A stretch of 41,703 bases of DNA from Pseudomonadota bacterium (GTDB lineage Bacteria; Pseudomonadota; Gammaproteobacteria; Burkholderiales; Burkholderiaceae_C): positions 1-41,703 of the forward strand of contig JAGTRL010000003.1 of assembly GCA_018261815.1 (NCBI GenBank), in the 5' to 3' direction. A program made the translations under genes and the position numbers. The notes beneath the pieces were generated by a model. That model searched no databases. It was not told the DNA's origin and saw nothing but the letters and a program-made list of their open reading frames with translations. This document shows positions 1 through 41,703 of the stretch, in pieces (positions within the stretch are counted from its first letter, which is position 1; every line of letters starts with the position of its first letter).

Positions 1-249
1 GACACCAGCAACCCCTTCATCGCGCGCGAGATCCCGGCCGCCGACGAGAGCTTCGTCGTCATCCGCTTCGCCAACCCCAAGGGCATCGACTTCCCCTACC
101 TGCTGAACATGATCGGTGATTCGTTCATGTCGCGGGCCAACACCATCGTCGTGCCCGGCGGCAAGATGGAGCTGTCGATGCAGCTGATCTTCACGCCCTT
201 CATCTGGCGCATGATGGAACGGCGCAAGCGCGCCCAGGGAGCGCTCTGA
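1..249 (+). CDS. cbbP: Phosphoribulokinase, C-terminal 82 residues (5' end outside window)
   Basis: This is the end of a gene entering from the left edge; the frame is open from base 1 and stops at TGA 247-249. The visible C-terminus, with segments such as [14 protein letters not shown] and a basic tail, matches my recollection of class I bacterial phosphoribulokinase, which phosphorylates ribulose-5-phosphate to the RuBisCO substrate ribulose-1,5-bisphosphate. The P-loop and catalytic residues lie outside the window. The stop overlaps the transketolase ATG by one base (TGATG), so the two are probably translationally coupled, and the order cbbP-cbbT-cbbY is typical of proteobacterial Calvin-cycle operons. 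Identification rests on the tail and on the context. Confidence 0.85.
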
Positions 250-2264
250 TGGCATCGACCTCCAACGACAAGGTTCTGCGCGGCGGCAGCGGGCCCACCG
301 ACGCACGCGCCAACGCGCTGCGCGCGCTGGCCATGGACGCGGTGCAGCAGGCCAACTCCGGCCACCCGGGCGCGCCGATGGGCATGGCCGAGATGGCGGT
401 GGCGCTGTGGACCGGCCACCTGCGCCACAACCCGGCCAACCCGCAGTGGGCCGACCGCGACCGCTTCGTGCTCAGCAACGGCCATGCGTCGATGCTGCTT
501 TATGCGTTGCTGCACCTGAGCGGCTACGAGCTGCCCATCGAGGAGATCAAGCGCTTCCGCAAGCTGCACAGCAAGACGCCGGGGCATCCGGAATCGGACC
601 TGACGCCGGGTGTCGAGACCACCACCGGCCCGCTCGGCCAGGGCTTCAGCAACGCGGTCGGCTTCGCGCTGGCCGAAAAGATGCTGGCCAAGGAGTTCAA
701 CCGCCCGGGCCACACCATCGTCGACCACCGCAGCTTCGTCTTCCTTGGCGACGGCTGCCTGATGGAAGGCATCAGCCATGAGGCCGCCTCGCTGGCCGGC
801 GTGTGGGGCCTGAACAAGCTGATCGCGCTTTACGACGACAACGGCATCAGCATCGACGGCGCGGTGCAGGGCTGGTTCCGCGACGACACGCCCGCGCGTT
901 TTCGTGCCTATGGATGGAACGTCATCGGACCGATCGACGGCCACGATGTGTTGGCGGTCGGCCAGGCCATCGCGATGGCCAAGGCCAGCGCCGAGAGGCC
1001 GACGCTGATCGTCTGCCACACCACCATCGGCCGCGGCTCGCCCGGCCGTGCCGGCACCGCCAAGGCCCATGGCGAACCGCTCGGTACCGAGGAGATCGCC
1101 CGGACGCGCGAGGCGCTCGGCTGGGCCGCGGCGCCCTTCGAGGTGCCCGACAACCTGCGTGCACTTTGGGACGCGCGCGAACTGGGCAAGACGCGCGAGG
1201 CCGAATGGACTGCGCGCCTGGCGGCCTACCGGGCCGCGCACCCGGCGCTGGCCGCCGAATTCGAGCGGCGCATGCGCGGCGACCTGCCTGCCGACTTCGA
1301 CACCACGCTGGCCGCGGCCATCGACGCCTTCGGCGCAGCACCCGAAGCCGTGGCCTCGCGCAAGGCCTCGCAGAAGGTGCTGGCTGCGCTGGCGCCCAAG
1401 GTGCCGGAGATGTTCGGCGGCAGCGCCGACCTGACCGGCTCGAACCTGACCGATTTCCCCGGCTGCGGCGATCGCCACATGAGCTACGGCGTGCGCGAGT
1501 TCGGCATGGCCGCGATCATGAACGGCGTCGCGCTGCATGCCGGCTATATCCCCTACGGCGGCACCTTCCTGACCTTCAGTGACTACAGCCGCAATGCGGT
1601 GCGCATGGCCGCGCTGATGAAGCTGCGCGTGATCCATGTCTTCACCCACGACTCCATCGGCCTGGGCGAGGACGGTCCCACGCACCAGGCGGTGGAGCAT
1701 GTGCCGTCGCTGCGGCTGATCCCGCAGCTGGATGTCTGGCGCCCGGCCGACACGATCGAAACCGCAGTGGCCTGGGGCAGCGCACTGCGGCGGCGCGACG
1801 GCCCGGCCGCGCTGGCGCTGTCGCGCCAAGTGCTGCCGGTGGTGGCCACGTCGGCGCACTCTGACGCCATCGCCCGCGGCGGCTATGTATTGTCCGACGT
1901 GCCGGCCGGCCAAGCGGCGCGCGCGGTGATCATCGGCACGGGCTCGGAGCTGCAGTTCGCGCTGCAGGCGCAGTCGCTGCTGGCGGCCGAAGGGCTGCCG
2001 GTGCGCGTGGTGTCGATGCCCTGCACCAATGTCTTCGACCGCCAGCCGGCGGAGTATCGCGACCATGTGCTGCCGCCCAAGCTGCCGGCGGTGGCGGTGG
2101 AAGCCGCCCAGCCCGACTTCTGGCGCAAGTACGTCGGCCGCGAGGGCGGTGTGGTCGGCATCGCCAGCTTCGGCGAGTCGGCGCCGGCGGCCGACCTGTA
2201 CAAGCATTTCGGCATCGGCGCCGAGCATGTGGCGGCCGAGGTGCGCCGGTGCTGCGTGCGCTGA
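249..2264 (+). CDS. cbbT: Transketolase (Calvin-cycle type)
   Basis: A 671-residue protein of normal transketolase length. It transfers two-carbon ketol units between sugar phosphates using thiamine diphosphate, here probably to regenerate ribulose-5-phosphate in the Calvin cycle and also in the pentose phosphate pathway. The N-terminal substrate region SGHPGAPMG is present. The ThDP/Mg motif starts at GDG 167-169 and ends at the Asn of DDN 196-198. The pyrimidine-binding and C-terminal domains follow in order (EDGPTHQ near residue 475). The ATG start overlaps the cbbP stop, and the end overlaps the GTG of cbbY by 16 bases. If the organism has only one transketolase it would conventionally be named tkt. 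Confidence 0.95.
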
Positions 2265-2971
2265 TCTGGGACGTCGACGGCACGGTGGCCGAGACCGAGC
2301 GCGACGGCCACCGCGTCGCCTTCAACCGCGCCTTTGCCGAAGCCGGCCTGCCCTGGACCTGGGACGTGGCCGAGTACGCCGAGCTGCTGGAAGTGACCGG
2401 CGGGCGCGAACGCATCCTGGCCTACCTGCAGCGCCGCGGCGACGCGCCGGCCGGGGCGGTCGAGCGCGAGGCCCTGGCGCGCCAGCTGCACCCGCGCAAG
2501 AACGCCTTCTATGCCGAGTTGGTGGCGCAAGGCGGCATTACCGCACGCCCGGGCGTGCGGCGGCTGATGGACGAGTGCCGGGCCCAAGGCATGGCCCTGG
2601 CGATCGCCACCACCACCAGCCGGGTCAACGTGGACGCGCTGTTCGCCAGCCTGCTCGGCGGTGACTGGCAGACCTGGTTCGCCGCGGTCGTGTGCGCCGA
2701 AGACGCCCCGGACAAGAAGCCGCACCCGCAGGCCTACCGGCTGGCGTTGCAGCGCGTGGGAGTCCTGCCGCACGAGGCCTTCGCGCTGGAGGATTCGCCC
2801 AACGGCCTGATGGCGGCGCGCGCTGCCGGCATCGCCTGCGGAGTGACGCGCAGCGCCTACTTTGCCGATGCCCAATTCGACGGCGCGGCCTGGGTGCGCG
2901 ACGACCTGGATGCGCCGCCGCCGGTGACGTTGGCGATGATCGGCAGCGCGCTGTCCGGGCGCGGCGGCTGA
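2249..2971 (+). CDS. cbbY: CbbY-type HAD phosphatase (xylulose-1,5-bisphosphatase)
   Basis: A 240-residue HAD hydrolase starting at GTG 2249, inside the end of cbbT. Motif I is [10 protein letters not shown] (nucleophile Asp and acid/base Asp). A Ser/Thr-rich motif II region (IATTTS) follows, then motif III Lys in KKPHPQ and motif IV in LEDSPNG. The cap sequence with VTGGRERI closely resembles CbbY rather than a generic phosphoglycolate phosphatase. CbbY removes the RuBisCO misfire inhibitor xylulose-1,5-bisphosphate, so it fits at the end of a cbb operon. The 16-base overlap with cbbT suggests translational coupling. Phosphoglycolate phosphatase (CbbZ) is the main alternative, but the cap motif argues against it. 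Confidence 0.85.
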
Positions 2972-2988
2972 AGCGGCCCTTGCTCCGG

Positions 2989-3243
2989 CTACTTCAGCGA
3001 CTCGATCAGGTCGACGTATTCCTGCATCGCCTCGTTGGCCGACTTGCCCTTCATGCCCGCCCAGGCGTCGTACTTGGCGCGGCCCACCAGGTCGGTGAAG
3101 CCGGGGCGCTTGCCTTCGACGTCGCCGCTGCTGGCCTGCTTGTACAGCGCATAGATCTTCAGCAAGGTCATGTTGTCGGGCTTTTCCGGCAGCGACTTGC
3201 TCTCGGCAACGGCTTTCTCGAACTTGGCTTTCAGGCTGGCCAT
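2989..3243 (-). CDS. Acyl-CoA-binding protein
   Basis: An 84-residue protein of exactly the acyl-CoA-binding protein (ACBP) size. It carries the family signature around KPDNMTLLKIYALYKQ and the later KYDAWAGMKG segment, which form the four-helix acyl-CoA pocket. ACBPs buffer and deliver long-chain acyl-CoA in the cytosol. The ATG has a good upstream ribosome site (AGGAGA on the minus strand, about 9 bases away). It is divergent from the WS/DGAT acyltransferase across about 87 bases; that enzyme uses acyl-CoA, so a functional partnership is a reasonable inference. Confidence 0.93.
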   Translation of the reverse strand: MASLKAKFEKAVAESKSLPEKPDNMTLLKIYALYKQASSGDVEGKRPGFTDLVGRAKYDAWAGMKGKSANEAMQEYVDLIESLK

Positions 3244-3330
3244 GAATGCGTCTCCTGTGGGTGAAAATGGTCCTGGACCGCAGCCATCTTACCGAGCCGG
3301 GCAAAGAACAACCAAGCAAGGAGCAATGCG

Positions 3331-4740
3331 ATGTCCGACACCGCCGAGCGTATGAGCCGCGTGGACAACGCTTGGCTGCGCATGGACAACGACGTCAACT
3401 TGATGATGATCGTCGGTGTGTGGCTGCTGCAGCCGGCGCTGCGCTACCAGCAGGTGTGCGAGCGCATCGGGCAGCAACTGCTGCAGTACCCGCGCTTCCG
3501 ACAAAAGGTGGTGGAGGACGTGCTCGGCGCCAGCTGGGTCGACGACGAAGACTTCGACATCAAACGGCACGTGGTGCGCGAGACGCTGCCGCGCAAGCGC
3601 GGCCAGAACGAGCGCGCCGCGCTGCAGGCGCGCTGTGGCGAACTGGCCACGACGCGGCTGGACCCGGCGCACCCGCTGTGGCAGTTCCACCTGGTCGAGC
3701 ACTACGAAGGCGGCAGCGCGATCGTGGTGCGCATCCACCACTGCATCGGCGACGGCATTGCGCTGACCTCGGTGGTGCTTTCGATCACCGATGGCGGCGC
3801 GCTGCCGCCGCAGCGCAGCCACGATGCCGTGCACGATGAGGACGACTGGCTGACGACCACGCTGCTCCGGCCGCTGACCGACCTGGCGGTCAAGGCCATC
3901 GACCTGTCCGGCGAGGGCGTGTCGCGGTCCATGGACCTGGTGGCCCATCCGCAGGCCGGCACACGCGAGCTGGCGCGCACGGGCTACCGCGTAGCCACCG
4001 ACCTGGCCGCGCTGGCGCTGATGGAAGACGACTCGCCGACCCGCCTGAAGGGCAAGCCGGTGGGCCGCAAGATCGTCGCCTGGGGCGAGCCGATCCCGCT
4101 GGACGTGGTCAAGTGCATCGGCAAGGCGCTCAACGCATCGATCAACGACGTGCTGCTGTCCTGCGTGGCCGGCGCCATCGGTGACTACCTGCGCGAGATC
4201 GGCGATGACCCTTCGGGCAAAGGCATCCGAGCCATGGTGCCGGTGAACCTGCGCCCGCTGGACGAGGCCTACAAACTGGGCAACCGCTTCGGCCTCGCGC
4301 CGCTGGTGCTGCCCATCGGCATCGACAACCCGATCGAGCGGGTGTACGCGGTGCGCGCGCGCATGAGCGAGCTGAAGGGCAGCTACCAGCCGGTGCTGGC
4401 CTTCGGCGTGCTGGCCGTGGCCGGGTTGCTGAACAAGGCCGGGCAAGACGCGCTGCTCAACCTGTTCGCCAAGAAGGCCACTGCGGTGATGACCAACGTG
4501 CCCGGCCCGACGCAGCTGCTCGAGTTCTGCGGGTCGACGCTGCGCCAGAGCATCTTCTGGGTGCCGCAGTCGGGCAACGTGGCGGTGGGCGTGAGCATCT
4601 TCTCCTATGGCGGCGGCGTGCAGTTCGCGTTGATCACCGACTGCAAGCTGTGCCCCGCGCCGCAGCAGATCATCGACCGCTTTGCGCCGGAGTTGGAGAA
4701 GCTACTGTGGGTGACTCTGATGCTGCCCTGGGCTGCATAG
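3331..4740 (+). CDS. Wax ester synthase/diacylglycerol O-acyltransferase (WS/DGAT) family protein
   Basis: A 469-residue protein with the catalytic acyltransferase motif HHCIGDG at 136-142 (HHxxxDG). The C-terminal domain carries the conserved TNVPGP segment around 388-393. The family esterifies acyl-CoA with fatty alcohols or diacylglycerol to make wax esters or triacylglycerol storage lipid at the membrane surface. The ATG at 3331 has AAGGAG at 3318-3323, seven bases upstream; the ATG at 3326 is out of frame. The gene converges on the TetR gene with only nine bases between the stops, and the ACBP gene lies on its other side. Substrate preference cannot be read from the sequence. Confidence 0.9.
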   Translation: MSDTAERMSRVDNAWLRMDNDVNLMMIVGVWLLQPALRYQQVCERIGQQLLQYPRFRQKVVEDVLGASWVDDEDFDIKRHVVRETLPRKRGQNERAALQARCGELATTRLDPAHPLWQFHLVEHYEGGSAIVVRIHHCIGDGIALTSVVLSITDGGALPPQRSHDAVHDEDDWLTTTLLRPLTDLAVKAIDLSGEGVSRSMDLVAHPQAGTRELARTGYRVATDLAALALMEDDSPTRLKGKPVGRKIVAWGEPIPLDVVKCIGKALNASINDVLLSCVAGAIGDYLREIGDDPSGKGIRAMVPVNLRPLDEAYKLGNRFGLAPLVLPIGIDNPIERVYAVRARMSELKGSYQPVLAFGVLAVAGLLNKAGQDALLNLFAKKATAVMTNVPGPTQLLEFCGSTLRQSIFWVPQSGNVAVGVSIFSYGGGVQFALITDCKLCPAPQQIIDRFAPELEKLLWVTLMLPWAA

Positions 4741-4749
4741 TGCGACGCA

Positions 4750-5409
4750 TCAGCCGGCGCTGACGTACTCGCCGGCCAATGTATACAGATGCTCCTGAGA
4801 GGCCGGGTCCAGGTAGGGCATGAGCAGGCACAGCACGTGGAAGGCGCCGCGGGCCAGCGCAGCGGCGGCATTCTCGGGCTCCAGCGCCTTGCGCGGGTCG
4901 CGCACGTACTCGTAACTGAGCCAATAGGTCAGCACCACGACCATCGCGTTGGCGGCGGGCTCGGCCTGGCGGCGGTCGATGCGTACCGCGCTGCCGACAG
5001 CCAGCGCATCCAGCACCTGCTGCACCGCGCGAGACTTGTTCTTCAGCACGAACTGGAAGTGCGTCTCCAGCCGGCGGTTCTTGGACAGCAGGTCGTTCAG
5101 GTCGCGGTAGAGAAATCGGTATTGCCAGATCAGCTCGAACAGCATGTGGAAGAACAGCCACGCGTCCTCGATGTTGCGCACGCCCTCGGCGGCCTGCAGC
5201 AACTCGTTCAGCGCGCGTTCGTAGCGGTCGAACAGCGAGTTGATCAGCTCGTCCTTGGCCGGGTAGTGGTAGTACAGGTTGCCGGGGCTGATGTTCAGCT
5301 CGGCCGAGATCAGCGTGGTGCTGACGTTGGGCTCGCCGAAGCGGTTGAACAACTCGAGCGTCACTTCGAGGATGCGTTCGGCAGTGCGCCGCGGTTTCTT
5401 GGTCGCCAT
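4750..5409 (-). CDS. TetR/AcrR family transcriptional regulator
   Basis: A 219-residue regulator. The N-terminal helix-turn-helix (about residues 8-55) shows the TetR_N pattern, including ISPGNLYYHYPAKDEL, whose YYHYP recognition-helix segment is typical. The C-terminal ligand domain is aromatic-rich and not diagnostic. TetR proteins usually repress adjacent genes until a small hydrophobic ligand binds. It is divergent from the ABC exporter operon across 59 bases and convergent with the WS/DGAT gene, so the exporter is the most likely target besides itself. A 13-base palindrome at 5434-5446 in the shared promoter region is a possible operator. The ligand is unknown. Confidence 0.9.
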   Translation of the reverse strand: MATKKPRRTAERILEVTLELFNRFGEPNVSTTLISAELNISPGNLYYHYPAKDELINSLFDRYERALNELLQAAEGVRNIEDAWLFFHMLFELIWQYRFLYRDLNDLLSKNRRLETHFQFVLKNKSRAVQQVLDALAVGSAVRIDRRQAEPAANAMVVVLTYWLSYEYVRDPRKALEPENAAAALARGAFHVLCLLMPYLDPASQEHLYTLAGEYVSAG

Positions 5410-5433
5410 GGTGGCGGCAATCTAGCACCAAGT

Positions 5434-5446
5434 CGGGGCCGCCCCG
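5434..5446. promoter_or_regulatory. Palindrome in the TetR/ABC divergent region, possible operator
   Basis: CGGGGCCGCCCCG is a perfect 13-base palindrome in the 59-base gap between the divergent TetR and ABC-exporter genes. It covers the position expected for the -35 element of the TACAAT promoter at 5456-5461. Binding by the neighbouring TetR protein would block that promoter. The assignment is inference, since GC-rich palindromes can arise by chance here. Confidence 0.3.
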
Positions 5447-5455
5447 TCGCCTGCC

Positions 5456-5461
5456 TACAAT
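5456..5461 (+). promoter_or_regulatory. -10-like hexamer TACAAT just upstream of the ABC ATPase start
   Basis: TACAAT matches the sigma-70 -10 consensus at five of six positions and ends seven bases before the ATG at 5469. There is no Shine-Dalgarno sequence between them. Transcription would start at or next to the start codon, giving a leaderless mRNA. No good -35 element is visible. Confidence 0.4.
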
Positions 5462-5468
5462 CTTGGCG

Positions 5469-6392
5469 ATGCCTGCGGTGTCGTTCGAGCAAGTTTCCAA
5501 GACCTTCCAGGGCCCGCGTGGCCCGCTGCGTGCGTTGGACGCGGTGCATTTCGACATCCGGCAGGGCGAGTTCTTCGGCCTGCTCGGCCCCAACGGCGCG
5601 GGCAAGACCACGCTGATCAGCATCCTGGCCGGGCTGGCGCGCGCCAGCAGCGGGCAGGTGCGCGTGATGGGCCACGACGTGGTGACCGACTATGCCGCCG
5701 CGCGCATGGCCTTGGGCATCGTGCCGCAGGAGCTGGTGTTCGACCCCTTCTTCAGCGTGCGCGAGACGCTGCGCATCCAGAGCGGCTACTTCGGGCTGCG
5801 TCACAACGACGCCTGGATCGACGAGCTGCTGGACGAGCTCGGCCTGGCAGACAAGGCCGGCGCGAACATGCGCCAGCTGTCCGGCGGCATGAAGCGGCGC
5901 GTGCTGGTGGCGCAGGCGCTGGTGCACCGCCCGCCGGTGATCGTGCTCGACGAGCCCACCGCCGGCGTCGACGTGGAACTGCGCCAGACGCTGTGGCAGT
6001 TCATCGCCGGGCTCAACCGCGAAGGTCACACCGTGCTGCTGACCACGCACTACCTGGAAGAGGCCGAGGCACTGTGCTCGCGCATCGCCATGCTCAAGCA
6101 GGGCCGCGTGGTCGCGCTGGACCGCACCGCCAACCTTTTGGCCGGCACGGCCAGCACGATGCTGCGCTTCAAGACCGACCAGCCGCTGCCCGCGGCGCTG
6201 GCCGCGCAGGCGCGGGTCACCGGCCGCATCGTGCAGCTGAAGGCGCACGACGCGGCCGAGGTCGAGACGCTGCTGGCCGCGCTGCGCGCTGCCGGCGTGA
6301 AGATCGAGGACCTGGAGATCGGCCGTGCCGACCTGGAAGACGTGTTCCTGGAGATCATGCAGGGCGCGCCCGCCATCGAGGCCATGGCATGA
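5469..6392 (+). CDS. ABC transporter ATP-binding protein (ABC-2/drug-export type)
   Basis: A 307-residue ATPase with Walker A GPNGAGKTT at 40-48, Q-loop (VPQ), signature LSGGM at 137-141, Walker B VIVLDEP at 157-163 and the switch His in LLTTHYLEEAE. The C-terminal 80 residues resemble the extension of DrrA/NodI/CcmA-type exporters. It powers the permease encoded immediately downstream, whose ATG overlaps this stop (ATGA). I start it at ATG 5469 (MPAVSFEQ) rather than the TTG six bases upstream. In Burkholderiales this pair commonly precedes bolA-murA; the substrate is unknown, though an envelope lipid or export role is plausible from the location. Confidence 0.93.
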   Translation: MPAVSFEQVSKTFQGPRGPLRALDAVHFDIRQGEFFGLLGPNGAGKTTLISILAGLARASSGQVRVMGHDVVTDYAAARMALGIVPQELVFDPFFSVRETLRIQSGYFGLRHNDAWIDELLDELGLADKAGANMRQLSGGMKRRVLVAQALVHRPPVIVLDEPTAGVDVELRQTLWQFIAGLNREGHTVLLTTHYLEEAEALCSRIAMLKQGRVVALDRTANLLAGTASTMLRFKTDQPLPAALAAQARVTGRIVQLKAHDAAEVETLLAALRAAGVKIEDLEIGRADLEDVFLEIMQGAPAIEAMA

Positions 6393-7162
6393 CAGCGCGC
6401 CACCCGTTGCGCGGCGTGCGCACGCTGCTCTACAAGGAAGTGCTGCGCTTCTGGAAGGTGGGCTTCCAGACCGTGGCCGCGCCGGTGCTGACCGCGGTGA
6501 TGTACCTGCTGATCTTCGGCCATGTGCTGTCGGACAAGGTGCAGGTCTTCGACAACGTCGGCTATACCCGCTTCCTTATTCCCGGGCTGGTGATGATGAG
6601 CGTGCTGCAGAACAGCTTTGCCAACAGCAGCAGCTCGCTGGTGCAGAGCAAGATCACCGGCAACCTGGTGTTCCTGCTGGTCACGCCGCTATCGCACTGG
6701 GCCTGGTTCACGGCCTACGTGGGCGCGTCGATGGTGCGCGGGCTGAGCGTGGGCCTGGGCGTGTTCGCGGTCACCGCCTGGTTCTCGCCGCCGGGGCTGG
6801 CGCAGCCGCTGTGGATCCTGGCCTTCGCGCTGCTCGGGGCTGGCATGCTCGGCGCCTTGGGCTTGATCGCCGGGTTGTGGGCCGACAAGTTCGACCAGAT
6901 GGCGGCCTTCCAGAACTTCATCATCATGCCGATGACCTTCCTGTCCGGCGTGTTCTATTCGGTGCACTCGCTGCCCGAGTTCTGGAACCGTATCAGCCAC
7001 CTGAACCCCTTCTTCTACATGATCGACGGCTTCCGCCGCGGCTTCTTCGGCGTCAGCGATGTCTCGCCCTGGCTCAGCCTGGGCGTGGTCGGCGGCAGCT
7101 TCCTGCTCGTGTCGGCCGTCGCGCTGCGGCTGCTGAAGACCGGCTACAAGCTGCGCCACTGA
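6389..7162 (+). CDS. ABC-2 type transporter permease
   Basis: A 257-residue integral membrane protein with about six hydrophobic segments. It has the ABC-2 permease hallmark LNPFFYMIDGFRRGFFG near residues 206-222, where the LNP and YxxxGFR elements are conserved in the DrrB/NodJ group. It forms the membrane channel for the upstream ATPase, with the ATGA overlap giving tight stoichiometric coupling. The start at ATG 6389 gives the usual family length. Two small inverted repeats follow the stop (7175-7190 and 7210-7228) but neither has a T-tract. Confidence 0.92.
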   Translation: MTARHPLRGVRTLLYKEVLRFWKVGFQTVAAPVLTAVMYLLIFGHVLSDKVQVFDNVGYTRFLIPGLVMMSVLQNSFANSSSSLVQSKITGNLVFLLVTPLSHWAWFTAYVGASMVRGLSVGLGVFAVTAWFSPPGLAQPLWILAFALLGAGMLGALGLIAGLWADKFDQMAAFQNFIIMPMTFLSGVFYSVHSLPEFWNRISHLNPFFYMIDGFRRGFFGVSDVSPWLSLGVVGGSFLLVSAVALRLLKTGYKLRH

Positions 7163-7259
7163 GCCCGCACGACGTTCGCCGGAAGGCGAAGGTCGGCTGG
7201 CGAAGGATCGGGCGCGATACAGGCGCCCGGGCTGAAGCTCGGCGATAATCGCGTTCATC

Positions 7260-7541
7260 ATGTCGGATCCGACCCCCCACCAGGTGCGCGAATTCATCGC
7301 CGCAGGCCTGCCCTGCGAACACCTCGAGGTCGAGGGCGACGGCCGGCATTTCTTCGCCACCATCGTCTCCACGGCCTTCGACGGGCGCTCGCGCGTGGCG
7401 CGGCACCAGCAGGTCTACACGGCGCTGGGCGATAGAATGCGCGAGCAGATTCACGCGCTGTCGATGAAGACCTTCACCCCTGCCGAATGGGCCGCGTCAG
7501 GCGCGGCCGGGCAGTCGACGCCCGTCCACCACCCCCGTTGA
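7260..7541 (+). CDS. BolA/IbaG family protein
   Basis: A 93-residue BolA-like protein. It contains the GDGRHFFATIVSTAFDG core and the invariant-type His in SRVARHQQVY, with LGDRMREQIHALSMKTFTP after it. BolA/IbaG proteins form [2Fe-2S] complexes with monothiol glutaredoxins and are linked to envelope homeostasis. The position directly upstream of murA and downstream of an ABC transporter mirrors the ibaG-murA arrangement of other proteobacteria. The ATG at 7260 lacks a Shine-Dalgarno sequence, and a GATAAT hexamer lies at 7244-7249, suggesting a very short or absent leader. The last 15 residues are non-conserved. Confidence 0.9.
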   Translation: MSDPTPHQVREFIAAGLPCEHLEVEGDGRHFFATIVSTAFDGRSRVARHQQVYTALGDRMREQIHALSMKTFTPAEWAASGAAGQSTPVHHPR

Positions 7542-7641
7542 CACGGCCCGCGGTGCGCTGCGGGTGGCCTCAAGCCGTCGCCGCTGCGCCGACGCTTCCA
7601 GGGCCCCCTCTGTGCGCTGGCGAGCCTGAGCCACAGCCATC

Positions 7642-8907
7642 ATGGACAAACTTCTCATCCGCGGCGGCCGCCCCCTGAAGGGCGAGGTGCAGATTTCCGG
7701 CGCGAAGAATGCCGCCCTGCCGCAGCTGTGCGCCGCGTTGCTGACGGCCGAGCCGGTGACGCTGCACAACGTGCCGCAGTTGCAGGACGTGGCCACGATG
7801 CTGAAGCTGCTGCGCCACATGGGCGCGTCGGCCGAACGCCATGCCGAGCGGCCCAACGAGTTGCGCATCGATGCCGCGCACATCGGCGCACCCGAGGCGC
7901 CCTACGATCTGGTCAAGACCATGCGCGCCACCATCATGGTGTTGGGCCCGCTGCTGGCGCGTTTTGGCGCCACGCGCGTGTCGCTGCCCGGCGGCTGTGC
8001 CATCGGCTCGCGGCCGGTGGACCAGCACATCAAGGGCCTGCAGCTGATGGGCGCCGACGTCGCGGTGGAACACGGCTACATCGTTGCCCGTGCGCAGCGC
8101 CTGAAGGGCGCGCGCATCAGCACCGACATGATCACCGTCACCGGCACCGAGAACCTGCTGATGGCGGCGACCCTGGCCGAAGGCGAAACGGTGCTGGAAA
8201 ACGCGGCGCAGGAACCCGAGGTCGTCGACCTGGCGGAACTGCTGATCCGCATGGGCGCACGCATCGAAGGCCATGGCGGCAGCCGCATCCGCATCGAAGG
8301 CGTGCAGCGGCTGCATGCACCCGAAGGCGGGCACCGCGTCATTCCCGACCGCATCGAGGCCGGCACCTTCCTGTGCGCGGTGGCGGCGGCCGGCGGCGAG
8401 GTGCTGCTCAAGGACGTGCGCGCCGACCACCTGGAGGTGGTCATCGACAAGCTGCGCGAGGCCGGCACCGAGATCGAATGCGGCGAGAACTGGATCCGCG
8501 TGCGTGCTGCCGGCCGGCCGCGTGCGGTGAGCATCCGCACCAGCGAGTACCCGCTGTTCCCGACCGACATGCAGGCGCAGTTCATGGCCGTGAACATCAT
8601 CGCCGAGGGCACGGCGCGAGTCACCGAGACCATCTTCGAGAATCGCTTCATGCACGTCAATGAGATGCTGCGCCTGGGCGCCAGCATCGAGGTCGACGGC
8701 CACACGGCCGTGGTGCACGGCGTGCCACGGCTGTCCGGCGCCACGGTGATGGCCACCGACCTGCGCGCCTCGGCCAGCCTGGTGATCGCCGGCCTGGTGG
8801 CCGAGGGCGACACGGTGGTCGACCGCATATACCACCTGGACCGCGGCTACGACCGCATGGAAGCCAAGCTGCGCCGCATCGGCGCCGACATAGAAAGAAT
8901 CAAGTGA
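7642..8907 (+). CDS. murA: UDP-N-acetylglucosamine 1-carboxyvinyltransferase
   Basis: A 421-residue protein of standard MurA length. It catalyses the first committed step of peptidoglycan synthesis, transferring enolpyruvyl from PEP to UDP-GlcNAc in the cytosol. Lys22 (GAKNAALPQ) and the catalytic, fosfomycin-reactive Cys119 in [10 protein letters not shown] are present, so the enzyme should be fosfomycin-sensitive at this residue. The late motif [14 protein letters not shown], with an active-site Asp, is intact. It follows the bolA-like gene by 100 bases and overlaps hisG (GTGA). The start ATG is well placed but has only weak ribosome-site purines. Confidence 0.97.
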
Positions 8908-9548
8908 TCACGCTGGCGCTGTCCAAGGGACGCATCTTCGACGAGACGCTGCCACTGCTGGAGGCCGCCGGCATCCGCATGGCGGAGGATCCGGAGAAGA
9001 GCCGCAAGCTGATCATCGGTACCAGCCGGCCTGACCTGCGCGTGGTGCTGGTGCGCGCCAGCGACGTGCCCACTTACGTGCAGTACGGCGGCGCCGATCT
9101 CGGTGTGGCCGGCAAGGATGTTTTGATCGAACATGGCGGCGACGGCCTGTACCAGCCGCTGGACCTGCGCATCGCGCAATGCCGCATGAGCGTGGCGGTG
9201 CGCGACGACTTCGACTATGCCGCCGCCGTGCGCCAGGGCTCGCGCCTGCGCGTGGCCACCAAGTACACGCTCACGGCACGGCAGCACTTTGCCGACAAGG
9301 GCGTGCATGTGGACCTGATCAAGCTCTACGGTTCGATGGAGCTGGCGCCGCTGACGGGGCTGGCCGACGCCATCGTCGACATGGTCTCCACCGGCGCCAC
9401 GCTCAAGGCCAACCACCTGGTGGAGGTGGAACGCATCATGGACATCTCGGCGCGGCTGGTGGTTAACCAGGCGGCGCTGAAACTCAAGCGCGAGCCGATG
9501 CGCCAGCTGATCGACGCCCTCGAAGCGGCCGTGGCCGACCGCCGATGA
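8904..9548 (+). CDS. hisG: ATP phosphoribosyltransferase, short form
   Basis: A 214-residue catalytic subunit of the first histidine-biosynthetic enzyme, which joins ATP and PRPP. It starts at GTG 8904, overlapping the murA stop. Motifs include [16 protein letters not shown] at the N-terminus, [13 protein letters not shown], and the PRPP-binding loop [12 protein letters not shown] near the C-terminus. Its length shows the short HisG_S form, which lacks the C-terminal regulatory domain and needs HisZ as a partner; no hisZ lies in this window. It overlaps hisD by ATGA, indicating translational coupling. Confidence 0.96.
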
Positions 9549-11338
9549 CACTGAACATTCGCCAACTGCGCACTGACGCCGAGGACTTCGAGGCCGAGTT
9601 CCAGCGCCTGCTGCACTGGTCGGCCGAGACCGACCTGGAGATCGAGCAGCGCGTGGCGCAGATCCTGGCCGACGTCAAATCGCGTGGCGATGCGGCGGTA
9701 CTGGAATACACCGCGCGTTTCGACGGCGTGAATGCGGCGTCGGTGACTGCGCTGGAGCTGGGCCGCGACGAACTGCGGCAGGCCTTCGACACCCTGCCGG
9801 CCGCGCAGCGCAACGCGCTGCAGGCGGCGGCGCAGCGCGTGCGCAGCTACCACGAGCGCCAGCTCGATGCCAGCGCGCGCAGCTGGAACTATGTCGATGC
9901 CGACGGCAACCGCCTGGGCCAGAAGGTCACGCCGCTGGACCGTGTGGGCATCTACGTGCCCGGCGGCAAGGCGGCCTATCCGTCCAGCGTGCTGATGAAC
10001 GCCATTCCGGCGCAGGTGGCGGGTGTCGGCGAGATCGTCATGGCCGTGCCCACGCCGCAGGGCGTGAAGAACCCGCTGGTGCTGGCCGCCGCCCATGTGG
10101 GCGGCGCGCACCGTGTCTTCACCATGGGCGGTGCGCAGGCGGTGGCGGCGCTGGCCTATGGCACGGCGAGCATCCCGCGCGTCGACAAGATCACCGGCCC
10201 GGGCAATGCCTATGTGGCCAGCGCCAAGAAGCATGTGTTCGGCCAGGTGGGCATCGACATGATCGCCGGGCCCAGCGAGATCCTGGTGCTGGCCGACGGC
10301 AGCACGCCGCCCGACTGGGTGGCGATGGATCTGTTCAGCCAGGCCGAGCACGACGAACTGGCGCAGAGCATCCTGCTGTGCCCCGATGCCGCCTACATCG
10401 ATGCGGTGCGCGAGGCGCTGCAGCGCCTGCTGCCCAACATGCCGCGACAGCAGGTCATCCGCGCGTCGCTCGAAGGTCGTGGTGCGCTGATCCTCACGCG
10501 CAGCATGGAAGAGGCCTGCGAGATCAGCAACCGCATCGCCCCGGAGCACTTGGAGATCAGCTTGCAGCAGCCGCGGCAGTGGGAGCCGCTGCTGCGCCAT
10601 GCCGGCGCCATCTTCCTGGGCGCCTTCACCAGCGAGAGCCTGGGCGACTACTGCGCCGGTCCGAACCATGTGCTGCCCACTTCGGGCACGGCGCGCTTCA
10701 GCTCGCCGCTGGGTGTGTACGACTTCGTCAAGCGCAGCAGCCTGATCGAGGTCAGCGAGCGCGGTGCGCAGGTGCTGGGCCCGATCGCAGCCGAGCTGGC
10801 CTATGGCGAGGGCCTGCAGGCCCATGCCCGTGCTGCCGAACTGCGGCTTGGCGGCGTGCCGGCTGCTGCACGCTCGATCGCGGCCTTCAACGTGCGCGAG
10901 GTCAATGCCGACAACGCCGAGGCGCTGATGGCGCTGGACGTCACGGCCGGCCAGCGCCGTTTCGTCGCGCCGGTGGTGCGCTCGCTGGCGCAGGCCGCCT
11001 ACGAGCCGGCGGGCCGGCCGCTGGGCCTGTACGACGGCGATACGCCGGTGGGCTTCCTGCTGCTGTACGACGCGCGCCAGGACAAGGACGAGCCGGCCGA
11101 GCAGCTCTACGTCTGGCGGCTGATGGTCGATGCGCGCTACCAGCGCCTGGGCCTGGGCCGGCGGGCGATGGCCTGGGTCGTCGACGAGGCACGCCGCCTG
11201 GGACTGCGCGAGGTCGGGTTGTCGCACGTGATGCAGCCCGGCCACGCCGGGCCCTTCTACGAGAAACTGGGCTTTCGCTACACCGGCGTGGTGAAGGACG
11301 GCGAACACAAGATGTTGTTGACACTGAGCGAGGGCTGA
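9545..11338 (+). CDS. hisD: Histidinol dehydrogenase fused to a C-terminal GNAT acetyltransferase domain
   Basis: A 597-residue protein. Residues 1 to about 436 form a complete HisD, the enzyme that oxidises L-histidinol to histidine with two NAD+. The zinc and catalytic residues are intact: Gln266 and His269 (SQAEHD), Glu334-His335 (APEHLE), Asp368 ([10 protein letters not shown]) and His427 ([11 protein letters not shown]). HisD normally ends here, but the frame continues through a short linker into about 150 residues (448-597) of a GNAT domain. That domain has an acetyl-CoA loop QRLGLGR at 533-539 and a C-terminal FYEKLGF segment, and it resembles polyamine or aminoglycoside-type acetyltransferases. 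No stop or frameshift separates the domains. The fusion is seen directly; the acetyl acceptor is unknown. Confidence 0.94.
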
Positions 11339-12445
11339 ATGGAGGACATCGACAAGGGCGCCACCGGCTTGGCCCGGCGCATCCAGCACACGATCCGCCA
11401 GGACGTCAAGTCGATGCATGCCTATGCCATCCAGGACAGCCGCGGCCTGATCAAGCTGGACGCGATGGAAAACCCGTTCCGCCTGCCCGAGACGCTGCAG
11501 CGCGAGCTGGGCGAGCGGCTGGGACACGTGGCCATCAACCGCTATCCGGCGCAGAGCACCGCCGACGTGGTGGTGGCGCTGTCGAAGTTCGTCGAACTGC
11601 CTGCAGGCTGCAAGATGATCCTGGGCAATGGATCCGACGAGCTGATCGACATGCTCAGCGTCGCCTGCGACGTGCCGGGCGCGACCCTCATCGCGCCGCT
11701 GCCCGGCTTCGTCATGTACCAGATGTCGGCGCAGTTGCGCGGTCTGAACTTCGTCGGTGTGCCGCTCACGCCGGACTTCGAGCTGGACGAACTGGCGATG
11801 CTGGCCGCCATCGAGGAACACCGCCCGGCGCTGACCTACATCGCCTACCCCAACAACCCCACGGCGAATCTGTTCGACGAAGGTATCGTCGAGCGCATCG
11901 TCGCGGCGGTCGGCCGCCAGCAGGGTCTTGTGGTCTTCGACGAGGCCTACCAGCCGTTTTCGTCGCGCACTTGGCTGCCGCGCCTGGGCCGCCACGAGCA
12001 TGTGCTGGTGATGCGCACGCTGAGCAAGTTCGGCCTGGCTGGCGTGCGCCTGGGTTACCTGTGCGGAGCGGCAGCGCTGATCGACGAGGTCGACAAGGTG
12101 CGCCCGCCGTACAACGTCAGCGTGCTCAATGCCGAGGCCACGCTGTTCGCGCTGCAGCATGCCGACGAATATGCGCGCCAGGCGGCCGTGCTGCGCAGCG
12201 AGCGCGCGCGTGTGTCGGCGTTGCTGGCCGCGCTCGGTGGCGTGACCGTGTTTCCCAGCGAGGCCAACATGATCCTGGTGCGGGTGCCGGACTCGAAACA
12301 ATGCTTCGAGGGCATGAAGTCGCGCGGCGTGCTGGTCAAGCACATCGCTGGGTTGCACCCGCTGCTCGCGAACTGCCTGCGGCTGACCGTCGGCAGCCCG
12401 GAAGAAAATGACGCCCTGATCCAGGCATTGAAAGCCAGCTTATGA
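11339..12445 (+). CDS. hisC: Histidinol-phosphate aminotransferase
   Basis: A 368-residue fold-type I PLP enzyme that converts imidazole acetol-phosphate to histidinol phosphate. The N-terminal family segment [17 protein letters not shown] is present, as are YPNNPT and the PLP lysine Lys230 in [15 protein letters not shown]; the C-terminal [11 protein letters not shown] carries the carboxylate-binding Arg. The ATG directly follows the hisD stop with no gap, and the stop overlaps hisB by ATGA. The length is slightly above the usual 350-360 because of a short N-terminal extension; a shorter start at the internal ATG (residue 26) would cut into the conserved region. Confidence 0.96.
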
Positions 12446-13032
12446 ACCGCATTGCGGAAGTTCGCCGCGACACCAAGGAAACGCAGATCCGCGTGCGCGT
12501 CGATCTCGACGGCAGCGGCCAAGCCGCGTTGGCCACCGGCATCGGCTTCTTCGACCACATGCTCGACCAGATCGCGCGCCACGGGCTGATCGACCTGGAT
12601 GTCGATGCCAGGGGCGACCTGCACATCGACGGCCACCACACGGTGGAAGACGTGGGCATCACGCTGGGCATGGCGGTGGCGCAGGCGGTCGGCGACAAGA
12701 AGGGCATCACACGCTACGGGCAGTCTTATGTGCCGCTGGACGAGGCGCTGTCGCGCGTGGTGGTCGACGTCTCCGGCCGTCCGGGCCTGCACATGGACGT
12801 ACCCTTCAAGGCCGGCATGGTGGGCGGCTTCGACACGCAGCTGGCCTTCGAGTTCTTCCAGGGTTTTGCCAACCACGCGCTGGTCACGCTGCACATCGAC
12901 AACCTGAAGGGCCAGAACGCGCACCATCAGTGCGAGACGGTGTTCAAGGCCTTCGCGCGCGCGCTGCGCATGGCGTTGACGCCCGACCCGCGCTCGGCTG
13001 GCGTCATCCCGTCCACCAAGGGCAGCCTGTAG
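12442..13032 (+). CDS. hisB: Imidazoleglycerol-phosphate dehydratase
   Basis: A 196-residue monofunctional IGPD that dehydrates imidazole glycerol phosphate in histidine synthesis. It has both metal-binding repeats: [14 protein letters not shown] with [11 protein letters not shown], and GQNAHHQCE followed by FKAFARALR. The phosphatase domain of enteric HisB is absent, as expected outside gammaproteobacteria. The ATGA overlap with hisC indicates coupled translation, and hisH begins ten bases after the stop. Confidence 0.97.
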
Positions 13033-13042
13033 GACCGCGGCG

Positions 13043-13702
13043 ATGGCGCGCATGGTGGCAGTGGTCGACTACGGCATGGGCAACCTGCGCTCGGTGTCGC
13101 AGGCGGTGATGCACGTGGCGCAGGGGAGTGGCTTCGAGGTGCGCGTCACCAGCCGTCCCGAGGAGGTGTTGGCCGCCGAGCGCGTGGTGCTGCCGGGGCA
13201 GGGCGCGATGCGCGACTGCATGCGCGAGCTGCAGGATTCCGGCCTCAAGGACGCGGTGCTCGACGCCGCCGCCCGCAAGCCGATGATGGGTGTGTGCGTG
13301 GGCATGCAGATGCTGCTGGACCACAGCGAGGAACAGGACACGCCGGGCCTGGGTCTGATCCCTGGCCGGGTGCTGCGCTTCCGCCTGGAAGGCCAGCGCC
13401 AGCCGGACGGCAGTCGCTACAAGGTGCCGCAGATGGGCTGGAACCGGGTGATTCAGCAGGCACACGACGGCCAGGCGCATGCACTGTGGCAGGGCGTTCC
13501 CGATGGCGCGTACTTCTATTTCGTGCACAGTTACCATGTGCATCCGCGCGACCCCCGGCACACGGCCGGCCGCACCGACTACGGTGCCAGCTTTACCAGC
13601 GCCATCGCCCGCGATAACATTTTTGCCACGCAGTTCCACCCCGAGAAGAGCGCCGACCACGGCTTGGCCCTGTACCGCAATTTCCTCGCCTGGAATCCCT
13701 GA
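13043..13702 (+). CDS. hisH: Imidazole glycerol phosphate synthase, glutaminase subunit
   Basis: A 219-residue class I glutamine amidotransferase. It supplies ammonia to HisF for the step that makes imidazole glycerol phosphate and AICAR. The triad is Cys85 (GVCVGMQ), His199 and Glu201 (QFHPEKS). The N-terminal [12 protein letters not shown] is characteristic of HisH. The ATG at 13043 follows hisB by ten bases. The 34 bases between its stop and hisA hold no obvious signal. Confidence 0.97.
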
Positions 13703-13736
13703 GGGCTGCTTCCTCCCCAACCTCCCGCTCGACGCC

Positions 13737-14480
13737 ATGTTGCTGATACCGGCCATCGACCTCAAGGACGGCAAGTGCGTGCGCCTGCAGCAAGGCGACA
13801 TGAATGTCTCCACCACCTTCGGCGAAGACCCGGCTGCGATGGCGCGGCGCTGGCTCGATGCCGGCGCCAGGCGGCTGCACCTGGTCGACCTGAACGGCGC
13901 CTTCGCCGGCAAGCCGGTCAACGAAGCCGCGGTCAAGGCCATCCTGGCCGAGGTGGATGGCGAGATCCCCGTGCAGCTGGGCGGCGGTCTGCGCGACCTG
14001 GACACCATCGAGCGCTACCTGGACGACGGCCTGAGCTACGTCATCATCGGCACCGCCGCGGTCAAGAGCCCGGGCTTCCTGCGCGACGCCTGCACCGCCT
14101 TCGGCGGGCACATCATCGTCGGCCTGGACGCCAAGGACGGCAAGGTCGCCACCGACGGCTGGAGCAAGCTCACCGGCCACGAGGTCATCGACCTGGCGAA
14201 GAAGTTCGAGGACTACGGCGTCGAAGGCGTGATCTACACCGACATCGGCCGCGACGGCATGCTCACCGGCATCAACATCGATGCCACGGTCAAGCTGGCG
14301 CAGGCATTGACGATACCGGTCATCGCCTCGGGCGGGCTGTCGAACCTGGCCGACGTGGAGCGGCTGTGTGCGGTGCAAGGCGAGGGCATCAGCGGGGTGA
14401 TCTGCGGCCGCTCGATCTACACCGGCGCGCTGGATTTCGCCGCGGCGCAAGTGCGCGCCGACGAACTGGGCGGCGACTGA
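13737..14480 (+). CDS. hisA: ProFAR isomerase (1-(5-phosphoribosyl)-5-[(5-phosphoribosylamino)methylideneamino]imidazole-4-carboxamide isomerase)
   Basis: A 247-residue (beta-alpha)8 barrel. It opens with [17 protein letters not shown], in which Asp8 is the first catalytic residue. The second-half [17 protein letters not shown] carries the second catalytic Asp, and the phosphate loops QLGGGLR and ASGGLS are present. It isomerises ProFAR to PRFAR, the HisF substrate. The start at ATG 13737 gives the standard length; the frame is open further upstream inside hisH but without conservation. Its stop is followed by the hairpin array before hisF. Confidence 0.96.
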
Positions 14481-14502
14481 CTTGAACCTGGCTCCCCAGT
14501 TC

Positions 14503-14604
14503 GCTGCGCCGTTCGCAGCCACTCACGGGCGCCGCGCGCCCGTTCGGTGCGGCTCTCCCCCCGGGGGGGGCGCGGTCTACCTTGGGGCGGGCCGGCGGTA
14601 GACC
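14503..14604. repeat. Tandem hairpin array between hisA and hisF
   Basis: The 124-base hisA-hisF gap is almost entirely inverted repeats. The arms are GCTGCG 14503-14508 with CGCAGC 14514-14519, ACGGGCGC 14525-14532 with GCGCCCGT 14536-14543, a C6G8 run near 14557-14570, and GGTCTACC 14574-14581 with GGTAGACC 14597-14604. The last arm ends at the base before the hisF ATG and no T-tract follows any stem. Similar blocks recur, as I remember them, in intergenic DNA of Comamonadaceae relatives, so an inserted dispersed repeat is one explanation; an RNA element limiting hisF translation is another. Confidence 0.7.
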
Positions 14605-15359
<755 letters not shown>

Positions 15360-15363
<4 letters not shown>

Positions 15364-15961
15364 AGGCTGGCCCGGCGCACGAGGTGCGCATCATCGGCGG
15401 CCAGTGGAAGCGCAGCAAGCTGCCGGTGGCCGACCGGCCGGGGCTGCGGCCCACGCCCGACCGAGTGCGCGAGATGCTGTTCAACTGGCTGGGGCAGGAC
15501 CTGACGGGCTGGCGCTGCCTGGACGCCTTTGCCGGCAGCGGTGCGCTTGGTTTCGAGGCGGCGTCGCGCGGCGCGGCCGAAGTGGTCCTGCTGGAGCGCG
15601 ACCCGGCGCTGGTGGCCAGCCTGCGGCAGAGTCAGCAGCGCCTGAAGGCCCAGACGGTGCGCATCGACGCCGCGGATGCCATTGCCTGGATGGCTCGGGC
15701 GCCGGCCGGCAGCTTCGACCTGGTGCTGCTCGACCCGCCCTTCGGCAGCGACTTGGCCCAGCAGGCACTGCCGCAATCCCTGCGCCTGGTGGCCAAAGAC
15801 GGCTTTGTCTACCTGGAGGCGCGCCAGGCTTTGCCGGAGTCGCCCCAGGGCTGGACGATTCACCGCCAGGGCCGCGCCGGCGCGGTGCATTTCCACCTGC
15901 TGCGCCGCGCCGTCGACGGCTACACTGCGGACGAAAGCGGCCTGCCCAGGAGACCCGAGCC

Positions 15962-15965
<4 letters not shown>
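15360..15965 (+). CDS. rsmD: 16S rRNA (guanine966-N2)-methyltransferase
   Basis: A 201-residue SAM-dependent methyltransferase of the RsmD family, which modifies G966 of 16S rRNA. It has the N-terminal [14 protein letters not shown] and [15 protein letters not shown] segments, SAM motif [15 protein letters not shown] (54-67) and the catalytic DPPF at 125-128. The start is uncertain: TTG 15360 overlaps the hisF stop, while GTG 15384 would begin at VRIIGG. Neither has a strong ribosome site. Its stop overlaps the TTG of coaD, and the rsmD-coaD pairing is conserved in many bacteria. Confidence 0.92.
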
Positions 15966-16860
<895 letters not shown>

Positions 16861-17283
16861 CTACTTCGACGCCGTGCCCTGCGCCGGCACGCGCATCGGC
16901 GGGCTCATCGTCGACGCGTCGACGCTGGCCGAGGCCGCCTTGGGCCTGGGCTTGCGTGCCGGTGCGGAGGCCGCGTCGGCAGGCGGCGCGGTCTTGAAGC
17001 CGGCCGCCTTCTGGTCCTTGGCGGCCGCCTCGCGCTGGCGCCGCTCGTCGGCCAGTTTCCTGGCCTGTTCGGCATCGCGTTCGGCCACCTCGCGCGCAGC
17101 CTTGTTCTGACTGGCCGACCGCGGGTCGTCGACGCTCAGCGCCTTGCCGTCGGCGCAGGGCGTCTGCGAATAGGTTCGCCCGTCGGGCCCGCAGCGGTAG
17201 ACGGTCTGCGGCGGCGCCGCGTGTGCCATGGCCCCAGCGAGAGTCACCAGCGCGGCGGCCGCGACGACGGGCAGGCGCTTCAT
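16861..17283 (-). CDS. DUF4124 domain-containing secreted protein
   Basis: A 140-residue protein with an N-terminal signal peptide (basic MKR, hydrophobic core, probable cleavage after AHA near residue 22). A DUF4124-like segment follows, with [16 protein letters not shown] carrying the two conserved cysteines. The rest is charged and Ala/Lys/Pro-rich, with a likely coiled stretch around 60-95. DUF4124 proteins are periplasmic and of unknown function. The ATG overlaps the pth stop (ATGA), so the two genes are probably one transcript. No terminator separates it from the convergent ferredoxin gene. Confidence 0.85.
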
Positions 17284-17918
17284 CGTGCCGCTCCGTCGTC
17301 GGGCACCAACTTGGCCTCGGGTTCGGGGCGCGGTGCCTTGGGCCGCGGCGGCTTGGCATGCACCTTCATCATCGCGCGCTCCATCTCGCCGGCCAGCAGC
17401 AGGTCCAGCGCCTCGACCGAACGGGCGATGGTCTGCTCGATCAGCTCGCGGTGTTCGGCCGTGGGCTTGCGCAACACGTAGTCGACGACCTCGGCCTTGA
17501 CGCCGGGGTGGCCGATGCCCAGGCGCAGCCGCCAGTAGTCGGCCGAGCCCAGCTGGGCATGGATGTCGCGCAGTCCGTTGTGGCCGGCATGGCCGCCGCC
17601 GCACTTGATCTTGACCTGGCCGGGCATCAGGTCGAGCTCGTCGTGCGCGACCAGGATCTCCTGCGGCGCGATCTTGAAGAAGTGTGCCAGCGCGGCCACC
17701 GACTTGCCCGACAGGTTCATGTAGGTCATCGGCTGAAGCAGCCAGACCATGCCCTGCGCGGTGCTGGCCTTGGCGGCCAGGCCGAAGTAACTGCGCTGCG
17801 GCATCAGCGTGGCGCCGAGCTTGCGCGCCGCGGCGTCAAGCCACCAGAAGCCCGCGTTGTGACGCGTGGCTTCGTACTCCGGGCCCGGGTTCCCCAGGCC
17901 GACCAGCAGGCGGATCAT
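17280..17918 (-). CDS. pth: Peptidyl-tRNA hydrolase
   Basis: A 212-residue Pth that recycles peptidyl-tRNAs released from stalled ribosomes. Catalytic His20 (TRHNAGF), Asn68 (MTYMNLSG) and Asp93 (HDELDL) are present, together with [13 protein letters not shown]. The C-terminal 20-25 residues form a Pro/Lys-rich tail beyond the conserved fold. It lies downstream of rplY, but the terminator at 18012-18032 lies between them, so it probably has its own promoter in 17919-18011. That gap shows no strong promoter to me. Confidence 0.96.
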
Positions 17919-18011
17919 GCGCAGTCCAGGAACTTCGGGCGTGTCGTAAGAGCTGGATTCTAAGTCCCGGTGTTGGGTGCGAGGGCGTACGAAGCGGGCC
18001 GCTCAGGCATG

Positions 18012-18032
18012 AAAAACCCCACCGAAGTGGGG
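18012..18032 (-). terminator. Rho-independent terminator after rplY
   Basis: On the minus strand a perfect 6-bp stem CCCCAC/GTGGGG (18032-18027 with 18022-18017) closes a TTCG tetraloop and runs directly into TTTTTC (18016-18011). This c(UUCG)g hairpin plus U-tract is a canonical intrinsic terminator. It sits 24 bases past the rplY stop and would end the prs-rplY transcript before pth. Confidence 0.93.
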
Positions 18033-18055
18033 TTCGCCGCGGGGCGTCGGAGGGC

Positions 18056-18703
18056 CTACTTCTTGTTCTGCTTTTCGGTTTTCTTGGCCTTGGTCGGGGC
18101 GGCCGCCGCGGCGACCACCACGGGGGCCGCGGCGGCTTCTTCCTCGACGCGCGGCGGGTTGGCCGACACGATCACCGGGTTCAGCGTGCCGTGGCGGACC
18201 GCCTTGATGCCGTCGGGCAGTTTCAGGTCGGCGACATGGATCGACTGGCCCTTGACCAGGTGACCCAGATCGATGGTGATGAACTCAGGCAGTTCCGAGG
18301 CCAGGCATTCCACCTCGAGCTCGGTCTGCACGTGGTTGACCAGGCACTTGTCGGTCTTGACCGCGACCGAGTTCTCCTCGTTCACGAAGTGCAGCGGCAC
18401 CTTCTTGTGCAGCCGGGTGGTTTCGTCCACGCGCTGGAAATCGATGTGCAGAATGATCTGCTTCCACGGGTGCATCTGGTAGTCGCGCAGCAGCACCTTC
18501 TGCACGTTGCCGGACAGTTCCATCTCCAGGATCGAGGAATGGAAGGCCTCTTTCTTGAGCGCGTGGAACAGCGCGTTGTGGTCCAGCTCGATCATGGCCG
18601 GCGTGCCGGCGCCATAGACGATGCCGGGCACCTTGTTGGCGTTGCGCAGGCGGCGGCTCGCTCCGGTCCCCTGCTGCGTACGCTCGAATGCGACGAATTT
18701 CAT
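18056..18703 (-). CDS. rplY: 50S ribosomal protein L25, long (CTC/TL5) form
   Basis: A 215-residue long L25. An N-terminal 5S-rRNA-binding L25 domain (about 1-95, with [18 protein letters not shown]) is followed by the C-terminal TL5/CTC beta domain (about 100-185). A low-complexity Ala/Val then Lys-rich tail ends the protein. It binds 5S rRNA in the large subunit. The ATG has GGAG about nine bases upstream. The 104-base leader after prs contains hairpins, including a terminator-like one, suggesting some independent control of rplY. Confidence 0.96.
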
Positions 18704-18720
18704 GGTTTCACTCCAGGTGG

Positions 18721-18765
18721 CAGGCGCCCGCGACCAGGCGCCTGGAAAAAGGGCCGAAAGGGCCC
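18721..18765 (-). terminator. Terminator-like hairpin plus leader hairpin between prs and rplY
   Basis: On the minus strand GGGCC-CTTTC-GGCCC (18765-18751) is followed by TTTTT (18750-18746), a short intrinsic-terminator shape. Immediately downstream a perfect 8-bp stem CAGGCGCC/GGCGCCTG (18744-18737 with 18728-18721, 8-base loop) lies just before the rplY ribosome site. Together they could attenuate read-through from prs or control rplY translation. The terminator stem is only 5-6 bp, so its strength is uncertain. Confidence 0.6.
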
Positions 18766-18807
18766 GCAAAGGAAAGGACTCCCGGCGGGAGCCCGCTCTC
18801 CTACTGT

Positions 18808-19770
18808 TCAGAAATTATTGTTCTGCTCCGCAAACAGCGAGGTCACCGACTCGCCGTCGCTGATGCGGCGGATGGTCTCCGCAAACAGGAAAGCCACCGA
18901 CAGCTGGCGGATGTTCTTGCAGGCCTTGGCCTTGTCGTTGAGTGGGATGGTGTTGGTGACCACCACCTCGTCCATCTGCGACTCGCGGATGCGGTCGATG
19001 GCCGGGCCGGAAAACACCGGGTGGGTGCAATAGGCGAAGACGCGCTTGGCACCGCGCTGCTTGAGCACCTCGGCCGCGGCCACCAGCGTGCCGGCGGTGT
19101 CGATCATGTCGTCCATGATCACGCAGTGCCGGCCGTCGATGTCGCCGATGACATGCATCACCTCGGATTCGTTCGGATTGGCGCGGCGCTTGTCGATGAT
19201 CGCCAGGTCGCAGCCCAACTGCTTGGCCAGCGCACGCGCGCGCACCACGCCGCCGACGTCGGGCGACACCACCACCAGGTTCTGGTAGTTCTTGCTCTTC
19301 AGGTCGGACAGCAGCACCGGCGAAGCGTAGATGTTGTCCACCGGGATGTCGAAGAAACCCTGGATCTGGTCCGCGTGCAGGTCCATGGTGAGCAGCCGCT
19401 CCACGCCCACGCTCTGCAGCATGTTGGCCACCACCTTGGCGCTGATCGGCACGCGCGTCGAGCGCGGCCGCCGGTCCTGGCGCGCGTAGCCGAAGTAGGG
19501 CATCACCGCGGTGATGCGCCGCGCGCTGGCGCGCTTGAGCGCATCCACCAGGATGCACATCTCCATCAGGTTCTCGTTGGTCGGCGCGCAAGTCGGCTGC
19601 ACCACGAAGATGTCGCGGGCGCGCACGTTCTGCTGCACTTCGATGCGAACCTCGCCGTCGGAAAAGCGGCCCACCAGTGCCTGGCCGAGTTCCACGCCCA
19701 ACTGCGAGGCGATCTCGCGCGCCAGCGCCGGGTTGGCATTGCCGGTGAACAGCACGGTGTTGAACAGCAC
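18808..19770 (-). CDS. prs: Ribose-phosphate pyrophosphokinase
   Basis: A 320-residue class I PRPP synthetase making PRPP from ribose-5-phosphate and ATP for nucleotide, histidine and tryptophan synthesis. The ATP loop region [13 protein letters not shown], metal ligand [16 protein letters not shown], flexible-loop region [15 protein letters not shown] and PRPP loop [10 protein letters not shown] are intact. I start at GTG 19770, preceded by a purine-rich AAAGAGAA, which gives the usual length and places [10 protein letters not shown] near residue 8. The frame remains open upstream into the tRNA-Gln gene, but that part is not protein-coding. The product feeds hisG in the same window. Confidence 0.95.
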
Positions 19771-19838
19771 CTTGTTCTCTTTCGTGGCGGTGAGAGGCGC
19801 GGCGCCTCGGTCAATGGCCGGCGATCGGCGAATGGGTT

Positions 19839-19915
19839 TGGCAGGGGAGGAAGGACTCGAACCCTCGCATGTCGGAATCAAAATCCGATGCCTTGACCAA
19901 CTTGGCGACTCCCCT
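19839..19915 (-). tRNA. tRNA-Gln (anticodon TTG)
   Basis: On the minus strand the acceptor stem AGGGGAG pairs fully with CTCCCCT, followed by discriminator G and an encoded CCA (19841-19839). The anticodon stem TCGGA/TCCGA encloses TTTTGAT, giving anticodon TTG for CAA codons. The T arm GAGGG-TTCGAGT-CCTTC is present. It closely resembles bacterial tRNA-Gln in the anticodon arm. It lies 68 bases before prs and after ispE, an arrangement common in Burkholderiales, and may be processed from a shared transcript. Confidence 0.96.
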
Positions 19916-19957
19916 ACGCAGGACGCGACTCACGACGCGCCCTTTTCGAACCGGTCT

Positions 19958-20839
19958 TCAGTCGGCCCAGCCCAACAAAGGGTGGTGGTCCAGACTGCGG
20001 CACATCCGAGCAATCCAGGGGCCGGGCAGCGGTTGCGACGGCCATGCCTCCAGGGACTGGTCTTCCATGCCGACTCTTGCGAACACCGCACTGCCCGAGC
20101 CCGTCATGCGGCTGTTGCCAAAACGACCCTGCAGCCACTCAGCCACTGCCCGAACGTCGGGGCAGTGCGCCTCGGCGACCGGTTGAAGGTCGTTGCGGCC
20201 GAACCCGCTGCAAAACTTGGCAAGCTGCCCAGCACTCGCAAAAGAGCCCGTGAGTATAACAGGCTCGGTGTCGCGGACCAGGGCAGGGCTGTTGAAGATG
20301 TCCGCCGTGCCGATCGCAGCGGTTGGCTTGGCCACGGCATAGCGCCGTGGCGGCAGCGCCAGCGGCGTCAGCCGCTCGCCGATGCCTTCGACGAAGGCGT
20401 TGTGTCCGCCAATGAAGAAGGGCACGTCCGCACCCAGTGTCGTGCCCAGCTCCAGCAGCCGCTCGCGTGCCCAGTGCAGGCCCCACAGCCGGTTCAGCAC
20501 CAGCAGCGTGCTGGCCGCGTCGGAGCTGCCGCCACCCAGGCCGGCGCCCCAGGGCAGTTGTTTGTCCACGGAAATATCGGCGCCGAGCGAAGTGCCGGAG
20601 CGCTGCTGCAGCAAGCGCGCCGCGCGCAGGCACAGGTCGTCGGGCGGCAGGAGCGGTCCCAGGTCATGCCGTGCCAGGCGGCCGTCGCGGCGCAGTTCGA
20701 AGTGCAATCGGTCGCACCAGTCGAGCAGCACGAACACCGACTGCAGCAGGTGGTAGCCGTCGTCGCGCCGCCCCACCACGTGAAGGAACAGGTTCAGCTT
20801 GGCCGGAGCCGGTACGTCGAAGAACGCCTTCAGACTCAT
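19958..20839 (-). CDS. ispE: 4-(cytidine 5'-diphospho)-2-C-methyl-D-erythritol kinase
   Basis: A 293-residue GHMP kinase of the MEP isoprenoid pathway. Lys14 (APAKLNLFLHV), the ATP loop PWGAGLGGGSSDAAS at 96-110, catalytic Asp138 (GADVPFF) and the C-terminal SRMTGSGSAVFA motif are all present. Its ATG overlaps the lolB stop (ATGA), a pairing conserved in betaproteobacteria. It ends 42 bases before the tRNA-Gln gene. Confidence 0.96.
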   Translation of the reverse strand: MSLKAFFDVPAPAKLNLFLHVVGRRDDGYHLLQSVFVLLDWCDRLHFELRRDGRLARHDLGPLLPPDDLCLRAARLLQQRSGTSLGADISVDKQLPWGAGLGGGSSDAASTLLVLNRLWGLHWARERLLELGTTLGADVPFFIGGHNAFVEGIGERLTPLALPPRRYAVAKPTAAIGTADIFNSPALVRDTEPVILTGSFASAGQLAKFCSGFGRNDLQPVAEAHCPDVRAVAEWLQGRFGNSRMTGSGSAVFARVGMEDQSLEAWPSQPLPGPWIARMCRSLDHHPLLGWAD

Positions 20840-21360
20840 GGCGTCGCCTCCAATTGGGCGCGCAGTCGCACACCGGGCGGACCCGCTCGCCAGGCCAGCA
20901 CCTGGCCCGTGTGGAAGCGGGCCAGGTCGATGGTCCAGCCCAGCTGCACGAAGCCGGGGCCGGGCTGCAGCGGCCGCGCCGGTTCGGCAGCGCCGGGCCA
21001 GGGGCGGCCGTTCAGCCAGTCGGGCAGCGCGCGCAGCGGCAGGCTCTCGCCAAAAGCGTCGCGCGAAAGAGTGTCGAGATCGTCGAAGCGGCGTTCGCCC
21101 TGAGGTGTCACCAGACGGGCCTCGCCCGGACCCCAGAAGGCTGCGGCCAGCGTTGTGCCCAGCGGCGTGCTCAGGCGCAACTCACCGCGATCGGCGTTGC
21201 CTCGCAGATCGAAGCTGGCGCTGAGCAACTGCGCCGGCCGGTCTTGGTAGGCATCGACCTGCAGCGCCATCCGCCCGGCCAGCGTGCCGGGCTCGGGCGG
21301 CGGCAGGGTGGCGCAGCCGGCCAGGGCCAGCGCCGCCAGCAGCGTGGCGCCGCGCTGCAC
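20836..21360 (-). CDS. lolB: Outer-membrane lipoprotein LolB
   Basis: A 174-residue lipoprotein that receives lipoproteins from LolA and inserts them into the outer membrane. The start is GTG 21360, overlapping the preceding stop by one base (TAGTG). A short hydrophobic signal with lipobox LAGC places the lipidated Cys at 16. The remainder fits the LolB beta-barrel family: RMALQVDAY near the start, then an LSTPLGTTLA strand and a DWLNGRPWPG segment. It is slightly short for the family (usually 190-210), chiefly at the N-terminus. It sits between the TPR gene and ispE, as in other Burkholderiales. Confidence 0.9.
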   Translation of the reverse strand: MQRGATLLAALALAGCATLPPPEPGTLAGRMALQVDAYQDRPAQLLSASFDLRGNADRGELRLSTPLGTTLAAAFWGPGEARLVTPQGERRFDDLDTLSRDAFGESLPLRALPDWLNGRPWPGAAEPARPLQPGPGFVQLGWTIDLARFHTGQVLAWRAGPPGVRLRAQLEATP

Positions 21361-23171
21361 TATTGCGCCTTCAGGCGCACCAAGGTCTCGCGCAGCACAT
21401 CGTTGCCGGCATCGCGGCTGCTGGCTTCGGCCCAGATGCGCCTGGCTTCGTCCTGCTGGCCCATGGCCCACAGCACCTCGCCCAGATGGGCGCCGATCTC
21501 GGCGTCGGGACGCGCTTTGTAGGCTTGGCGCAGCAGGCGCAGCGCCTCGTCGCGGTTGCCCAGGCGGAACTCGACCCAGCCCAGGCTGTCGGTGACGAAC
21601 GGATCGCCCGGGGTCAGCTGCAGTGCCCGTTCGATCAGCGCCTTCGCTTCGTTCAGCCGCAGGTTGCGATCGGCCAGCGAATAGCCCAGCGCGTTGTAGG
21701 CGTGTGCATGGTCCGGTTTGAGCGCCATCACGCGGCGCAATTGCGCTTCCATCGCGTCGAGCTGGCCGATCTTCTCGGCCATCATGGCCTGCTCGTACAG
21801 CAGGTCGGCATCGTTGGGGAAGCGCTGGTTGGCGGCTTCCAGCACCGCGTAGGCCTCGGACCACAGCTTGACCTCGCGCAGCACCTGCGCCTCGGCCAGC
21901 AGCTTGGCGCGGGCGTCTTCGGGGTTGCGCTCGGGCGTGCTGCGCACCAGCTCGCGCGCCTGCGGCACGCGGCCCTGGCGCGCCAGCAGCGAGGCGCGAC
22001 GGGTCTGCACCTCCAGCGCACGCTGCGGGTTGTCCACGCGCGCCAGCCGTGCTTCGGCGGTGGCGAAGTCGCCGCGCTGCTCGGCGGCCTGGGCCAGCAG
22101 CAGCCAGGCCTGGGTCAGGCCCTGGTCGGGGGCGGAGGCGCCGCCTTGGTCTTCGCCATCGTCGCTGTCATCGCCGCGAGCGGCCGCGGGCTGGGCCTGT
22201 ACCAATTGAACATAGTGCTGCAGCGACTGCTCGGCGGCCTGCGTCTGTCGCAGCTCCAGCTGCAGCGCGCCCAAGGTCAGCCAGGGTGCGGCCAGGTCGG
22301 GCTGCTGCCGTGTAACCATCTCGATCTGCGTGATCGCATCGGCGTAACGCTGTGTCGTCACCAGGGTGCCGGCATAGGCGCGGCGCAGCGCCGGGTCGGC
22401 CTTGGGCGATGTCAGGTAGCTGGTGACCAGGCTCTCGGCCTCGGGACGCGTGGGCATCAGCTCCAGCGCCAGCAGCATCGCGGCGCTGGATGAAGGGTCC
22501 TCGGCCAGGGCCTGGCGCGCCAGCCGCAGGGCCAGGTCGGCATCACCTGCCGCGAGCCACATGCGCCCCATCGCCGCCTGCGTGGCCACGCGCGTGCTGA
22601 CGTCACCGGCGTAGGGCTGCAGCGCATCTTCGAGCAGCTGCGCGGCCTGGCGCTTGTCCTGGGCGCGCTGCATGAAGCGCGGCAGCGAGCCGATGACCGC
22701 TGCCCGCTCGACCGCCGGCGTGCCCGCGACCAGCGCGCGAATCGGCTCCGGCAGCTCGTTCAGGCGGTTCATCGACAGCAGGATCTGCAACTGCAGCCGG
22801 ATGGCCTCCAGCGACTCGGGTCGTGCCGTGCGCCAGGCGCGGGTGGCGGCGAGCGCCTGGTCGCCGGCCCGCGCCTGAAGCGCGATCTCGGTGGCACGGC
22901 GGAACAGCCGTTCGTCGCGGGTGCGCCGCGCCGCGTCGAGCATGATCTGGTAGGCATTGCCAGCTTGGCCGGCGCTGAGCTCGATCTCGCCGATCAGCAG
23001 CTGATAGAACAGCGGCGCGTCGATGGTCGAATTGACGACCGGCGGCTTGGACTGGGCGGGAGGGGCTGCGGGCGTGGCCGGCTGGGCGGGCACTGCTTGG
23101 CACAGAAGCACGAGGGTCGCGCCGGCGACCCATGGGCATGCGGCAAGGCGCCGCAGGCTCGACACAGTCAT
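21360..23171 (-). CDS. Periplasmic TPR-repeat protein
   Basis: A 603-residue protein with a signal peptide (about residues 1-28, cleavage near VPA-QPA) and a Pro/Ala linker. A long superhelix of TPR-like repeats fills most of the rest, clearest in the C-terminal half (ALGYSLADRN, TPGDPFVTDSLGWVEFRLGN, GAHLGEVLWAMGQ). An acidic low-complexity insert lies near 345-360. TPR arrays mediate protein contacts; this one sits upstream of lolB and is annotated in relatives only as a TPR protein, so a role in envelope assembly is inference. The ATG at 23171 has GGAG about seven bases upstream, and the gene is divergent from mutM. Confidence 0.9.
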   Translation of the reverse strand: MTVSSLRRLAACPWVAGATLVLLCQAVPAQPATPAAPPAQSKPPVVNSTIDAPLFYQLLIGEIELSAGQAGNAYQIMLDAARRTRDERLFRRATEIALQARAGDQALAATRAWRTARPESLEAIRLQLQILLSMNRLNELPEPIRALVAGTPAVERAAVIGSLPRFMQRAQDKRQAAQLLEDALQPYAGDVSTRVATQAAMGRMWLAAGDADLALRLARQALAEDPSSSAAMLLALELMPTRPEAESLVTSYLTSPKADPALRRAYAGTLVTTQRYADAITQIEMVTRQQPDLAAPWLTLGALQLELRQTQAAEQSLQHYVQLVQAQPAAARGDDSDDGEDQGGASAPDQGLTQAWLLLAQAAEQRGDFATAEARLARVDNPQRALEVQTRRASLLARQGRVPQARELVRSTPERNPEDARAKLLAEAQVLREVKLWSEAYAVLEAANQRFPNDADLLYEQAMMAEKIGQLDAMEAQLRRVMALKPDHAHAYNALGYSLADRNLRLNEAKALIERALQLTPGDPFVTDSLGWVEFRLGNRDEALRLLRQAYKARPDAEIGAHLGEVLWAMGQQDEARRIWAEASSRDAGNDVLRETLVRLKAQ

Positions 23172-23202
23172 CAGATCTCCAGGAGATTGAGCTTCATTCT
23201 CA

Positions 23203-23208
23203 CATAAT
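23203..23208 (+). promoter_or_regulatory. -10-like hexamer CATAAT before mutM
   Basis: CATAAT ends five bases before the mutM ATG at 23214. It matches TATAAT at five of six positions, and no Shine-Dalgarno sequence is present. It lies in the 42-base divergent region shared with the TPR gene. Initiation would give a leaderless mutM mRNA. Confidence 0.35.
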
Positions 23209-23213
23209 GGGCA

Positions 23214-24062
23214 ATGCCCGAGCTGCCCGAAGTGGAGGTCACGCGGCGTACTATTGCCGCTCGTCTGCATGGCGCGCGCGTCACTTCGGTGCGTTGCGGC
23301 AAACCCCTGCGCTGGCCGCTGGGCTGCGCGCCCGCGGGACTGGTTGGCTCGCGCCTGGGCGAGGTCATCCGGCATGGCAAGTACCTGTGGCTGCCCTTGC
23401 GGCGCGATGCCGCCCAGCCGCCGGCAGGCGTGGACGGCGGTCTGCTGATGCACCTGGGCATGTCGGGCTCGCTGGCCTTCCACGACACCGCGTCCGAACC
23501 CGGGCCGCATGCCCACTTCGATCTGGGCACGGATCGGGGCCTGCTGCGCCTGACCGATCCGCGGCGTTTCGGCGCCGTGCTGTGGTCGCCAAGCCTCGAA
23601 GAAGCCCCGGCCGCCCCTCTGCTGGCGCGACTGGGCGCCGAGCCCTTCGACCCGGCGCTGACGCCGCAGGCGCTGCATGCCGCTTGCCGGCGGCGCAAGG
23701 TGGCCATCAAGACCCTGCTGCTGGGTGGGCAGGTGGTGGTCGGCGCGGGCAACATCTACGCCTGCGAGGCGCTGTTCCGCGCCGGCATCGACCCGCGCAC
23801 GCGTTGCGACCGGCTGAGCCTGCCGCGCTGTACGCGGCTGCTGGCCGCGCTGCGCGAGACACTGGGCCGCGCGCTCGAACTCGGCGGGTCGACCCTGCGC
23901 GATTTCAGCGACGCGCACGGCGTGGCCGGCGAGTTCCAGGCCGAGGCAGGGGTCTACGGCCGCGAGGGCCAGCCCTGCCCACGCTGCGGCACGGCCGTGC
24001 GGCGCATCGTGCAGGCGCAGCGTTCCACCTTCTTCTGCCCGGTCTGTCAGCGCCGGGCCTGA
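23214..24062 (+). CDS. mutM: Formamidopyrimidine-DNA glycosylase
   Basis: A 282-residue Fpg that removes 8-oxoguanine and formamidopyrimidines and nicks the DNA. The N-terminus MPELPEVEV supplies catalytic Pro2 and Glu3, Lys56 is in HGKYLW, and [12 protein letters not shown] forms part of the helix-two-turn-helix. The C-terminal zinc finger uses C255, C258, C275 and C278. The start is fixed by the need for Pro2. It opens a mutM-dynamin-mutY run that contains two of the three GO-system genes. Confidence 0.97.
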
Positions 24063-24198
24063 TCCAAATCCGTGTGGCCATTGAGTCTGCGCAAAGCTGC
24101 ACGAAGCTTCCTGTCAGCAGTTGTTTCGCGGCCGACGCGGCCCTGGAGCCCTGCGCTAGGATGCCCGCAACGGCCTTTCAGGCCAGCGGTTCCCGAAG

Positions 24199-26175
24199 AT
24201 GAACAACACCCTGGCCCATCACCTCGACGCGCTTTCGGCCTGGCGGCGTACGCTGGACCGCCGCGTCCGGGCGATGGCACACTTCATGGCCGAGCACGAG
24301 CTGCGGGACGCCGCGGCGGGTGCGTCGCTCGATGCCTTGCTGCGCAAGCTGGCCGCCGACAAGCTGGTGCTGGCCTGCGTGGCCGAGGTGTCGCGCGGCA
24401 AGTCCGAACTGCTCAACGCCATCTTCTTTGCCGACACCGGCCGGCGCGTGCTGCCGGCCACGCCAGGCCGCACGACCATGTGCCCGGTGGAACTGCAGTT
24501 CCATGCCGGTCAACCTGCCGAGCTGGCGCTGTTGCCGATCGACACCCGGCTGGGCGAGCAGTCGCTGGCCGAATTGCGCACCCAGCCCGAGGCCTGGCAG
24601 CGCCTGGGCCTGGATCCGCACAACCCGGATGGCCTGGCCGAGGCGCTGCACCTGGTGACGCAGACACGCCGCGTCAGCACGGTGACGGCCGCGGCGCTGG
24701 GTTTCTGGAGCGACACCCATTCGCAGGACAACCCGCCGCGGTTGGACGACGGCAGTGTCGAGGTGCCGGCTTGGCGCCATGCGCTGATCAACTATCCGCA
24801 CCCGCTGCTGCAGCGCGGGCTGGTGGTCATCGACACGCCGGGGCTGAATGCCGTCGGCGCCGAGCCGGAGCTCACGCTCGGCCTGCTGCCGGCCGCACAT
24901 GCCATCGTCTTCCTGCTCGCCGCCGACACCGGTGTGTCGCGCTCCGACCTGGCCATCTGGACCGAGCACCTGGGCGACGACACGCTCGAACGCTTCGTCG
25001 TGCTCAACAAGACCGACATCCTGGCCGACCCGCTGTCCACGCCGGCCGCGGTGGCCGCACAACTGGACGGCCAGCGGCGCAAGATCGCACAGACACTCGA
25101 GGTGCCGGCGTCGCGCATCTACCCGCTGTCGGCGCGGGATGCGCTGGCCGCGCGCGTCAACGGCGATGCGGCCGCGCTCGAACGCAGCGGCCTGCCGGCG
25201 CTGGAAGTCGCCCTGGCCGGGGAGCTGCTGCCGCGGCAACGTGAGCTGCTGGCGCGTGCCGCCGCTGGCACGCTGCAGACTGTGCGCCAGGCTGCCACGC
25301 GCCGCCTGGGCGAACGGCGCCGCCACAATGCCGAGCAGATGCTCGAGCTGCGTGGCTTGCGCGGCAAGAGCCATGCCAAGGTACAAGCCATGCTGCTGCG
25401 CCTGGACGCCGAAATGGGCGACTTCGAGCGCTGCACCTCGCGGCTTTCGGCGCTGCGCGTGGTGCACCTGCGCCAGTTGCAGAAGGCCTTGGGAGCGCTG
25501 TCTGCCGACACGCTGCGCGAAGAGGTGGCGACGATGCGTGCAGCGATGGCTGCGACGCCGCTGCACCTGGGCGCGCGCAAGGCCTTTGCCGCCACCTGCG
25601 AGCGGTTGCGCGCGGCGCTGGCCAGCGCCCGTAGCCAGTCCGAGGAAATCCAGCAGATGCTGGGGGCCAGCTACCAGCAGCTGAACGCCGAGTTCGGTTT
25701 CGCCTTCACACTGGCCAGCGCCCCGCAGCTGGTGCGTTTCGTCGAGGAGCTGGACCTGATCGAACGCAGCTACGGTCGCTACCTGGGCCCGATGCAGGCC
25801 TGGCGGCTGTCCAGTCCCAGTTTCATGGAGCAGTTCCAGCGCATGCTGCTGTCCAAGCTGCGCGTGGTGTTCGAGAACGCCGCCGGCGAGGTCGAGCTCT
25901 GGAGCAAGGCTGCGTCGGCCCAGATCGAACAGCAGCTGCGCGAGCGCCGCCGTGCCTTTGCACACCGGCACGAGGCGCTGCAACGCATCCAGGCCGCCTC
26001 CGGCGAACTGGAACAGCGCATCGCCGAGGTCGAGCAGCAGGACAAGCGCCTGGCCGGCCTGCAGTGGCGGCTGGACTCGATGGTCGATCAGGTGCTTGCC
26101 GCGGCCCAAGCGGCGCCCGACGCGGCTCCGATCGAACCCGAGCGCAGCGCGCCGCTGCTCAGCAGCGCCCATTGA
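24199..26175 (+). CDS. Dynamin-family large GTPase
   Basis: A 658-residue bacterial dynamin-like protein. The GTPase domain (about 50-330) has a P-loop AEVSRGKS at 62-69 with Ala in the first Gly position. The switch I Thr is in PGRTTMCP, G3 is DTPG at 212-215 and G4 is NKTD at 270-273. The rest is mostly helical with coiled-coil stretches around 355-500 and 575-640, fitting a dynamin neck/trunk. No transmembrane segment is evident. Bacterial dynamins remodel or protect membranes. The gene lies between mutM and mutY, and its stop overlaps the mutY ATG, so it is co-expressed with DNA-repair genes for reasons unknown. Confidence 0.9.
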   Translation: MNNTLAHHLDALSAWRRTLDRRVRAMAHFMAEHELRDAAAGASLDALLRKLAADKLVLACVAEVSRGKSELLNAIFFADTGRRVLPATPGRTTMCPVELQFHAGQPAELALLPIDTRLGEQSLAELRTQPEAWQRLGLDPHNPDGLAEALHLVTQTRRVSTVTAAALGFWSDTHSQDNPPRLDDGSVEVPAWRHALINYPHPLLQRGLVVIDTPGLNAVGAEPELTLGLLPAAHAIVFLLAADTGVSRSDLAIWTEHLGDDTLERFVVLNKTDILADPLSTPAAVAAQLDGQRRKIAQTLEVPASRIYPLSARDALAARVNGDAAALERSGLPALEVALAGELLPRQRELLARAAAGTLQTVRQAATRRLGERRRHNAEQMLELRGLRGKSHAKVQAMLLRLDAEMGDFERCTSRLSALRVVHLRQLQKALGALSADTLREEVATMRAAMAATPLHLGARKAFAATCERLRAALASARSQSEEIQQMLGASYQQLNAEFGFAFTLASAPQLVRFVEELDLIERSYGRYLGPMQAWRLSSPSFMEQFQRMLLSKLRVVFENAAGEVELWSKAASAQIEQQLRERRRAFAHRHEALQRIQAASGELEQRIAEVEQQDKRLAGLQWRLDSMVDQVLAAAQAAPDAAPIEPERSAPLLSSAH

Positions 26176-27221
26176 TGCCCGCGGCGGGCGACATCGCGCA
26201 GCGCGTGCTGCGCTGGCGCCGGCAGTTCGGCCGCCAGGGCCTGCCCTGGCAGGACACGAAGGACCCTTATCGCGTCTGGCTGTCCGAAATCATGCTGCAG
26301 CAGACGCAGGTGGCCACGGTGCTGGACTACTACGCGCGCTTCCTGCAGCGCTTCCCGGATCTGCCCGCGCTGGCCGCGGCGCCGCTCGACGACGTGCTGG
26401 CACTGTGGAGCGGCCTGGGCTACTACAGCCGAGCCCGCAACCTGCATCGCTGTGCGCAGGTGGTGCAGCGCGAGCATGGCGGCGTCTTCCCGAACAGCAG
26501 CGCGGCGTTGGCGCAACTGCCCGGCATCGGCCGATCCACCGCGGCGGCCATCGCTGCCTTCTGCTTCGGCGAGCGGGTGGCCATCCTCGACGGCAATGTC
26601 AAGCGCGTGCTCGGCCGCGCGCTCGGCTTTGCCGGCGACCTGTCGGTCGCAGCCCAGGAACGCGCGCTGTGGCAGTTGGCGCAGGATCAGGTGCCCGCGC
26701 GGGGCGTAGCGCCCTACACGCAGGGCCTGATGGACCTGGGCGCCACGCTGTGCAGCGTGCGCAATCCGGAGTGCGATCGCTGCCCGCTGGCCAAGCTGTG
26801 CGTCGCCCGCAGCGAAGGCCGGCCCGAGGCCTACCCCGTCAAGACGCGATCGCTGCGGCGGGGTGCGCGCAGCCACGCGTGGCTGTGGCTGGCGCAGGGC
26901 GACCGGCTGTGGCTGGTGCGGCGTCCGGAGCAGGGCGTCTGGGCCGGGCTGTGGAGCCTGCCCGAATTCGATACGCCCCAGGCGCTGCAGCACTTGCTGC
27001 AGGGCTGGCCCGGCCAAGGCGAGGCGCTGCCCACCATCGAACACGCATTGACCCACTTCGACTGGACGCTTCAGCCGCTGCGCTGGCAGCTGCCGTCGCG
27101 CCTGTCGGCCCCGCGCCTGGCCGCCCTGACGGGGCAGCTGCCGCTCGGCCGCTGGGTCGGCCTGGACCAGGCGCTGCAGATGGGGCTGCCGGCGCCGCTG
27201 CGCAAGCTACTCAGCCGCTGA
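26175..27221 (+). CDS. mutY: Adenine DNA glycosylase
   Basis: A 348-residue MutY that excises adenine opposite 8-oxoguanine. It contains catalytic Glu38 (SEIMLQQTQV), the helix-hairpin-helix LPGIGRSTAAAI and Asp139 (AILDGNVKRV). The [4Fe-4S] ligands C193-x6-C200-x2-C203-x5-C209 are intact, and a C-terminal NUDIX-like recognition domain (about 230-340) includes the HALTHFDW motif. The ATG overlaps the dynamin stop by one base. The 3' end overlaps the convergent LON-domain gene by 11 bases. Confidence 0.97.
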   Translation: MPAAGDIAQRVLRWRRQFGRQGLPWQDTKDPYRVWLSEIMLQQTQVATVLDYYARFLQRFPDLPALAAAPLDDVLALWSGLGYYSRARNLHRCAQVVQREHGGVFPNSSAALAQLPGIGRSTAAAIAAFCFGERVAILDGNVKRVLGRALGFAGDLSVAAQERALWQLAQDQVPARGVAPYTQGLMDLGATLCSVRNPECDRCPLAKLCVARSEGRPEAYPVKTRSLRRGARSHAWLWLAQGDRLWLVRRPEQGVWAGLWSLPEFDTPQALQHLLQGWPGQGEALPTIEHALTHFDWTLQPLRWQLPSRLSAPRLAALTGQLPLGRWVGLDQALQMGLPAPLRKLLSR

Positions 27222-27840
27222 CCACGCCCTTGCCGCGCAGGTACTCGTGCACCAGCTGCAGGCGCACCTGTGGGTCGTCCAGCTCCATCAGCTTCTGCTT
27301 GGCGCCCAGCGAGATCGGCAGGATCTCGCACCAGCGGTTGGCCACCCAGCCGGCATCGTCCAGCCGGTGCGGCAGGTTGAAAGGCTCCGCACCCTGCGCC
27401 TTGAGCGTGGCGATGGCGTTGGCCAACGCCTGCACCGTGGGCAGCAGCTCGGTACTGGGCGCCAGTGTCTCGTCCTCGTCCAGCAAGGCCACGCTGCCGA
27501 CCCACAGGCCATCGGCCTGCTGTGTGGCGGCACCCTCGAGGCGAAAGCGCAGCGTGCCGGTGCAGCGCGCGCGCAGCACGCCAGGCTGTTCGCTGTCGAC
27601 CTCATCCAGCCGGGCCAGCACGCCGGCGCTTTCGAAGCGCACGGCCGGGTTTCTTCCGGCGCGCACCTCACCGCCCTGCAGCAGGCAGACGACGCCGAAG
27701 GGCTGCTGGCGGCGCAGGCAGTCGGTCACCAGGTCCAGGTAGCGGGCCTCGAAGACCTTCAGTGGCAGCAGCCCCCCCGGGAACAGCACCGAGCGCAGCG
27801 GGAACAGCGGCAGCGCCGCGATGCGGTCGGGTACGGCCAT
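27211..27840 (-). CDS. LON substrate-binding domain protein (stand-alone)
   Basis: A 209-residue protein consisting of the N-terminal LON/PUA-like domain alone. It has the conserved start ALPLFPLRSVLFPGG, then FEARYLDLVTDC and the FGVVCLLQGGEV strand. No AAA+ or protease domain follows. Stand-alone LON-N proteins (YcaM/CRBN-like) are thought to bind unfolded substrates, but their role in bacteria is unclear. It converges with mutY over 11 bases and is separated by 19 bases from the upstream rapZ, with which it may be co-transcribed. Confidence 0.9.
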   Translation of the reverse strand: MAVPDRIAALPLFPLRSVLFPGGLLPLKVFEARYLDLVTDCLRRQQPFGVVCLLQGGEVRAGRNPAVRFESAGVLARLDEVDSEQPGVLRARCTGTLRFRLEGAATQQADGLWVGSVALLDEDETLAPSTELLPTVQALANAIATLKAQGAEPFNLPHRLDDAGWVANRWCEILPISLGAKQKLMELDDPQVRLQLVHEYLRGKGVVSG

Positions 27841-27859
27841 CAGCGGCTCGCGGCGGCTG

Positions 27860-28807
27860 TCATTCGCGCGCGTCCAGCTCGCGGTGCCGCACCAGCGTGG
27901 CGCCGCGTTCAGCGAAGCGCCGCGCCAGCGCCTCGCTCAGGTACACCGAGCGGTGCTGCCCGCCGGTGCAACCGATGGCCACGGTGAGGTAGCTGCGCTG
28001 GTCGTCCTCGAAGGCGCCGAGCCAGCGGCGCAGGAATGCTTCGATCTGGCCGAGCATCTCCACCGCGTCGGGCTGCGCCTGCAGGTAGGCGGCCACCGGC
28101 GCGTCACGCCCGGTCAGCGGCCGCAACTCGCGGATGTAGTGTGGATTGGGCAGCACGCGCACGTCGAACACGAAGTCGGCATCCAACGGCACGCCGAACT
28201 TGAAGGCGAAGGATTCGAATACCAGGGTCAGCGCCGTACCGCGCGCGCCGACCAGGTCGCGCACCCAGGTGCGCAACTGGGCCGGGCGAAGCTGGCTGGT
28301 GTCGATGACGGTCGATACCTCGCGCAGCGCGGCGAGCAGCTCGCGCTCCATCTCGATGGCGTCGGTGAGCACGCGCGAGGCGTCGCTGCCCACGCCGCTG
28401 GCCGACAGCGGGTGCGGCCGGCGCGTTTCGGAGAAGCGCCGCAGCAGCGCATCGGTGCTGGCATCGAGGAACAGCGAACGGATGTGCACGCCTTCCTTCT
28501 GCAGCTCCAGGATCAATGGCACCAGGTGCGGCAGCGAGGTGGCATTGCGCACGTCCACCGCCACCGCCACGCGGTGCGTGAAGCGCTCGTGCTCGAGGCG
28601 GATGAACTCGCGCAGCATCTCCGGCGGCAGGTTGTCCACGCAGAAGAAGCCGGCATCCTCCAGCGCATGCAGCGCCACCGACTTGCCCGAACCGGAGATG
28701 CCGGTGATCAGCACGACCTCGCGCCGATCTTCCGGCGCGCCAATGGGCGTGCCATCGTCGGCGGTGCGCGGTACGGCGCGCCTGTCCGGCCGCTGTTCGA
28801 CGTTCAT
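27860..28807 (-). CDS. rapZ: RNase adapter / nucleotide-binding protein RapZ
   Basis: A 315-residue P-loop protein of the RapZ (YvcJ) family. The Walker A GISGSGKS is at 36-43, and the C-terminal [14 protein letters not shown] motif is characteristic. In enterics RapZ controls glucosamine-6-phosphate synthase through small RNAs; in other groups its role is less defined. About 30 poorly conserved residues precede the usual N-terminus. I keep the ATG at 28807 because it overlaps the recN stop (ATGA), although a GTG start just before LITGIS is possible. Confidence 0.94.
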
Positions 28808-30522
28808 CGCGGCTGGTGCGCGCTGCGCGCGGGCTTGTGGTCCACGGGTTCGTCCGCCGCGCCGGCGCCGCCGAGCATGGCTTCGGCATGGGCACGGCTG
28901 GTGCCGGCCAGCCGCTCGCCGCCGAGCATGCGCGCCACCTCGCTGACGCGCGCCTCCCCCGCCACCGGCTGCACGTCGCTGATGGTGGCGCGGCCCTGCA
29001 TCGCCTTGGACACGACGAAATGGTGGTCGGCACAGGCTGCCACCTGCGCCAGGTGCGTGACCGCCAGCACCTGGCTGCTGCCGCCGAGCTGCTTCATCAT
29101 GCGGCCGACCTGGTAGGCGACGCTGCCGCCGACGCCGGCGTCGATCTCGTCGAAGATCAGCGTCGGTGCCGCCGCACCTTTGGCTTCGCCGGCGCGGCTG
29201 GTGGTCACCGCGATGGCCAGTGCCAGGCGCGACAGTTCGCCGCCCGATGCCACCTTGACCAGCCCCCGCGGGCTGCTGCCGGCATGGCCGGCCACCCGGA
29301 ACTCTGCGCTCTCCAGGCCAAAGGCCTGCGGCGTTTCCACCGGCGTCAGCGCCACCTCGAAACGCCCGCCGGCCATGCCCAGCTGCTGCATGACCTGCGT
29401 CACCGCGGCGGACAGCTTCGGCGCGGCCGCGCGGCGCAGCTTGCCGATGCGTTGCGCTTCACTGCGCCAGGCAATCTGCGACTGCTGCTGTGCGGTTTCC
29501 AACGCGGCCAGGTCGGTGGCGGCGTCGACCGAGCGCAGCTCCTGCTTCCAGCCGGCCAGCAGCGCCGGCAGTTCGGCTGGCGGCCGCCGGTAGCGCCGTG
29601 CCAGCGACAGCCAGCTCGACAGCCGCGCGTCCAGCTCGGCGAGGCGCGCCGGGTCGGGCTCGCTGCGGTCGAGATAGGTATGCAGGCTGTGCGCCGCGTC
29701 CTGCAGCTGCGCCTGTGCGCCCTGCAGCACCTCGAGCACCGCGGCCAGGCCGGTGTCGTAGCGCGTCAGGTCTTCCAATGCGTCGATGGCCTGGCTGGCC
29801 AATGCGTCGGCCGCCGGCTCGCCATCAGTCAGCGCCAGCAGCGCGGCGCGCACACCGTCGAGCAGCGACTGCGCATGCGCCAGACGCTGGTGTTCGGCAT
29901 TCAGTTCCTCCCACTCGTCGTCGCCCGGCGCGAGCTTGTCGACCTCGCCGATCTGCCAGGCCAGGCGTTCACGCTCGCGTTCCAGCGTCTCGCCGCGGGC
30001 GCGGGCATCGGCCAGCGCCGCTTCGGCCGCCTTCCAGGCCTGCCACAGCGCGGCCAGCCGGCTGGTGTCGGCGCCGGCCTGCTCGTCGAGCAGCGCGCGC
30101 ACGGCGGCGGGCCGCGTCAGGCTCTGCCACGCATGCTGGCCGTGGATGTCCACCAGTTGCTCGCCGGCTTCGCGCAGCTGGCTGACGGTGGCCGGGCTGC
30201 CGTTGATCCACGCACGGCTCTTGCCCTGGCTATCGATGCTGCGGCGCAGCAGCAGTGTGTCGCTTCCGCTGTCGAAGCCGGCTTCGTCCAACCAGCCGAT
30301 CAGCGCCGGCGCCGTGTCGAACTCGGCCGTGACCTCGGCGCGGGTGCAGCCTTCGCGCACCATGCCGGCGTCGCCGCGGCCGCCCAGGGCCAGTTGCAGC
30401 GCATCGATCAGGATCGACTTGCCCGCGCCGGTTTCGCCGGTCAGCACCGAAAGGCCGGCCTGCAGCTCCACCTCGAGCTGGCTGACGATGACCACGTCAC
30501 GGAGCGTCAAGCGGCGCAGCAT
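28804..30522 (-). CDS. recN: DNA repair protein RecN
   Basis: A 572-residue SMC-like ATPase involved in double-strand-break repair. Walker A GETGAGKS is at 29-36, with a central coiled coil (roughly 150-350) and a C-terminal ABC-type half carrying [12 protein letters not shown] and Walker [13 protein letters not shown]. The gene is flanked by nadK upstream (six-base gap) and rapZ downstream (ATGA overlap). The C-terminal tail after [10 protein letters not shown] is not conserved. No LexA-type operator was recognised nearby. Confidence 0.96.
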
Positions 30523-30528
30523 GAGGGT

Positions 30529-31404
30529 TTAGACCACGCCTTCGTGCCAGCGCAGCTTGCGGCGAAGGGTGGCGTAGTAGCTCCAGCCCCGTGGATGCAG
30601 GAAGCGCACCTTGTGCGCCGAGCGTCGCACGCGCACCTGGTCGCCATGCAGCAGGCTGGCCAGGCTCTGCATGTCGAAGTTGGCCGAAGCGTCGCGCCCC
30701 GCCACCACCTCGATGCGGATCTCATTGTGGTCGGGCAGCACGATCGGTCGGTTCGACAAGGTGTGCGAGGCGATCGGCACCAGCAGCAGCCCGCCGATGC
30801 CGGGGTGCATGATCGGCCCGCCGGCCGACAGCGCATAGGCGGTGCTGCCGGTGGGCGAGGCGATGATCAGGCCGTCGGCACGCAGGTTGGCGACGAACTC
30901 GTCACCGATGTCGATGCGCAATTCGACCATGCTGGCGGTGGCGCCGCGGCTGACCACTACCTCATTCATCGACAGGCCGTCGAAGATCTTGTCGCCGTCG
31001 CGCCAGACGCCGCCTTCGATCATCGTGCGGTGCTCTTCTTCGTAGTCGCCGGCGACCATGCTCTGCAGTGTCTCGCGGTAGTGGGCCAGCGGCACGTCGG
31101 TGATGAACCCCAGCCGCCCCTGATTGATGCCCACCAGCGGCAGGTTGTGGCGCGCCAGCTCGCGCGCAATGCCGAGCATGGTGCCGTCACCACCGACCAC
31201 CACGGCGATGTCGCAGCGCCGGCCCATCTCCGATGGCGACAGCGCTTCATAGTCGGTGACACCGGTGTTCAGCGCGGTGGCCGCGTCGAAGGACACCTCC
31301 AGGCCCAGACGCACCAGGAACTGGGCGATGTCCTCGAGCAGCGGCCGGATGCCATGGGCCTGGTATTTACCCACGATGGCGGCGTGATGGAATCGCGACG
31401 GCAT
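30529..31404 (-). CDS. nadK: NAD kinase
   Basis: A 291-residue ATP-NAD kinase making NADP+. The GGDGTML motif, the NE residues in SMNEVVV, and the conserved [14 protein letters not shown] loop are present. I start at ATG 31404 ([15 protein letters not shown]), which matches the family; an ATG nine bases upstream is possible. A TGTAAT hexamer on the minus strand lies seven bases before this ATG with no ribosome site. It is divergent from hrcA across about 69 bases and heads nadK-recN-rapZ. Confidence 0.95.
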
Positions 31405-31460
31405 GCGACCCATTACACCATAGGGCCCGCGGCGGGGCGCTGTGCCGCAGGCCATGTCCG

Positions 31461-31466
31461 TACAAT
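31461..31466 (+). promoter_or_regulatory. -10-like hexamer TACAAT before hrcA
   Basis: TACAAT ends seven bases before the ATG at 31474. If it is the -10 element, transcription would begin near that ATG and the in-frame ATG at 31465, which overlaps the hexamer, could not be the start. No CIRCE inverted repeat was seen in the nadK-hrcA gap. Confidence 0.4.
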
Positions 31467-31473
31467 GAAAATC

Positions 31474-32502
31474 ATGCTGGACGAGCGCGCAAAAACCCTG
31501 CTCAAGGCCCTGGTCGAGCGCTACATCGCCGAAGGCCATCCCGTCGGTTCGCGCACGCTGTCGCGGGCCAGCGGGCTGGAGCTGTCGCCGGCCACCATCC
31601 GCAACGTCATGGCCGACCTGGAGGAATTGGGGCTGATCGCCAGCCCGCACACCTCGGCCGGGCGTGTGCCCACCGCGCGCGGCTACCGACTGTTCGTCGA
31701 CACCATGCTGACGGCGCGGCCGGTGAACCTGGCCGAGGTGCCGCCGGAAATGGCCGCGGTGCGCGAACAGCTGCACCCCGACCAGCCTCAGCGTGTGATT
31801 GCGCAGGCCGCCAACCTGCTGTCCAGCCTGTCCAACTTCGTCGGCGTGGTCACCGCACCGCGCAAGGCCAGCGTCTTCCACCACATCGAGTTCCTGCGCC
31901 TGGGCGAGCGGCGTGTGCTGGTGATCCTGGTGGCACCCGACGGCGACGTGCAGAACCGCGTGATCTTCACCGCGCGCGACTATTCGCAAGGCGAACTGAT
32001 CGAGGCTACCAACTACCTGAACATGCACTATGCCGGCCTGAGCATCGAAGAGGTGCGCGAGCGGCTGAAGCACGAGATCGAGGCGCTGCGCGGCGAGATC
32101 GCCGCGCTGATGCAGGCCGCAGTGCAGGCCGGCAGCGAGGTGCTGGCCGAAAGCACCGAGCAGGTGGTGGTCAGCGGCGAGCGGAAGCTGCTCGACGTGC
32201 CCGCCTTCGGCAACGACATGGGCAGCCTGCGCAAGCTGTTCGACGTGTTCGAGCAGAAGACCGAGCTGATGCGGCTGCTTGACGTGAGCAGCCGCGCCGA
32301 GGGCGTGCGCATCTATATCGGTGGCGAGAGCCACGTCGTGCCTTTCGAGGAGCTGTCGGTCGTCACCGCACCCTACGAAGTGGATGGCCGCATCGTCGGC
32401 ACGCTGGGTGTGATCGGCCCCACCCGCATGGCCTACGAGCGCATGATCCAGATCGTCGACATCACGGCCCGGCTGGTGAGCAATGCGCTGAGTGCCAAGT
32501 AG
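31474..32502 (+). CDS. hrcA: Heat-inducible transcription repressor HrcA
   Basis: A 342-residue repressor of class I heat-shock genes that binds CIRCE operators and depends on GroEL for activity. The N-terminal winged helix contains [23 protein letters not shown] and [16 protein letters not shown] (read in sections). The C-terminal half includes [17 protein letters not shown] and [14 protein letters not shown]. The start is chosen at ATG 31474 ([10 protein letters not shown]); an alternative ATG three codons upstream overlaps the putative -10 hexamer. The gene stands before the CAU-anticodon tRNA. Confidence 0.93.
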
Positions 32503-32509
32503 CGCTGCC

Positions 32510-32515
32510 TACAAT
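32510..32515 (+). promoter_or_regulatory. -10-like hexamer upstream of the tRNA gene
   Basis: TACAAT ends 12 bases before the tRNA 5' end at 32528, suitable for a start around 32521 and a short 5' leader. The -35 position falls in the end of hrcA (around 32487-32492) and is a weak match. Confidence 0.45.
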
Positions 32516-32527
32516 GCTTGTGCAGGC

Positions 32528-32604
32528 GGGCCGTTAGCTCAGTTGGTCAGAGCAGAGGACTCATAATCCTTTGGTCGCTGGTTCGAGCCCAGCACGGCCT
32601 ACCA
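32528..32604 (+). tRNA. tRNA with CAT anticodon (elongator Met, or Ile2 after lysidine modification)
   Basis: A full cloverleaf can be drawn. The acceptor GGGCCGT pairs with ACGGCCT and has a G-U wobble at 1-72. The D arm is GCTC...GAGC, the anticodon stem GAGGA/TCCTT has loop CTCATAA (anticodon CAT), and the T arm is GCTGG-TTCGAGC-CCAGC. Discriminator A and an encoded CCA follow. It is not the initiator, which lacks a paired 1-72 position. The anticodon and T arms (TTGGTCGCTGG) resemble enterobacterial tRNA-Ile2 (ileX), so the choice between Met and Ile2 is open. The promoter is probably the TACAAT just upstream. Confidence 0.93.
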
Positions 32605-33105
32605 ACACTCTCAAGGCTCTTTCCAGCGTGGGCAGGGAGTTCTTGCCAGCGTTTGTGATTTGACAGGCATGAACGGGTCGCGCTTCGCCGGCCATGCATG
32701 AGATCTCGGCGCCTGTAGGCCGGCATCGAAGTCGATGATCTCGGTTGACCAACGGTTGCTGACCGCGTTGGCCACCGTCATGCGCATCTGCAGGCCCTGT
32801 GGCGACAGGTCGATGCCATACGCCGGCCCCGGTTCGACGATATTCATGTCGGCTTGGGGATCGACCAACCGGCTCAGCGCATCGCGCAGCCCTTGTCCGT
32901 GCATGCCTGTCGTGGTCCTGCCTCCTCGCCATGCCCCGCAGCACCGGGGTCAGTGCACCGCAGCCTGGCACAGGTATCGTCCACGCTCAAAGCCAATGCG
33001 TGCGCTGCAGGCCAGGCCTTGATCCAGGCGAACGGCCGCAACGCCGTGTGACGGACCGAGGGCGCCAGTGCGCGAGAATGCGGCAACGCCCACCGGACCG
33101 ACGCC
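32605..33105. other. 501-base gap with a decayed gene and no intact CDS
   Basis: The region between the tRNA and the Crp/Fnr gene holds a minus-strand remnant of a DUF59/MIP18 gene (32611-32904, listed separately) and otherwise only short, unconserved frames. No terminator with a T-tract follows the tRNA. A TTGAT-containing half-match to an FNR box lies at 33019-33032, too weak to call. The frame across the tRNA that ends GRAGLEPATKGL is a by-product of the tRNA sequence. Confidence 0.6.
32611..32904 (-). pseudogene. Remnant of a DUF59/MIP18 metal-sulfur cluster assembly gene
   Basis: The first 48 or so residues resemble the start of DUF59 (PaaD/SufT-like) proteins. LRDALSRLVDPQADMNIVE and YGIDLSPQGLQMRMTV align by eye with the DPEVGxNIVDLGLVY pattern. 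The similarity then stops: the expected TxxACP segment with its conserved Cys and the C-terminal PPW region are missing. The ATG at 32904 has a GAGGAGG stretch too far upstream to be certain. Intact relatives function in Fe-S protein maturation. I read this as a truncated, probably non-functional gene beside the redox operon; a short real protein is less likely. Confidence 0.55.
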
Positions 33106-33816
33106 TTGGACCACCGATCTCACGCCAGCGGCTTTGATATTGCCCGCTACCTGTCGCTTCAGCCCCTGTTCCAGGAGATGGACGGCGAAGAGCTGCAGCG
33201 TCTGGCCGAAGGCTGCAGCCCTGCCCGGTTGAGCCGCGGCGACATGGTTTTTCGCGTGGGCGAGCCCTGCGAGGCCTTCCATGTCATGGTCACGGGGCAG
33301 GTCAAACTGTTCGTGCTGTCGCCGGCCGGCCAGGAGAAGGTGATCGAGATCGTCGGCCCGGGCCAAAGCTTTGCCGAAGCGCTGATGTTCACCCACCGGC
33401 CCTACATCGTCAATGCGCAGGCGCTGGCCGATTCACTGGTGCTGTCGGTCGGCAAGCAGGCCGTGCTCGACGAGATCGGGCGCGATTCGCGCTTCGCGCT
33501 GCGCATGCTGGCCGGCATCTCGCGCCGGCTGCATGGCCTGGTGCGCGATGTGCAGGCCTACGCGCTGCACAGCGGCGCGCAGCGCGTCATCGGCTACCTG
33601 CTGCGCGACAGGGCTGTCGACGACAGCCATCCCGATGAACCCTTCACCGTGACCTTGCCGGTGAGCAAGGCGACGATCGCCTCGCGCCTGTCGCTGACGC
33701 CGGAGTACTTCTCGCGCGTGCTGCACGAGTTCGAAGCCGCCGGGTTGGTGCGCATCGACAAACGCGATGTGCACATCCTCGACCCGAAGCGCCTGGCCAC
33801 CTATCAGGCGCCCTGA
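33106..33816 (+). CDS. Crp/Fnr family transcriptional regulator
   Basis: A 236-residue regulator. The N-terminal cyclic-nucleotide-type sensor barrel (about 15-130) contains VFRVGEPCEAFHVMVTGQVK, and the C-terminal winged helix has VSKATIASRLSLTPEYFSRV (about 185-204). The N-terminal cysteine cluster of true FNR is missing; only two scattered Cys occur (residues 37 and 51). It therefore looks more like the DNR/NnrR or CooA-type branches that sense NO, CO or redox through other ligands. TTG 33106 is the only reasonable start. The gene converges on the redox operon with a 13-base overlap, which makes that operon a plausible target. Confidence 0.9.
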   Translation: MDHRSHASGFDIARYLSLQPLFQEMDGEELQRLAEGCSPARLSRGDMVFRVGEPCEAFHVMVTGQVKLFVLSPAGQEKVIEIVGPGQSFAEALMFTHRPYIVNAQALADSLVLSVGKQAVLDEIGRDSRFALRMLAGISRRLHGLVRDVQAYALHSGAQRVIGYLLRDRAVDDSHPDEPFTVTLPVSKATIASRLSLTPEYFSRVLHEFEAAGLVRIDKRDVHILDPKRLATYQAP

Positions 33817-35726
33817 CGCGGCACCGCCGGCGCTGCGCCCGAGGGCGTGAAGGCGTCGGAGAAGCAGAACGATTCGCCCAGGCCTTGCGCCAGGAAGGCG
33901 GGCACCGCCGCCTCGACCATCTTCACCGAACCGCAGGCATAGACCTCGTGGCCGCTCAGGTCGGGGAAGTCCTCGAGCATGGCCTCGTGCACCAGCCCGC
34001 GCCGGCCGGTCCAGCCGTCGCCCGGCGCACCGTCGGACAGCACCGGCACGACCTGGAAGTTGTCGTGCTCGCGCTGCCAGCGTTCGGTCAGGTCGAGCAG
34101 GTACAGGTCGTCGCGGTGTCGCACCCCCCAGTACAGGCGCATCGGCCGGCGGATGCCGCGATGGAATGCGTCCTCGACGATGCTCTTGATCGGCGCGAAG
34201 CCGGTGGCGCCGGCGACGAAGAGGATCGGCCGTTCGCTTTCATGCAGCGTGAAGCGGCCCAGCGGGCCTTCCAGGCGCAGGCTGTCGCCGACCTTCAGTT
34301 GATTGAAAACGAAGCTCGTGAAGCGACCGCCCGGAATCAGCCGCACGTGCAGCTCGATGAATTGGTTGTCGTGCGGCGGGTTGGCGAAGGAGAACGCGCG
34401 CCGCTGGCCGTCGTCGAGCACGATGTTCAGGTACTGGCCGGCAGCGAAGTCCAGCCGCTCGCCCTCGGGCAGCGCCAGCAGCAGGCGTTTCACATCGGCG
34501 GCCAGCGGCTCGATACGCACCACGCTGCCGACCAACTGGCGCACAACGTTGCCGCCCGCGGGCGCCATCGACTCGACCTCGATTTCCAGGTCCTCCAGCG
34601 GCACGGCACAACACATCAGCGCCTGCCCGCGCGCGCGCATGGCCTCTGTCAGCACGGCGGGCTGGTAGGCGCCCTGTTCGACGCGGCCGTTGAGCACCGT
34701 GCACAGGCACAGACCGCAGCCGCCGGCGCGGCAGTCGTAGCGCAGCGGCAGGTCGGCGCGCAGCCCGGCTTCGAGCAGCGTCTCGCCGCTGCGCACCGTC
34801 ACCGGCACGGCGCCGGGGTGCACGGTCAGGTGCAGCGCTGCGGCCTTCGCGCCGCCGCGCCGCCAGCGCAACCACGGCAGCGCCAGCAGCAGCGCGGTCG
34901 CGCCACCCATCAGCGCCCACACCGAGCCCAGCGGCCAGTCGTCGATCAGCGGCAGCAGCGGCAGCAGGAACCAGTCGAGCTGCAGTGCGGTTGGCGACAC
35001 ATCGAGCTGCGCGGGGCCGCCCTGGCTGGCCACCGGCAGCCCCAACGACAGCACGATCAGCGTCACGCTCACACTGATGGCGATGGGCCGTGGTGGCTGC
35101 GTGCTGGCCTTTGGCACGCGCTGCACATGCACCCACATCAGCAGCAGCGTGAGCAGCGGCACACCGATGTGGATGAAGACCAGCAGCGAGAAGAAGCGGT
35201 CGCTGACGCTGGCCGGGTAGATGAAGTTGCGCATCAGCGCGCCGCCAAAGCTGGGCAGCCAGTCCAGCCACTCGAAGCTGGCGGTGATGACGAACTGTGC
35301 CAGTTGATCCCAGGGCAGCATGTAGCCGTTGACGCCGGCCACGTAGACCAGCCAGATCAGCACCACGCCAGTGACCCACGAAAACCAGCGAAAACCGCGC
35401 AGCCGGTCGAAGGCGAAGTAGCGCAGCATGTGGATCACCATGGTCACCACCATCGCGTCGGACGCATAGCGGTGCAGGCTGCGCAGCACGCTGCCCGCAA
35501 GCCACGGCGCGTTTGTCACCATCTCTACCGAACGGTAGGCGCCGGTCACGCTGGTGTTGAAAAACGCAAAAAGCACCAGGCCGGTGCCGCAGACGATCCA
35601 GAACAGGAAGAAGCTGATCGCGCCCAGGTGGTACAGCGGGTTCAGGCGGTCACCGAAGGCGCGGTTGAACAGCGCCTCGGCGTGCATGAACAACCAGCGC
35701 AGCAGCCGCTGCAGCGCCGCGATCAT
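33804..35726 (-). CDS. Cytochrome b - [2Fe-2S] ferredoxin - FAD/NAD(P)H reductase fusion protein
   Basis: A 640-residue three-part membrane protein. Residues 1-290 form a cytochrome b/b6-type domain with two H-x13-H heme pairs, His85/His99 and His186/His200, and several membrane helices. Residues 296-385 are a plant-type [2Fe-2S] ferredoxin with C332, C337, C340 and C372. Residues 395-615 are a ferredoxin-reductase module with FAD motif RAFS at 443-446, nucleotide-binding GATGFAPIKS and a CGS at 598-600. The predicted path is NAD(P)H to FAD to 2Fe-2S to heme b, like a single-chain NADH:quinone or heme donor. The ATG overlaps the upstream stop (ATGA). The true acceptor is unknown. Confidence 0.92.
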   Translation of the reverse strand: MIAALQRLLRWLFMHAEALFNRAFGDRLNPLYHLGAISFFLFWIVCGTGLVLFAFFNTSVTGAYRSVEMVTNAPWLAGSVLRSLHRYASDAMVVTMVIHMLRYFAFDRLRGFRWFSWVTGVVLIWLVYVAGVNGYMLPWDQLAQFVITASFEWLDWLPSFGGALMRNFIYPASVSDRFFSLLVFIHIGVPLLTLLLMWVHVQRVPKASTQPPRPIAISVSVTLIVLSLGLPVASQGGPAQLDVSPTALQLDWFLLPLLPLIDDWPLGSVWALMGGATALLLALPWLRWRRGGAKAAALHLTVHPGAVPVTVRSGETLLEAGLRADLPLRYDCRAGGCGLCLCTVLNGRVEQGAYQPAVLTEAMRARGQALMCCAVPLEDLEIEVESMAPAGGNVVRQLVGSVVRIEPLAADVKRLLLALPEGERLDFAAGQYLNIVLDDGQRRAFSFANPPHDNQFIELHVRLIPGGRFTSFVFNQLKVGDSLRLEGPLGRFTLHESERPILFVAGATGFAPIKSIVEDAFHRGIRRPMRLYWGVRHRDDLYLLDLTERWQREHDNFQVVPVLSDGAPGDGWTGRRGLVHEAMLEDFPDLSGHEVYACGSVKMVEAAVPAFLAQGLGESFCFSDAFTPSGAAPAVPRQGA

Positions 35727-37159
35727 GCTGGCGCCTGCAGACCCAACTGCGCACCCGGCTGCCGCAGCGCGCGCACCACCACCACCACGAAGAGCAGGCC
35801 GCCGACGATGGCCAGCAAGCCGCCCAGCCCCATCAGCCCCATACCCGCCACCTCGGCGCTGCTGCGCAGCACCTGCTCGCTGCCGGCCACCTTGCGCTGC
35901 ACCCCGTAGCCGCCCGACCAGACCAGGCCGACGATGTGCAGCAGCTGGCCGGCGCCATACAGATAGGGCTGTGCCACGGCCAGCCGGCCTTGCGGCGTGC
36001 CGTAGCCCAAGCGCGGCAGCAGCTGGTAGACCAGGCCCATCAGCGCCAGCGTCACGCCGACGATGCAGCCGTGGTAATGCGCTGGGATCTTGACGTTGTT
36101 GCCGCCGATCAGCAGCCCGATCAGGCCGCCGGCGGCGAACAGCAGCATCGACGAGACCAGCGCGGCGCGCAGCGGCCGGCGCGTCGCCTCGATACCGCGC
36201 AGCGGCAGCAGCGACAGCAGCACCGCCAGCGCCACCGGCAAGATGGCCACGCCGCCGCCGAAGCGCATGGCCGCGGTGTGCAGGTTGCGGTGCTCGACGC
36301 TGGCGACGTCGTGCGCCAGGTAGGCATAGGGCGTGACGAAGACGCTGGCCAGCGCCAGCGCGAACATCAGCAGCGCGATGCGGGGGCTCAACGGCACGCG
36401 CGCGCCGCAGGCCTGCGCCAGCCACAGCCAGCCGACCAGCATTAGCAGCGTCCAGGTGAACTGCAGCGCGTGGCCGCCGCCCCAGAACAGGATCTCGTAG
36501 TAGGCCTTGCCGTCCAGCGCCGTGGGCACCACCGCCAGCGACCAGACAAAGGCCATCAGCGCGATGGCGGCCGACACCGCGCTGGCATTGAGGCCGAAGC
36601 GCAGCGCATCGGCGCCGCCGAACATGCCGCCCAGGCGCGGCGCGGCGATCAAGGCGCGCAGCACCTGCAGCGCGAAGCCGGCGGCAAAGGCCACCAGCCC
36701 GGCCAGGAACATCGGCCCTTCCAGCACCGGGATGTAGTTGGCCATGATCGGCGTGCCGGGCGAGATGAAGGCGCCCAGCGCCATCAGCACCGTGCCGCCG
36801 CCGCACAGGCCGAGCGCGACCCAGCTCCAGGACTCGACCCGCGGCGTGGCGTTCAGGCTCCACAGCATGCCGGCCATGGCGGCGAACCACACCCCCACCG
36901 ACAGGTCCACATGCACCACCAGCGCGACGCGGAAGAAGTCGGCCACCGGCAGCCACTGGTTGATGCCGGGCGTGCGCGCTGCCACCAGCAGGATCGAGAA
37001 CACGCCCGAGCCGACCAGCGCCAGCAGCCCGAGCCACAGCCAGGCGCGCGTCAAGGCACGCTGCTCCGTGGTGGGCATGGGCAGGCTGTAGTCGTGGGAC
37101 GCTGCGGCCGCGCCGCGCTGTGAAGGGGCCAGCGCCGAGGGATTGACCAGGGTGTTCAT
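35723..37159 (-). CDS. Divergent heme-copper oxidase / nitric oxide reductase-like subunit I
   Basis: A 478-residue protein with about 12 hydrophobic helices and a COX1-like heme-ligand layout. His83 (VVHVDLS) fits low-spin heme in helix II, His230 (FWGGGHALQF) fits helix VI, and His361/His363 (AHYHG) fit the helix X pair. The helix VI tyrosine of oxidases is Phe234. In helix VII the expected His-His is best aligned to His283-Asp284 (LAHD), with His290 and His294 as other candidates. It therefore lacks a standard CuB/Tyr site. NO reductase-like or redox-transfer activity is inferred, not shown. It lies between the two cytochrome b fusions and overlaps the next gene by ATGA. Confidence 0.8.
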   Translation of the reverse strand: MNTLVNPSALAPSQRGAAAASHDYSLPMPTTEQRALTRAWLWLGLLALVGSGVFSILLVAARTPGINQWLPVADFFRVALVVHVDLSVGVWFAAMAGMLWSLNATPRVESWSWVALGLCGGGTVLMALGAFISPGTPIMANYIPVLEGPMFLAGLVAFAAGFALQVLRALIAAPRLGGMFGGADALRFGLNASAVSAAIALMAFVWSLAVVPTALDGKAYYEILFWGGGHALQFTWTLLMLVGWLWLAQACGARVPLSPRIALLMFALALASVFVTPYAYLAHDVASVEHRNLHTAAMRFGGGVAILPVALAVLLSLLPLRGIEATRRPLRAALVSSMLLFAAGGLIGLLIGGNNVKIPAHYHGCIVGVTLALMGLVYQLLPRLGYGTPQGRLAVAQPYLYGAGQLLHIVGLVWSGGYGVQRKVAGSEQVLRSSAEVAGMGLMGLGGLLAIVGGLLFVVVVVRALRQPGAQLGLQAPA

Positions 37160-37169
37160 GCGAAGGCTC

Positions 37170-37709
37170 TCATCTCAAGGTGATGCCGCCTTGTTCGGCG
37201 TCGAAATCGATGACCAGGATCTGCGCCGGCGCCAGCTTGACGACCTCCTCGCGCTGGTGCGTGAAGCCGGCCTGGCGTGCGTCGTCGTTCAGGCGCACGG
37301 CAATGCGTTGCTCACCCGCGGCCACCTGCAGGCGGTGGTACACGGCCGAGGCGCCGTCGCGGGACAGTCCGGAGGGTGCGGCCACGCGCTTCAGCACTGG
37401 CACACCGCCGATATCGACTTCCACCGTCACCGGCGAGCGCTCGCGCGGGCATTTCATCGGTGCACGCATGTTGGGCGGCAGCTTGGCCAGTTCGTCCGCG
37501 CTCAACGGCCGGCAATCGCCGACCGGCTTGCCGGTGTGCGTGAAGCTGAGCTTGATCAAGGCCTGGTCCGGGCCCAGGTGCTGGTAGGTGGGCCAGCGCG
37601 AGAACACGCCGATGGCGAGTGCGAACAGCCCGTACAGCAGCGCCTGGCCGACCCAGGCGGCGGCGCGGTGGGGCCGCGGGGCGGCCAGGGTGGCGTGTGC
37701 GTCAGCCAT
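37170..37709 (-). CDS. Single-pass membrane protein of unknown function in the redox operon
   Basis: A 179-residue protein that I do not recognise. One transmembrane helix lies at about 19-36, followed by a soluble domain that is probably periplasmic. The domain has two cysteines (C66, C87) 21 residues apart, and much of its sequence looks beta-strand-like. The topology (short cytoplasmic N-terminus, one helix, beta domain) resembles assembly factors such as FixH/CcoH, but no motif proves this. The ATG overlaps the stop of the cytochrome b-MvhD gene by eight bases, and the gap to the next gene is ten bases. It is therefore clearly part of the operon. Confidence 0.85.
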   Translation of the reverse strand: MADAHATLAAPRPHRAAAWVGQALLYGLFALAIGVFSRWPTYQHLGPDQALIKLSFTHTGKPVGDCRPLSADELAKLPPNMRAPMKCPRERSPVTVEVDIGGVPVLKRVAAPSGLSRDGASAVYHRLQVAAGEQRIAVRLNDDARQAGFTHQREEVVKLAPAQILVIDFDAEQGGITLR

Positions 37710-39258
37710 GGCGTGCCGGCAATGCCGTCGTCGCGATCGGCAAGCCTTGCAGGCGCTGGCGCAGCTGCTGCAGTGCGGCCGCCAGCGACTGCGCATCGGT
37801 GGCATCCACCCAGGCCACCGCCAGCCTTTCGGGGGTGTCCAGTGCACGCAGGTGCGGTTCGCGCTGCCCCTGCAGCCGCTCGGCGGCCCAGCGCTGGCCC
37901 AGGCGGAATTCGCAGGTCCCTTCGGCGCAGCCGCTGACCAGCACGCCGGCGGCGCCGTCACGCAGCGCGTAGTCGACGAAGGACGGCGGCAGCATGCCGG
38001 TGCAGATCAGGCTGAAGGCGGCGACGTCGGTGCCGGCCAGCCGCTCCACGCGCGCGCCCCGGTCGCAGCCGAAGACCACGATGGGCCGCTCGGCCTGCAG
38101 CGCGCCCAGGCCCTGCTGCAGGCGCCGGCGCAAGGTGCTCACCGTCAGCTGCGGCATGTCGATGCCGGTCACCAGATCGGCCACGCTGCGGAATGGCGTC
38201 GACGACGGGCAGGCGCCGGCGCAGATGCCGCAGGCGATGCACAGGTCGGCATCGACGCGCGCCAGTTCCTTGCCCGGTTTGCCGTTGGGGTGCGGCACCA
38301 TCGTGATCGCGGCATAGGGGCAGTCTGCGAAGCAGCGCCGGCAGCCATTGCAGTTGGCGGCGTCGACCACGGCCACCGGCGCGCGCGCCGGCTGTGGCAG
38401 GAAGGGCAGGGCCAGCAGCAGCAGCAGGCTGGCGCTCACGGCCCACCAGACGGCGCCGGCCGAGGTGGCGTAGGTCAGGGGGTGCAGGAACAGCAGGATC
38501 CAGTCCAGCGCCAGCACCGCCGGCACCGTGCCGGCGTCGGCCGGCGGGTGGCTGGTGATCGGCGCACCGAGCGCCAGCACACACAGCACGCCGAAGGTGG
38601 CCAGCGCCAGCGGCCGCGGCGGGAACACCGCCGCCCGCGTGAGCCGCTGCACGTGGAACCACAGGCCGAAGATCATCATCAGCGCCACGCCCAGGTGGAC
38701 GAATACGAAGAGCGAGAACAGCCGGTCGCCGACCGCGCCGACGGTGAGGAAGTTGCGCGCCAGCGGCGTCGCCAGCAGCGGCAGCGCGTCCAGCCATTCG
38801 GCGCTGGCCACCGCCGAGAACTGGCCCAACTGGTCCCAGTTGAGCCAGAAGCCGCCAATCGCGCTGACGAACGCGAACACGATCAACGGCACCCCCGTCA
38901 GCCACGAGAAGCGCCGGATGCCCTGGTAGTGGCCATGCAGCCATTCGCGCGCCAGGTGCGCCAGCATCAGCACGACGAAGGCATCGGCCGCGTAGCGGTG
39001 CAGGCTGCGCAGCCAGCCGCCCAGGTACCAGGGCAACGAGGCCAGGCCGTGGATCGAGCGGTACGCCCCCGCGGCCGAGGTGTCGATGACGGCGTAAAGG
39101 TAGATGCCGCTGACGGCCAGCAGCCAGAAGCACAGGAAGCCCAGCGAGCCCAGGTGGCGCAGCGGGTTGAGCGCCGAGCCGAAGGCCGCGTCGAAGAGCC
39201 GCTCCATGCGCTGCCAGCCGGCCAGACCGTACAACCGAAACGTGGCCAGGTGCTGCAT
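37702..39258 (-). CDS. Cytochrome b - 2x[4Fe-4S] ferredoxin - MvhD-like fusion protein
   Basis: A 518-residue membrane protein. Residues 1-290 form a cytochrome b domain paralogous to the one in the 33804-35726 gene, with heme pairs His87/His101 and His188/His202 (both H-x13-H). Residues 300-352 hold two classical [4Fe-4S] motifs, C303-306-309-313 and C340-343-346-350. Residues 390-510 resemble MvhD, the iron-sulfur subunit linking hydrogenase to heterodisulfide reductase, with C398, C419, C444 and C449. It could pass electrons between a soluble low-potential donor and membrane hemes. No hydrogenase or Hdr gene is in the window. Confidence 0.9.
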   Translation of the reverse strand: MQHLATFRLYGLAGWQRMERLFDAAFGSALNPLRHLGSLGFLCFWLLAVSGIYLYAVIDTSAAGAYRSIHGLASLPWYLGGWLRSLHRYAADAFVVLMLAHLAREWLHGHYQGIRRFSWLTGVPLIVFAFVSAIGGFWLNWDQLGQFSAVASAEWLDALPLLATPLARNFLTVGAVGDRLFSLFVFVHLGVALMMIFGLWFHVQRLTRAAVFPPRPLALATFGVLCVLALGAPITSHPPADAGTVPAVLALDWILLFLHPLTYATSAGAVWWAVSASLLLLLALPFLPQPARAPVAVVDAANCNGCRRCFADCPYAAITMVPHPNGKPGKELARVDADLCIACGICAGACPSSTPFRSVADLVTGIDMPQLTVSTLRRRLQQGLGALQAERPIVVFGCDRGARVERLAGTDVAAFSLICTGMLPPSFVDYALRDGAAGVLVSGCAEGTCEFRLGQRWAAERLQGQREPHLRALDTPERLAVAWVDATDAQSLAAALQQLRQRLQGLPIATTALPARHG

Positions 39259-39276
39259 GGTCGCTTCACCGAGGCA

Positions 39277-40152
39277 TCAGCGAGACAGCTCGCCGGCGAT
39301 CCGTGGTGTGCCGGCATGCGCTTGGCGTGCGCGCCGTCGGTTGCGCCATTCCACGCCGAAATACACCGCCACGCTCAGGAAGAACAGCAGCCCGCCGACG
39401 ATCTCGAAGATCAGCGCGTAGTCGTAGCGGTACTCGCCGGTCTCGGGGTCGTACACCGTGCACAGGATGCGCACGCGTTCGATCACGTCGGTGAGTTGCA
39501 GGCGCGGCGGCAGCGCTCCTTCAGTCAGCAATTGACGCAGCGGCTCGCCGATGCGCTGCGCGTTCATGCGCTCGCCATACACCTGGGTGTGGATGCGGCC
39601 CTGCGCATCGACCAGCGTGATGCCGAGCACGTGGTCGAAGCCGGCGGGCGTGGCCACGTAGCGGAAGCCGAAGTCGCGCGTCAGCGCCTCGACGATGGCC
39701 GGCGGCGGGCTCAGGAACTCCCAGTTCGGATAGTCGATGCCGTGCTGGGCGGCGAAGGTGCGCATCGCCGCCGGCGAATCGAAAGGCTGGTTGAAGCCGA
39801 TGCTGATGACGTTGAACTGGTTCGGCGCCAGCAGCTTGTCCAGGCCCTTCACCGCCTCGTGCAGCGCGCGCGTGCTGGCCGGGCAGATCTGGAAGCAGCC
39901 GGTGTAGATGAAGCTCACCAGCAGCGGCTTGCCGCGGTAGCTGGACAGGCGCACCGGGCGGCCCTGGCGGTCGAGCAGCGTGTAGTCGGGTACGCGCGTG
40001 CCCACCGCGGCGTCGCCGGCCTGCAATGCGCTGCGCTCGTCGAGCGCGGAGGGAGTCTCGGCCAGCGCCGGAGCAAGCAGTACGGCGAGCAGCAGCCCGA
40101 AGCCCGTGGCGCGCAGGCGTCGTGGGATCGATCGTTCAGCGCAGCGCCGCAT
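39277..40152 (-). CDS. SCO1/SenC family copper chaperone with C-terminal membrane anchor
   Basis: A 291-residue thioredoxin-fold protein of the SCO family, which delivers copper to heme-copper oxidases. The copper-binding residues are Cys86 and Cys90 (CFQIC) and His174 (GFDHVLG). A signal peptide occupies about 1-31. Beyond the normal domain is an extra region with another Cys (C231) and a transmembrane helix at about 246-268, anchoring the protein at its C-terminus. The start at ATG 40152 overlaps the ctaB stop by 17 bases. It lies between heme O synthase and the cytochrome b-MvhD gene, so it likely metallates one of the COX1-type subunits. Confidence 0.93.
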   Translation of the reverse strand: MRRCAERSIPRRLRATGFGLLLAVLLAPALAETPSALDERSALQAGDAAVGTRVPDYTLLDRQGRPVRLSSYRGKPLLVSFIYTGCFQICPASTRALHEAVKGLDKLLAPNQFNVISIGFNQPFDSPAAMRTFAAQHGIDYPNWEFLSPPPAIVEALTRDFGFRYVATPAGFDHVLGITLVDAQGRIHTQVYGERMNAQRIGEPLRQLLTEGALPPRLQLTDVIERVRILCTVYDPETGEYRYDYALIFEIVGGLLFFLSVAVYFGVEWRNRRRARQAHAGTPRIAGELSR

Positions 40153-41035
40153 CGACTGCCACCGCAGCCAGCAGGACGCTGAGCTGCACCATCGAGGCGA
40201 AGAACGACGCCATCGCCGTACCGCGACCGGGGGCGCGTGCCAGCGCGTGGGCCTTGCGCACGAAGTGCGCCCCGCCGGCCAGTGCGCCGAGCCCGTAGAT
40301 CCAGCCGGCGCCGTAGAACAGCGGCAGCAGCGACACCGCCACCAGCAGCAGCGTGTTGGCGTAGACGATGCGCGCCGCGCGCGCGGGCCCCACCACCACC
40401 GGCAGCATCGGCACGCCGGCGGCGGCATAGTCCGCGTGGTTGGCGATGGCCAGACTCCAGAAGTGAGGCGGCGTCCACAGGAACAGCACCAGTGCCAGCA
40501 GCAGCGGCAGCGCACCGATCGTCGGGTCCACCGCCGCGGCCCCGGCCAGCACCGCAAAGCTGCCGGACAGCCCGCCGACGACGATGTTCAGCCAGCTGCG
40601 CCGCTTCAGCCACAGCGTGTAGACCACGGCGTAGAAGAAGGCACCGAGAAAGATGAACAGCGCCGACGTGGCATTGAGCACGACGGCCGCCGCAGCCACC
40701 GCGCCGGCCAGCAGCGCGCCGATGGCCAGCAGCCACAGTGGCGTGGGCTTCAACGCCCCACTGGCAAAGGCGCGACGGCGCGTGCGCACCATCAGGCGGT
40801 CGCTGTCGGCTTCGATGTACTGGTTGAAGGCCCCCGCGCTGGCCGACGCCACCAGCACCGACAACGCCAGCACCAGCACCTGCGCCAGGCTCAAACCGGG
40901 TCCACTGGCGATGGCCATGCCGCCGAGCGCGGTGATCATGATCAACACGCCGATGCGCATCTTGAAGACGCCCAGCACCGTGCGCAGCAAGCCGATGGCG
41001 GGGCGGTCGGTGGCCTGCATCACGGTGGTGTTCAT
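40136..41035 (-). CDS. ctaB: Protoheme IX farnesyltransferase (heme O synthase)
   Basis: A 299-residue UbiA-superfamily prenyltransferase with about nine membrane helices that converts heme B to heme O. The first polar motif NQYIEADSDRLMVRT (Asn71, Asp77, Asp79) and the second region WTPPHFWSLAIANHADY are intact. A strong AGGAG lies upstream of the ATG on the minus strand. It sits 44 bases downstream of the COX1-family gene, implying that at least one oxidase in this operon uses heme O or A. It could also be named cyoE. Confidence 0.96.
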   Translation of the reverse strand: MNTTVMQATDRPAIGLLRTVLGVFKMRIGVLIMITALGGMAIASGPGLSLAQVLVLALSVLVASASAGAFNQYIEADSDRLMVRTRRRAFASGALKPTPLWLLAIGALLAGAVAAAAVVLNATSALFIFLGAFFYAVVYTLWLKRRSWLNIVVGGLSGSFAVLAGAAAVDPTIGALPLLLALVLFLWTPPHFWSLAIANHADYAAAGVPMLPVVVGPARAARIVYANTLLLVAVSLLPLFYGAGWIYGLGALAGGAHFVRKAHALARAPGRGTAMASFFASMVQLSVLLAAVAVDAALR

Positions 41036-41079
41036 CGGCGGTCTCCTGGAGCGGCAGTGGCGAAGCAGGGTTCAGCGGA

Positions 41080-41703
41080 TCAGCTCAGGCCCCACAACGT
41101 GGACAGGTACTTCCAGTTGATGAAGTAGTACAGCACGAAGGCCACCAGGAAGACCATCGCCAGCACGAAGGTGCCGGGGGCGGCGAAGCCGGCCGAGCCG
41201 TGCGACTGCGCCACCACCGTGGGCGCGGTGCGCGGGATCGGCGTGAACTTCGGGCTCTGCGCGCCGGGCTCGAGCTTCTTGCCCCACAGCAGCGAGCCGA
41301 CGGTGACGTAGATGTAGATGCCGCCGCTGACGATGGCCACGATGCCGCCGATGCCCACCAGGCCCATCATCAGGTAGGCCGCGCCGGGCCATTCGTACGC
41401 CAGCGCCGCACCCTGGAAGGCCATGTCCCAGTGGCGGCGCGACACGCCCAGCGTGCCCGCGCCCATCATCACCAGGCAGAAGAAGTACATCGAGAAGCCG
41501 AACAGGTAGGGCTGCCACATCGCCAGCTTCGGCGCGATCATCTCGCGGCGGAACAGCACCGGGATCAGCAGGTAGGTCAGCGCCATGAAGGTCAGCGTGG
41601 TGCCCACCACCACCGTGGCGTGGAAGTGCCCCGGCACGTAGATGGTGTTGTGGATGATCATGTTCAGCTGCTCGGTGCCCATCATCACGCCGGAGATGCC
41701 GCC
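41080..41703 (-). CDS. Heme-copper oxidase subunit I, C-terminal part (5' end outside window)
   Basis: The last 207 residues of a COX1-family protein entering from the right edge. The conserved helix X segment HNTIYVPGHFHATVV supplies the His pair that binds the high-spin and low-spin hemes. About five more hydrophobic helices follow, ending in YFINWKYLSTLWGLS. The YVPGHFHATVV wording is closer to B-type oxidases and related NO reductases (such as sNOR) than to the usual A-type HFHYVLS. The CuB residues lie outside the window, so oxidase versus NO reductase cannot be decided. It heads the visible part of the redox operon. Confidence 0.9.
   Translation of the reverse strand, partial: GGISGVMMGTEQLNMIIHNTIYVPGHFHATVVVGTTLTFMALTYLLIPVLFRREMIAPKLAMWQPYLFGFSMYFFCLVMMGAGTLGVSRRHWDMAFQGAALAYEWPGAAYLMMGLVGIGGIVAIVSGGIYIYVTVGSLLWGKKLEPGAQSPKFTPIPRTAPTVVAQSHGSAGFAAPGTFVLAMVFLVAFVLYYFINWKYLSTLWGLS

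Follow-up and report, generated by a model that had tools for sequence, protein, structure and literature searches.

A predicted eNOR operon with a conserved accessory set of membrane electron carriers in Burkholderiales

A cluster that places heme-copper proteins beside two cytochrome b fusions raises the question of which enzyme it encodes and where the electrons of that enzyme come from. The cluster lies in a window of 41,703 nucleotides that is an entire contig (C105, JAGTRL010000003.1), and the contig end falls inside the operon. Its seven genes, all on the minus strand at 33804-41703, overlap by 4-17 bases or are separated by gaps of 10-44 bases. The operon genes and the convergent regulator gene are as follows.

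33106..33816, plus strand: Crp/Fnr-family regulator, convergent to the operon, with a 13-base overlap with the bF gene (Pfam cNMP_binding, HTH_Crp_2)
33804..35726, minus strand: bF, a cytochrome b with two bis-His hemes fused to a 2Fe-2S ferredoxin and a FAD/NAD(P)H reductase, 640 aa (Pfam)
35723..37159, minus strand: N, a COX1-fold protein, 478 aa (Pfam COX1; AlphaFold2 model; residue counts)
37170..37709, minus strand: X, a single transmembrane helix and a beta-sandwich domain, 179 aa (structure model, no family match)
37702..39258, minus strand: bM, a cytochrome b fused to two 4Fe-4S sites and an MvhD/FlpD domain, 518 aa (Pfam)
39277..40152, minus strand: SCO/SenC copper chaperone with an uncertain start codon (Pfam SCO1-SenC, CFQIC motif)
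40136..41035, minus strand: CtaB/CyoE heme O synthase (NCBIfam TIGR01473, above the cut-off)
41080..41703, minus strand: last 207 residues of the predicted eNOR subunit I, helix X HFH present (identity to relatives)

The open reading frame coordinates and the Pfam and NCBIfam matches bear out the seven clustered minus-strand genes and the products given to them in the initial annotation, as well as its claim that the cluster encodes no CxxCH cytochrome c, the motif being absent from all seven operon genes of the window. The absence of a CuA subunit that it noted is not borne out. The contig stops within subunit I, and relatives with an intact operon, in the order IIa - II(CuA) - I - ctaB - sco - bM - X - N - bF, have a CuA subunit II just upstream. 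Laboratory isolates are among the carriers of the operon, for example Comamonas granuli NBRC 101663 and a Ramlibacter isolate. The 5' part of subunit I, including helix VI, subunit II and IIa are located beyond the contig end; the proposed absence of CuA, and with it the bypass of cytochrome c, stems from the truncation of the window before subunit II. Searches of the window's own assembly found neither the helix VI part of subunit I nor subunit II (the latter search had no positive control). The subunit I fragment is 80-92 percent identical to 13 of the 17 compared relatives and 62-70 percent identical to the remaining four. Judged by its sequence, the cluster is the 3' two thirds of an eNOR denitrification operon, cut by the contig end.

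The diagnostic residues come from the relatives. The cross-linking Tyr in helix VI is replaced by Gln in 131/131 rows (130 distinct subunit I sequences from relatives; the window fragment starts after helix VI). Each of the six His for the two hemes and CuB is kept in 131/131 rows, and the two in helix X are also present in the window. Subunit II, of about 179 aa and with all CuA ligands, is encoded just upstream in 64 of the 68 loci holding subunit I; in the other four, including L120, the contig ends before it. The CuA motif was found in 119/119 subunit II locus matches, some of them from the same genome. In the passages of PMC8756737 on eNOR, that enzyme is marked by a Gln instead of the cross-linking Tyr and has the same six-His set and a CuA-type cupredoxin subunit directly upstream. 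By this published description, the catalytic pair is eNOR, a known kind of enzyme. eNOR is listed among the biochemically characterised NO reductases (PMC11388526, citing Murali et al. 2024) and has been reported from Beta- and Gammaproteobacteria (PMC8756737), Gallionellaceae (PMC10734462) and Zetaproteobacteria (PMC8114936). The undescribed heme-copper redox system of the initial annotation is therefore not upheld for the catalytic pair, because the cross-linking Tyr is Gln. A CuA subunit II gene just upstream with normal oxidase residues had been named as what would speak against that system; the relatives have the gene, but not the oxidase residues.

The same position separates the pair from related classes. 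The sNOR of ammonia oxidisers (norSY-senC) is likewise a two-subunit CuA NO reductase with a SCO/SenC gene, according to parts of PMC6967387 and PMC3772326, but its diagnostic residue is Asn (PMC8756737, Table A4). cNOR and qNOR have Glu at that position, and in B-family O2 reductases a Tyr is cross-linked to one of the CuB His. Among solved structures, the B-family ba3 oxidases are the best relatives of subunits I and II. Thermus ba3 oxidase, a B-family O2 reductase, shares the fold and the CuA subunit II with the operon but has the cross-linking Tyr, and we know of no accessory cytochrome b module for it; a third subunit, IIa, is also described for B-type oxidases (PMC3128077). As to the single proton channel of eNOR, the subunit I positions aligned with S309, Y248, T315 and T312 of the ba3 K-channel hold Ser, Tyr, Thr/Ser and His. 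It is very improbable that these two subunits form a conventional high-affinity O2 reductase of the B family instead of an NO reductase: the closest solved structures and the argument of the PMC6967387 authors, in the part concerned, that the related sNOR is possibly an oxidase would suit such a role, but Gln stands for Tyr throughout the alignment and nirS-type genes keep company with these genes.

Genes for NO-forming nitrite reductases (nirS-type genes or nirK) were found in 33/35 eNOR-positive genomes of the order, vs 14/34 eNOR-negative genomes that were hand-picked from listings and are not a random sample (Fisher p 1.6e-6). PF02239 covers NirF and NirN as well, so "nirS-type" is wider than NirS. 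At most 14 kb separates nirS-type genes from eNOR in 15 of the 32 eNOR-positive genomes having them, which is 15 of the 19 genomes with both on one contig; these counts include G097 and G161, where they are more than 400 kb apart on the same contig. Neither nirS nor nirK was found in the window's own genome (G000, 85% complete). From the enzyme family and the nir context we infer NO reduction in this strain. A match to the FNR-type box consensus is present 200-400 bases upstream of II in 74/96 loci, compared with 155/1920 random 200-base windows, which are mostly coding. Nearer to II, boxes occur in 4/96 loci at 0-100 bases and 0/96 at 100-200. A Crp/Fnr-family regulator homologue (blast E below 1e-5) is encoded in 18 of 80 related loci. 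A Crp/Fnr-type regulator probably turns the operon on when oxygen is low or NO is present.

Beside the enzyme genes, the operon carries the conserved accessory set bM-X-N-bF. The bM heme ligands (His 87/101/188/202) are kept in 105/105 rows and its 12 Fe-S Cys in 106/106. In bF, heme ligand His 85 is kept in 99/100 rows and His 99, 186 and 200 in 100/100, with 2Fe-2S ligands Cys 332 in 97/97 rows and Cys 337, 340 and 372 in 98/98. Both proteins are predicted diheme cytochrome b fusions, and the cofactor ligands that would let them move electrons out of the cytosol are intact. X has no Pfam or NCBIfam match; its model (pLDDT 90.6) contains one transmembrane helix and a beta-sandwich, and C66 and C87 are invariant in 18 sequences.

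Linkage of the cytochrome b fusions with heme-copper genes, whose lack the initial annotation named as speaking against its reading, is conserved far beyond chance. In 80 loci selected by N, not by the fusions, both fusions are present in 69 and at least one in 80/80; 11 show one only, several of these cut by contig ends. Same-genome record pairs under two names (e.g. L037/L096, L034/L110) are included, so these locus counts are not independent. N is present in 33/35 eNOR genomes of the order (Fisher p 1e-44), in 28/29 eNOR genomes of the phylum (Fisher p 1e-24) and in 28/320 genomes without eNOR, where related genomes are not independent samples for the tests. G445 has eNOR with no X or N detected, G372 has eNOR with no N detected on a contig that ends inside bM, and the sole N of G204 is divergent. 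L098 has bM and N next to a different, non-eNOR oxidase cluster. Of the 18 more distant loci, 11 have bM and X beside eNOR, four with flanking sequence (L196, L197, L198 and L203) have neither nearby, and the sequences of L195, L208 and L210 stop before either could be seen. Gene order, ligands, linkage, co-occurrence and, in relatives, the diagnostic residue are established. In genomes from outside the order, N mostly shows no linkage to eNOR, and in several it adjoins the gene for heme A synthase (CtaA) and further genes of oxidase maturation.

The AlphaFold2 model of N has a full subunit I fold. The helix II His, helix VI His and helix X HYH are kept in the window's N, and both CuB His of helix VII are replaced, by Ala279 and Tyr280; N thus differs from heme-copper oxidase subunits I with three His ligands. 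In the window's clade, the heme His are kept in 87/87 rows and the second helix VII position is Tyr in 85/87. The alignment leaves out L030 and its duplicate L032, since the N match of L030, a same-genus relative with no N adjoining X, was the eNOR gene; L042, where the N frame ends prematurely, is not part of alignment A1. In the wider N family, the helix VI His is kept in 25/25 rows, the first helix VII His in 0/25 and the second in 14/25, leaving two of the three CuB His there. Loss of CuB is therefore graded and is full only in the window's clade. These remaining ligands, the fold and the heme His, together with a small CuA-type subunit gene that adjoins N in L224 and L226 and is two or three genes off in L213 and L229, might suggest that N represents a new class of heme-copper-like enzyme, catalytic or substrate-binding, that works with a CuA subunit II and here shares eNOR's or acts beside it. 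We consider this quite unlikely, as the helix VII substitutions leave no binuclear site of known type in the window's N clade.

We read the accessory module as a putative route by which electrons from the cytosol reach eNOR or serve its assembly. There is about an even chance that it is a transmembrane electron-input unit of the eNOR operon, and we infer its entire electron path. IIa, II (CuA) and I (heme-copper, Gln for Tyr) would form the NO reductase (2 NO + 2 e- + 2 H+ -> N2O), with CtaB making its heme and SCO loading CuA. bF would take electrons from NAD(P)H and bM from a ferredoxin-like or dehydrogenase partner, and the two b hemes of each would carry them across the membrane. X and N, with its degraded CuB, could be docking or relay parts that hand the electrons to the quinone pool or eNOR, and this input would run beside the route from cytochrome c to CuA. 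Cytochrome c or a cupredoxin would be a fitting donor for an enzyme with a CuA subunit; CuA argues for cytochrome c, and a second electron input would therefore not be needed. The NAD(P)H chain bypassing cytochrome c of the initial annotation keeps its intact ligands and conserved linkage and is contradicted by the CuA subunit II upstream in relatives; input from NAD(P)H/ferredoxin is still worth considering, but solely for the accessory module. A bolder version, in which denitrifying proteobacteria have a supercomplex that supplies eNOR straight from cytosolic NAD(P)H and ferredoxin through the two cytochrome b modules and N, its CuB site lost, as a transmembrane diheme wire, bypassing bc1 and cytochrome c, with N founding a non-catalytic or newly catalytic heme-copper class, seems rather unlikely.

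A biogenesis machine is a possible, if doubtful, alternative: bM and bF would carry cytosolic electrons outward for the reduction of Cu(II) or of heme/thiol intermediates, and SCO, CtaB, X and N would meanwhile supply eNOR with CuA, CuB and hemes. ctaB and sco directly precede the module. Outside the order, N is found beside CtaA in L213 and L215 (Pfam), beside DUF420 and an ABC transporter in L221 (Pfam) or near CtaB in L220 and L226 (blast match); that it is unlinked from eNOR, adjoins such genes and occurs in eNOR-negative genomes suits a maturation role or a separate complex. The biogenesis proposal likens the module to CcoG, which serves cbb3 oxidase and is not known to carry heme b. As described in part of PMC7558416, the CcoG/FixG cupric reductase combines a membrane carrier of two 4Fe-4S clusters with a periplasmic Ig-like beta-sandwich and is encoded with its oxidase, to which bM plus X are similar. 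CcoG, however, is a single polypeptide, whereas here the parts are split over two genes and joined by cytochrome b and MvhD or FNR domains. X has no Pfam match at all, and a catalytic metal reductase needs less than a pair of diheme cytochromes of which one includes a complete NAD(P)H reductase.

No description of the module was found in the literature searched, which does not include the main eNOR study, and the passages on eNOR in those sources make no mention of the cytochrome b fusions, X or N. According to PMC8756737, genes for eNOR frequently carry the annotation cytochrome c oxidase, and many Betaproteobacteria may therefore produce N2O without this being noticed; the operon gene set provides a marker set. 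If the module truly feeds cytosolic electrons, NAD(P)H/ferredoxin would be tied to the reduction of NO. We know of no NO reductase for which coupling of this sort has been described. N would then be a heme-copper subunit that has lost its copper site, yet is retained with its parent enzyme.

The set of seven minus-strand genes proposed in the initial annotation (33804..41703) is borne out with slightly corrected gene spacing, and a motif check found no CxxCH in any of the seven proteins. Behind ctaB and sco lies an accessory module: a cytochrome b-2x4Fe4S-MvhD fusion (bM), a beta-sandwich protein with one transmembrane helix (X), a COX1-fold protein with a degraded CuB site (N) and a cytochrome b-2Fe2S-FNR fusion (bF). 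The window covers contig C105 from end to end (the assembly has 460 contigs and is 85% complete); the operon is therefore cut within its first COX1-like gene, and only residues 360-566 of this subunit I are visible. The annotated absence of a CuA subunit holds for the window, where the contig ends inside the operon, but not for relatives, in which a CuA-type subunit II precedes subunit I. Beyond the operon's far side (28804-32502) are genes that we take to be recN-, NAD kinase- and hrcA-like.

A bM search of 100 relatives matched 25 (G009 and G081 via the cytochrome b part only); we retrieved 18 stretches belonging to 17 genomes. Most have the gene order of the window; bF comes before X in L034 and L036, and L036 is without bM. 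Full-length subunit I has ~566 residues and directly follows subunit II (~179 residues), which matches the CuA subunit of ba3 oxidase. An N-alignment scan of an 84,980-species collection gave at least 567 confirmed relatives. The best 80, which were kept, are mostly from Beta- and Gammaproteobacteria, including Comamonas granuli, Piscinibacter caeni, Simplicispira, Ramlibacter, Castellaniella, Herbaspirillum and Dokdonella. Their recurrent order is II-I-(ctaB)-sco-bM-X-N-bF, or the variant bF-X-bM-N. The expected linkage of the cytochrome b fusions to heme-copper genes was confirmed, with both fusions in 69 of these 80 loci, X in 79, and II in 64 of the 68 holding I. A pattern search of 96 distinct upstream stretches (L026-L123 and L195-L212) found a conserved ~50-codon frame with one hydrophobic stretch in 91, some 170-240 bases ahead of subunit II; the exceptions are L200, L206, L209, L210 and L211. 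This frame is likely subunit IIa, a known component of B-type oxidases (PMC3128077).

Subunit I belongs to the B family (PDB search, best E 9e-50). All six histidines are kept in 131/131 rows (130 distinct sequences of relatives), and in every row Gln replaces the cross-linking Tyr of ba3. According to PMC8756737, Gln at this position denotes eNOR, a B-family heme-copper NO reductase, Tyr oxygen reductases, Asn sNOR, Asp gNOR and Glu cNOR/qNOR; in the genome which that paper describes, the gene immediately upstream codes for a cupredoxin subunit II, and putative eNOR is reported from Beta- and Gammaproteobacteria. PMC11388526 lists eNOR as a biochemically characterised NO reductase, after Murali et al. 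2024. Since only residues 360-566 are visible, the assignment for the window rests on relatives, which over this region are 80-92 percent identical to it in 13 of 17 fetched loci and 62-70 percent in four. The catalytic set is very probably eNOR.

Nitrite reductase genes were compared between 35 eNOR-containing genomes of the order and 34 without it picked from listings. The former had cytochrome d1-family (nirS-type) matches below 1e-100 in 30, fragments in two and nirK in one (33/35); the latter had such matches in 8 and nirK above cut-off in 6 (14/34). Neither was found in the window's own genome or in G159, both <88% complete. Of the 32 eNOR genomes with such matches, 15 have a nirS-type gene no more than 14 kb from eNOR (15 of the 19 with both on one contig), and in five the distance is within 1.6 kb. 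An FNR/DNR-like box (≤2 mismatches) occurs 200-400 bases upstream of II in 74/96 loci, against 155/1920 random equal-sized windows of the same loci. Next to the operon in the window stands a Crp/Fnr gene, and such a gene is present in 18 of the 80 related loci.

Among 399 genomes of the order, 35 have eNOR, 34 N and 33 both, the N count leaving out two genomes matched via the eNOR gene alone; among 349 of the phylum, the numbers are 29, 56 and 28. Outside the order, bM and X stand beside eNOR in 11 of 18 fetched loci, and N is adjacent only in L209 and ~5 kb off in L218. In outside-order loci fetched around N, it stands beside CtaA (L213 and L215, Pfam) or DUF420 with an ABC transporter (L221), in the vicinity of CtaB (L220 and L226), or next to a CuA-type subunit (L224 and L226); several others had none of these. 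Within the module, bM-X thus has the broader linkage; N goes with eNOR by genome content and is linked to it chiefly in this order and in Gammaproteobacteria.

Several variants were observed. L209 (7581-10997) carries two bM-type fusions in tandem in an eNOR cluster with X and N. The cytochrome b gene of the L154 eNOR cluster (6193-7356, 387 aa) lacks most of the Fe-S part; no X or N was detected near this cluster, and nirS-type fragments lie ~1.6 kb from eNOR. In L098 (1191-9282), bM and N, without X, adjoin a different oxidase cluster, whose SCO-, subunit II-, COX1- and CtaB-like genes share only 27-38 percent identity with the eNOR set. A divergent paralogue of N (41-45 percent identity) with a C-terminal TPR region (TPR-type matches in L157) occurs in L157 (9263-11410), L158 (9219-11342) and L159 (1751-3679), whose genomes also carry the main operon; its neighbour in L157 is presumably CcmF-like. 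The N homologues of L224 (7629-9708, also with a CtaA-looking gene) and L226 (7521-9439) directly adjoin a small CuA-type subunit II gene with the ligand motif present, possibly forming a separate two-subunit complex.

eNOR and its occurrence in such bacteria are already published. No description of bM, bF, X or N alongside it was found in the literature searched, which did not extend to the principal eNOR paper or to the bulk of subscription journals. The module might serve biogenesis, as suggested by its position behind ctaB and sco, by the maturation genes adjoining N in other loci and by the likeness of bM and X taken together to CcoG (PMC7558416); we consider this somewhat less likely than a role in electron input. 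Because the module holds two full redox routes, each with its own donor, and N has a redox-competent build, we tentatively favour cytosolic electron input, in which bF would draw electrons from NAD(P)H and bM from a ferredoxin-type donor.
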